Part shown: piece by piece, positions 1 to 44,059 of the stretch | Numbering within the stretch: position 1 is the stretch's first letter | How the letters are laid out: each line of letters starts with the position of its first letter | Made by a program: the position numbers and the translations under genes | DNA from: Betaproteobacteria bacterium TMED22 | GTDB lineage: Bacteria; Pseudomonadota; Gammaproteobacteria; Burkholderiales; Eutrophovitaceae | NCBI GenBank assembly: GCA_002167745.1 | Contig: NHCB01000010.1 | Span: 145,869-189,927, forward strand | Reading direction: 5' to 3' | DNA: 44,059 nucleotides | Notes under the pieces: generated by a model | The model's database searches: none | Told to the model about the DNA's origin: nothing | Seen by the model: only the letters and a program-made list of their open reading frames with translations

Positions 1-339
1 AGGGTCTTCGTAAGGATTATCGCTAAGCATAGCTTGACCTGTTTGAAAAACATGTCCTGCAATTCCACTGTCGTTAAGAATTCTGATTTCTCTAGTCAAA
101 TTACCTTGAGCAACAAATGAAAATAACTCATTAGTTTCGTTATCGTTCAAAAATAACGTACCACGATCGCAATCAAGCTCATACGAGGTCATACTCACAA
201 GCTCTTTCCAAACGTCCTGAATGTTTGCTAAAGAAGCACACCTGCGGGTAACATCCAACAGAACCTGAGAACGCTTTAGTCGCTCATCTTTTGTTCCCTT
301 TCTTTTCTTTTTTGCAGGAACCACCTCTTCACCACTCAT
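1..339 (-). CDS. GAF-domain protein, N-terminal part (cut by window edge)
   Basis: This reading frame stays open to the left edge of the window, so only the first 113 residues are visible. It begins MSGEEVVPAKKKRKG, a basic linker. From about residue 30 it reads like a GAF domain: a helix with VLLDVTRRCASLANI, then DCDRGTLFLND, a strand ending FVAQGN, and the segment GIAGHVFQTGQ, typical of GAF domains at the head of adenylate/guanylate cyclases, GGDEF or phosphatase proteins. The output domain lies outside the window. The start ATG overlaps the stop of the upstream coiled-coil gene in an ATGA, with GGAG about 8 bases before it, so the two are probably translated together. The GAF assignment is by pattern; the ligand and output are unknown. 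Confidence 0.75.
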   Translation of the reverse strand, partial: MSGEEVVPAKKKRKGTKDERLKRSQVLLDVTRRCASLANIQDVWKELVSMTSYELDCDRGTLFLNDNETNELFSFVAQGNLTREIRILNDSGIAGHVFQTGQAMLSDNPYEDP

Positions 340-782
340 GGCTTCATCTCCAATTGATCTCTTAATTTCTGAATCTGTTCTTGCAAACTTCGCCTCTCCT
401 TTCCAAACTCTTGCTCGATACGATCGATTAACTGAATATTTGCCTGTTTCTGAAGCTCCAATTCATCCCGAAGAGTCGATGCAGTTTCCCGAAGTTGTCG
501 ATTCTCATTCTCCATGGTCATTTGTGTCTGTTGCAATAATTCATCCGCCTCGTACTTGGCTTCCTCCAACGCATCTCTCACCGCCTGCATCGCAGTCTTT
601 AACTGTTGTATTTCATCTGCAGACTTTGCTCGCTCTTTTTGAACTTCGCGTTCAATATTTGCAGCACTTTTTTCAAGCTCATCCCTTAGGGAATGAACCG
701 TTTGTTGCAACTGTCTTAATTCAAGTTGGGACATGTTTTGAATTGGGAGCGAACCAACTACCCGTAACGCCTCGTTAACCAC
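336..782 (-). CDS. coiled-coil protein upstream of the GAF gene
   Basis: The 148-residue product is almost entirely a charged heptad-rich helix (repeats of the type LRDELE, IQQLKTAM, LEEAKYEADELL), so a long coiled coil from about residue 17 to the end. There is no signal peptide, membrane segment or catalytic motif, and no function can be assigned. The longest frame starts with GTG inside the preceding MaoC gene (25-base overlap). An ATG at 732-734 would start the protein at MSQLELRQ just after the MaoC stop. Neither has a good ribosome binding site, so the start is uncertain. The stop overlaps the ATG of the GAF gene by four bases, which suggests the coil partners with the GAF protein as a scaffold or dimerisation subunit. 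That is inference. Confidence 0.7.
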   Translation of the reverse strand: MVNEALRVVGSLPIQNMSQLELRQLQQTVHSLRDELEKSAANIEREVQKERAKSADEIQQLKTAMQAVRDALEEAKYEADELLQQTQMTMENENRQLRETASTLRDELELQKQANIQLIDRIEQEFGKERRSLQEQIQKLRDQLEMKP

Positions 783-1219
783 TCAGCAACTAATACCGGC
801 TTTGTCTCATTTTGGACCTCAACTGTAACTTCCCATTCCAACTGAACGCCATCATCAATCGAAACGACCTGCTTAAGATTAAATCGAGCTCTAACCATCG
901 ATCCGCTTTTCACGGGGGCAGTGAAACGTACACGATTCAGTCCGTAGTTAATACCCATTTTAGATGAGCCAAGATCAACAGAATCATTTAGCAATTTTGA
1001 TAAGAGTGACAGCGTTAAAAAACCATGGGCAATGGTGGACTTGAATGGCGTATCCCGAGATGCTCTGTCTGCATCCACATGAATCCATTGATGGTCGCCC
1101 GTGGATTGCGCAAATAAATCAATCATCTCCTGGGTGACACAGACCCAATCACTGAGAGCAACGTAATCGCCCACATGATTTCTCAAATCAGCAGGCTTAG
1201 AAACAGTTAACTTTTTCAT
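758..1219 (-). CDS. MaoC-family (R)-enoyl-CoA hydratase/dehydratase
   Basis: This 153-residue single hot-dog domain protein has the hydratase-2 motif. Residues about 35-53 read FAQSTGDHQWIHVDADRAS, with the catalytic Asp/His pair, followed by IAHGFLTLSLL and the NYGLNRVRFTAPVKSGS strand typical of the NodN/MaoC branch. Members hydrate trans-2-enoyl-CoA to (R)-3-hydroxyacyl-CoA or act on related thioesters in the cytoplasm. The start ATG has AAGGA at a suitable distance and lies two bases after the stop of the HpcH/HpaI aldolase gene, so the pair is an operon. The aldolase partner suggests a retro-aldol/hydration route on a branched or hydroxylated acid. The exact substrate cannot be read from the sequence. 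Confidence 0.88.
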   Translation of the reverse strand: MKKLTVSKPADLRNHVGDYVALSDWVCVTQEMIDLFAQSTGDHQWIHVDADRASRDTPFKSTIAHGFLTLSLLSKLLNDSVDLGSSKMGINYGLNRVRFTAPVKSGSMVRARFNLKQVVSIDDGVQLEWEVTVEVQNETKPVLVAEWLTRRYG

Positions 1220-1221
1220 TC

Positions 1222-1986
1222 TTAATCCTTAAATGATCGAACTATTGCGTCCATACCTCGAGACAAAAGAAACCCATCACCCACGACAGCCACAAAAGTC
1301 GCTCCCTCACTAAGCCACTTTTTTGCCTCTGTCTCATCGAAAGCTAATATTCCGGCTGCACAGCCGCATTTCACGGTACGTCCTATAACGTCACCCATAG
1401 CGGATTGTGGGGTGGGATCTGCATTTTTTCCAAGATAGCCTAAGTCAGCAGCCAGATCTGCTGGACCAACAAAAAGACAATCGATACCGTCTACAGCAGC
1501 AATTTCTTCCAAATTATCTTTACCCATCCGAGTTTCAATTTGAGCGATCAAACAGATATGATCATCGGCCTTATCGAAATAATCCTTAATTCGACCAAAA
1601 CGATTTGAACGAGAATTTCCTGAAACCCCTCGTATTCCGCTTGGAGGGTAGCGAACCGCCGCAACGGCAGCCTCTGCTTCTTCTCGATTCTGAATATTTG
1701 GCACCATAATAGTTTGCACACCCATATCCAATAGTCGCTTAAGCATTACAGCATCGTTCCAAGGCGCTCTAACTGCTATCGAAACAGGGTATGCCGATGC
1801 TGCATGAACGAGTGATAGAACCTGAGCAACATCATTAGGCGTATGTTCCATATCAATCAGAACCCAGTCAAATCCACTGGACGCACATATCTCTGCGGCC
1901 AAAGGACTCCCGGTCATTAACCAACAACCAATTTGCGCTTGACCCTCTTGCAGCTCAATTTTTAGTTTATTCTGTATAAATTGCAT
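1222..1986 (-). CDS. HpcH/HpaI-family class II aldolase
   Basis: The 254-residue protein matches the HpcH/HpaI aldolase/citrate-lyase TIM barrel at its usual length. It has GSPLAAEICASSGFDWVLID at the N-terminus followed by MEHTPND, the arginine and glycine-rich MGVQTIMVPNIQ strand, the metal-binding glutamate in LIAQIETR, and the aspartate in FVGPADLAADLG. Known members (HpaI, GarL, 2-keto-3-deoxy-sugar-acid aldolases) cleave 4-hydroxy-2-oxo acids to pyruvate or oxaloacetate plus an aldehyde using a divalent metal. The gene heads the leftward operon with the MaoC hydratase and diverges from the DapA-like gene across 93 bases that must hold both promoters. Two aldolase-type genes back to back suggest sugar-acid or aromatic-derived keto-acid catabolism. 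The substrate is not determined. Confidence 0.88.
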   Translation of the reverse strand: MQFIQNKLKIELQEGQAQIGCWLMTGSPLAAEICASSGFDWVLIDMEHTPNDVAQVLSLVHAASAYPVSIAVRAPWNDAVMLKRLLDMGVQTIMVPNIQNREEAEAAVAAVRYPPSGIRGVSGNSRSNRFGRIKDYFDKADDHICLIAQIETRMGKDNLEEIAAVDGIDCLFVGPADLAADLGYLGKNADPTPQSAMGDVIGRTVKCGCAAGILAFDETEAKKWLSEGATFVAVVGDGFLLSRGMDAIVRSFKD

Positions 1987-2079
1987 ATTGTTTTCTCTAC
2001 ACGATAGTTTTTAATGAGAATTGCAGGTTTTTCTTTATATTTAAGTTACTGCCCAAATCATAACCTCTATTAGGAAATC

Positions 2080-2991
2080 ATGAATATGAAATTCAGTGGC
2101 GTGATACCCATCTTAGTTACTCCATTCAATGAAGACGAGTCCATTGACGCAGATTCAATTGGGAAAATGATCCGGCTAATGCAGGACATAGGAGTACAAG
2201 GAGTCACAATTCTTGGGGTACTCGGTGAAGCAAACCGGCTTAGTGATGCTGAACGGGAATTGGTTATATCTGCGGCGATTCAAGCAGCAGGACAGTTACC
2301 GGTGATTGTTGGTACAAGCGCGTCGGGAACACGCGCCGTGATCAACCATAATAAAATCGCAAAAAACTTAGGAGCAAGTGCCGTTATGGTTACCCCTCAA
2401 GCGGAGGCGGTACCGTCGGATGAAAAAGTGTTCAATCATTTCCGATCGATACTCAGTGAAACTGATTTACCGGTAGTGCTTCAGGACCACCCTGCGTCGA
2501 CTGGCGTGCATATGCCCACCAATTTAATTTTCAAGATGCTCGATGAATTAAACGGGTTTTGCGGGGTGAAATTAGAGGCAGTACCCACTGCGCCAAAACT
2601 TCGTTCACTTAAAACTCGTTATGGCGAGAAACTAAGCGTCATGACTGGACTTGGAGCACTATACGGCGCCTTCGACTTGGAAGCCGGCTCGGATGGATTC
2701 AATACAGGATTTGCATTCCCAGAAGCGCTTATTGCGCTCACAAAGATGGCAAAAAAAAATGACTGGGGTTCTATTCAAGATCTATATCGCCGTTTCTTGC
2801 CTTTAATTGTTTACGAGCAACACCCAGGCGTAGCAATTCGAAAGGAGCTATTGAAGATACGTGGCGCAATACGCACCGCTAGAGTGAGGTCTCCAGGAGC
2901 ACAAGGGAATGCGTCGATTCAGGACACACTAGACAAACTATTACAGGACGCAGTACCGAAGCAAGATCTAACCAGGCCAATCAAAATATAG
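2080..2991 (+). CDS. DapA-like (DHDPS/NAL superfamily) aldolase or lyase, non-canonical
   Basis: The 303-residue protein has the DHDPS/N-acetylneuraminate lyase barrel: GVIPILVTPFNEDESID at the start, IVGTSASGTRAVINHNK, and the Schiff-base lysine at about residue 164 in FCGVKLEAVP. Two hallmarks of true dihydrodipicolinate synthase are changed. The GTTGE loop is GVLGE (46-50), so both threonines are lost, and the tyrosine of the YNVP motif is glutamine in LQDHP (133-137). It is therefore probably not the lysine-biosynthesis enzyme but a catabolic aldolase or dehydratase on a 2-keto acid. AGGA precedes the ATG by a few bases. It is transcribed away from the HpcH/HpaI operon, consistent with a shared pathway. 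Superfamily assignment is firm; the reaction is unknown. Confidence 0.85.
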   Translation: MNMKFSGVIPILVTPFNEDESIDADSIGKMIRLMQDIGVQGVTILGVLGEANRLSDAERELVISAAIQAAGQLPVIVGTSASGTRAVINHNKIAKNLGASAVMVTPQAEAVPSDEKVFNHFRSILSETDLPVVLQDHPASTGVHMPTNLIFKMLDELNGFCGVKLEAVPTAPKLRSLKTRYGEKLSVMTGLGALYGAFDLEAGSDGFNTGFAFPEALIALTKMAKKNDWGSIQDLYRRFLPLIVYEQHPGVAIRKELLKIRGAIRTARVRSPGAQGNASIQDTLDKLLQDAVPKQDLTRPIKI

Positions 2992-3062
2992 CTTCAGTTA
3001 AAGCAGCATATAAATTTACTTTTTGAGTTGATTACCCAACTGTGCGCCGTCATCCAGTCATC

Positions 3063-3082
3063 GCTAACGCACATGAGTTAGC
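3063..3082 (+). terminator. weak hairpin after the DapA-like gene
   Basis: GCTAAC and GTTAGC form a perfect 6-bp stem around an 8-base loop, followed by TATTTATT. It lies 71 bases after the DapA-like stop and directly abuts the stop of the convergent LprI-like gene. The stem is short and the T-run broken, so it is only a possible terminator. Confidence 0.3.
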
Positions 3083-3085
3083 TAT

Positions 3086-3406
3086 TTATTGGTCCCTAAG
3101 ACCGTCCATATTTTCAATTTCAGCGCTTCGTTCAGACATTGCATCGACAATACATGTCACGTTATTGCATTGACTCAAAACATTGTTGTACCAATCCGTT
3201 TGGGACTGTTGTAGCACTTCAATATCCGCACCCCGACGCATTGCAAGATTATAAGACAATGCCATATCGCTTTGCGCCACGGAAGCACGACTGCTCGTAC
3301 AAATCAAACGCTCTACACCGCCAGCTGGGTTACTACAGTTAATGGCGCCATGAGCAACCCCACCAAATGAGATTAAACTTAATAAAACAAGACTAAGAAC
3401 TTTCAT
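3086..3406 (-). CDS. small secreted LprI/DUF1311-like protein
   Basis: I place the start at the ATG ending at 3406, because GGAGGT lies seven bases before it; longer in-frame starts would run into the preceding ComB-like gene. The resulting 106 residues begin with a clean signal peptide (MKVLSLVLLSLISFGGVAHG, cleavage before AINC). The mature part has four cysteines and the DUF1311/LprI N-terminal pattern: INCSNP, VERLICTS, a helix with LSYNLAMRR, then QSQTDWYNNV and CNNVTC. It is a periplasmic protein likely held by disulfides. LprI of Mycobacterium inhibits lysozyme, but most DUF1311 proteins have no known role, so I claim only the family. It lies 44 bases after ComB and may be transcribed separately. 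Confidence 0.75.
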   Translation of the reverse strand: MKVLSLVLLSLISFGGVAHGAINCSNPAGGVERLICTSSRASVAQSDMALSYNLAMRRGADIEVLQQSQTDWYNNVLSQCNNVTCIVDAMSERSAEIENMDGLRDQ

Positions 3407-3450
3407 TACCACCTCCATACTAACGCTACAAAAAGGTTTGGTGTCATACA

Positions 3451-4203
3451 TCACAAGGGCCTAACTACCTCACCTATTACCTGTGGAATCATACGATGCG
3501 TACTGAGATTCGCCGAAAACCGAACTTCGTCCTGCATCCCCCGTCCGATCATCATCTGACCAACCCGAGATCTGAGTAAAATTTCAGCAGAAGGTTCCGA
3601 ATTAAAGACTAACTGAGCCGTCTCTGCTGCATCAGAAAATGTACCCTTATCAGCATTTCCCATCCGCGCCTTGATTAAGTCAACAAAATAACCTGCGCCA
3701 CAAGTATCCTCTAAATTTGGACTTCCCATCGAACCCGAGCACACAATCAAAATAGTCTTGTCGGCATAAGTTGATAAAACATGATCCACGATCGATTCAG
3801 CGTTAATCATAGCTCCAACAAAGACTTTGTCAGCCCCCAACGCTTGCCTAAGCGCCACGGTCCCGTTTGTCGTCGAGTACACCAAAGTCTTATCCTTCAG
3901 ATTTTCCTGAACAAGTCGCACAGGCGCCGGATGACAGAACCCAGGAAGGGTATCGCCATAAAGCTCTCCTGCCAAAACAGTTGACCTTGCATCATAGGTC
4001 TTCGCAACGCCGCGGGCTGAATCCTCACTGAGCACAGGAACAACTTCCTTAGCTCCTGAATGCAATGCATGAATTATCGTCGTAGTTGCAAACAGCACAT
4101 CAAGAACAATCGCAACCTTTCCCTCAAGTCGCTCATGGTTAAGGTCTTCCCTTTTAAATAAAACGTGCACTTTATGCTTAAAGTGATTGACTTCCTGAAC
4201 CAT
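3451..4203 (-). CDS. ComB-like (2-phosphosulfolactate phosphatase family) protein
   Basis: The 250-residue protein follows the ComB family: IVLDVLFATTTIIHALHSGA (about 32-51), LAGELYGDTLPGFCHPAP, YSTTNGTVALR, and VCSGSMGSPNLEDTCGAGYFVD. ComB removes phosphate from (R)-2-phospho-3-sulfolactate with Mg2+ in coenzyme M synthesis. In bacteria outside that pathway its role is often unknown. The usual GNSP motif is replaced by the CHPAP stretch, so the substrate may differ. Its ATG overlaps the stop of the upstream MaoC gene by one base (TAATG), a strong sign that it belongs to the acyl-CoA operon. This placement hints at a phosphorylated or sulfonated acid entering a CoA pathway, which is inference. 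Confidence 0.75.
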   Translation of the reverse strand: MVQEVNHFKHKVHVLFKREDLNHERLEGKVAIVLDVLFATTTIIHALHSGAKEVVPVLSEDSARGVAKTYDARSTVLAGELYGDTLPGFCHPAPVRLVQENLKDKTLVYSTTNGTVALRQALGADKVFVGAMINAESIVDHVLSTYADKTILIVCSGSMGSPNLEDTCGAGYFVDLIKARMGNADKGTFSDAAETAQLVFNSEPSAEILLRSRVGQMMIGRGMQDEVRFSANLSTHRMIPQVIGEVVRPL

Positions 4204-4703
4204 TAAGTCGCCCTTCGTAAAAAGAAATTGATACCCGCCATGGACATTACTAAATCACCGCTCTGATTTTCGGTCTCCCAAAATGTTTTAACGATTCCTC
4301 GATCAGGTTTTGACGCGGACGCCCTGGTCTCTGTAACAGTTCGAAATGCTGTTAACACATCATCGGGGTACACCGGGAGAAGCCACTTAACTTCCTCGAT
4401 ACCTGGTGATCCTAAGCTCGTTGAATTTAATAAATATGAGTCACACATCAGTCGCATCACCATGGAACAAGTATGCCAGCCACTGGCAATAATTCCCCCA
4501 TAAATAGAATTCTTCGCCGCTTCCTCATCTATATGAAAAGGCTGTGGATCATATCTTTCCGCAAACTCGAAGACCTCTTGCCGATCGACTGTTACCTGCC
4601 CGATACACTCTCGAACACCAGGAGAAAAATCTTCCCAATACATTTTTTTTCCATCATTCATAGTCGAACTCGATCTCTTCATTATCGTCATGTTTTGTAC
4701 CAA
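4203..4703 (-). CDS. MaoC-family enoyl-CoA hydratase (second copy)
   Basis: This hot-dog protein of up to 166 residues has the hydratase-2 motif FAERYDPQPFHIDEEAA, followed by GGIIASGWHTCSMVMRLM and VKWLLPVYPDDVL, as in MaoC-like dehydratases. It should hydrate enoyl-CoA to 3-hydroxyacyl-CoA, supplying the step between the acyl-CoA dehydrogenases and the 3-hydroxyacyl-CoA dehydrogenase of the same operon. The longest frame overlaps the preceding gene by 16 bases. Internal ATGs ending at 4682 and 4661 are possible, the latter giving MNDGKKMYWEDF, where homologues tend to start. None has a clear ribosome binding site. Downstream, its stop overlaps the ComB-like start by one base. It is not closely alike to the MaoC at 758-1219, so it is not a recent duplicate. 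Confidence 0.87.
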   Translation of the reverse strand: MVQNMTIMKRSSSTMNDGKKMYWEDFSPGVRECIGQVTVDRQEVFEFAERYDPQPFHIDEEAAKNSIYGGIIASGWHTCSMVMRLMCDSYLLNSTSLGSPGIEEVKWLLPVYPDDVLTAFRTVTETRASASKPDRGIVKTFWETENQSGDLVMSMAGINFFLRRAT

Positions 4704-5536
4704 CCTCGCCCAGAACGTTTTCCGTTATAGCCTGCACCTACCATTTGTTTCATTATTGGTCTGGGTTTGAAACGATCACCGTAAGCCGCACATAAAATCT
4801 CCTGTACCTGCAGCGAAAGACTAATCTGCGTCGCGTCCATTAGCTGAAAAGGACCGATTGGATGTCCAAGACCCAAACGACAAGCGACATCAATGTCTTC
4901 CGGTGTAGCGACACCTTCCTCAACCAGTCGCGTGGCTTCAATCATCATCGCATGGAGCAAACGATTAACTGCAAACCCAACAACATCTTTAACTTCGATT
5001 GGAGTTTTGCCAATATCCCGACACTCACTCATAACCTCCTCGATAATAGAGCCATCCGTGTCTAAACCAGGGATGACCTCTACTAAACGCATTTTAGATA
5101 CCGGCGAGAAGAAATGAGTACCGATAAATCTAGCGCGACGAACCTCAGATACTTGTGACGCAAGAGTGGTAATTGAAATGCTCGAGGTATTACTCGCTAT
5201 GATGCACTCATCCGAAACAATGCGATCCAGTTCCTTGAAAACGTTCGACTTGACCCTCTCATCCTCGTACACCGCCTCAACTACTAAATCACAATCTGAG
5301 TAATCTTTTAGAGTGGTACAAAGCTGAATACGAGGTAGTACGACCTGTATGGCATCGGCAGCATAAAGCTCTCGATCAATACCTTTCTGTAATACGCGCT
5401 CCAGTCGGTTTACCGATTCATCGAGTAATTTTGGATCGGAATCATTTAATTTGACGCGCCTACCCGCTAGAGCAAAGACGAGTGCGATCTCAGAGCCCAT
5501 CAAGCCGGCGCCGACGACGCCTATATGTTTAAACAT
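4688..5536 (-). CDS. 3-hydroxyacyl-CoA dehydrogenase, NAD-binding type
   Basis: The 282-residue protein has the N-terminal Rossmann motif IGVVGAGLMGSEIALVFALAG (residues 5-25), an acidic end to the second strand (LNDSDPK), and the catalytic region IGTHFFSPVSKMRLVEVIPG with the active-site His. It then has KDVVGFAVNRLLHAMMIEA and the C-terminal LGLGHPIGPFQLMD typical of the Hbd/PaaH/MmgB type. It oxidises 3-hydroxyacyl-CoA to 3-ketoacyl-CoA with NAD+ in the cytoplasm. AGGAGGG lies nine bases before the ATG. It sits 37 bases downstream of an acyl-CoA dehydrogenase gene and overlaps the MaoC gene, giving a dehydrogenase-hydratase-dehydrogenase set. No thiolase is visible in the window, so the last beta-oxidation step must come from elsewhere. 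Confidence 0.93.
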   Translation of the reverse strand: MFKHIGVVGAGLMGSEIALVFALAGRRVKLNDSDPKLLDESVNRLERVLQKGIDRELYAADAIQVVLPRIQLCTTLKDYSDCDLVVEAVYEDERVKSNVFKELDRIVSDECIIASNTSSISITTLASQVSEVRRARFIGTHFFSPVSKMRLVEVIPGLDTDGSIIEEVMSECRDIGKTPIEVKDVVGFAVNRLLHAMMIEATRLVEEGVATPEDIDVACRLGLGHPIGPFQLMDATQISLSLQVQEILCAAYGDRFKPRPIMKQMVGAGYNGKRSGRGWYKT

Positions 5537-5573
5537 GAGTTATAACCCTCCTAAGAAAATCTAGAGTAAGTTT

Positions 5574-6761
5574 TTAAATTTGTTTCCAACGTTTTTTCGG
5601 AGAGACGAAGACGGAACTATCAACGGCCTGCTCATCTGCATTCACAAAGCGTCGCCTTTGGAATCGCTCGCCTCCAAACATTAACTCTATCGATAATAAT
5701 CGTCGAACGAAATCTGCCAAGGGTAATTCCTGGGTCATACCCATACCACCATGAAGCTGGATAGCCTCTTGAGCAACCAGTCGACCAGCTCGATTAGTGA
5801 GCGCCTTTGCTGCCGATACTGCTCGAACACGCTCACGTGAATCCTCACTCCAAGCTTGGCCGGCTGCATGCATCACCAACGACCGAACTTCCTCGATGTT
5901 AATAAACATATCCACCGCACGATGTTGGAGCACCTGGAACTGTGACAAGGCTGATCCAAATTGTTTTCTTGTTCGAAGGTAATCCATCGTCATTTCGTGA
6001 ATCACTTCCATAATGCCCAGCGCCTCTGAACATACGGCAGCGGTGGCTCGATCATTGACACAATCGATAAACGATTGTGCCTGATCAATCGTCCCCAGTA
6101 CTGATTCAGGCCCGACTTCAAGGTCATTCAGTTGAATATCCAAAACTCGACTGCCATCAAGCAATGGATACGCTTTGCCGCTAATACGTTCATCTAAAGA
6201 CTCGACAATAAATAAAGTTACACCAACTTTCTCACCATCTTCTCTTGTCTTTGCTGAAATAATGAATCGATCTGCCGTTGCACCTCCGAGTACCAATTTT
6301 TTCTGTCCTCTAAGCACCCAATTGTTACCCTTCTGTGTTGCAGTCGTTTCAAGAGCCGCACCTCCTTCGTCATTCAACTGTTCAGCATGAGCGAAGGCTA
6401 GCTTGCCCTCCCCTGCAACCAATTCAGGAACAAGTACTTTCTTCTGAAACTCCGAACCACAGAGGTCAACCAACCCACCCGCCAAGATAACCGATGATAA
6501 ATATGGCTCAAGCACCAAATGCTTGCCTAAATGCTGCATGATAATCATAGCTTCAATGCCAGCACCGCCGAGGCCCCCACTCTCTTCAGAAAGCGGCACA
6601 CCAAGGGCACCTAACTCAGCAAGACCAGCCCAAACCTGCTCTGAATGACCTTCCTTTGATTCAATTATTTTTCGTCTCGTCGCTATGGAAAAGTTTTTTT
6701 CTAACAACCGGTCTAGACCGTCTTTGAACATTGCCTGTTCGTCTGTGAATGCGAACCTCAT
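5574..6761 (-). CDS. acyl-CoA dehydrogenase
   Basis: The 395-residue product is a full-length FAD-dependent acyl-CoA dehydrogenase. It starts MRFAFTDEQAMFKDGL and shows LAELGALGVPLSEESGGLG in the N-terminal helical domain, the central beta domain with NWVLRGQKKLVLGGATADRFI, and the C-terminal helices with TRKQFGSALSQFQVLQHRAVDM and AIQLHGGMGMTQELPLADFVRR. It is the shorter, more divergent partner type often found beside a canonical ACAD, as in steroid or branched-acid catabolism where two ACADs form a heterotetramer. GAGGTAGG precedes the ATG. It lies 57 bases after the other ACAD gene. Pairing as a heteromer is inference from adjacency. Confidence 0.92.
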   Translation of the reverse strand: MRFAFTDEQAMFKDGLDRLLEKNFSIATRRKIIESKEGHSEQVWAGLAELGALGVPLSEESGGLGGAGIEAMIIMQHLGKHLVLEPYLSSVILAGGLVDLCGSEFQKKVLVPELVAGEGKLAFAHAEQLNDEGGAALETTATQKGNNWVLRGQKKLVLGGATADRFIISAKTREDGEKVGVTLFIVESLDERISGKAYPLLDGSRVLDIQLNDLEVGPESVLGTIDQAQSFIDCVNDRATAAVCSEALGIMEVIHEMTMDYLRTRKQFGSALSQFQVLQHRAVDMFINIEEVRSLVMHAAGQAWSEDSRERVRAVSAAKALTNRAGRLVAQEAIQLHGGMGMTQELPLADFVRRLLSIELMFGGERFQRRRFVNADEQAVDSSVFVSPKKRWKQI

Positions 6762-6818
6762 GTGCCTACCTCAAATTAATAATGGTTGAACAGAATACGC
6801 AAAAAATCTGATCGAGGC

Positions 6819-8015
6819 TCAGAGTCCTAGTACCCGTTGCGCAATGATGTTTCGTTGTATTTCATTAGTGCCCCCGTAAATAGAGGTCTTACGATTATTT
6901 AAATACCGCGCCGCTAGCGGTGCCGAATGAACGGCTCCTGGTGTCTCGCCCATCCAGTTATCCCCCCATGCCATCGGTAAATGCGGTAGCGCTGACTGCC
7001 CAACTACTTCAAGTTGAAGCTCAGTTAGCCTTTGTTGAATCTCAGTTCCACGAATTTTCAAAATCGAAGCCTCAGGGCCAGGCTCTGCGCCGGACGCCTC
7101 AACAGAAGCCACCCGTAATACAGTCATCTCAAGAGCCAATAGATCAATCTCCAGTTCAGCGACACGGTCCATAAATACAGGGTCTTCTATCGCCGGCTTA
7201 CCGTGATAGTTGTGCACCGCTGCCAAGTGTTTTAGATAAACAAGTTCTCTTTTTGAAACACCCACTCCAGCGATTGCTGTTCGCTCATGAGACAGCAAAA
7301 ATTTACCGATAGACCATCCCTTGCCCTCTTCACCCACTAAATTTTCTGCGGGAACCTCAACATCTTGAAACCAAACCTCATTAACTTCGTGTTCGCCGTC
7401 TAGAGTCACGATTGGTCGAACTTCAACGCCTGGCGTATTCATATCGCATAAAAGCATAGAAATTCCCTCTTGCTTACGCGCGCCCGAACTGGTTCGCACC
7501 AAACAAAAAATCATGTCTGCCCACTGAGCATGCGTCGTCCACGTCTTCTGTCCATTCACTATGTAAGCACTACCTTTTCGTTCCGCACGAGTATTGAGCG
7601 ACGCCAGATCTGACCCAGACCCAGGCTCAGAATATCCCTGACACCACCAATTTTCCCCCGACCGTATTTTCGGTAAGTATGTATTCTGTTGTGCCTCTGT
7701 TCCGTAAGCCATCAGAACTGGTCCAATCATTCCCAAACCAAAGGGCGACAACCGAGGGGCGCCAAGGGCCGCCGACTCTACATCAAAGATATGTTGGTAA
7801 ACAGAACTCCAGCCACAACCACCGAATCGATCGGGCCAACTAGGCGCTATCCACCCTCTCTCGTATAGGGGAACATGCCATCGCTGCACATCGTCCTTAT
7901 CAAGACGTTTGTGTTCTAAAACTTTACGCGATACATCGCCAGGTAAGTGCTGAGCAACAAAGTCCCTCACTTCTTCAGCAAACGCGATTTCTTTTTCACT
8001 AAAATTGGTATCCAT
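6819..8015 (-). CDS. acyl-CoA dehydrogenase (operon leader)
   Basis: I start this at MDTNFSEKEIAFAEEV, giving 398 residues. An upstream in-frame ATG would add 23 residues that do not look like ACAD sequence. The body is canonical: RGWIAPSWPDRFGG, the FAD and substrate region GYSEPGSGSDLASL, GQKTWTTHAQWADM, LLSHERTAIAGVGVSKREL, and the C-terminal YGGTNEIQRNIIAQRVLGL. This pattern matches the large ACAD branch seen in steroid-side-chain, branched-chain and dicarboxylate degradation. It should oxidise an acyl-CoA to the 2-enoyl-CoA with electrons passing to ETF. It is the first gene of the leftward operon and diverges from the aminotransferase gene across about 200 bases containing a 17-bp palindrome. 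Confidence 0.93.
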   Translation of the reverse strand: MDTNFSEKEIAFAEEVRDFVAQHLPGDVSRKVLEHKRLDKDDVQRWHVPLYERGWIAPSWPDRFGGCGWSSVYQHIFDVESAALGAPRLSPFGLGMIGPVLMAYGTEAQQNTYLPKIRSGENWWCQGYSEPGSGSDLASLNTRAERKGSAYIVNGQKTWTTHAQWADMIFCLVRTSSGARKQEGISMLLCDMNTPGVEVRPIVTLDGEHEVNEVWFQDVEVPAENLVGEEGKGWSIGKFLLSHERTAIAGVGVSKRELVYLKHLAAVHNYHGKPAIEDPVFMDRVAELEIDLLALEMTVLRVASVEASGAEPGPEASILKIRGTEIQQRLTELQLEVVGQSALPHLPMAWGDNWMGETPGAVHSAPLAARYLNNRKTSIYGGTNEIQRNIIAQRVLGL

Positions 8016-8118
8016 AATATTTGAGTACAGTCTTAAAATTAAATAAAGTGAGGCGAGAATACGTAAAGCATCGGACTCTCGCAAACCAAACTTATAAAGT
8101 TAATGCAGATTCGACATT

Positions 8119-8135
8119 AAACATCTATGATGTTT
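8119..8135. promoter_or_regulatory. 17-bp palindrome, candidate operator
   Basis: AAACATC and GATGTTT are perfect inverted repeats separated by TAT. They lie midway in the 200-base divergent region between the acyl-CoA dehydrogenase operon and the aminotransferase-MlrC-mmsA operon. Position and symmetry suit a dimeric repressor controlling both sides. No regulator gene is adjacent, so the binding protein is unknown. Confidence 0.4.
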
Positions 8136-8214
8136 TTAAGAATATTAAATGATTTTGGATTATCAAACTGATAACGGCAAAGCACGATCACCATTTACCT
8201 GAGGAGTGCTAACG

Positions 8215-9558
8215 ATGAACTCAAGAGACGATCTAGCATTAAGCGAAATTAATCAAAGCATAAACATGCGGCCTCTCTGGCTACCTTATACGCCGAACAG
8301 ACAATTTAAAGCCGCTCCAAGGCTAATACATAAAGCGCATGGCATGCATTATGAAACCATCGAGGGCAGACAAGTACTTGATGGAATTTCCGGCCTTTGG
8401 TGCGTAAACGCTGGTCACGCGCGCGGACCAATTGTCAAAGCTATTCAAAAACAGGCTAAAGACCTAGATTACATTACCGCATTCAATATGGCTCATCCGA
8501 TACAGTTCCAGGCTGCCGAGATGATTGCCAATCTAGCTCCAGAAAACCTAGACACGGTATTTTTCACAAACTCAGGATCCGAAGCTATCGATACTGCGCT
8601 TAAAATTGCTCTTGGATACCATCGAGCTCTGGGCGAGCATAGGCATCGCCTGGTCGGACGCGAGCGAGGTTACCATGGCGTGGGATTTGGAGGCATGTCA
8701 GTCGGCGGAATGACGCCGAACCGTAAGGTTTTCAGTCCTGCACTCCTCCCCGGCGTTGATCATCTGCCACACACACATAACCCTAGCGAAAATGCGTTCT
8801 CAAAAGGACAACCTACTTGGGGCGCTCATTTAGCTGACGACCTAGAGAGAATCGTAACGCTTCATGATCAATCCAATATCGCAGCAGTTATTGTAGAACC
8901 GGTCGCGGGCTCAACTGGGGTTTTGGTGCCTCCAGTAGGATACCTACAGAAGCTTCGTAAAATATGCGATAAATACGGAATACTTCTCATCTTCGATGAA
9001 GTGATCACTGGATTCGGGAGAACAGGTAGCGCGTTCGCTGCGGAGACTTTCGGAGTGATCCCAGATATGATCACATTTGCCAAAGGCATCACAAACGGTG
9101 CCGTTCCAATGGGCGGTGTGATTGTAAGCGAAGCTATCTATCATGCGTTCCTCAATGGGCCCGCCGAACAAATCGAATTTTTCCATGGTTATACCTATTC
9201 AGGACATCCGTTGGCAAGTGCGGCAGCTATCGCTACACTCGATCTCTACCAAGAAGAAGATTTATTCGAAAAAAGTAAAGAATTAGCACCTCATTTTGAG
9301 GAAGCCTTACATTCACTAAAAGGTCTAAATCATGTAATTGATATTCGAAATTACGGGCTCATGGGCGGAATTGAACTCAGCCCAATCAACGGCTCTCCTG
9401 GCAAAAGAGCCCATGACACTTTTGTCAAATGCTATGAAGCCGGAGTGCTTGTAAGAGCTGCGGGAGACACCGTCGCTCTTACTCCTTCATTCATTGCCTC
9501 AAAAAGTCATATTGACCAAATCGTCGAGACCATAGGAAAAGCACTAAAGTCAATGTAA
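8215..9558 (+). CDS. omega-amino acid:pyruvate aminotransferase, class III
   Basis: I choose the ATG at 8215, giving 447 residues, because GAGGAG lies eight bases before it; a GTG nine bases further up lacks such a site. The protein is a class III PLP aminotransferase: LWLPYTPNRQFKAAPRL at the start, GISGLWCVNAGH, FTNSGSEAIDTALK, the PLP aspartate in LLIFDEVITGFGRTG, the PLP lysine at about residue 290 in TFAKGITNGAVPMGG, and FFHGYTYSGHPLA. The N-terminal LWLPYT motif and the GLWCVNAGH segment are typical of beta-alanine:pyruvate aminotransferases, which turn beta-alanine or 3-aminoisobutyrate into the semialdehyde. The mmsA-like dehydrogenase downstream fits that reaction. Class assignment is firm, exact amino donor less so. 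Confidence 0.9.
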   Translation: MNSRDDLALSEINQSINMRPLWLPYTPNRQFKAAPRLIHKAHGMHYETIEGRQVLDGISGLWCVNAGHARGPIVKAIQKQAKDLDYITAFNMAHPIQFQAAEMIANLAPENLDTVFFTNSGSEAIDTALKIALGYHRALGEHRHRLVGRERGYHGVGFGGMSVGGMTPNRKVFSPALLPGVDHLPHTHNPSENAFSKGQPTWGAHLADDLERIVTLHDQSNIAAVIVEPVAGSTGVLVPPVGYLQKLRKICDKYGILLIFDEVITGFGRTGSAFAAETFGVIPDMITFAKGITNGAVPMGGVIVSEAIYHAFLNGPAEQIEFFHGYTYSGHPLASAAAIATLDLYQEEDLFEKSKELAPHFEEALHSLKGLNHVIDIRNYGLMGGIELSPINGSPGKRAHDTFVKCYEAGVLVRAAGDTVALTPSFIASKSHIDQIVETIGKALKSM

Positions 9559-9637
9559 CCAGATAAGATCATTCGGACGCTGATACGGGATTAACACGTG
9601 ATTTTTCTGAATTTCACCTGATTAAGGAACGACCCTC

Positions 9638-11116
9638 ATGAAAATCGTAATCGCACAAATGGAACACGAAACCAATACGTTCTCTCCCGTTGAAACCCCA
9701 TGGGAATCCTTTGGTCCCGATGGACCATATATTGGTAATCACGCCTATAAAGCAATGAAAAACACCAGAACACCTATTGGTGCTTTTATCGATGTCGCCG
9801 AAAAAGTAAATGCTGAAATCGTTACGCCAGTGGCTGGTTTTGCTTATCCAAGTGGTCCGGTTGCCGGCGCAGCCTATGATCAATTTTGCGATCTAATAAT
9901 CGACGATGTAAAGCAAGGTTGTGACTTAATCATGTTGGATCTTCATGGCGCCATGGTTGTAAATGGTAGAACACTAGATGGTGAGGGTACATTGCTGGCA
10001 AAAATCCGTGGTATTACACCGACCACTCCTATCGCTATTTCTTTAGATTTGCATGCAAACATAACAGAAGCAATGGTCGATAACTCAAACATAATAGTTG
10101 GTTACAAAACATATCCTCATATTGATATGTACGAAACAGGAACCTTAGCAGGCGAATTACTTCTTAGACTTCATCGAGGAGAAATTAAACCAATCATGCA
10201 TTGGAACAATATCCCTTTGCTTGCACAAACGCTCAAGATGAATACGTCGGAAGGAGCAATGAAAGAATATGCTGAGCGAGCTGCTCTTTCAGAGGAAAAA
10301 GGTAGTGTATTAGCAAGCTCTGCATTTGGTGGCTTTCCAATGGCGGACATACCAGATGCAGGTATGAGCGCAGTAGTAATTACGGATAATGATAAAAAGC
10401 TAGCACAGGATGAGTGCACGGCGATACTCGAAGTGGCTTGGTCACAAAAAGAATCCTTCATCTGGTTCGATGAGCCTTTAGAGGATGCTATTAGTCAAGC
10501 AAAAACTCTTGAGGGGGGACCAATTTTACTGCTTGATCATCCGGATAACTGCGCCACTGGCGCGACCCAAGATACGATGACAACCCTAAGGGAGGCTCTC
10601 AAACAAGGACTCACTGACATCGCTGTCGGACCGATACGCGACCCAGAAGCCGTTAGCGTTTTGATTGAGGCTGGACTCGGATCAGTGGTAACGCTTCCGG
10701 TAGGCGGGAAGACGGATATGCCGGCCATCAATAAAAAAGGAGAGCCACTCGAATTAACGGGTGTTGTAAAAAATGTTACCAATGGTGAATATGTGATAAC
10801 TGGGCCCCAATTCACTGGAGTAAAAGCATCCATGGGGCGCACGGTCGTATTTGACACTGGAGATACTGAAATCGTAATTACAGAAAAACTTCAGGAACCA
10901 TGGGATCAAGGTGTATTTACAAGTGTAGGTATCGAACCCACCTCAAAAAAGTATCTGTTACTTAAATCGCGAATGTATTTTCGTCCCGTATTTTTACCCA
11001 TTGCTAAACACAGCATTTACTGCGCAGGAGTTGGAGTTGGCTCATCCGACTGGACGATATTTAATTACGAAAAAATCCGTCGACCTATTTATCCACTGGA
11101 CAACTTTACCGATTAA
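9638..11116 (+). CDS. M81-family hydrolase, MlrC (microcystinase C)-like
   Basis: The 492-residue protein has the full M81/DUF1485 layout: MKIVIAQMEHETNTFSP (metal-binding His/Glu at 10-11), LIMLDLHGAMV, ISLDLHANITEAMV and YKTYPHIDMYETG in the N-terminal zinc domain. The C-terminal domain has LLLDHPDNCATGATQDTM and ends with a CAGVGVGSSDW and RRPIYPLDN region. MlrC of Sphingomonas hydrolyses linear microcystin to release the beta-amino acid Adda. Most homologues act on unknown amides. AAGGAA precedes the ATG. It sits between an omega-amino acid aminotransferase and an acylating semialdehyde dehydrogenase, so I infer it frees a beta-amino acid from a peptide or amide. There is no signal peptide, so it acts in the cytoplasm. 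Confidence 0.88.
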   Translation: MKIVIAQMEHETNTFSPVETPWESFGPDGPYIGNHAYKAMKNTRTPIGAFIDVAEKVNAEIVTPVAGFAYPSGPVAGAAYDQFCDLIIDDVKQGCDLIMLDLHGAMVVNGRTLDGEGTLLAKIRGITPTTPIAISLDLHANITEAMVDNSNIIVGYKTYPHIDMYETGTLAGELLLRLHRGEIKPIMHWNNIPLLAQTLKMNTSEGAMKEYAERAALSEEKGSVLASSAFGGFPMADIPDAGMSAVVITDNDKKLAQDECTAILEVAWSQKESFIWFDEPLEDAISQAKTLEGGPILLLDHPDNCATGATQDTMTTLREALKQGLTDIAVGPIRDPEAVSVLIEAGLGSVVTLPVGGKTDMPAINKKGEPLELTGVVKNVTNGEYVITGPQFTGVKASMGRTVVFDTGDTEIVITEKLQEPWDQGVFTSVGIEPTSKKYLLLKSRMYFRPVFLPIAKHSIYCAGVGVGSSDWTIFNYEKIRRPIYPLDNFTD

Positions 11117-11217
11117 GTCCGTTTGTTTATATACAAACACCCTGTTTCGAAAAAAAAACCTGAAAACAAGTACACTACCGACTTTGAAAATCATGTTAAT
11201 TAAAGGTCCGCGGGTAT

Positions 11218-12711
11218 ATGAAACATATCAACCACTTTGTAAACGGCAAACAGTTTAAAGGGCAAGACACCAATACGGCGGAGGTATTCAATCCAGCGAC
11301 CGGCGATATTACCGCAACGGTTAACCTTGCGTCACAGCAAGAAACCGAGGAAGCAATTCGGGTTGCTACAGAAGCACTGCCGTCTTGGTCAAAAACTCCA
11401 CCTCTAAAACGCGCTCGCGTGATGTTCAAGTTCAAAGAACTGTTAGAGAAAAACCTAGACAAGCTTGCAACTATGATCACCAGCGAGCACGGAAAAGTTC
11501 TATCAGATGCCAAAGGTGAGATCGCACGAGGACTAGAGGTGGTGGAGTTTGCCTGTGGAATTCCGCAGCTACTCAAAGGAGATTATACTGAACAAGTAGG
11601 AACAGGTATAGACAGCTATTCTGTTCGTCAACCGCTAGGAGTATGCGCAGGTATTACGCCATTTAACTTTCCGGTGATGGTTCCCATGTGGATGTTTCCG
11701 ATGGCAATTGCCTGTGGTAACACATTCATTTTAAAACCCTCAGAAAAAGACCCATCGGCTAGTATTTTTATGGCTGAATTACTAAAGGAGGCCGGACTTC
11801 CTGACGGTGTCTTAAACGTGATCCAAGGAGATAAAACTGCCGTAGACACACTTTTAAGTGACGCTAGGATTGCAGCAGTTAGCTTTGTTGGATCCACTCC
11901 AATTGCCGAGTATGTATACAGAACTGGAACACATTATGGAAAAAGAGTGCAGGCACTTGGTGGAGCGAAGAATCATTTAGTCGTAATGCCCGATGCAGAT
12001 TTAGATCAGGCTGTAGACGCCTTAATGGGAGCAGCATATGGGTCAGCAGGCGAGCGCTGTATGGCAATCTCCGTTGGTGTTGTGGTTGGCGACATTGCTG
12101 ACAAATTAGTCGAAAAACTCTTAACTCGAATCTCCGAACTTAAGATTGGCAACGGCATGATCAACGAACCCGATATGGGACCACTAGTTACAAATATGCA
12201 CCTTGAGAAAGTAAAAGGCTATATTCAAACTGGAATCAAAGAAGGTGCTGAGTTAAAGGCGGATGGTAGAGGCACCTCTGTGGCTGAACACGAAAATGGT
12301 TTTTTCCTAGGGGGATGTCTTTTCGACCATGTCACCCCAGATATGACCATCTATAAAGAGGAAATATTTGGCCCTGTTTTGTCTATTGTAAGAGTTGACG
12401 ACTTCGAGACAGCAGTTCAACTGATTAACGATCATGAATTTGGCAATGGCGTATCACTTTTTACAAGAGATGGACATTCTGCAAGAGAATTCTCATCGCG
12501 CATTAAAGTTGGTATGGTCGGAGTTAATATTCCCATTCCTGTTCCAGTAGCCTTTCATAGCTTTGGCGGTTGGAAGCGATCATTATTTGGAGATCATTAC
12601 GCTTACGGTCCGGAGGGAGTTCGTTTCTACACCCACCTCAAAACAGTGACTACCCGATGGCCAACTGGCAATATAAGCGGCGCTGAATTTACTATGCCAG
12701 TGATGAAATAG
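11218..12711 (+). CDS. mmsA: CoA-acylating (methyl)malonate-semialdehyde dehydrogenase
   Basis: The 497-residue protein is a standard-length aldehyde dehydrogenase of the MmsA/IolA branch. It shows [20 protein letters not shown] with the conserved asparagine, [40 protein letters not shown], the catalytic cysteine at residue 281 in [11 protein letters not shown], and [10 protein letters not shown]. Absence of the usual catalytic Glu before GG, with GGAKNH in its place, is the hallmark of the CoA-dependent subgroup. It converts methylmalonate semialdehyde to propionyl-CoA, or malonate semialdehyde to acetyl-CoA, releasing CO2. It lies 101 bases after the MlrC-like gene. A 6-bp inverted repeat (GTTTGT/ACAAAC, 11121-11138) follows that gene and could weaken read-through. 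Confidence 0.93.
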
Positions 12712-13181
12712 ACGCAAATAGAGGGCCTCGAGTCTGCTAGCTTTACGAATTAATTAGCTCGCTCGTATTGTCACCACCCAGACCCTTATTTTGCGTCTCC
12801 TAAAAAGCTCGAATACTGAGGTTAAGATAAGGCTAAGCAAACCCTGCGGATACTCGCGTCAGTCGTTCCAAAATATTTAAATATAAAATATGATCATGAG
12901 CTTATGCTTGGGTCAACACCGGTCTTATCTCAAAACATTTCTTATCTCAAAACATTTCTTACATTGTTCGATAATCAGCTCTTACGTCCGATCGCACATA
13001 TGGGCGTTAAATAACATCAATGCTGATCTTTTTGGCTAATGAAAAAACCTACGCCCAGACAGGCCACTTTCGATGAAGTTATATTCAGCATTTTTTACTC
13101 TTATTCATTATCAACATAGAAACATAACCACACTGATCAGAAACGTAATAAACTCGGATCAATAAAAACTGGACCCTAATC
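12712..13181. other. 470-base intergenic region without a gene
   Basis: I read both strands and found no convincing coding sequence. A 47-codon frame at 12896-13039 has no binding site or recognisable product. The stretch is A/T-rich and contains a 17-bp tandem repeat (annotated separately). It presumably holds the end of the mmsA transcript and the promoter of the SDR gene at 13182. No clear terminator hairpin or sigma-70 promoter can be picked out. Confidence 0.6.
12924..12961. repeat. 17-bp tandem repeat, 2.2 copies
   Basis: The unit CTTATCTCAAAACATTT occurs at 12924-12940 and again without change at 12941-12957, followed by CTTA, the first four bases of a third copy. It lies in non-coding DNA about 210 bases after mmsA. 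Identity of the two copies suggests recent slippage or a doubled binding site. Confidence 0.9.
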
Positions 13182-13961
13182 ATGGCACAGAACAAAAATA
13201 TAGAAGTCTGCGTAATTACGGGTGGTGCAAGCGGAATAGGAGGAGCCTGCGCGCGCGAATTATCTGCAAGAGGTCTGCCCGTAGTCATTGCCGACATCAA
13301 TCCGAGAGGAAAAGAAGTGGCCAAGAGTATTGGCGGGGATTTTTATACTCTGGATGTCACCGACGACGAAAATGTTAATACATGCGCAGCAACAATAGAG
13401 AGAGATCTCGGTCCAGTGAAACACCTCATTAATTGCGCTGGCGTTCTTCAGCAACCGCAACCTCCTGAGACACTTTCGATGGATATTTGGGACAAGGTTG
13501 TAAATGTTGATCAAAGAGGTACTTACCTGAGTTCGGTAGCCTTCGCCAAATATATGATTGAGCGTGAGACAGGATCAATCACTAATATCGCATCTATTAC
13601 AGCGAATCGATCCGTGCCACTCCACTCTTACGCCCCAGCTAAAGCCGCGGTTGTCGCGATTACTGAATGTCTGGCAGCAGAGTGGGGACCTCACGGCGTC
13701 AGAGTAAATGCGGTATCTCCTGGGCATACGTTAACACCGGCCTTAGAGAGCGCCATCAAAACTGGAAAACGAGATCCCGATCTTCTGAGTCGGAACGCAC
13801 TAGGACGTATGGTGAAAGCCGATGAAGTTGCCAAAGCGGTTGCTTTTTTGATTAGTGATGATGCAGCAGCAATTACTGGCGTCAATCTTCCAGTAGATTG
13901 CGGTTGGTTAGTTTCAACTTCTTGGACAACCTATGGGGGCCTTCGGAAAAGCAATGATTAA
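13182..13961 (+). CDS. classical short-chain dehydrogenase/reductase
   Basis: The 259-residue protein is a complete classical SDR. The cofactor motif is VCVITGGASGIGGACAREL (residues 9-27), ADINPRG ends the second strand (Asp suggests NAD preference), and HLINCAGVLQQP carries the NAG-like motif. The catalytic Ser lies in ITNIASITANRS, the Tyr and Lys in SYAPAKAAV, and VRVNAVSPGHTLTP follows. The C-terminal ITGVNLPVDCGWLVS fits sugar or hydroxy-acid dehydrogenases of the FabG-like group. It is followed after 24 bases by a secreted rhodanese gene. The substrate cannot be inferred. Confidence 0.9.
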   Translation: MAQNKNIEVCVITGGASGIGGACARELSARGLPVVIADINPRGKEVAKSIGGDFYTLDVTDDENVNTCAATIERDLGPVKHLINCAGVLQQPQPPETLSMDIWDKVVNVDQRGTYLSSVAFAKYMIERETGSITNIASITANRSVPLHSYAPAKAAVVAITECLAAEWGPHGVRVNAVSPGHTLTPALESAIKTGKRDPDLLSRNALGRMVKADEVAKAVAFLISDDAAAITGVNLPVDCGWLVSTSWTTYGGLRKSND

Positions 13962-13985
13962 TATTATTTTAGAGTTCTCTCCCAG

Positions 13986-14390
13986 ATGAGATTAATAATA
14001 TTCAAGGCGGCTCAAATACTAATCTGCGGATTCTTTTTAGTGAACAACGTATATGCCGGTGATATTGACCTTTCAAAAAGGCATAGCTTAAAACCAGAGG
14101 AAACAATCCATCTCGACCCTAACAATATTTTATTCATAGATGTCCGTACACAAAAAGAGTGGAATAATGGATATATTAGTGGTGCGACTCACCTACCCTT
14201 AAAAGACTTTAAAGCTAATCTAGCTAACATTGTTCCGGATAAGAAAACACCCGTATTGGTTTACTGCTCAAAAGGTGGAAGAGCCATCGCTGCGTCTAAG
14301 TATATGAATAATCTTGGATATCATGGTGTACCCGTGATAAATGGTGGCTATATGCAAATGCTATCGGCTGGACACAAGCAATCAAGATAA
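13986..14390 (+). CDS. periplasmic single-domain rhodanese
   Basis: The 134-residue product has an N-terminal signal peptide (about residues 1-24, ending NVYA) and one rhodanese fold: NILFIDVRTQKEWNNGYISGATHLPL, then the active-site loop YCSKGGRAIAAS with the persulfide-carrying cysteine at residue 94. The six-residue loop CSKGGR is typical for thiosulfate sulfurtransferases rather than Cdc25-like phosphatases. It should move sulfane sulfur in the periplasm. It lies between an SDR and an MFS transporter on the same strand with short gaps, but a functional link is not evident. A second rhodanese domain is fused to the persulfide dioxygenase at 36961-38085. Confidence 0.87.
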   Translation: MRLIIFKAAQILICGFFLVNNVYAGDIDLSKRHSLKPEETIHLDPNNILFIDVRTQKEWNNGYISGATHLPLKDFKANLANIVPDKKTPVLVYCSKGGRAIAASKYMNNLGYHGVPVINGGYMQMLSAGHKQSR

Positions 14391-14435
14391 ACAACACTGC
14401 CAAGCTCACGTTTTCAGGCAGAATTAGGTAAATCA

Positions 14436-15602
14436 ATGCCACTTATTCGATTTATATCGGTCGCGGTACTTTGCCATTTGGCATTCGTATCAACCCGCTT
14501 TTCGGTGTCACTCTACGCAATCGATAAAGGCGCATCACCGTTTACCGTCGGAGTAATTCTATCTTTGTTCTCGGTCATACCGGTACTCATATCGGTCAGA
14601 ATTGGTAAATGGATAGACCATGGCGGTCCACTCCTCCCTACAACTGTAGGAATTTCGTTAACCGCGATTGGCGCCACGCTCCCATTAATTTTTTCTTATG
14701 AGACTGCGGATCTAGCACCCTTACTCGTCTCAGCATCTTTGGTTGGGACTGGCTTTACGTTCTCTATTTTATCGATGCAACACTGTATAGGAGAAATGAG
14801 TGTTCCAGAAAAGCGCACGATAATTTTTTCGTGGTTCGCCATGGGCGTATCTATTTCTGGATTTTTTGGTCCTGTTCTTGGGGGAATTATCATTGATAAC
14901 TTCTCACATCGAACATCTTTCATTCTGCCGATTGGCGTATCACTGTGCGCAGCTTGTTTATTATTTTTATCTCAAGACTACGATAAACCTAAGCCAAGCA
15001 GCGTGAACTCCTCCCGCAGAACCAATCCATTCCAATTATTTCGTTACAAAGAGCTAAGAGATATACTCGTTATAACGGGATTAATTGCAATGTGCTGGGA
15101 TTTACATAATTTTGTAATACCACTTCACGGATCAAAGATTGGATTATCCGCATCAAAAATCGGGTTTATTTTGGGCGCATTTGCATTGGCTACATTTGGG
15201 ATTCGCTTATTAATGCCGTTGCTAACAAAATATATGACAGAATGGCAAATATTGATTAGCACTCTAGTCTGTGCCGCTGTATGTTTTTTCATTATTCCTT
15301 TTTTAAAAACCTACTTATTCTTCATTTTTATCGCCTTTGCACTGGGATTGGGGCTAGGCGCAGCACATCCAAATATCATGACACTCGTCCACTCAACCGC
15401 ACCTGTGGGACGGGTGGCAGAGGCCTTAGGGTTAAGGCTCACAATCATCCATGGAAGCCAGGTTATATTGCCGTTAATCTTTGGCGCATTTGGTACGGCA
15501 TTAGGAACTTCTTCTATCTTTTGGATAGTTTCATTATTAGCTACAGGAGGTATTGTCCTAGCAGTCCAGAAAAAAAAACATCTACCGAATAGAACCCATT
15601 AG
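14436..15602 (+). CDS. MFS transporter
   Basis: The 388-residue protein is a polytopic membrane protein with about twelve hydrophobic segments. It carries Major Facilitator features: the loop between helices 2 and 3 is RIGKWIDHGGP, a degenerate form of the GxLaDrxGrr signature, and helix 5 has FFGPVLGGIIIDNFSHRTSF. The N-terminus LIRFISVAVLCHLAFVSTRFSVSLYAIDKGAS resembles drug and metabolite exporters of the MFS_1 group. It is co-directional with the rhodanese gene 45 bases upstream and convergent with the NUDIX-MBL gene. The substrate is unknown. Confidence 0.87.
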   Translation: MPLIRFISVAVLCHLAFVSTRFSVSLYAIDKGASPFTVGVILSLFSVIPVLISVRIGKWIDHGGPLLPTTVGISLTAIGATLPLIFSYETADLAPLLVSASLVGTGFTFSILSMQHCIGEMSVPEKRTIIFSWFAMGVSISGFFGPVLGGIIIDNFSHRTSFILPIGVSLCAACLLFLSQDYDKPKPSSVNSSRRTNPFQLFRYKELRDILVITGLIAMCWDLHNFVIPLHGSKIGLSASKIGFILGAFALATFGIRLLMPLLTKYMTEWQILISTLVCAAVCFFIIPFLKTYLFFIFIAFALGLGLGAAHPNIMTLVHSTAPVGRVAEALGLRLTIIHGSQVILPLIFGAFGTALGTSSIFWIVSLLATGGIVLAVQKKKHLPNRTH

Positions 15603-15616
15603 GATTTAAATTGAGT

Positions 15617-17278
15617 TTAATTCGAAACACTAACCCATACATCGTTATTCATATTAACTCGACCTTCTTTTAGCAACTTAATCAAGTGAGCGAGAAGAGA
15701 ACGCTTTGCGAGTTGATGTAGTGTTTCAGAAACATCATCGTAAGCTCGAACTACCAATTCATCAATTGTTCCTGCTTTTAAGGTAGACAGTGCATTTACA
15801 ATTTTTGTCTCTCGTTTTTGCCGATGTATTAACAAACGATTGACTACTTCGTGAGGGTTATCCATCAGGAAACCGTGGCCCGGCGCAATCCAGTCAAACT
15901 GATAATCGTACAAGTTATTTAAGGAACTAAAGTACGCTGACATATCACCGTCCGGGGGATTAATCACAACGGTCGATCCTTGCATGATGTGATCCCCAGT
16001 AAATAGCATACGTGCCTCTTCAAAGAGGAAGCATAAATGATTAGAAGCATGCCCTGGTGTATGCAGAATATCGATTTTTAAGTCGCCGAAGTTCGTCTTG
16101 CTTCCGCCACTAAGTTGCTCATCAGGAATAAAAGAAGAGTCTTGACGATCCATATCATCAGCCAGTCGCCCGTAAATACGTGCTCCCATAGAGCGATTTA
16201 TCAGCGCCGCACCGGGTGAATGGTCGATATGCGTATGAGTACATAGAACCCACTTGACCCGATTTGAAGTAAGGTCTCGAATCAAGTCAATATGCTTCGT
16301 GTCCTCTGGTCCAGGGTCAATAACTAAATAACCATTCGCATCATCGCCCAGAATATACGTATTAGTTCCTGGACCAGTCATAATGCTGGCATTAGGAGCC
16401 GTTAATCTTTTCACTCGTTTATCAATTTGAACCGCGACACCCGCTTGAATATCTCGAGAGACAGTCCCTAGTTGCTTGGGGTCCAATTTTCCAGCTTCAG
16501 CGTACGCAAAGTCTCCTGGCAATAGCAATTTTTTTCCCCCAATGCCAGTCGTTAATCGGGGTTTCATAGGGGTGACGGGAGGGGCATTAAGCGTATAACT
16601 TAATGCTTCTTCCACCTCACGAAATTCTGTAAGTTTTTCCAAAGTCTTTTGCGTGGGAAACATTAAATTCAATTCTCCCTTGCTACTCAGTTTGAGTGCC
16701 TCTTCCGGCTTCGCCCATCGATGACCGACTAATTCCCCTCCATCGTGTTGAGCGATTTGTCCATTTGGCATTCGTGCAATAAAAAATCTCGTATCGTACC
16801 GTCTTGGACTTCCCGCGTGAGTTACCCATCGGCTAAGGTAATGCAGTCGATCTACTTCTAGGCTGAGCTCGGCATCCCTTAGAATTTCATGAAATGTTAC
16901 TTCTCCACGGTCGAGTTTTTTTCGATTACTGGATTGAAAGTTAGAATATTCATTTTCAGAAAGCATCTCGCCCGAACTTGAAGCTGCAAACAACACTCCT
17001 ACCTCTTCAAAACATTCTCGAATTGCTGCAATCCAATAATTCAATCCACCATCGGAGACACCAAGAATCTGATTTGCCTGATCGTCATTTAGCTTTCCGG
17101 ATATATTGAAGTTATCACCGTAATCTAAGTCATCAAGGGCACCTCCTGGAAAGACAAAAGCTCCTGCAGCGAAATTGACTTTACTGGTTTTTTCCCCTAG
17201 CAACACCTCCATACCTGCCGCGCTATCGCGCACAAGGATGAGGGTCGCTGCAGGCCTTGGAGTAACGATTTCAGCCAT
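15617..17278 (-). CDS. NUDIX hydrolase fused to metallo-beta-lactamase-fold hydrolase
   Basis: The 553-residue protein joins two enzymes. Residues 8-225 are a NUDIX domain of the NUDT19-like kind, with the box split by an insertion: GGALDD at 45-50 and AAIRECFEEVG at 84-94. Residues about 280-470 are an MBL domain with the metal ligands THTHIDHSPG (347-356), HTPGH (406-410) and GDH (428-430). The last 80 residues are rich in helices and resemble the winged-helix tail of LACTB2-like proteins. NUDT19 relatives cleave CoA or nucleotide diphosphates, and LACTB2 relatives are nucleases or thioesterase-like hydrolases, so the fusion may process CoA esters or RNA ends. Both active sites look intact. 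It is convergent with the MFS gene (14-base gap). Confidence 0.88.
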   Translation of the reverse strand: MAEIVTPRPAATLILVRDSAAGMEVLLGEKTSKVNFAAGAFVFPGGALDDLDYGDNFNISGKLNDDQANQILGVSDGGLNYWIAAIRECFEEVGVLFAASSSGEMLSENEYSNFQSSNRKKLDRGEVTFHEILRDAELSLEVDRLHYLSRWVTHAGSPRRYDTRFFIARMPNGQIAQHDGGELVGHRWAKPEEALKLSSKGELNLMFPTQKTLEKLTEFREVEEALSYTLNAPPVTPMKPRLTTGIGGKKLLLPGDFAYAEAGKLDPKQLGTVSRDIQAGVAVQIDKRVKRLTAPNASIMTGPGTNTYILGDDANGYLVIDPGPEDTKHIDLIRDLTSNRVKWVLCTHTHIDHSPGAALINRSMGARIYGRLADDMDRQDSSFIPDEQLSGGSKTNFGDLKIDILHTPGHASNHLCFLFEEARMLFTGDHIMQGSTVVINPPDGDMSAYFSSLNNLYDYQFDWIAPGHGFLMDNPHEVVNRLLIHRQKRETKIVNALSTLKAGTIDELVVRAYDDVSETLHQLAKRSLLAHLIKLLKEGRVNMNNDVWVSVSN

Positions 17279-17354
17279 ACGTACACCAACCGAATTCAGT
17301 TTGACAATTAACGTGACTCGGGCTTGGTCGGCTGAGCAACATCAAGATCGCGAT

Positions 17355-18641
17355 CTACGCCACCCGTTTATGCCCATAACGACGAATACGGATATCCGCT
17401 TGCGCTTTATGTCCAGCGAAACCTTCTACTTCGCAAAGTCTAGAACAGTACTCCCCAACCATCGCAGATGCTTCTGGCTTAACGCGTTGGTAAGTACACG
17501 TCTTAATAAACTTACCTACCCATAGCCCACCTGTATACCGAGCAGCCTTCCTGGTAGGTAGCGTATGGTTTGTTCCAATCACCTTATCGCCAAACGATAC
17601 ATTCGTCTCAGGCCCCAGAAACAGCGCACCGTAATTTGATAAATTATTTAGGAAGTAATCATTGTTTTTGGTCATTACTTGCACGTGCTCAGAGGCAAGT
17701 CGATCGGCTTCTTTAATCATTTCCGCATTATCCTTGCACAAAATAACCTGTCCGTAATCCCTCCAAGCTTGTCCCGCGACTTCTGCCGTCGGTAAAACTG
17801 TAAGCTGTTTTGCTATTTGCTTAACAGTATCTTCAGCTAATCTACGCGACGTCGTCAAAAGGATCGATGGAGAATTAGGGCCATGTTCTGCCTGACCTAA
17901 AACATCAGTAGCGCATATTTCCCCGTCAACAGCGTCATCTGCAATGATTAGTGTTTCGGTTGGTCCTGCGAACAAATCGATGCCTACTCGTCCCGACAAC
18001 TGGCGTTTAGCTTCAGCCACAAATGCGTTTCCCGGTCCAGCAATCATATCGACTGGTTTGATTGTAGACGTTCCAAGAGCCATCGCACCAATGGCTTGAA
18101 CACCTCCCAGCGCATAAATCTCGGTAGCACCTGCCATATGCATTGCTGCTACAATCGCTGGATGTGGACTTCCTTGATAAGGCGGTGCACAAGCAATAAT
18201 GCGTTTCACTCCTGCTACCTTAGCAGTGACGACGCTCATATGTGCCGAGGCCACCATCGGGTATTTTCCACCCGGAACATAACATCCAACGCTATTAATA
18301 GGAATATTCTTATGACCCAATACAACACCAGGCAACGTCTCCACTTCGACATCTCTGATTGAATCCCGCTGTATTTGTGCAAAATTACGAATTTGAGATT
18401 GAGCAAACTTGATGTCATCAATCACCTGCTTAGGCAACCTCTTCATGCAGTCTTCAATTTGAGCCTTACTCAGTTTAAAGTCTTTGGGATCCCACTTATC
18501 GAATTTTTTCGACAACGCCCTAACCGCTTTATCGCCAGATTTATCGATATCTGCGAGAATTCCCTCGACCACAGACCTAACCTTTGCGATATCCGACGCA
18601 TCATCTTCCGCCGAAATACCTTTTTTTAACCAAATTGCCAT
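17355..18641 (-). CDS. HisD-family dehydrogenase, HpsN-like
   Basis: I start at [15 protein letters not shown], with AAGGGG upstream, giving 428 residues. The protein is a histidinol dehydrogenase homologue: [58 protein letters not shown], zinc-ligand segment [11 protein letters not shown], catalytic Glu-His in ASEHVQVMT, and [13 protein letters not shown] near the end. No other his gene is nearby. The segment [29 protein letters not shown] fits the catabolic paralogues typified by HpsN, which oxidises (R)-2,3-dihydroxypropane-1-sulfonate to sulfolactate with NAD+. I therefore call it a catabolic HisD paralogue, perhaps acting on DHPS. The fold is certain, the substrate only suggested. Confidence 0.82.
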
Positions 18642-18916
18642 CCTCGGCACCCCTTAAACCAGTTTATTTTCATGTACTTACGAACCACTAAATGAGATTC
18701 AACTATCTATCTAGACCGTTATTCTCTTCGGTATATCACGATCAGTCAATTACTCCTTATTAAATTTACTGAATCCAAGATGTTTTTGAAGACCAAAATC
18801 TCCTTAATAACCGACGGAACCGCACAATAATGGTGCGCTCACAAAGATATGGCGCAAAAAACAACTAAAATGGGTAGACTTACCTAAGCCTATTAGCCGG
18901 AAGTTATTCAATAAAA

Positions 18917-19747
18917 ATGTCAAATTACGAGCTCTCACAAGAAGAAGTCAATAAGTTTGACCAAGATGGTTATTTCATTGTTAAAGGACTTTTTGATAAT
19001 GAAGAAATATCGATTTTGCGAACGGCGATAGAAACCGATCCTAATCTCAAAGAGAATCTATATAACCGGTTCGATTCTTCTGGACGTAAAACAATTATGG
19101 CCACTTGGAATCATCCCGGCGACAGTGTCTATGGACTGGCGGCTCGAAGTCGTAAGGTCGTTGATTCTATTGAAACCTTGCTCGGTGGAGAAGTGTATCA
19201 CTACCACTCAAAACTAACGGCAAAAGAACCTCATGAAGGTGGAGCCTGGGAATGGCATCAAGATTATGGATACTGGTACCACAATGGTATCTTATTTCCG
19301 CATATGTGCAGCTTGATGGTGGCGCTAGACGAAACCAATAAAGAAAATGGTTGCCTACAAATTGTTAAGGGTTCCCACCTTTGTGGCCGTATAGAACATG
19401 GCGTTCTCGACGGTAATCAAGTAGGAGCTGATGCTCGCAGAGTAGAAGAGATTCTGAAATTAATGCCCGTTGAACATATCGAACTCAAACCAGGTGATGG
19501 CGTTTTTTTTCACTGTAACTCACTTCACAGATCTGACCAAAACCGATCAGACAACCGAAGATGGACCGTTATCCATTGTTATAACTTAGCGACTAACAAT
19601 CCATTTCTAGAACACCATCATCCTTTCTATACACCCATTAAAAAAGTAGCAGATTCAGCAATAAAGCAGGCCGGCATCCGACTTTCAGACTCGACAGGTG
19701 AATTTAACGAGCAGTCTGTCAACCCACCTGAATTAACAGAAAAATAA
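18917..19747 (+). CDS. phytanoyl-CoA dioxygenase (PhyH)-family oxygenase
   Basis: The 276-residue protein matches PhyH-type Fe(II)/2-oxoglutarate oxygenases. It begins with LSQEEVNKFDQDGYFIVKGLF and has the iron ligands His114 and Asp116 in WEWHQDYGYWY and the distal His204 in CNSLHRSDQNRSDNRRW, where a following arginine would bind 2-oxoglutarate. The segment VALDETNKENGCLQIVKGSH is the conserved family core. Members hydroxylate fatty acyl-CoAs, ectoine or phosphonates; the WHQDYG spacing is shared with EctD and many uncharacterised proteins. It stands alone, divergent from the HisD-like gene across 275 bases in which I see no further element, and upstream of murI. Confidence 0.88.
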   Translation: MSNYELSQEEVNKFDQDGYFIVKGLFDNEEISILRTAIETDPNLKENLYNRFDSSGRKTIMATWNHPGDSVYGLAARSRKVVDSIETLLGGEVYHYHSKLTAKEPHEGGAWEWHQDYGYWYHNGILFPHMCSLMVALDETNKENGCLQIVKGSHLCGRIEHGVLDGNQVGADARRVEEILKLMPVEHIELKPGDGVFFHCNSLHRSDQNRSDNRRWTVIHCYNLATNNPFLEHHHPFYTPIKKVADSAIKQAGIRLSDSTGEFNEQSVNPPELTEK

Positions 19748-19802
19748 CTTAAAACATTCGTCTAACATATCGCTCGTTTAAGAGCAGTTATCAATTGATC
19801 CA

Positions 19803-20591
19803 ATGAATAATCAACCAATCGGTATATTTGACTCAGGTATAGGTGGTCTATCAATCCTCGGCGAAATAAAATCATTACTACCCAACGAACACTTAATCTA
19901 TATTGGCGATACCGCATATCTACCCTACGGCACTAAAAGTAAACAAATCATTTCTGAACGAGCAAATAAAATTTGTAAGTATTTATTAAGTAAAAACTGT
20001 AAATCAATCGTCGTAGCATGCAATACAGCGACGAGTGCCGCCATACATGAGTTACGATCTAGCTTCTCTGTTCCGATTATCGGTATTGAACCGGCGATTA
20101 AACCGGCCAGGTTACGTACCCAAAGTCGAATCATTGGCATCCTGGCGACAGAAGCAACATTGGGAGGGGATAAGCTCCAAGCCCTGAAACAGAAATTCGG
20201 GCAAGATATCAAAATTTTACACCAGGCGTGTTCGGGTCTAGTAGAAGAAATTGAACTGGGTGATCGACAAAGCCAATTCCTTCACGACCTTATAGAGACA
20301 TATGTCGAACCCCTGATCAAACAAGGGGTAGACACGCTCGTTCTAGGATGCACTCACTTTCCTTTGATAAAGGATCTTATCCAAAAATACGCGGGTGATA
20401 GCGTTCGAGTCATAGATCCTTCTTTATCTGTCGCCAGTGAATTAAAAAGACAGCTGGACATAAAAAATATAGGACGAAAAGGAGGCTCTGGGACTACTAC
20501 TTGCTTTCAAACCGGTAACAACAAGACGTTTGAGACGTTTATAAAAAAATCTAATTTAAATTATGGCTCGCCCAACCTAATAACTCCGTAA
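19803..20591 (+). CDS. murI: glutamate racemase
   Basis: The 262-residue protein is a complete glutamate racemase. It has PIGIFDSGIGGLSIL with the substrate-binding Asp10/Ser11, YIGDTAYLPYGTKS, the first catalytic cysteine at 73 in VVACNTATSAA, and the second at 183 in LVLGCTHFPLI with His185. It interconverts L- and D-glutamate to supply D-Glu for peptidoglycan in the cytoplasm. It lies 55 bases after the PhyH-like gene on the same strand. Its last codons overlap the remains of an EamA transporter gene on the other strand, so its 3' end marks a rearrangement point. The C-terminal tail after the last helix looks of normal length. Confidence 0.96.
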   Translation: MNNQPIGIFDSGIGGLSILGEIKSLLPNEHLIYIGDTAYLPYGTKSKQIISERANKICKYLLSKNCKSIVVACNTATSAAIHELRSSFSVPIIGIEPAIKPARLRTQSRIIGILATEATLGGDKLQALKQKFGQDIKILHQACSGLVEEIELGDRQSQFLHDLIETYVEPLIKQGVDTLVLGCTHFPLIKDLIQKYAGDSVRVIDPSLSVASELKRQLDIKNIGRKGGSGTTTCFQTGNNKTFETFIKKSNLNYGSPNLITP

Positions 20592-20801
20592 AAAATGTAC
20601 CTCAATCTTTTTAGTCTTGAGTTGTCTTCAACCAGTGCAACTCATTACAATTACCATTATCGAAAAGCCCACCACGCTTCGTACAAATAATATTTGCGAT
20701 GTTGAGAGTTCAGCCGATAATTCACGACCGGAGATCGCCATCAAGGAAAATGAAAACATTCCACCAAACATCCAAAGTACTGCTTTAGTTTGATCGGACA
20801 T
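20577..20801 (-). pseudogene. truncated EamA/DMT-family transporter remnant
   Basis: Reading leftward from the ATG at 20801, the frame gives MSDQTKAVLWMFGGMFSFSL, then MAISGRELSAELSTSQILFV and RSVVGFSIMVIVMSCTG before a TGA at 20628-20630. This is the first two helices of an EamA (RhaT/DMT) transporter with the family's ILFVRS segment. Beyond the TGA the same frame continues RQLKTKKIEVHFLRSY before a TAG at 20577. EamA proteins have a similar basic loop after the second helix, often with W where the stop now is. Full-length members have about 290 residues, so over three quarters are missing. It is a decayed gene, cut where murI ends. Confidence 0.72.
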
Positions 20802-20830
20802 AACTCAGCATAAAGAATCTCGTTTGGAAG

Positions 20831-21355
20831 TCAGACAAAACCCGCGACACCCAGAAGAGCACCTATCGCCATCAATAACAATAAATGTAATCGGGTTTTC
20901 CACACAATTAAGGCTACTAACATCAAGCAAATTAGTGTTGAAATCCCTGAAAACCCTTTCATTAAAATTAATGCAGTAGAAAATAATAACCCTACGACAA
21001 CGGGCGAGGAACCAATCGCAAACGACTGTACCGACAATCGATGACTATTCCTATGACGCCATCGGCTGACATAAAAAGCAAATATGGCAGAGGGCACAAT
21101 CATCGCAAACATAATCAATAAAGCCCCACTAAATCCAGATATTTGATATCCCAGGACCGCAACAAATAGAGCATTAGGACCTGGCGATAATTTACCCAAG
21201 GTAACCGCAGCTAAAAACTCCTGATTGGATACTAGGGATAATCCATCAACCACAAGCCGGTGCATATCGGGTGCCACCGCCATTACCCCACCAATCGCTA
21301 AAAAAGATAAGAATGCAAAATTCGCTAATAGCGTCATCCAGACAACAAGGCTCAT
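20831..21355 (-). CDS. chromate transporter (CHR) subunit, second gene
   Basis: The 174-residue membrane protein starts at the ATG that overlaps the preceding CHR stop (ATGA); longer frames would run into that gene. It carries the CHR family motifs FLSFLAIGGVMAVAPDMHR near the start and the LGKLSPGPNALFVAVLGYQISG loop, followed by several hydrophobic helices. Short-chain CHR proteins work as pairs encoded by neighbouring genes, exporting chromate by proton-driven antiport. Translational coupling with the upstream gene supports a heterodimer. Family members also exist without chromate resistance, so the true anion may differ. Confidence 0.87.
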   Translation of the reverse strand: MSLVVWMTLLANFAFLSFLAIGGVMAVAPDMHRLVVDGLSLVSNQEFLAAVTLGKLSPGPNALFVAVLGYQISGFSGALLIMFAMIVPSAIFAFYVSRWRHRNSHRLSVQSFAIGSSPVVVGLLFSTALILMKGFSGISTLICLMLVALIVWKTRLHLLLLMAIGALLGVAGFV

Positions 21356-21948
21356 AGTCGAGACCTTTTCTTGTCTTGATAAGACTGAAGAGCATGACGA
21401 GCCCATAGATATGAAAACGGCCCGCAGCCTAAAACCGCCCATACTATCGACAAGCGTAAATAACCAATCATATAAACCACACTAGCGATAACCAGAATCG
21501 GCACGAGTCGACCCACGATAGCTGTTTGTATCCCTGATAAAAGTCTAAGGCCCGTCCCTAGCGTCATGCCAACTGCAACAACTGACATTCCTTTTATAGC
21601 TCCCAAAAGTGGTGAGTCCACCGCCACTTGCTCATAGCTGCTTGCTAATATTAAAATCACAACTGACGGCAGAATAAGCATGCCCGACAAGGCTACGACA
21701 GCACCTTTCGCCCCAAAAAACCGATCACCTATCATAAGTGCTAAGTTACAAACGTTTGGCCCAGGCAGGATCTGAGATAACGTAAACATTTCTAAGAATT
21801 CGGTCTGTGAAAACCACTTTCTCTGATCTACGAGCATTCTTTGCATTACGGTAATGACGCCACCAAAACCTTGCAATGCAATCAAGGAGAATACATAAAA
21901 TAACTCAGAAAGGTTATGAGGCTTAGAAGCAAAAAATTTCGATGACAT
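21352..21948 (-). CDS. chromate transporter (CHR) subunit, first gene
   Basis: The 198-residue membrane protein has the N-terminal CHR signature FYVFSLIALQGFGGVITVMQRM, then the WFSQTEFLEMFTLSQILPGPNVCNLALMIG stretch (the PGP motif with the usual polar residues) and the ALSGMLILPSVVIL helix. It pairs with the downstream 174-residue CHR protein through a four-base ATGA overlap, so the two half-size proteins should form one transporter. The gene diverges from gshA across 143 bases, so both promoters must lie there. Linking it with glutathione synthesis in oxyanion or redox stress is attractive but only inference. Confidence 0.88.
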   Translation of the reverse strand: MSSKFFASKPHNLSELFYVFSLIALQGFGGVITVMQRMLVDQRKWFSQTEFLEMFTLSQILPGPNVCNLALMIGDRFFGAKGAVVALSGMLILPSVVILILASSYEQVAVDSPLLGAIKGMSVVAVGMTLGTGLRLLSGIQTAIVGRLVPILVIASVVYMIGYLRLSIVWAVLGCGPFSYLWARHALQSYQDKKRSRL

Positions 21949-22091
21949 GAGAGGGCAGATTAAAATATTACTTATAAATTAAACGTCCAAATGACAAGGT
22001 ATCCCGCGCAAGATTTGAGTCGCGATAAGGGATATCATACGGTAAAGGGAATTACACGAGAACCCATATCTGTAATCGAATAAAAAAATAT

Positions 22092-23669
22092 ATGTCCCCA
22101 TTAAAACTTGAGCAACTGAGTGAGTATGATCTAGCGAACCTAAACAGAGGTATCGAAAAAGAGAGCTTGCGTGTCTCCCCGACGGGACGACTAAGTCAGC
22201 ATAGGCATCCTAAAACGCTTGGCTCAGCACTAACACATGGAAATATAACTACAGACTTCAGTGAATCACAACTAGAACTAATTACGGATACGCACAATGG
22301 AGTAAATGCTTGTCTTAGCCAATTGAGGGAAATTCATCAATTTGTAAGCCGTAACATCTCATCAGAACTTCTTTGGTGTTCAAGTATGCCGTGTATGTTG
22401 CCACATGATCAGGACATTCCAATCGCCCAGTTTGGCACATCAAATATCGCCACGGCTAAGACGGTTTATCGGCGCGGCCTGGCGGTAAGGTATGGCGCAA
22501 AAATGCAAACAATTTCTGGAATTCATTACAATTTCTCAATGCCAAATGAAACTTGGTCTAGAGTCTATGGCAGCTCTCATGATCGTAATGAATTGATAAA
22601 TATTAAAAATCAACATTACTTTTCATTGATAAGAAATTTTAGAAAAAATGCCTGGTTGCTTCTTTATCTTTTCGGAGCTTCGCCCGCGGTATGTGATTGT
22701 TTTGTTAAAGGTCGGGTACATCACTTAAAGATGATGTCGAATGGTACTCGCTTTCTTCCTTATGCCACGTCACTAAGAATGGGTCCATTGGGCTATCAAA
22801 GTGATGCACAGTCAGCAATCAGCGTGAGCTACAACAATCTAAAAAGTTATGCTCAATCACTCTACGATGCGCTTACACAACCCTATCCTCCCTACGCGGC
22901 CATCGGACTCAGCAATCAAGAACGACCGCTTCAGTTATCCAACGCATTATTACAAATCGAAAATGAATTTTACGGAACGATACGACCAAAGCAACCAATC
23001 CAGTTTGGAGAACGTCCGCTATTAGCTCTAAATAGAAGAGGTGTTGAATATGTAGAGGTTCGTTGCGTTGACCTCAATCCATACGAGGAAATTGGAATCA
23101 CTAAAGAGACTATAGCGTTTCTTGATACGTTTTTACTTTATTGTCTAATATCACAAAGCTCGACTGATTCTATAGAAGAAGATCGCTCTAACAGTGAAAA
23201 TCAATATCTTATTGCAGAGCGTGGTAGAGATCCAAATCTAAAGCTAAATCGAGATAAAAATCACTTATCTGTAAAAGATTGGGGACAAGATATCATTGAA
23301 GCATGCCAACCTTTTGCGCTAAAACTAGATCAGGCGAATAACACCACTGATCATACTCAATCGTTAAAAAATGCACTCGAATCCATTCAAAACCCCAATA
23401 AAACTCCTTCCGCAAAGGTGCTGCATGACGTTGAAGCACATAACGGCTCCTACTTCGACTTTATCATGGGACTTTCATCAAAATATACAGACAAACTAAA
23501 GAACGACACTTTGTCTGACACAACTTTAAATAAATATGTGAGTAACGCACAATCATCCATGGTAAGGCAACAAGATATTGAACACGAGGACCAATTGGAA
23601 TTCGAAGAATTCCGAAAAGATTACGTGTCACAAGAAGCCTCCAGGATAATCCTGGAGGAAAATGGATAA
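22092..23669 (+). CDS. gshA: glutamate-cysteine ligase, proteobacterial type
   Basis: The 525-residue protein matches the E. coli-type GshA in length and order: NLNRGIEKESLRVSPTGRLS at the start with the catalytic glutamate, LGSALTHGNITTDFSESQLE, GIHYNFSMP, TSLRMGPLGYQS, and VEYVEVRCVDLNPYEEIGI. It joins glutamate and cysteine with ATP, the first and controlling step of glutathione synthesis. No gshB is in the window. The ATG lacks a clear binding site, preceded by an A/T-rich leader. The last codons of the gene form a perfect 9-bp hairpin. The gene diverges from the CHR transporter pair and converges on an SDR gene. Confidence 0.95.
   Translation: MSPLKLEQLSEYDLANLNRGIEKESLRVSPTGRLSQHRHPKTLGSALTHGNITTDFSESQLELITDTHNGVNACLSQLREIHQFVSRNISSELLWCSSMPCMLPHDQDIPIAQFGTSNIATAKTVYRRGLAVRYGAKMQTISGIHYNFSMPNETWSRVYGSSHDRNELINIKNQHYFSLIRNFRKNAWLLLYLFGASPAVCDCFVKGRVHHLKMMSNGTRFLPYATSLRMGPLGYQSDAQSAISVSYNNLKSYAQSLYDALTQPYPPYAAIGLSNQERPLQLSNALLQIENEFYGTIRPKQPIQFGERPLLALNRRGVEYVEVRCVDLNPYEEIGITKETIAFLDTFLLYCLISQSSTDSIEEDRSNSENQYLIAERGRDPNLKLNRDKNHLSVKDWGQDIIEACQPFALKLDQANNTTDHTQSLKNALESIQNPNKTPSAKVLHDVEAHNGSYFDFIMGLSSKYTDKLKNDTLSDTTLNKYVSNAQSSMVRQQDIEHEDQLEFEEFRKDYVSQEASRIILEENG
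23638..23658 (+). terminator. perfect hairpin inside the last codons of gshA
   Basis: CCTCCAGGA and TCCTGGAGG pair without mismatch around a TAA loop. The hairpin lies in the coding sequence for ASRIILEE and ends nine bases before the stop. The following DNA is A/T-rich but has no run of T, so this is either a factor-assisted terminator or a 3'-end stabiliser of the gshA mRNA between two convergent genes. Confidence 0.4.
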
Positions 23670-23694
23670 GTTTCTATTAAATCAATTTCGATTC

Positions 23695-24474
23695 TTAAAA
23701 GGCACTGTTATAAACCCCACCATCAATCAATAAACTTTGTCCTGTAATGTACCCTGCATGGGCGCTGCATAAGAACGCACATGTTTTACCAAATTCATCA
23801 GGCGCTCCAAAGCGCTTGGCCGGGATTTTCGACGCACGATCATCCGCAACTTCCTGAACACTAACACCAGTATTTTGGGCCCAGGTTTCCAAGCCTCCTC
23901 TAAGTCGATCTGTGTCAAAAAATCCTGGCAGTATATTATTAACTGTAACATTATTATCAGCAATCGTCCTCGACACACCCGCAAGAAATGCCGTCAATCC
24001 AGCCCTCGCCCCGCTCGACAAATCTAGCCCAGGCACTGGCATTTTTACACTCATCGATGTGATATTTACGATACGTCCAAACTTTTGGCTAATCATATGA
24101 TCGACAACCTTTTGAATTAATTCGATCGGAGTAACCATGTTCATAGTTACCCCATCAATCATCGCATCACGATCTAGTTCTCTAAAATCTCTGAATGGAG
24201 GACCACCATTATTATTAATTAATATATCTGGATTCGCGCATGCATTTAAAACTTTTGCCTGTCCGTCTTGAGTGCTGATATCCGCAATAACTGGAGTTAC
24301 CGAGACCCCGTTAGTTTTTACTATCTCATTTGCAGTCTCAGTCAACGCTTTTTCATCTCTGCCGTTTAATACGAGCGAAACACCAGCCTCGGCTAACGCA
24401 ACCGCACAGGCCTTACCAAGTCCTCGACTTGAAGCACACACAATAGCTGTTCTTCCTTTTATTCCAAGGTCCAT
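23695..24474 (-). CDS. atypical SDR lacking the catalytic Tyr-Lys pair
   Basis: The 259-residue protein has an SDR fold with cofactor motif VCASSRGLGKACAVALAEAG (residues 12-31), NGRDEKAL, ILINNNGGPPF in place of NNAG, and C-terminal ITGQSLLIDGGVY. Where classical SDRs carry YxxxK it reads LDLSSGARAGLTAF, so both catalytic residues are replaced; the Ser of NITSMS is kept. This SNGAR-like variant forms a known group of FabG-like proteins that may use another mechanism or not be dehydrogenases. It converges with gshA and is upstream of a Sel1 gene on a separate transcript. Family certain, activity uncertain. Confidence 0.87.
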   Translation of the reverse strand: MDLGIKGRTAIVCASSRGLGKACAVALAEAGVSLVLNGRDEKALTETANEIVKTNGVSVTPVIADISTQDGQAKVLNACANPDILINNNGGPPFRDFRELDRDAMIDGVTMNMVTPIELIQKVVDHMISQKFGRIVNITSMSVKMPVPGLDLSSGARAGLTAFLAGVSRTIADNNVTVNNILPGFFDTDRLRGGLETWAQNTGVSVQEVADDRASKIPAKRFGAPDEFGKTCAFLCSAHAGYITGQSLLIDGGVYNSAF

Positions 24475-24504
24475 CGATTATTCCTCCTAGATTTTTAATA
24501 AATG

Positions 24505-25014
24505 CTAATTTGAAACCCCATAAAAAAACTCGTTAACCCAGATTTGAGCACGTTCACGCGCGATCATAATGGACGTCTGATCCATTCTCTGGCTCAATAG
24601 ATTCGCTTGAAATTTTGCTTTTTCATCAAAATTTATTGTATTTGCCAACAACAGCCAACGATATGCCTCGATATCACTTGAATTACTGAGCGCACCATTT
24701 TTATAAAGCATTCCTAGATTAAACATCGCATACGCATAACCACTATTAGCAGACCTCATAAACCATTCCGCCGCATCCTCTGCCCGACGGGCTCCAAGAT
24801 CCCCGTCCCGATATATTATTCCCAGTCCATTCTGAGCTCGCACATGATCCAATGTGCCAGCAAGTTTCCAATACCTCTCGGCACCAATATAATCCCTCTT
24901 AATGAAAGCGGCATATCCGAGGTCAAAAAACTCTTCTGCGTTATTGGCTTGCGCGTTAGCAACCACAAGGAATGCCATCCCGACACATACAAAAAACCTT
25001 TTTAAGTCGACCAT
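24505..25014 (-). CDS. secreted Sel1-repeat protein
   Basis: I start at the ATG ending at 25014, giving 169 residues. A GTG nine bases further up is less likely because AGGT sits at the right distance from the ATG. The protein begins MVDLKRFFVCVGMAFLVVANAQAN, a signal peptide cleaved about residue 23. Two Sel1/TPR-like repeats follow, AQNGLGIIYRDGDLGARRAEDAAEWFMRSA and AMFNLGMLYKNGALSNSSDIEAYRWLLLA, flanked by degenerate ones. Such periplasmic solenoids serve as protein-interaction scaffolds. It precedes nothing obvious in function; queE lies 35 bases upstream on the same strand and may share its transcript. Confidence 0.85.
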   Translation of the reverse strand: MVDLKRFFVCVGMAFLVVANAQANNAEEFFDLGYAAFIKRDYIGAERYWKLAGTLDHVRAQNGLGIIYRDGDLGARRAEDAAEWFMRSANSGYAYAMFNLGMLYKNGALSNSSDIEAYRWLLLANTINFDEKAKFQANLLSQRMDQTSIMIARERAQIWVNEFFYGVSN

Positions 25015-25015
25015 A

Positions 25016-25040
25016 CCTAGCACCTAGTCCCTAGTCCCTA
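25016..25040. repeat. 7-bp tandem repeat at the Sel1 gene ribosome binding site
   Basis: On the plus strand the units read CCTAGCA, CCTAGTC, CCTAGTC, CCTA. On the coding (minus) strand this becomes GGGACTAG-type units leading straight to the ATG of the Sel1 gene, so the purine-rich AGG of each unit lies in the leader. Copy number changes would shift the spacing and number of possible ribosome binding sites. Confidence 0.75.
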
Positions 25041-25049
25041 TATAAAGTT

Positions 25050-25682
25050 TCACTCTACACCAATAATTTTATGAGTTTGTAAGCCAAGTCTCCATTGAGG
25101 ATGTTCTTTACAGAATTGAATCGATAATTGCGTATTCAACTCCACATCCAATCCATCCTTAGGCTGAATAAAAAAATGATTAAAATCCCATGACAAAAAC
25201 AAGGACGGATCGACATCAATTTGAGGATAAACCAATTTTAATTCGTCACCCGATTTAGCGAGAACAGGAACCGTTCCCTTAGGACTGACACAAACCCAAT
25301 CAACCCCCTCGGGAACAGGCAACGTACCATTGGTCTCAATAGCAACTTCAAATCCTCGGTTGTGAAATTCGACGATCAATTCCCGATCGAGCTGCAACAA
25401 CGGCTCCCCTCCAGTGCAAACTACATATCGACGTGCGCGAGCGCCTGAGAGCCACTGTCTCTCAACCTCATCCGCAAGCACGGTAGAAGATCTGTATTTT
25501 CCACCGTTGACCCCATTAACTCCCACGAAATCGGTATCACAGAAACTACAGTCTGCCGATAACCGATCTTCTTCACGCCCAGACCATAAATTACAACCGG
25601 AGAAACGACAAAAAACAGCTGCTCTGCCACTTTGAGCACCTTCACCTTGCAGCGTATAGACAATCTCTTTAACTGAGTACAT
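25050..25682 (-). CDS. queE: 7-carboxy-7-deazaguanine synthase
   Basis: Starting at MYSVKEIVYTLQGEG gives 210 residues and avoids overlap with queD, from which it is eight bases apart. It is a radical SAM enzyme with the CX14CX2C cluster motif typical of E. coli-type QueE (Cys30, Cys45 and Cys48, in FSGCNLW and ADCSFCDTDF), followed by VVCTGGEPLLQ and AIETNGTLPVP. It rearranges 6-carboxytetrahydropterin to 7-carboxy-7-deazaguanine in queuosine precursor synthesis. The adjacent queD makes its substrate, so the pair is one operon. No good ribosome binding site precedes the ATG, consistent with coupling to queD translation. queC and queF are not in the window. Confidence 0.94.
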   Translation of the reverse strand: MYSVKEIVYTLQGEGAQSGRAAVFCRFSGCNLWSGREEDRLSADCSFCDTDFVGVNGVNGGKYRSSTVLADEVERQWLSGARARRYVVCTGGEPLLQLDRELIVEFHNRGFEVAIETNGTLPVPEGVDWVCVSPKGTVPVLAKSGDELKLVYPQIDVDPSLFLSWDFNHFFIQPKDGLDVELNTQLSIQFCKEHPQWRLGLQTHKIIGVE

Positions 25683-25690
25683 ACATATTG

Positions 25691-26782
25691 TTAAATTGGC
25701 AATGCTGGACCCAGCGAGCCCCAATCAATCGTTACACCACAGCCCTCATTTTCATATAAATCAATCCGCTCAAGCTCTGGCAAATACGGTGCGCTACTGG
25801 CTTTAATCCACCTTGCAATACTGAATGGGTCGTTATCACGTAAGTCATCAATCTCATAAAGTGGTTGGTGGTCTAGTTTATCGAAAATAGGGTTAAATTT
25901 TTCTTTGACATCACCGTAATCTATAGTCCAACCTAGAACGTCGTTAAGCGGCGCTGTTAGATGTAGTCGACATAAGTAGGTGTGTCCGTGAATACGCTTG
26001 CGTGCATCCGCTTCTGTTACCCGCTCCAGTCGTATGGCACTATCAATGGAGAAGTCCTTCCAAATTCGAAAGTCTAATCCATCGTAGTGAGCTCCACTGG
26101 TAGCAGTTTCATATACAGTTACCCAGCTTAATTGAGGTATTTTTCGTTTTAATCTGTGCCATAGCCAAAACGAAATCATCTCGCTGGTTGGGTTTTCAAG
26201 CCCTGAAATATCATTTAAACAATTATGATGCAGAATTTGGTGTATATCATTCCAGTGCGTTTGCATCTCATCGTAATCAATACCCAAGTGAGAATCCTTC
26301 AGCTCGGTCTTAGCGTGCAATATCACTTCAAAACCATGACCATGCATACGGCCACACTTATGGCCCTGAGGAACGTTTGGTAAGCGATGTGCTGACTCAA
26401 AACGAAACTTTCTCCAGGCATGTGCAGCACCATATCGGTCCAGATGAACACCCTCGTTAGATTGACTTGTCAATCCGATAACGTTGACATCAGGTAGGCC
26501 AATACGCTCCTTTATATATCTCGCGATATTTTCATCAGTCGGAACATCAATAATATCGTTCAAGTAACTATAATCAAGCGGACTACATGCGCTTTGCAAG
26601 ATTTCACGTGTTAGCTCTAATTGATCAAAATTAACAGTTTCAGATTCATCAACAGCCAATCGAATGGAAGCGTTATAGCTATGACCATGCAAAGCTCGGG
26701 CACGATGAGACTCAGAAAATATACCAATTTGACACGCAGCTTCGAAGGATGTGCTCGCTGCCACATAAACTCTTTCTGTCAT
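25691..26782 (-). CDS. queD: triple-domain 6-carboxytetrahydropterin synthase (QueD-like)
   Basis: The 363-residue protein is three times the usual QueD length and reads as three PTPS domains. Domain 1 (about 5-115) keeps LHGHSY at 31-36 but has FEAACQ where the first zinc His should be and no catalytic Cys. Domain 2 (about 122-232) is intact: FESAHRLP (His132), GHKCGRMHGHGF (Cys143, His147, His149), DYDEM, LHHNCLN and VYETATSG. Domain 3 (about 243-357) keeps IHGHTY (264-269) but has SAIRL for SAHRL and no Cys. QueD makes 6-carboxytetrahydropterin from dihydroneopterin triphosphate. Only the middle domain looks able to do so. The outer two may help form the hexamer. It leads the operon with queE. 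Confidence 0.9.
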   Translation of the reverse strand: MTERVYVAASTSFEAACQIGIFSESHRARALHGHSYNASIRLAVDESETVNFDQLELTREILQSACSPLDYSYLNDIIDVPTDENIARYIKERIGLPDVNVIGLTSQSNEGVHLDRYGAAHAWRKFRFESAHRLPNVPQGHKCGRMHGHGFEVILHAKTELKDSHLGIDYDEMQTHWNDIHQILHHNCLNDISGLENPTSEMISFWLWHRLKRKIPQLSWVTVYETATSGAHYDGLDFRIWKDFSIDSAIRLERVTEADARKRIHGHTYLCRLHLTAPLNDVLGWTIDYGDVKEKFNPIFDKLDHQPLYEIDDLRDNDPFSIARWIKASSAPYLPELERIDLYENEGCGVTIDWGSLGPALPI

Positions 26783-26934
26783 CCACCTACCTTTTCATCT
26801 GTTCCCAAAATTATCACGAATAAATCAACACAATAGTGGCTCCTCTGAGGAAAGCTAATCCTAAATGAGATCAATTTCGTTAACATCTCTCTAGTGTACG
26901 ATAAAGATCCAATTATATTTTAAGGAGCCGCAAG

Positions 26935-27729
26935 ATGGATATGCAACTGAGCGGGAAGAAAGCTTTAGTCACCGGTTCAACTTATGGAATTGGATACGCT
27001 ATAGCTGAGGCTCTAACAAAAGAAGGAGCTAACGTTGTCATTACCGGTAGACACCAAGAATCGGTACTCAACGCAGTGGAACAACTAAAAAATATCAACG
27101 CTGACACTGAACCAACTGGATTAAAGGCAGACTGCACAACAACGGATGGATGCCAACAAATTTTCGATGCCGTTCCCGAAGTTGATATCCTCATCAATAA
27201 TCTCGGAATATACGAGCGCAAATCTTTCTTTGAAATTGAGGATTCAGATTGGACTCGTTTTTTTGAAGTGAACGTTATGAGCGGAGTCCGGTTTACGCGA
27301 TTTTATACTCCTAAGATGGTTAAAAAAAAATGGGGACGCGTCATTTTCGTATCAAGTGAATCTGGCCTTATGATCCCACCGGATATGATTCACTACGGAT
27401 TCAGCAAAAGTGCTCAGTTAAGCATCTCTCGTGGTCTAGCTATATCTCTCAGTGGTACTGGAGTAACAGTAAATGCCCTCCTACCCGGTCCCACGAGAAC
27501 TGACACCACAGAACGACAAAGAAGGGAACGTGCTGACAACTGGGGGATTAGCATTGAACAACTCGAAAAGGAATTTTTTGAAAAATTTCGTCCTACATCG
27601 ATCACCAAAAGATTCGCAACGGCTTCAGAGGTCGCACCACTTGCTGTATATCTAAGTAGTCCATTGTCAGCGTTAACTACTGGCGCAACCTTAAGAGTCG
27701 AAGGGGGCATAGTCAATCAAATCACATGA
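26935..27729 (+). CDS. classical short-chain dehydrogenase/reductase
   Basis: AAGGAG stands seven bases before the ATG. The 264-residue protein has KALVTGSTYGIGYAIAEAL (residues 8-26), ITGRHQESV (Arg suggests NADP preference), ILINNLGIYE, the catalytic Ser in VIFVSSESGL, the Tyr-Lys pair in HYGFSKSAQLS, and LLPGPTRTDTTERQ. The active site is complete, unlike the SDR at 23695-24474. The long C-terminal lid, with REREDNWG-like charge and FRPTSITKRFATASEVA, fits oxidoreductases of the FabG-like group of unknown substrate. It diverges from queD across 152 bases and converges on the GGCT-like gene. Confidence 0.9.
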   Translation: MDMQLSGKKALVTGSTYGIGYAIAEALTKEGANVVITGRHQESVLNAVEQLKNINADTEPTGLKADCTTTDGCQQIFDAVPEVDILINNLGIYERKSFFEIEDSDWTRFFEVNVMSGVRFTRFYTPKMVKKKWGRVIFVSSESGLMIPPDMIHYGFSKSAQLSISRGLAISLSGTGVTVNALLPGPTRTDTTERQRRERADNWGISIEQLEKEFFEKFRPTSITKRFATASEVAPLAVYLSSPLSALTTGATLRVEGGIVNQIT

Positions 27730-27746
27730 GAATTAATATTTGGAAC

Positions 27747-28637
27747 TTACTCAAAAAACAATTTTTTATATTGTTTCCAGGATCCTGATGTTATTTCCTC
27801 AGCCGTAGAACTTAGATCGCCGGCAACATAACACCAAGCCAAGATCGGCCTCTTATTTCGGAGTGTCACATTTATCAAAATTCGATCATATTCGTTATGA
27901 CTTGCGCCAAAATCAGAAAACCCTTCCACTCGATCAAGCGCGGAGACGGCTTTAGATATGTCATGGAAATAGAATAATTCACCAAAAATACTTTTAAGTT
28001 TTTGATTTTCTGGGATATCAAGCATCGGGTAATCACACTTTGTCGCGTAAAGTAACCCAGAAACTGAAGCATCTGCGCGACTGACTAAGCGTAACGCTTC
28101 TACTTTTGAATGACGACATTCATCACTCATCAGCGTGCCGTAAGTGAATAGACCGATTGAGTTATCAGGAAACGGGCGATTAGCGACGGCTTCTGTTAAA
28201 TGCACATCAGAGAAATTACAACGTTGCAGTCCTCGCCGCACTACTTCGACGTAGGCCTCCGTCGGTTCTATGTAATTACCTTGACTCTCTGGTAAAACTT
28301 CATATGTAGTCACATGAATACTGAAAGTATTGGGGATTAATACATGCTTATTTACTCGTTGATATAGGCGGTCTGCAACCCCTTCTTTCAAATCAAGAGC
28401 TTGCCAACCTATATCCCCCACTTTAAACAAAGCCCCACAAACATAACTACCTGAGCGTTCTCTAATATTTAGAGCACCCCCACCGCGAGTGGACGAATAA
28501 ACATTAAAGATAAGCTCATGATCAGGCAATAAAGCTGGACCAATTAGTGAAATACAATCGGCAGGAATTTCATTTCTTATACAAAAACGTGTCCAATCTT
28601 CATCATCTAAATTTGATCCGTAAGCAAAATACATCAT
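27747..28637 (-). CDS. two-domain gamma-glutamylcyclotransferase-like protein
   Basis: The 296-residue protein contains two GGCT/AIG2-like domains in tandem. The first (about 1-115) opens YFAYGSNL (3-10), with candidate catalytic Glu85 in ALDLKEG. The second (about 160-275) opens LFTYGTLM (163-170), with Glu239 in ALDRVEGF. Both keep the YGS/T glycine loop and the glutamate that define the fold. Members cyclise gamma-glutamyl groups to 5-oxoproline or act on isopeptides. Most are single-domain, of 110-190 residues. The start has only a weak CAGAGA site. It is preceded after 12 bases by the ABM monooxygenase gene on the same strand, a likely operon. Substrate unknown; glutathione-related use is inference. 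Confidence 0.85.
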   Translation of the reverse strand: MMYFAYGSNLDDEDWTRFCIRNEIPADCISLIGPALLPDHELIFNVYSSTRGGGALNIRERSGSYVCGALFKVGDIGWQALDLKEGVADRLYQRVNKHVLIPNTFSIHVTTYEVLPESQGNYIEPTEAYVEVVRRGLQRCNFSDVHLTEAVANRPFPDNSIGLFTYGTLMSDECRHSKVEALRLVSRADASVSGLLYATKCDYPMLDIPENQKLKSIFGELFYFHDISKAVSALDRVEGFSDFGASHNEYDRILINVTLRNKRPILAWCYVAGDLSSTAEEITSGSWKQYKKLFFE

Positions 28638-28649
28638 TCTCTGAAAAAT

Positions 28650-28958
28650 TCAAGTTGTTGATTTTAAGACGTGGATTACTCGAGATTCTATCCAATCTTT
28701 AGTTTTTTGACTGTAACTGACCATGTGCGGAGCTGACGTATGAGCCTTTAACGCCGCCGCGTCTCGCCACTTTTCGATTACCAGAAACGTATCTGGTCCC
28801 AGTTCAGTTTGGAAAGCTCCAAAGTCAGCATCAAACACCAAGCTATATTCTATGCATCCAGACTCCGCAAGAACACTCGCTAGATTATTTTCAGCCGCCG
28901 AAAGAATAGCGTTTCTTTTACCTGTTTTAGCCTTGATAACGGCAACAACGTGAATCAT
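28650..28958 (-). CDS. ABM-family putative quinol monooxygenase
   Basis: The 102-residue protein is a single ferredoxin-like antibiotic biosynthesis monooxygenase domain. It starts MIHVVAVIKAKTGKR, has ENNLASVLAESGCIEYSLV, the strand with TFLVIEKWRDAAALKAHTSAPHM, and a final helix. YgiN and related proteins oxidise quinols or act on small aromatics without cofactors, as dimers in the cytoplasm. The conserved E-x-W and H-x-x-x-x-H pattern (EKWRD, AHTSAPH) is present. It precedes the GGCT-like gene and diverges from the sulfatase-modifying-factor-like pair across 63 bases. Confidence 0.87.
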   Translation of the reverse strand: MIHVVAVIKAKTGKRNAILSAAENNLASVLAESGCIEYSLVFDADFGAFQTELGPDTFLVIEKWRDAAALKAHTSAPHMVSYSQKTKDWIESRVIHVLKSTT

Positions 28959-29021
28959 ATTATCGTGTCTTTAAATGCGATACTAATAAGTAATTAGAAT
29001 AATATACTTCGACAATAAATT

Positions 29022-29906
29022 ATGTTCTTAACTTTGCCAGTGTTTAACACCAAAATAACCCTTACTCTCACATGCATGCTTTGGTCACAGTGCATAAACT
29101 CTGTTTCCGCTGAGGAAAGATATTTTCCTGGCGATGAATTTAAAGACTGTGGAGACTGTCCGGTCATGATTGTCATTCCTTCCGGCTCTTTTAGTATGGG
29201 CAGTCCTCCTGTTGACCAAGGAAGGCCATATGCCGAGGGAGAGTTGCGGCTCGTCCATATTCCAAACCGCTTCGCGTCGGGTAAGTTTGAGATTACCTAT
29301 AAAGAGTGGGAGGGATGCGTTGTAGATGGACAGTGTCCTGACGCAAAAAAAGATGACTGGAGCGGCGAAACCCATCCTGTCGTAAATATATCTTGGAAAG
29401 AAGCATTCCAATACACAAAATGGTTATCTAAAAAAACAGGGAGGCCTTACAGACTTTTAACGGAAGCTGAGTGGGAATACGTAGCCACAGGTGGAATCAG
29501 TCGAGCTAGATTTTTTGGGATTAAGGCTCAAAGGATCTGTGATTTTGGAAATATTTACGACTACACGGCGGAAGAAGTGCTCGATTACGGGTTAGATGTA
29601 CTACCTTGTAACGATCAATACGGATTTTCAGCGCCAATTGGCTCGTTCAAACCCAATCAATTCGGTGTCCACGATATGCTCGGCAATGTTTGGGAGTGGA
29701 CCGAAGATTGTCAAGCAATTCTATGGCGCAATGCCCCAACAGACGCGTCAGCCCGCGTTGATGGCCACTGCACTCATCGTGCTTATAGAGGTGGATCTTG
29801 GCTCAGTCATCCACCTAAGTACCTTCAGATACCAGACCGCTATAAATACCTGGGCGCGCGCGAAATAGATTTGGGTTTTAGACTAGCATTAACCCTAAAT
29901 CCATAA
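29022..29906 (+). CDS. secreted FGE/SUMF1-like protein, first of a tandem pair
   Basis: The 294-residue protein carries an N-terminal export signal (about residues 1-31, ending SVSA) and the formylglycine-generating enzyme fold: MIVIPSGSFSMGSPP, FEITYKEWEGCVVDGQC, HPVVNISWKEAFQYTKWLS, GRPYRLLTEAEWEYVATGG, FGVHDMLGNVWEWTEDC and AYRGGSWLS. True FGE has two copper-binding cysteines soon after RGGSW; here SHPPKYLQIP occupies that place, so it should not make formylglycine. Such proteins include EgtB- and PvdO-like iron enzymes and non-catalytic binders. Several other cysteines (CGDC, CVVDGQC, EDC, GHC) could form disulfides in the periplasm. Its function is unknown. The paralogue follows after 17 bases. 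Confidence 0.85.
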   Translation: MFLTLPVFNTKITLTLTCMLWSQCINSVSAEERYFPGDEFKDCGDCPVMIVIPSGSFSMGSPPVDQGRPYAEGELRLVHIPNRFASGKFEITYKEWEGCVVDGQCPDAKKDDWSGETHPVVNISWKEAFQYTKWLSKKTGRPYRLLTEAEWEYVATGGISRARFFGIKAQRICDFGNIYDYTAEEVLDYGLDVLPCNDQYGFSAPIGSFKPNQFGVHDMLGNVWEWTEDCQAILWRNAPTDASARVDGHCTHRAYRGGSWLSHPPKYLQIPDRYKYLGAREIDLGFRLALTLNP

Positions 29907-29923
29907 TTATTTTTTTAACGTCA

Positions 29924-30784
29924 ATGCGATTAGCAATAATAATTACAGCATATATCATCATTTGCAATTCACACGTACTGGCTCAATCCTCAAGGGGCGA
30001 ACTTTTCCAAGACTGTGAAACGTGCCCAAGTATGATTGTTATACCCTCTGGTCCCTATGGCTTCGGCTCTCCACCTAACGAATTTGGTAGCCCATACAAC
30101 GAAGGATACATCTTAGATATTGTCTTCGAAAAATCATTCAGCATTAGTCGATTTGAAATCACATTCACGCAATGGGACCTTTGCGCTAAGGATCAAGCCT
30201 GTCGCACTATTGATGACGAGGGTTACGGTAGAGGTGACCAGCCCGTAATGAATGTTTCTTGGGAAGATACCCAGTCCTACATTCAATGGTTGAAAAAAAT
30301 AACTGGCAAACCTTATCGTTTACCGTCTGAAGCGGAATGGGAATATGTAGCTCAATCTGGAACTAAACGAGCTAGATTTTTTGGTATTCAAGCGACAAGA
30401 ACATGCGAATTTGGTAATGGTTACGATGAAACCGCCGAACGAGAACACGAATTCGGCTGGCGTACATTACCCTGCTCTGATGGAGCTCCGAGTTTGGCAA
30501 AAATTGGTTCCTATAAGCCAAACCCATTTGGCGTTTATGACATGCTAGGAAATGTATGGGAATGGGTCGAGGACTGCCTGAATCCGAATTGGCGGCATAG
30601 TCGCGCGTCTTTGAATGGACAACCATTCAAAGATGGAGACTGTGACCAACGTGCATATAGAGGCGGCTCTTGGCTTACGAACCAACCGTACTACCTCAGA
30701 ACGGCTGAACGCTACAAGTTCTATGGGGCAAAACATATTGATCTAGGATTTCGGGTAGCGCTAGACCTTACCGATCAAGATTAA
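29924..30784 (+). CDS. secreted FGE/SUMF1-like protein, second of a tandem pair
   Basis: The 286-residue protein has a signal peptide (about 1-20, ending VLAQ) and matches its upstream neighbour throughout: CETCPSMIVIPSGPYGFGSPP, FEITFTQWDLCAKDQAC, QPVMNVSWEDTQSYIQWL, GKPYRLPSEAEWEYVAQSG, FGVYDMLGNVWEWVEDC and AYRGGSWLTN. The two clearly arose by duplication, and both lack the FGE catalytic cysteines after RGGSW (TNQPYYLRTA here). The shared cysteines at equivalent places suggest the same disulfides. The gap of 17 bases suggests co-transcription and perhaps a complex. Differences between the copies are spread evenly rather than clustered. It converges on the dicarboxylate transporter gene eight bases away. 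Confidence 0.85.
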   Translation: MRLAIIITAYIIICNSHVLAQSSRGELFQDCETCPSMIVIPSGPYGFGSPPNEFGSPYNEGYILDIVFEKSFSISRFEITFTQWDLCAKDQACRTIDDEGYGRGDQPVMNVSWEDTQSYIQWLKKITGKPYRLPSEAEWEYVAQSGTKRARFFGIQATRTCEFGNGYDETAEREHEFGWRTLPCSDGAPSLAKIGSYKPNPFGVYDMLGNVWEWVEDCLNPNWRHSRASLNGQPFKDGDCDQRAYRGGSWLTNQPYYLRTAERYKFYGAKHIDLGFRVALDLTDQD

Positions 30785-30792
30785 CAACTCGA

Positions 30793-32286
30793 TTACAAAT
30801 TAGGTGCTACACCAGGCTCAATACCAAATACCCACATCATCACGGTATAAGCTACGAGCGTAACAAAAATAACGCCTATTACATTCAAGCCAAACCCAAC
30901 TCTCGTCATATCTTTTTGAGAAAGATAACCCGCAGAAAATACAATTGCGTTTGGCGGCGTAGCTACCGGCAGCATAAATGCGCAACTAACGGCAAGTGTC
31001 GCTGGAATAACTAACATCAAGGGATGCTCTCCTAGAGTAATGGCCAATGCACCGGCAATAGGCAAAAATGTCGCTGTAGTCGCCGTGTTAGAAGTTAATT
31101 CAGTAATTAGTATCACGAGCAAGACCATCACTAGAACGATGACTATCGTTGGAAATATAGCCAAGCTTCCTAATTGTCCGCCAATCCAAACCGAAAGTCC
31201 CGTTTTTTGGATTAAAGAGGCCAAGGTCAGCCCACCCCCAAACAAAAGTAAAATTCCGAAAGGAATTTTCTTACCCCATTCCCAATCCATAAGAAAAATA
31301 CCTTTTCTCCAATTAACAGGAATTAGAAAGGTCGATAGTCCAACCGTCATACCAATCACGGTATCAGACAACTGTAAGCCAGGTAACACACCATTGATCC
31401 AAGGTCGTAATATCCATAATGTAGCTAAAGTCACGAAAACACCAGCCACCAACACCTCTCCCCGAGATAACTTACCTTGCGCCGCTAGCTGTTGATCAAT
31501 TACCACCCTGACGCCTTCTATAGGATCCGTTCCGACATTAAAAATAATTTTCGTCAGCATCAACCAAATCATAATTAACATCAGGATCGAAACAGGTAAA
31601 CCTACTGTCATCCATTCAAGAAAACCGACTTCGAGGCCATAGGTCTCTTTTACGAAGCCCGCAAAAAATGCGTTAGGAGGAGTTCCTACTAAAGTCGCCA
31701 TACCACCCGCAGAAGCCCCGTAAGCCAATGACAACATTAATGCTTTTGGTAAGACCTGTCCAACTTCGTTATTGCCAATTTGACCCGATTGGAGGGTAGT
31801 AATTACTGAAACTGCTATCGGCAGCATCATTAAAGTCGTTGCGGTATTGGAAACCCACATGCTTAGAAACGCACTGACCGCCATAAATCCACCGATCAAA
31901 AATGTGGGGCGGTCGCCGCTGAATCTTAAGACGACAAGCGCGATTCGTTGATGTAACTTCCATCGTTCCATCGCGAGAGCGACAATAAAACCGCCCATGA
32001 ACAGGAAGATAATTGGATGCGAATATGAGACAACCGTCTCTTTAATTGAGGATAACCCCAACAAAGGTACTAGCGGAATTGGCAATAGCGCAGTAGCAGG
32101 CAGTGGTATCGCCTCTGTAATCCAAAGAGTCGCCATCAACAGAGCTAATGCTGCGACACACCACGCCTCACGGCTTAATCCTGCAGGAGCAGGCAGCTGC
32201 AGCATTACTAAAAATAATAATATTCCAGAAACCCAACCAATTTTGGGTAAGCTACTAATCTTAGCTATGGCTTCGTTTTCGTTCAT
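30793..32286 (-). CDS. DASS-family (SLC13) dicarboxylate/sodium symporter
   Basis: The 497-residue membrane protein has the divalent anion:sodium symporter pattern: WCVAALALLMATLWITEAIPLPATALLPI near the start, FLFMGGFIVALAMERW, and the two sodium-site SNT motifs, WVSNTATTLMMLPIAVS and LTSNTATTATFLPIAGALA. Each is followed by a glycine-rich hairpin (YGASAGGMATLVGTPPNA and PVATPPNAIVF). About eleven to twelve helices are visible. It imports succinate, malate, tartrate-like acids or sulfate with sodium through the inner membrane. Upstream on the same strand lie the GlcG-like and VOC genes, so this may be the uptake step of their pathway. Confidence 0.92.
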   Translation of the reverse strand: MNENEAIAKISSLPKIGWVSGILLFLVMLQLPAPAGLSREAWCVAALALLMATLWITEAIPLPATALLPIPLVPLLGLSSIKETVVSYSHPIIFLFMGGFIVALAMERWKLHQRIALVVLRFSGDRPTFLIGGFMAVSAFLSMWVSNTATTLMMLPIAVSVITTLQSGQIGNNEVGQVLPKALMLSLAYGASAGGMATLVGTPPNAFFAGFVKETYGLEVGFLEWMTVGLPVSILMLIMIWLMLTKIIFNVGTDPIEGVRVVIDQQLAAQGKLSRGEVLVAGVFVTLATLWILRPWINGVLPGLQLSDTVIGMTVGLSTFLIPVNWRKGIFLMDWEWGKKIPFGILLLFGGGLTLASLIQKTGLSVWIGGQLGSLAIFPTIVIVLVMVLLVILITELTSNTATTATFLPIAGALAITLGEHPLMLVIPATLAVSCAFMLPVATPPNAIVFSAGYLSQKDMTRVGFGLNVIGVIFVTLVAYTVMMWVFGIEPGVAPNL

Positions 32287-32322
32287 TAGATTCTAAATAT
32301 ATCGGAAATATCGATTTGTTTA

Positions 32323-32739
32323 TTAATCTCCGAGCTCCGCAAATTGCGCAGCGATCGTTTCAGTAATAAGCTGATCTTCAGCAGGCTTTAAACCACTCAC
32401 TCCGATAGCCCCTAATACCTCTCCACTTTTAGAAACCAATAAATTACCCCCTGGAAGGGCTGTCATAAGTGGATCACAGAAATATCTAATATCAATGTTA
32501 TCTGTATTCAGACGAGCCAAAAAGGCATCGGTCGACATGCCCATTCGAGTCGCGGTATGCGCTTTTTGCTGTGAAATCGCAATACTACGAATCGGCGCTT
32601 TATCCATACGAAAAAAAGCCAACTGATATCCATATGAATCACAAACGGAAACACAAATTGGACGTTTGAATTCTTTGTAAGCCTTCTCAACGGCGGCGTT
32701 AAGGCATTTTTGCGCTTGCTCTAAAGATATGCTGTTCAT
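32323..32739 (-). CDS. GlcG/HbpS-family (DUF336) protein
   Basis: The 138-residue protein matches the GlcG/HbpS family: a first helix with SLEQAQKCLNAAVEKAYKEF, the strand CVSVCDSYGYQLAFFRMDKAPIRS, QQKAHTATRMGMST, LPGGNLLVSKSGEVLGAIGVSG, and a last helix ending IAAQFAELGD. The family includes a haem-binding sensor (HbpS) and GlcG of the glycolate operon, but the role of most members is unknown. It lies between the VOC gene and the dicarboxylate transporter on the same strand with gaps of 52 and 36 bases, an operon-like arrangement often seen with hydroxy-acid catabolism. It has no signal peptide. Confidence 0.88.
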   Translation of the reverse strand: MNSISLEQAQKCLNAAVEKAYKEFKRPICVSVCDSYGYQLAFFRMDKAPIRSIAISQQKAHTATRMGMSTDAFLARLNTDNIDIRYFCDPLMTALPGGNLLVSKSGEVLGAIGVSGLKPAEDQLITETIAAQFAELGD

Positions 32740-32791
32740 ACTTACCTTTCTTCTAATTCGTCAAAATTTAATTTAGCCAACTTTTACAATT

Positions 32792-33286
32792 TTATTTATT
32801 AGTCAAACCATCATCCCCATAACTGTTTGCCGGCCCGCTTCCATCTTTTCCTAATCGTCCATTCTCGCCAAAATGTCCCTTCCCGGGAACAAAATTCACC
32901 TCGATCCGAATACCGTCCGGGTCCTCAAACAAAATAGAGTAATAACCTGGCGCAAACCGTCCACCTTCTTCTGGAGGATGAACAATGCGCCCGTTTGTCA
33001 ATGAACTGATGTATGAATACATCAGTTCAACATCTTCCCGTGAGCGCGCCCTAAAGCATACATGATGTAAACCGCTAGTATCTTGATCGAAACGAATTGA
33101 TCGCTTCTCTTCGGGAGCCAGGCGCACTAAGACTCCTGTATGGCCACCAATACTGTAGTGAACATCATCATTATCAATTAGCGTACTCATCGACATAAAG
33201 CCGCAAAGCATCCGCCAAAACTCAATACTGGCAGAACTTTTCACGGTAAGTTGAATATGTGCAATTCCATTAATCTGAATACTCAC
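32792..33286 (-). CDS. VOC-family protein (glyoxalase/dioxygenase fold)
   Basis: The 164-residue protein is a vicinal oxygen chelate protein with two beta-alpha-beta-beta-beta modules. Module 1 has INGIAHIQLTVKSSASIEFW, with the first metal-ligand His in AHIQL. Module 2 has GLHHVCFRARSREDVELMYS, with a His, and the final glutamate in FEDPDGIRIEVNFVPG. These fit the typical His-His-Glu metal set. The family spans glyoxalase I, epimerases and extradiol dioxygenases, and no closer assignment is possible. A glycine/asparagine-rich tail (GENGRLGKDGSGPANSYGDDG) extends past the fold. It begins the leftward operon and diverges from the CoA ligase gene. Confidence 0.87.
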   Translation of the reverse strand: MSIQINGIAHIQLTVKSSASIEFWRMLCGFMSMSTLIDNDDVHYSIGGHTGVLVRLAPEEKRSIRFDQDTSGLHHVCFRARSREDVELMYSYISSLTNGRIVHPPEEGGRFAPGYYSILFEDPDGIRIEVNFVPGKGHFGENGRLGKDGSGPANSYGDDGLTNK

Positions 33287-33408
33287 TGAAAGTCCTTTCG
33301 AGAATTATTATTGGATGGCCGAGTAGTTTAAACCAACCGCACTATTACAATAATGATATAAACTGAAGAAAAAATACTATTAAATATGAGTCGAAGGGGA
33401 GAATAAAG

Positions 33409-34989
33409 ATGATTTTTCGTGGTCCACATCCGGACGTGTCTACACCCATCATAAATGTGGCCGAATTTGTGCTCGGAGATATTTCAGCACACAAGGATAA
33501 GACAGCCATTATTCAAGCTGAAACAAACCATAAAATCAGCTACCAAGAATTATCAGACTCAATCAATCAACTGGCCGCTGGCCTTCAAATAAATGGCTTC
33601 AAAAAAGGAGACGTTTTAGCGATTTACAGTCCTAACCTACCTGAATATGTAACTGTTTTTCTGGCGGTTCTAAAACTAGGAGGAATCTGCACGACCGTCA
33701 ATCCTCTATACACAGCGCAGGAGTTAGCCAAACAGTTAGTTGACGCCAATGTAAAAATCATCGTCACAGTATCTGCATTTTTGGAAAAAGCAAAAACTGC
33801 AACTGAGACTCATCCAGTCCAAGAAATCATTGTTCTTGATAACGAGTCCGAGTATCGAAATTTAAAAGATTTAATGCAAAATGATCACGCGTTATCAGAA
33901 CCCTCTATGTCCCCGAAAAATGACCTTTGTGTCCTGCCATACTCGAGTGGTACTACCGGATTACCTAAAGGCGTTATGCTGACGCACTACAATCTCGTAG
34001 TAAACATGCGTCAAACTGAGGGCATGATAAGCCATAATGCAATAAGCGAACGAGACACTGTCCTTGGTGTTCTACCCTTCTTTCATATCTACGGTATGGT
34101 TGTAATTATGCTATACACGCTTTATCGACGAGGGACTATAGTGTGTATGTCGCGTTTCGATATGGAGGACTTCCTAACCGCCATCCAAACACATAAGGTC
34201 ACGAAAGCGCCTGTCGTTCCACCAATAGTATTAGGTTTAGCAAAACATCCGGCAGTTGAGCAATTCGATCTATCGAGTTTAGAACTTATTCTCTCGGGAG
34301 CAGCTCCCTTAGGCGAGGGCATAGCTATCGAAGCTGCTAATCGGGTTGGCTGTAATATCGCTCAGGGCTATGGCATGACGGAAGCGAGTCCAGTCACTCA
34401 CTTGCTACCTATTAATAGCAAAGCAGACAAAATAGGATCAATTGGTGTTCCCTTACCTAATACCGAAGTAATGATTGTAGACCCGCAAACTGAACGACCG
34501 CTGACGACAAATCAAAATGGTGAGATTTGGATTCGAGGACCACAAATCATGAAAGGCTACCTAAACCGGCCAGAAGCAACTAATGAGAGTATTACCAAAG
34601 AAGGATGGTACCGAACCGGCGACATCGGCTACGTGGATGAAGAAGGATTTTTTTATGCCGTTGACCGCATTAAGGAGCTCATCAAATACAAAGGAATGCA
34701 AGTCGCTCCAGCAGAATTGGAAGCGCTCTTGCTCACGCACCCATCAGTTTCTGACGTAGCCGTCATTCCGGTCACCGATGAAGCAGCTGGCGAGTTACCC
34801 AAAGCAATCGTTGTTATGAAAAGCGGACTTACTTTGACTGCTGAAGATATTATGTCATTTGTAGCGGAGGAAGTCGCACCCCATAAAAAAATTAGACTTG
34901 TTGAGTTTGTAGAAAAAATTCCAAAATCAGCATCTGGAAAAATACTGCGACGGGTTTTGATTCAAAAAGAGAGAGAGAAACAAAACTAG
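33409..34989 (+). CDS. acyl-CoA synthetase, 4-coumarate-CoA ligase-like
   Basis: AGGGGAG precedes the ATG by eight bases. The 526-residue protein has all motifs of the ANL superfamily: P-loop YSSGTTGLPKGVMLTH, LPFFHIYGM, GYGMTEASPVTHLL, the hinge GWYRTGDIGYVDEEGFFYAVDRIKE, and the C-terminal catalytic lysine in KSASGKILRRV. The LPYSSGTTGLPKG and the overall length match plant-type 4-coumarate-CoA ligases and bacterial relatives that activate aromatic or medium-chain acids with ATP and CoA. It stands alone on its strand, divergent from the VOC-GlcG-transporter operon, and could activate the acid that operon handles. That link is inference. A clear hairpin follows its stop. Confidence 0.92.
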   Translation: MIFRGPHPDVSTPIINVAEFVLGDISAHKDKTAIIQAETNHKISYQELSDSINQLAAGLQINGFKKGDVLAIYSPNLPEYVTVFLAVLKLGGICTTVNPLYTAQELAKQLVDANVKIIVTVSAFLEKAKTATETHPVQEIIVLDNESEYRNLKDLMQNDHALSEPSMSPKNDLCVLPYSSGTTGLPKGVMLTHYNLVVNMRQTEGMISHNAISERDTVLGVLPFFHIYGMVVIMLYTLYRRGTIVCMSRFDMEDFLTAIQTHKVTKAPVVPPIVLGLAKHPAVEQFDLSSLELILSGAAPLGEGIAIEAANRVGCNIAQGYGMTEASPVTHLLPINSKADKIGSIGVPLPNTEVMIVDPQTERPLTTNQNGEIWIRGPQIMKGYLNRPEATNESITKEGWYRTGDIGYVDEEGFFYAVDRIKELIKYKGMQVAPAELEALLLTHPSVSDVAVIPVTDEAAGELPKAIVVMKSGLTLTAEDIMSFVAEEVAPHKKIRLVEFVEKIPKSASGKILRRVLIQKEREKQN

Positions 34990-34993
34990 GTGA

Positions 34994-35022
34994 ACGATAG
35001 ATTTTTTCTAAAAAACTATCGT
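34994..35022. terminator. bidirectional terminator hairpin
   Basis: ACGATAG and CTATCGT form a perfect outer stem. Inside, six T pair with six A around a tiny loop, with one bulged A. The hairpin lies between the convergent CoA ligase and NIPSNAP genes and is flanked by TTAGTTTT on the right, so it can serve both directions. Confidence 0.75.
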
Positions 35023-35041
35023 CCTTAGTTTTAAAAAGCTC

Positions 35042-35374
35042 TTACCCGAGATTCTTTGGTGAAGGGAAAAAGCCCACCGGAGTCATTAATTTGTTCGCTT
35101 GACTCTCGAGTGCACCCAATTTTGCACTTTCGGCAAGGTAGTTTATCCAGTCAGGATCGGCCTGCATAGCAGCCCGTTTGGTTTGCCTGTCTCCGGCATT
35201 TTCGTAGATCCACATGTGAACATACTCATTAGGATTACCACTCTCGCATTGCATGTAAGCAAGGGGTTGCCCAAGATGTTTGGTTTGAGCCGGCTTACCT
35301 AACTTTTCATATAAGGCGAGATGTTTCTTAATTGTGCCTGGTCGACAACTATACGTTCTCATATCAATCAACAT
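35042..35374 (-). CDS. NIPSNAP-family protein
   Basis: The 110-residue protein is a single NIPSNAP domain: MLIDMRTYSCRPGTIKKHLALYEKLG at the start, HLGQPLAYMQCESGNPNEYVHMWIYENAGDRQTKRAAM, and DWINYLAESAKLGALESQANKLM. The fold is a dimeric ferredoxin-like barrel related to ABM monooxygenases. Bacterial members often occur beside degradation genes but have no agreed activity. It follows the FKBP gene on the same strand by 36 bases and converges on the CoA ligase gene. No binding motif stands out. Confidence 0.9.
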   Translation of the reverse strand: MLIDMRTYSCRPGTIKKHLALYEKLGKPAQTKHLGQPLAYMQCESGNPNEYVHMWIYENAGDRQTKRAAMQADPDWINYLAESAKLGALESQANKLMTPVGFFPSPKNLG

Positions 35375-35410
35375 GTGACGATCCTTTCATCCTTTTTTTC
35401 GGTTAATTCA

Positions 35411-36085
35411 CTACTTAATTTCGATAAGGTTAACTTCAAATATCAAGGTCGCGCCCGGCCCGATTTTGGGTGGTGCTCCACGATCACCATATGCCGTATC
35501 AGAAGGACAAATCAGTTGGGCTTTACCACCGACTTTAATTTTCTGAAGTCCTTCAGTCCAACACGGAATCACGCCACTCAATGGAAATGTAGCCGGTGAG
35601 CCACGAGATAGTGAGCTATCGAAAACAGTCCCATCGATTAGCGTGCCCTCATAGTGAACCATAACGGTATCACTGGCGATAGGAAGGTCGCCGCTTCCTT
35701 CCTCTAACATTTTTATAAGAGCACCAGAATCAGTCCTGAGGATTGACTCGTCACCTTCAAACTGCTTCAGGTAGGAATCAGACGCTGCCGCCTCTTTTTT
35801 GGCAACTATTGCAGACCTTTCAGAAATCATTTCGTTGATTCTTGCCTCATAGATAGCCATATCCACTTGCGCATCTTTTCCCTTAATTCCATCCATCATC
35901 CCTTGGACGATGGGAGCTAACTCCTCCTCGCTTAAAGCAAAGGCCTGGAGCTGATCACTAATAATCATTCCAATAGCGTACAGAGTCTTTTGGTCCTCTG
36001 TTTCTAGCGCAACATCAGCCGTTACCGCTTCCTTAGAACAAGCTGACGTCATAAGCAATAACGTTATAATCAAAATCTTTTTCAT
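35411..36085 (-). CDS. FKBP-type peptidyl-prolyl isomerase, lipoprotein
   Basis: The 224-residue protein starts with a lipoprotein signal: MKKILIITLLLMTSAC, with Cys16 in the lipobox. An N-terminal helical dimerisation region with LYAIGMIISDQLQAF and a long charged helix follows (about 25-115). The C-terminal FKBP domain has VMVHYEGTLIDGTVFDSSLSRGSPATFPLSGVIPCWTEGLQKIKVGGKAQLICPSDTAYG and the final strand ATLIFEVNLIEIK. This is the Mip/FkpA layout, so it acts as a periplasmic proline isomerase and chaperone anchored to a membrane. Cysteines in the FKBP core (IPCWTEG, LICPSD) are a known variation. It diverges from the GST gene across 200 bases in which I see no gene. Confidence 0.93.
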   Translation of the reverse strand: MKKILIITLLLMTSACSKEAVTADVALETEDQKTLYAIGMIISDQLQAFALSEEELAPIVQGMMDGIKGKDAQVDMAIYEARINEMISERSAIVAKKEAAASDSYLKQFEGDESILRTDSGALIKMLEEGSGDLPIASDTVMVHYEGTLIDGTVFDSSLSRGSPATFPLSGVIPCWTEGLQKIKVGGKAQLICPSDTAYGDRGAPPKIGPGATLIFEVNLIEIK

Positions 36086-36285
36086 TTCTTCTCTTTCTTT
36101 ATTAATGAATGAATAATACTAATCTAATATGATGAACAAATCGATTTCATTTCCCATTCGAAGCCACGATGGCGCGTAACATGTTCAGTCTATCTGTAGA
36201 ACATTTTTGATGGGGCATCATCGACCCAGCCGACTTTGGCGGTGCTATTACCACTCCATGAATCAAATCTAAGGAGGTATTACTT

Positions 36286-36897
36286 TTGATAAAGATCTAC
36301 CATTTTCCAAATACTCGTGGCCTAAGAGCCATTTGGACATGTGAAGAATTAAACGTTCCATATAAAATCCAAATAATCGACTTTTCACCCAAGTATCGAT
36401 TCAGTCCAGAATTTCTTCAAATTAGTCCCATAGGAAAAGTCCCCATCCTTCAAGACGATTCAATCACCATGTCCGAGAGCGGCGCAATGGTTCACTATCT
36501 CATCGACAAATATGGAGCAGGGAAACTCCGTCCTACAATTGATCATCCCCTGTATCCGACTTACCTAGAATGGAGTTGGTTTGCAGAGGCCACCTTTACT
36601 TCATCATCATCAGAAATTATAAGACACAAAAGAGCATTTCCAGAAGACGCTAATATCGAAGTCATCACTGAATTCAAACGAAGAGCCACATTTTGCCTCG
36701 AGGCTGTCATGCGTTTTTTAGGGGAGAAAAAATGGTTACTCGGAGAGGATTTTAGCGGTGCAGACATCATGATGGGAATCGCACTTACTACATATATGCG
36801 ACACGTTGCAGAGCCGTTTCCTCCAGTGATGCAAAGCTACTTCGATCGACTATCTGCTCGCCCTGCATTCATACGTACTAAACAGGCTGAATCTTAA
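36286..36897 (+). CDS. glutathione S-transferase-like protein (TTG start)
   Basis: The start codon is TTG, chosen because the perfect Shine-Dalgarno AAGGAGGT (36271-36278) lies seven bases before it and the protein then begins MIKIYHFPNTRGLRAIWTCEE, as in GSTs. The 203-residue protein has the thioredoxin-like N-domain with PEFLQISPIGKVPILQDD and the glutathione-binding ESGAMVHYLIDKYG. The helical C-domain has WLLGEDFSGADIMMGIAL. It would conjugate or transfer glutathione in the cytoplasm; gshA in the same window supplies the thiol. An ATG with GAGGT upstream follows the stop closely but opens only a short frame. Confidence 0.9.
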   Translation: MIKIYHFPNTRGLRAIWTCEELNVPYKIQIIDFSPKYRFSPEFLQISPIGKVPILQDDSITMSESGAMVHYLIDKYGAGKLRPTIDHPLYPTYLEWSWFAEATFTSSSSEIIRHKRAFPEDANIEVITEFKRRATFCLEAVMRFLGEKKWLLGEDFSGADIMMGIALTTYMRHVAEPFPPVMQSYFDRLSARPAFIRTKQAES

Positions 36898-36960
36898 ACC
36901 AACTAATTGAATTGAGGTATTGAAAAGATGAGCGATCAAACATTTTCTCCTGAAAACAGG

Positions 36961-38085
36961 TCAATCGGACTTCCCAAGAACAGTGTGGCCACCTACGTTC
37001 CACCGCAACATACCGCCCGATAAGTTAGCGAGGTGCGTGAATCCTAGTTCTTGAAGATGCAAAATGGCCTGAGCGGATCTAGCTCCAGACCGACAAACTG
37101 CCACAATAGGGGCATTCGAATCCAACTCATCATAGCGAGCCACTAATTGATTCAATGGTATTAGTTTCGAACCTGGAATTCGACCCAATGGTCCTTCAAA
37201 CTCATTGACCTCCCGTACATCTAGAATTTGCACTTGCGATAGTATTTCCTCCAGTGCTGAGGGCTCAATCTCCCAGACTCCCGAGAAGCTAAAGTTTAGT
37301 TCTGCCCATTCCTGAGCTTTCAATCTAGCATTGTAATCATCTGGTTGCCCACATTTCAAATTAGCCGGCACTGCTCTACTGATTTGTTTTGGATGCGATA
37401 ACTTCAAATTGGCCATATAACCGGAAAAGTCTTGCAGATCGACTTCTCCACCTAGTCGCGGATTGAAACGCTTCTCCTCCAACACACTCGTTACCGTTAA
37501 ACCTCGATAATCGTGGCCTGGATAAATTAAACATATATCAGGCAGCGTAAAGATATGATCATGAATAGATTGAAACATCACTTGGGAACTTCCCTCTTGA
37601 AAATCTGTGCGTCCTGTTCCCCTTATTAATAAACAATCTCCTGTGAATACCATCGATTGGTCATCGAGCACTAAGGTTATACACCCGTTGGTGTGTCCAG
37701 GCGTCGCAAGCACATTTAATCTTCTACTACCAAAGGGTACGACATCTCCATGACTTACGTAATGTTGCGCACCTACAACGCCGCTCTGGGTTGAAACCAC
37801 AATATCACTAGAGGACACTTCTCTTAGCAACCAGGCTCCAGTAACATGGTCAGCATGTACATGCGTCTCCACTGTGGCAACGAGCTTTAAGTCCATCTCC
37901 TTTATCATTGCATGATCTCTCATGACCTGTTCAAAGACAGGATCAATCAAAAGACACTCTCTCGACGCAGAATCACCCACGAGATAGGTGTACGTAGAAG
38001 ATTGCAAATCAAATAGTTGACGAAAGATTAACATTTGAGTGCTTAGGTCTTTCCATTGAAGATATGAATGCTGCGCCACCATCAT
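36961..38085 (-). CDS. persulfide dioxygenase-rhodanese fusion
   Basis: The 374-residue protein joins an ETHE1-like MBL domain to a rhodanese. The MBL part has THVHADH (74-80), ATPGHTNG with His131, GDC (149-151), the GRTDFQEG loop of persulfide dioxygenases, and YPGHDY with His191. The rhodanese part (about 270-365) has ILDVREVNEFEGPLG and the active-site Cys331 in AVCRSGARSAQ. Such fusions (CstB or PRF type) oxidise glutathione persulfide to sulfite and link it to thiosulfate through the rhodanese. The MLIFRQLFDLQSSTYTYL segment at 18 is where homologues often begin, so the start could be at 38034. It needs glutathione, in keeping with gshA. Confidence 0.92.
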   Translation of the reverse strand: MMVAQHSYLQWKDLSTQMLIFRQLFDLQSSTYTYLVGDSASRECLLIDPVFEQVMRDHAMIKEMDLKLVATVETHVHADHVTGAWLLREVSSSDIVVSTQSGVVGAQHYVSHGDVVPFGSRRLNVLATPGHTNGCITLVLDDQSMVFTGDCLLIRGTGRTDFQEGSSQVMFQSIHDHIFTLPDICLIYPGHDYRGLTVTSVLEEKRFNPRLGGEVDLQDFSGYMANLKLSHPKQISRAVPANLKCGQPDDYNARLKAQEWAELNFSFSGVWEIEPSALEEILSQVQILDVREVNEFEGPLGRIPGSKLIPLNQLVARYDELDSNAPIVAVCRSGARSAQAILHLQELGFTHLANLSGGMLRWNVGGHTVLGKSD

Positions 38086-38169
38086 ATCGCTTTTAGATTA
38101 ATATTGGAAAAACCTTTGAAACAACTACTTCCTTCAAATAGGAATTACCATAAATTAATTAATATGTTA

Positions 38170-39123
38170 TTAGTTATTCACTTTTTTCAATAAAGAGCGC
38201 ATTAAGACGGCTCCCTCTACTACTCGATCACACTGTTTAAGAATATCTTTTGCCTTCATTGAATAACCGGAAATGTTTATCAAAATATCGAATACAGACT
38301 GATGTTCCTCTCCTGATTCGAAGCACGTTTGAACCTCCTGTTTTCCCTTTCTACCCCACATACGACGAACCGAGCCGGCAACCCACCTTTGAAAATCAAT
38401 ATCTTTTATGTCCTGAGTTATCCACTGACATAAACGGGCGGAATCTTCTCTCGCTAGTTCTATAGCCTTCCGAAAGGTAGGAAGGATATTTTCCTCCCTT
38501 GCGGGAATTCGATGCGCAAGGCTTGCATTTAACTGAGAAACACCTACAGAAAAAATTGTGCCGATATCCTCCTGAAACCAGCGGGCAAGCAAACGTAATC
38601 CGCCCCGACTTAAGCAATTATGAAAAACGATCTGTAGTCTGAACGGATCCATTTGTCCCGGATCAAAATCAAAAATACCAGGTAGCGTAACTACAAGCGA
38701 CATTTGGGCACCATAAGATCCGTATTTGACCTCTACATCCACCTCTTCTGGATTGATTCTTAAAGCGATTAATGTCCGTTCGATCGAACTTATAATATGT
38801 GCATGTGGGATAAACTGACGACCACGCGGTGATCGATCAACCACCGCCAAGTCACGCAGTCGCGTCGATACAACATATCTTTCACTTGCTTCACGAAGTA
38901 TCAACCGCTTATGGTTGGGGCCCAATTCTGCAGATCGTCGACTCACAGTTCTTGGTAGCTTTGAAAATTGAGGCAAAATCATATTCAATTCTCTCGGGCC
39001 ATCAGCCAAACCGACATTAGCAATGGACACTGATTGGTCCACTCGACTCCTTATATTTACAATGTAACGTCTTAGCTTGTTACTAGTTGTTTCATTATGA
39101 AAAAAACTCAGCTGCTCCATCAC
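38170..39123 (-). CDS. uncharacterised protein, possible DUF932-like fold
   Basis: I do not recognise this 317-residue protein with confidence. It has no signal peptide or membrane segment and is rich in Arg. The middle (about 105-215) recalls the DUF932 plasmid/phage-type family: HIISSIERTLIAL, then EVKYGSYGAQMSLVVTLPG, DFDPGQMDPFRLQIVFHN, and CLSRGGLRLLARWFQED where DUF932 has an NShDGS and CsNG pattern. The C-terminus is helical, with IDFQRWVAGSVRRMWGRKG and SGYSMKAKDILKQCDRVVEG. It lies 121 bases downstream of a WYL-domain regulator on the same strand, with a perfect 6-bp inverted repeat between, so that regulator may control it. Function unknown. Confidence 0.6.
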   Translation of the reverse strand: MMEQLSFFHNETTSNKLRRYIVNIRSRVDQSVSIANVGLADGPRELNMILPQFSKLPRTVSRRSAELGPNHKRLILREASERYVVSTRLRDLAVVDRSPRGRQFIPHAHIISSIERTLIALRINPEEVDVEVKYGSYGAQMSLVVTLPGIFDFDPGQMDPFRLQIVFHNCLSRGGLRLLARWFQEDIGTIFSVGVSQLNASLAHRIPAREENILPTFRKAIELAREDSARLCQWITQDIKDIDFQRWVAGSVRRMWGRKGKQEVQTCFESGEEHQSVFDILINISGYSMKAKDILKQCDRVVEGAVLMRSLLKKVNN

Positions 39124-39172
39124 TTACCTCCACGATAACTAATTATGTTGAGGACAGTGTGCGCTCTGTACT

Positions 39173-39189
39173 GGCTCACCAGATGAGCC
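39173..39189. promoter_or_regulatory. inverted repeat, candidate operator of the WYL regulator
   Basis: GGCTCA and TGAGCC are perfect arms around CCAGA, 50 bases upstream of the 317-residue gene and 56 bases downstream of the WYL regulator gene. There is no T-run on the minus-strand side, so it is better read as an operator than a terminator. Confidence 0.35.
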
Positions 39190-39244
39190 TAAGTGAGAAA
39201 AAATAAATCTTTTTTTATGCGAATACTACATATAAATCAGATAC

Positions 39245-40216
39245 TTACTGATAAACGGCTACCATGTCCGTCGTTTTTTTTATAATCGCTTGGCGCAAAG
39301 AGGCAGGCTTAAGCACTTCAACATCAGGACCAAACCTGAGAATGTCCATAATTAATTCGTGCTCTTCGGCATAAGGAATTTCTAAAATAAAATAACCCTC
39401 TCCGTCAAATTCAGTCCGCTGCAATGGATGCCACTCTTCTAGAGACACCCACTTGGCGCGCTCAGGACGAAAACGAAGCTTAGCCCAAGATAAATTGGTA
39501 CCTGAAAATATTCCATATCCAGAACCCAAAACCGAATCTAGTTCCTCACTATCACACTGTATAGCATCATCATTACCCAATCTTGCAGAACGCACTGCAT
39601 CTAACGAGAAACTACGTATAGCGTTTACTGAATGGCACCATGCATCCAGGTACCAATTGTCTCGGTAGTAAACGATTCGCTGAGGAGAAACAAATCTTTT
39701 AGTTAACTCCTCCCTAGACCGCACATAATATGTCAGCTGTAATTGGGACTGTTGCATCAAAGAAAATGCGATTACTTCGAAATGCTTAATACTCCGACTA
39801 CGTGAACCCATATTAAGAATCTTTATACGGTTCTTGATCACATCTACTGAGTATTCTCCTACCTCGATAAGATCACGCAGTTTTTGTTTAAGAGGATCAA
39901 GTCTCGGTCCAAGTAAACCCGGTTGGATTTGACTGAGTAATGACTCCATTGACAACAAGGCGAAAATCTCCGATTGATTGAACCAAATACCTGGTAGCTC
40001 ATAAGATTGAGCATCTTCAATAGTCTCGTCAAATATATAGCCTCGTAATTCACGATCCCAAATAATCGGAGCACTCAACCGGTCTCTCATGTATTCGATA
40101 TCACGTTTAAAGGTTGCTTTGGATATTGACAACACTTCAAGAAATCGTTCTAAAGAAACCGACCTATTATCCCTCAATAATCGATCAATTTTATAAAATC
40201 GCTCGGTTCGCTCCAA
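39245..40216 (-). CDS. HTH-WYL domain transcriptional regulator
   Basis: The 323-residue protein has an N-terminal winged helix (MERTERFYKIDRLLRDNRSVSLERFLEVLSISKATFKRDIEYMRDRL, residues 1-47), a YafY-like linker and a WYL domain from about residue 150. In that domain RFVSPQRIVYYRDNWYLDAWCHSVNAIRSFSLDAVRSARL carries the W-Y-L triad and the Arg-rich ligand-binding face. A C-terminal WCX-like extension ends with VEVLKPASLRQAIIKKT. WYL proteins sense nucleotides or nucleic-acid ligands and often regulate DNA repair or defence genes. Here the only co-directional partner is the unknown 317-residue gene. The start ATG is close to a DsbD-like gene upstream. Confidence 0.9.
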   Translation of the reverse strand: MERTERFYKIDRLLRDNRSVSLERFLEVLSISKATFKRDIEYMRDRLSAPIIWDRELRGYIFDETIEDAQSYELPGIWFNQSEIFALLSMESLLSQIQPGLLGPRLDPLKQKLRDLIEVGEYSVDVIKNRIKILNMGSRSRSIKHFEVIAFSLMQQSQLQLTYYVRSREELTKRFVSPQRIVYYRDNWYLDAWCHSVNAIRSFSLDAVRSARLGNDDAIQCDSEELDSVLGSGYGIFSGTNLSWAKLRFRPERAKWVSLEEWHPLQRTEFDGEGYFILEIPYAEEHELIMDILRFGPDVEVLKPASLRQAIIKKTTDMVAVYQ

Positions 40217-40279
40217 TATCAGTCACCCTAAAATTTTATCTAGATCCAACAGAAAATTTAACATCGAACATATGCTGTT

Positions 40280-42385
40280 TCAGTCCTCGAACAAACCAAA
40301 GATATCTTCATTACTGAGTATCTCGGATAAAACTATAGGCGTTCTTTGATTAGACGGATAGTACACATAAACCGGAACACCCGACCTTCCAAGCGTGCTC
40401 AGTGACTCAGTGATTTCAGCATCTCTAGAGGTCCAATCGGCCCTGTAAGTGATTACATTGTTTTTTTCAAAAACGGCAATAACATCTTGATCTTCAAGTA
40501 CAAGCCTCTTATTTACTTGGCAGGTAATACACCAAGCGGCTGTGTAATCTACAAAAACAGCACGGCCTAATTGCCGATCCTTACTTACCTGTAGCGAGGA
40601 CCAAGGCAACCAAATATTCGTACCTACCTTTTCCGCTGTTGTCTGACTAAAAGAACTCACAACATCCTTCAATCCAAGCATGGCAATCAAAAAACTGACC
40701 ACAATCAGGGTTCTCCATCTCGCTAACCGTAGAATTTTTCGATACTGTATCCTCCCAATAGCCCACGCACATAATCCAATAAAGACTAAAGTGAACAGCA
40801 CCGTAGATACAACGTGAATGTTTGTTTGTTGTCCAAGTACCCAAATAAGCCATATGACGGTTAAATACAAAGGCACGCTCAACAGATTTTTTAAAGTATT
40901 CATCCACTCCCCTGGCCTCGGTAACCAGGCTACTAGACTTGGTCTCAAAGAAATCAATACGAATGGAGTAGCCATTCCTATTCCGAGTGCGAGAAAAGTA
41001 AGCATGCTCGCCACAGCACCTTGTGCGATGGAGAAACCAATTGCAGCGCCCATAAAAGGAGCGGTACAAGGTGTAGCAATAACCGTAACAAGAACACCTG
41101 AAATAAATGAGGATAGTCGACCGAAACTCCTGGTAGTCCCACCCACTCCTTGCAAACTTGTGCCTACCTCAAATAAGCCAGACATATTCAAAGCAAGTAT
41201 GAAAAATAGGACAACCAACACTAATACCGTTACAGGATCCTGCAATTGAAAACCCCAACCTACCTGCTCACCAGCCGATCGCAACGCCAGCAGTATGGCA
41301 CCTATTAGACAAAAAGTTAGGATAACCCCTAAGGCAAATAGCACTGTCTCTTTATAATGCTCAGCCTTTGAGCGTTCATCAAGACCAATGAGCGACATTA
41401 ATTTTATTGCGATGACAGGTAATACGCACGGCATAAAATTCAAAATGATTCCACCAATAAGAGCGGAAGCTATCGCTAGCCAAAGGCTATAGACAGGCTT
41501 TCTATCCTCATCAGAATCAACTAGAGATTCTAATGTGGATACTTGACTTGTAGAACGTGTGATATCAAAACTAGACACATCGTTATTAACATTGTTGCGT
41601 AAGACTAAAGTGCCTTCGAAAGGATTACTTGATTTTCCATAATCCGTTGATAGCTGACCCCTCAAGACAAATCCACTTGAACTAACACCTAGTGTTTGAG
41701 ATGCCTGGTATTCAATCAGGTCAGGGTAAGCTGGAAAGAATTCAGCCGTAGAAATAATGGAATCAACTCCGCTCAAGTCAACACTCCATTGCCCGTCCTC
41801 AGTTACCTTGACCTTGAACCAATTATCAGCTGCCTCCTTCGGCAGTGCTGCAATAGCTCGATCAATAACACTCGCATCAGCAGTGAGCACGCCTGACCCC
41901 GCGACCTCGATGTCAGTTGACAGCACAGCATCCCCAGGTATACATAAATCCTTACATACCAACCAAGAGACTTTCGCTGACACCGAGTATATCCCCGGCG
42001 CTACATCATTTGAAATCACCAACTGGAATGGAAATAGCACATTTTGGTCGTAGCCAAAATTAACAAAATTCTCTAACTTAAATTGAATAGGTGGAGGCCA
42101 TTGGATCGGGCCAACCGCAAACCCCGCAGGAAGCAGCCAATCGACTTGCGTGGGCAAACCAGTATCTCCGGGATTCTTCCAGTAAATATGCCAGTCCTCT
42201 TCGAGCGACATTTGTATGCCGAGATATGAGGTCTGCCCCATTTCGGCAGGCTTATGCTGGGTAATGAGTTCTAGATTAATGTACTCGCCAGCCGCTTGAC
42301 TTCGATCCGCAGCGAAGGCGGGAAATAAAACAGAAACAACAACGGCAAGCCAGACAATGACAAAAATAAAAATTTTAGATCGCAT
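40280..42385 (-). CDS. DsbD/ScsB-type thiol:disulfide interchange protein
   Basis: The 701-residue protein has a signal peptide (about 1-26, ending AFAAD) and the three-part layout of DsbD. The periplasmic N-domain has WHIYWKNPGDTGLPT and the cysteine pair C144/C148 in LVCKDLCIPG. A membrane core of about eight helices has Cys320 in FMPCVLPVIAIKL and Cys440 in IATPCTAPFMG. The C-terminal thioredoxin domain has C619/C622 in AAWCITCQVNK. All three redox pairs are present. The MPCVLP and ATPCTAPFMG form is that of ScsB-like DsbD. It brings electrons from cytoplasmic thioredoxin to periplasmic targets such as DsbC, DsbG or cytochrome c maturation proteins. It lies 64 bases after the coiled-coil gene on the same strand. 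Confidence 0.93.
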   Translation of the reverse strand: MRSKIFIFVIVWLAVVVSVLFPAFAADRSQAAGEYINLELITQHKPAEMGQTSYLGIQMSLEEDWHIYWKNPGDTGLPTQVDWLLPAGFAVGPIQWPPPIQFKLENFVNFGYDQNVLFPFQLVISNDVAPGIYSVSAKVSWLVCKDLCIPGDAVLSTDIEVAGSGVLTADASVIDRAIAALPKEAADNWFKVKVTEDGQWSVDLSGVDSIISTAEFFPAYPDLIEYQASQTLGVSSSGFVLRGQLSTDYGKSSNPFEGTLVLRNNVNNDVSSFDITRSTSQVSTLESLVDSDEDRKPVYSLWLAIASALIGGIILNFMPCVLPVIAIKLMSLIGLDERSKAEHYKETVLFALGVILTFCLIGAILLALRSAGEQVGWGFQLQDPVTVLVLVVLFFILALNMSGLFEVGTSLQGVGGTTRSFGRLSSFISGVLVTVIATPCTAPFMGAAIGFSIAQGAVASMLTFLALGIGMATPFVLISLRPSLVAWLPRPGEWMNTLKNLLSVPLYLTVIWLIWVLGQQTNIHVVSTVLFTLVFIGLCAWAIGRIQYRKILRLARWRTLIVVSFLIAMLGLKDVVSSFSQTTAEKVGTNIWLPWSSLQVSKDRQLGRAVFVDYTAAWCITCQVNKRLVLEDQDVIAVFEKNNVITYRADWTSRDAEITESLSTLGRSGVPVYVYYPSNQRTPIVLSEILSNEDIFGLFED

Positions 42386-42449
42386 GCTCAGCCGAATATT
42401 CGCTCATGATTAAATCTTTAGTCACTAGACTACTTAAAAAACTCGCAAT

Positions 42450-43913
42450 TCACTCACCAACAGGCTGCGCTGGATATTGCGTCATTGGGACCTCTTCTTT
42501 TTTCTCAGACGAGGCTGGAGTTTCTTCTTTCACCTCAGACGAGGCTGGAGTTTCTTCTTTCACCTCAGACGAGGCTGGAGTTTCTTCTTTCACCTCAGAT
42601 GACGCTGGAGTTTCTTCTTTCACCTCAGACGAGGCTGGAGTTTCTTCTTTCACCTCAGATGACGCCGGGATTTCTTCCTTCATTTCGGATGACATCTGAT
42701 TCAACTCGACTCGTTCTTCCAATTTTATTAAGGTATCTTCTATTAAGTTTAATCTTTCTAACTCCTCAGTAATTAGAGACTGCCGATATAAAAGCTCATC
42801 CACCCGGTCCCGCAAAAGATATTGATCGCCGAGTTCTGGTTGAATGATTTCCAGCTCGTCTAATCGCTCCAAAATAGCATTGAGATCGTCTGAATCCAGC
42901 TTAGTAATTTGATTTATTTCCACGTCATCTAATCGGCTTAAGACGGCACCGAGATCTTCTAAAGTAAGCTTAGAAACGTCATCTAACTTTTTTGAATCAC
43001 TGCCGATTCGAAGTAACTCATTCTGAATTAGATACAAATCTGCAACGATAGCCTCAACCCTCGACCCTAAATCACCTATTTTGATGATTTCTCCATCCAG
43101 CTCAACATTTTTTTTAGTTAGAGAATCTAGTCGAATAGATAGGCCATCGAGCGCATCAATTTGCTTTTGAATCAGCTCGATGCGACCAGATTGATTTATT
43201 ACATCTATATTTACTGTTGCCACTTGATCAGCATTATTGATAATTTGTTCGCCCAATTGCTGAATGAGCGTCTCTGAAACCTGAAAACGCTTCACCAATG
43301 TTTGATTGGCCTCTTCTAGAAAAAGAATACGAGCAAGCAACGTTTTTTCCCTCTCATTGTACTCAGTCTTTTGAATGTACCCTGAACTAATAGACTGAAT
43401 CCTCGCCTCCATTACTTCCATTCGACCAGTCAATTTACTGAGGCGCTCATTGTTCTGAATCTCCATTTCTTGAATCCGAGACTCCGTCTCAGCAAGTCGC
43501 ATTTCAGCATTTACTAAGTCTCGACTCGATTGCAATAACTGGTAACCACGATTTTGAAATTCACTCTTTAATTGATTCAATGAATTATGGTGCGCTGCTA
43601 TCTCAGTTTTAAGCTGCCCAATTTTCTCAAGCAGCTCTATAACTTTTTCATAATTCTCTTTTCGAACTTCGGTACTTTTCCGAAAATCTTCGTTTCGCTC
43701 TCTCAACCTGGCGGTATTGGCTTCCGTGATGGCGATCTCTAACTCTATAAGTCCTTGAGCTAATTGGTCAACCTCGCCCACAAGATCATTAAAACTAGGC
43801 CTAGCTTCTCGAATTTTTTTAGCGGTTTCGATTGATGCTCCCGGCCTGTTCTGGCCATATGCCAGCGTGACTCCCAAATAAACGAGAAAGAGCGTAAATG
43901 TTATCTTCATCAT
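42450..43913 (-). CDS. secreted coiled-coil protein with C-terminal decapeptide repeats
   Basis: I start at the ATG ending at 43913, since TAAGG lies nine bases before it; a TTG nine bases further up lacks this. The protein (487 residues) begins MMKITFTLFLVYLGVTLAYGQ, a signal peptide, then has about 370 residues of heptad-rich helix (for instance VELDGEIIKIGDLGSRVEAI, ERLDELEIIQPELGDQ). A tail of seven decapeptide repeats of the type SSEVKEETPA follows, and it ends MTQYPAQPVGE. It resembles the trimeric coiled-coil part of YbgF/CpoB but has no TPR domain. It stands directly downstream of pal, the usual place of ybgF, so a Tol-Pal related periplasmic role is possible. Confidence 0.82.
   Translation of the reverse strand: MMKITFTLFLVYLGVTLAYGQNRPGASIETAKKIREARPSFNDLVGEVDQLAQGLIELEIAITEANTARLRERNEDFRKSTEVRKENYEKVIELLEKIGQLKTEIAAHHNSLNQLKSEFQNRGYQLLQSSRDLVNAEMRLAETESRIQEMEIQNNERLSKLTGRMEVMEARIQSISSGYIQKTEYNEREKTLLARILFLEEANQTLVKRFQVSETLIQQLGEQIINNADQVATVNIDVINQSGRIELIQKQIDALDGLSIRLDSLTKKNVELDGEIIKIGDLGSRVEAIVADLYLIQNELLRIGSDSKKLDDVSKLTLEDLGAVLSRLDDVEINQITKLDSDDLNAILERLDELEIIQPELGDQYLLRDRVDELLYRQSLITEELERLNLIEDTLIKLEERVELNQMSSEMKEEIPASSEVKEETPASSEVKEETPASSEVKEETPASSEVKEETPASSEVKEETPASSEKKEEVPMTQYPAQPVGE
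42481..42690. repeat. 30-bp tandem repeat array coding for SSEVKEETPA units
   Basis: Seven head-to-tail units of exactly 30 bases lie at 42481-42690 at the 3' end of the coiled-coil gene. The five central units (42511-42660) differ only at the positions that read GACGAG or GATGAC. The outer two (42481-42510 and 42661-42690) are more diverged, as expected for an array growing from within. Because 30 is a multiple of three the peptide frame is kept, giving a Ser/Glu/Lys/Pro-rich tail. The array also leaves other frames open, which explains long spurious frames on the opposite strand. Confidence 0.95.
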
Positions 43914-43948
43914 GACTAACAACCTTACTTTAAAGCAGTCTGTTTCTC

Positions 43949-43986
43949 AAATAATAAAGGGACGTAAATACGCCCCTTTATTATTT
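43949..43986. terminator. strong hairpin between pal and the coiled-coil gene
   Basis: AAATAATAAAGGG (43949-43961) and CCCTTTATTATTT (43974-43986) are perfect 13-bp arms. Within the loop CGT and ACG pair again, leaving one A-C mismatch and a four-base AAAT loop. The A/T outer stem provides U-tracts in both directions. It lies 23 bases after the pal stop and 35 bases before the coiled-coil start, so most pal transcripts should end here. Confidence 0.85.
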
Positions 43987-44009
43987 GGTCCTACATGATG
44001 CGACTACAA

Positions 44010-44059
44010 TCAATAGACAAAATCAGCCCTACGATTTTGTTGCCAACTGGTCTCATCAT
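44010..44059 (-). CDS. pal: Pal (peptidoglycan-associated lipoprotein), last residues only
   Basis: Fifteen codons and a TGA are visible, reading DETSWQQNRRADFVY. The NRRA-x-x-VY ending after a short E-x-x-W/Y helix is the typical C-terminus of Pal in Gammaproteobacteria (E. coli Pal ends NRRAVLVY). The rest of the gene lies beyond the window's right edge. OmpA-like proteins can share this tail, but the following secreted coiled-coil gene fits the pal-ybgF order. The fragment is short, so this call rests on few residues. Confidence 0.6.
   Translation of the reverse strand, partial: DETSWQQNRRADFVY

Follow-up and report, generated by a model that had tools for sequence, protein, structure and literature searches.

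The window analysed here, a stretch of 44,059 nucleotides from Betaproteobacteria bacterium TMED22, carries on its minus strand a single open frame (25691-26782, from the ORF list and its translation) for a triple-domain QueD protein of 363 amino acids. Three PTPS stretches follow one another in this protein and in its aligned relatives. They are referred to as domain 1 (D1, residues 1-118, positions 26429-26782), domain 2 (D2, residues 119-236, positions 26075-26428) and domain 3 (D3, residues 237-363, positions 25694-26074), all on the minus strand. When the thirds, cut at residues 118/119 and 236/237, were scanned alone against the Pfam PTPS profile, they scored 39.2, 92.8 and 63.0 bits, respectively, all above the cut-off of 22.4 bits. 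An earlier note on this DNA had proposed three tandem PTPS domains, and this holds for the two outer thirds as well as for the middle one. With the NCBIfam QueD profile (TIGR03367), the whole protein exceeds the cut-off of 89.25 bits with 154.1 bits, a sum over three stretches, and the thirds alone (39.0, 71.1 and 52.6 bits for D1, D2 and D3) all stay below it. This calls for caution in annotation, as the whole-protein score adds up three unequal domains.

The next gene, also on the minus strand, is queE (25050-25682), which encodes 210 amino acids from an ATG at 25682, a start chosen from the sequence, and begins 8 nt past the queD stop codon. It is of the Cx14CxxC type and matches TIGR04508 with 332.3 bits (cut-off 240), scored on a longer frame with a TTG start. 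Short-chain dehydrogenase genes (23695-24474 and 26935-27729) flank the queD-queE region on both sides, and a tandem pair of neighbouring genes (29022-29906 and 29924-30784) encodes FGE-sulfatase (sulfatase-modifying factor 1-like) domains. A search with window positions 20000-30000 gave no match to near-identical plasmid DNA.

Identity and spread of the triple protein

The triple protein is the sole PTPS protein found in its own genome at E 0.001 (1.88 Mb, completeness 95.33%). The same genome has matches for queC (247.8 bits), tgt (538), queF (115.8) and folB (72.1), and the queuosine gene context is thus present, with queE adjoining and queC, tgt and queF in the genome. D2 carries the motif C143-GRM-HGH, which neither D1 nor D3 of this protein has. 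Among the class motifs, CxxxHGH stands for PTPS-I, ExxHGH for PTPS-III and CxxxxxHGH for PTPS-II (PMC5041015). Because queE lies downstream and queC, tgt, queF and folB are in the genome, and because D2 has the PTPS-I motif, the triple protein is very likely the cell's QueD (6-carboxy-tetrahydropterin synthase, PTPS-I). The Asp-His dyad does not lie within the Cys domain as it does in E. coli QueD, since D2 reads H185-H186 and the dyad is found in D3; this split marks a variant, and an intersubunit triad would be compatible with it.

Three other assignments do not fit. PTPS-III, the folate bypass enzyme, does not fit, as D2 reads G144-R145-M146-HGH and not ExxHGH, and the cell has its own FolB. 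PTPS-II, the biopterin enzyme, disagrees with the spacing of the D2 Cys, which precedes the HGH by four residues (counted to its first His) and not by six. A bimodular QueF disagrees with the three PTPS domains, and no QueF family is among the matches listed for this protein; the likeness is confined to the split of the site.

We examined 130 loci of relatives, with repeats kept and the own window excluded, two of which had too little flank. The queE gene lies directly downstream in 117 of the 128 testable loci, with a median of 14 nt between the tblastn matches of queD and queE, and no queE match was found in the flank of the other 11. A queC match (tblastn, 1e-5) was present in the flank of 67 of the 130 loci. 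The adjacency of queE, already pointed out in the earlier note, is usual among the relatives. It speaks for a common pathway but is no evidence that the two proteins touch.

The triple form has an old origin and a wide distribution. When the own genome and 60 relatives were searched with the protein, 22 of the 61 genomes gave matches, and in 16 of these the match covered all or nearly all of its length. Among 300 genomes of the same order that were at least 90% complete, a profile search at E 1e-30 found a match in 58. Of these, 46 have the full triple form (47 proteins, one genome having two), one has a broken form and 11 have partial matches, of which 10 cover the D2 stretch and one covers D1; some PTPS match is present in 242 of the 300. 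When one genome per species was scanned across 84,980 species, at least 585 stretches were found to encode a relative. The best 80 of these at least 585 stretches are all full or nearly full length and include Burkholderiales, Nitrosomonadaceae, purple sulfur bacteria (among them Thiocapsa and Thiocystis), Thiothrix, Methylotetracoccus and Magnetococcales. An artefact of one genome or assembly is ruled out by the 130 proteins, 124 of them at less than 99.5% identity. An in-frame stop (one TGA) in three relatives was considered as a case of recoding and dismissed, because the match had overrun the normal end and fits entirely inside the open frames. At least one genome (G031) has a single-domain PTPS (L168) together with the triple form, so that the triple form need not be the sole QueD in every genome.

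Some individual loci deserve mention. In the broken case (G301, locus L149, about 1911-2950), the triple gene is split over two overlapping frames and some 58 profile positions of D2 are unmatched, reflecting either a broken gene or an assembly fault. Another genome, G114, has two triple genes (L120 and L150); no queE match was found within 2 kb of the second. Two MAG contigs, one labelled Planctomycetota (L098) and one Nitrospinaceae (L084), also carry the triple form, by transfer or wrong binning.

A tree of individual domains was built on 120 columns from 64 rows, namely the three domains of 17 of the 130 triple proteins, 11 of 20 single-domain stretches and two solved QueDs, and many of its forks remained open. 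One branch (100/100) sets all D1 rows apart from the rest, and another (100/99) does the same for all D3 rows. D1 and D3 are separate lineages. The D2 rows need two changes, and 36% of bootstrap trees unite them. D1 rows account for the three longest end branches. The simplest reading of this tree would be one old triplication, followed by divergence according to position in the chain.

Distribution of active-site residues over the three domains

The 130 triple proteins were aligned with one another; H16, C27, H31, H33, D70, H71 and E110 of E. coli QueD, taken from a separate alignment, served as reference residues. As the sets of relatives overlap and some loci, which lie on contigs of equal length (40002, 16594, 429431, 245434 and 311678 bases), probably come from the same genomes, the residue counts are based on the 124 proteins left at less than 99.5% identity. 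In the intermediate alignments (95 and 128 proteins), identical strings alone had been removed, and counts from these are slightly inflated. The scan patterns held C143, H147 and the D288-K293 stretch, not the dyads, so that the invariance of those residues in the 80 loci obtained by scanning is partly by construction. In 33 further proteins from a profile search without these patterns, at least two of which lie on contigs equal in length to contigs of the scanned set, C143, H147, D304 and H305 are present in 33 of 33, and the D2 Asp in 3 of 33.

D2 is invariant in all 124 proteins at nine positions: the first zinc His H132 (26387-26389; H16 of QueD), the catalytic Cys C143 (26354-26356; C27 of QueD) within CxxxHGH, H147 and H149 of HGH (26336-26344; H31 and H33 of QueD), which are predicted zinc ligands, T199, S200 and E201 (26180-26188), the active-site Glu E225 (26108-26110; E110 of QueD), and T226. 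The T199-S200-E201 stretch corresponds to rat PTPS T105-T106-E107, described in a passage of PMC7546909 as the acceptor motif for the pterin ring. Judged by sequence, D2 is the only domain to hold the zinc-His triple, in 124 of 124 proteins.

The dyad is a different matter. In this window, L184-H185-H186 of D2 stands against L-D70-H71 in E. coli QueD, and the Asp is replaced by His185 (dyad position 26225-26230). At the D2 dyad position, Asp is found in 34 of the 124 proteins, His in 67 and both in 28, which leaves 96 without the pair. D3 has D304-H305 (25868-25873; D70-H71 of QueD) in every one of the 124, together with invariant D288 and K293. The HGH of D3 (25982-25990) is less strict, with H265 in 102 and H267 in 121 of the 124. 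At the column of the first zinc His, D3 has V in 52 proteins, L in 45, I in 14, T in 10, R in 1 and a gap in 2, but never His.

D1 likewise has no His in this column in any of the 124 proteins (R 76, C 42, other 6), and in this protein it lacks the Cys and the catalytic His as well. Its HGH (H32-G-H34, 26681-26689) is kept with both His residues in 124 of 124, and most aligned proteins keep a TDE-like pterin motif in D1. Tyr occupies the catalytic-His column in 103 proteins and His in 17, the Asp-His pair is found in 17, Cys at the catalytic column in 8 and Glu at the E225 column in none. Asp-His is absent from both D1 and D2 in 80 of the 124 proteins, and in 41 even the dyad His is absent from both, leaving D3 as the only domain with a His there.

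Among 76 proteins at less than 80% identity, the dyad is present in D3 in 76, in D2 in 21 and in D1 in 4. On a quick tree of 84 proteins, built with the trait columns left out, the D3 dyad needs no change at all, and the minimum number of changes is 18 for the D2 His, 12 for the D2 Asp, 11 for the D1 Asp, 2 for the D1 His and 3 for H265 of D3. As a control, an Asp-His text pattern was looked for in 20 single-domain PTPS stretches, hand-picked from PTPS matches with other subfamilies included and two of them without the Cys, and all 20 contain it.

In the triple QueD of this window, no single domain is complete. The earlier note was right that D1 and D3 have lost the first zinc His (C17 and I250) and keep HGH without the catalytic Cys, and the conservation of the outer HGH motifs, which it had put forward as a point to check, is evident from the counts above. 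Its statements that domain 2 has all residues and that the middle domain alone is complete do not stand, given His185 and given that D3 has the dyad that D2 mostly lacks.

Four single-domain QueD-like proteins of one family (f43; L155, L161, L163 and L166) have Arg at the first zinc His in 4 of 4 fetched and keep the Cys, HGH, Asp-His and Glu. As the other site residues are kept, loss of that His alone may not mean loss of activity.

A proposed composite active site

For PTPS, Nar reportedly assigned zinc, Cys and Glu to one subunit and the His to the adjacent one in 1994, with Cys42 and Glu133 of the rat enzyme on one subunit and His89 on another. A passage of PMC7546909 places the six zinc sites of the hexameric enzyme between adjacent monomers, and the title of Burgisser 1995 (cited in PMC7546909 and PMC2229834) describes the catalytic triad as intersubunit. 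Given an intersubunit triad and unchanged chemistry, either D1 or D3 would have to lend the D2 Cys its Asp-His, and because D3 alone has Asp-His in every protein, it is the likely donor.

Together, the data suggest a model in which this QueD is a covalent pseudo-trimer with one composite site, formed by the zinc and Cys half of D2 and the Asp-His of D3, and we consider this model likely to be right. Three PTPS domains would have been fused in one chain that closes into a pseudo-trimer, and three equal sites would, after fusion, have been reduced to one. D2 would give the zinc ligands H132, H147 and H149, the Cys C143, the pterin-holding T199-S200-E201 and E225. D3 would bring D304-H305 close to C143, taking the role that the neighbouring subunit has in ordinary PTPS, and D1 would close the ring and retain its invariant HGH. 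The choice of D3 as the donor, and with it the direction of the ring, rests on conservation and covariation.

The AlphaFold2 model (16-row alignment) has a mean pLDDT of 86.0 and a pTM of 0.86, and among segments of three or more residues only 283-286 falls below a pLDDT of 50. Among solved structures it matches the P. aeruginosa homologue and E. coli QueD best, in both cases over D2, and D2 of the model superposes on 4ntk_A (E. coli QueD) with Z 11.8 and rmsd 1.6 over 120 residues. D1-D2 (e.g. residues 4-236) and D2-D3 (e.g. 119-356) each superpose on urate oxidase chains, with Z 10 to 11.4, rmsd 4.4 to 5.1 and some 205-219 residues in most rows.

Covariation was computed without gaps on about 76 effective sequences; the signal is noisy and follows ancestry, which was partly removed. 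Between the turn after E225 in D2 and the dyad loop of D3, 5 of 180 pairs exceed z 4, against 0 of 180 for the dyad loop of D1 and 0 of 180 for the four other pairings. The same comparison of Glu turn and dyad loop in 103 long-form proteins gave 9 pairs for D2-D3, 0 for D2-D1, and 0, 0, 0 and 1 for the remaining pairings. A further coupling (z 5.2) links K142, the neighbour of the Cys, to P307, next to the dyad. Between the last strand of D3 and the first strand of D1, 2 of 120 pairs exceed z 4, against 0 to 1 for the reverse pairings, and coupling of these two strands is what a closed ring would give. The zinc half-sites gave no direction when paired with the dyad loops: D2-D3 has 1 and D3-D2 has 2 of 450 pairs above z 4, all six pairings have 0 to 2 of 450, with 0 for the D1 half-site and the D3 dyad loop, and in the 103 long-form proteins D2-D3 has 4 and D3-D2 has 3, in a range of 0 to 4. 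Strand 4 of D1 and strand 1 of D2, whose contact is certain from the chain, were missed (0 of 91 above z 4). The two ring directions are thus clearly separated by the E225 turn alone and weakly by the strand pairs, and the covariation favours a D2-D3 pairing.

The covalent trimer proposed in the earlier note fits the predicted model and the weak strand covariation between D3 and D1. The part that called the two outer members degenerate fares less well, since D3 is not simply degenerate and most likely completes the site of D2. D1 is harder to place. Its HGH is invariant, and the composite reading gives this HGH no role, which counts against it; the motif could possibly form a pocket for a metal, pterin or partner. 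One may go further and picture D1 as a pocket without a catalytic part, used to sense a pterin or metal or to bind a partner, next to D2 as the metal and Cys half and D3 as the proton-relay half of a former homotrimer that is now one chain. We put this forward tentatively, as an unlikely extension.

It is improbable, in our estimate, that D2 is a self-sufficient QueD that assembles with the D2 of other chains, while D1 and D3 are decaying passengers that hold the shape. Such a reading would predict what is seen in D2, which is the only domain with the full set of zinc, Cys and pterin residues and the one most similar to E. coli QueD. However, the Asp of D2 is His185 here, 96 of the 124 proteins lack a D2 Asp-His, and the D3 dyad never changes. 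Mere passengers would not keep D288, K293, D304 and H305, nor both HGH His residues of D1, in 124 of 124 proteins.

We give equally little credence to the opposite ring direction, in which the D3 dyad would serve a second site with the HGH of D1, and the D2 site would use Tyr71 of D1 or have no triad at all. The invariance of both the D1 HGH and the D3 dyad would suit such an arrangement, as would the order seen by residue numbers in bimodular QueF, whose partner domain precedes the Cys domain (PMC5372742), and the zinc half-site covariation favours neither direction. A second D1-D3 site is nevertheless difficult to reconcile with a D1 that has the Cys in only 8 of 124 proteins and the Glu in none, nor does the D1 half-site covary with the D3 dyad loop above z 4 in any of the 450 pairs. 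The Glu turn of D2 also speaks against this direction, with 5 of 180 pairs to the D3 loop and 0 of 180 to that of D1.

It is very improbable that the extra domains serve mainly as a docking site for QueE, to which the product would be passed on as the next enzyme of the pathway. Such a role would agree with queE directly downstream at a short median distance, but genes of one pathway commonly lie side by side, 11 of the 128 testable loci have the triple form without queE in the flank, and the divided dyad would be left unexplained.

If the composite site is real, the protein would be a natural fusion of a homo-oligomer with interface sites, in which the sites have become divided and one complete site of three has been kept. 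Each half of the PTPS/QueD site would then be separately changeable in one chain, and a residue check confined to one domain would wrongly call D2 or D3 inactive.

Relation to known systems

Among the papers listed in searches of the open-licence PMC literature, which omits most subscription papers, none describes a triple-domain QueD with a divided site. The closest relatives in structure are E. coli QueD (PTPS-I, 4ntk) and the P. aeruginosa homologue 2oba, which resemble D2 in fold, zinc residues, CxxxHGH, Glu and TSE, and resemble the triple form in queuosine gene context. Unlike the triple protein, they are single-domain and have Asp-His and Cys in one domain, whereas here there are three domains and the dyad lies apart from the Cys.

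Urate oxidase has two T-folds in tandem per chain and is not known to contain a metal. GTP cyclohydrolase IB also has two T-folds per chain, and D1-D2 of the model aligns with such a chain (Z about 10, rmsd about 6); this likeness is a match of fold, and the reaction differs. Urate oxidase shares with the proposed arrangement a site at an interface, which according to a passage of PMC7792999 takes Thr57* and Lys10* from one protomer and Asn254 from the other. It differs in having two domains per chain, a between-chain interface and other chemistry.

Bimodular QueF of V. cholerae and E. coli is a tandem of T-folds from the same pathway, with the elements of its site divided over two domains of one chain and brought together in an interdomain site (PMC5372742), and the predicted model aligns with 3rzp_B, a bimodular QueF, at Z 8.6. 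It differs in its two domains, its different reaction, the lack of a closed tunnel and the later position of the Cys domain: judged by residue numbers, Cys194 and Glu234 come after the QueF motif (Glu94), so that the split runs the opposite way round the chain (PMC5372742). Division of a site between fused T-folds is thus already known from what is described of bimodular QueF, and sites built from two protomers from what is described of urate oxidase.
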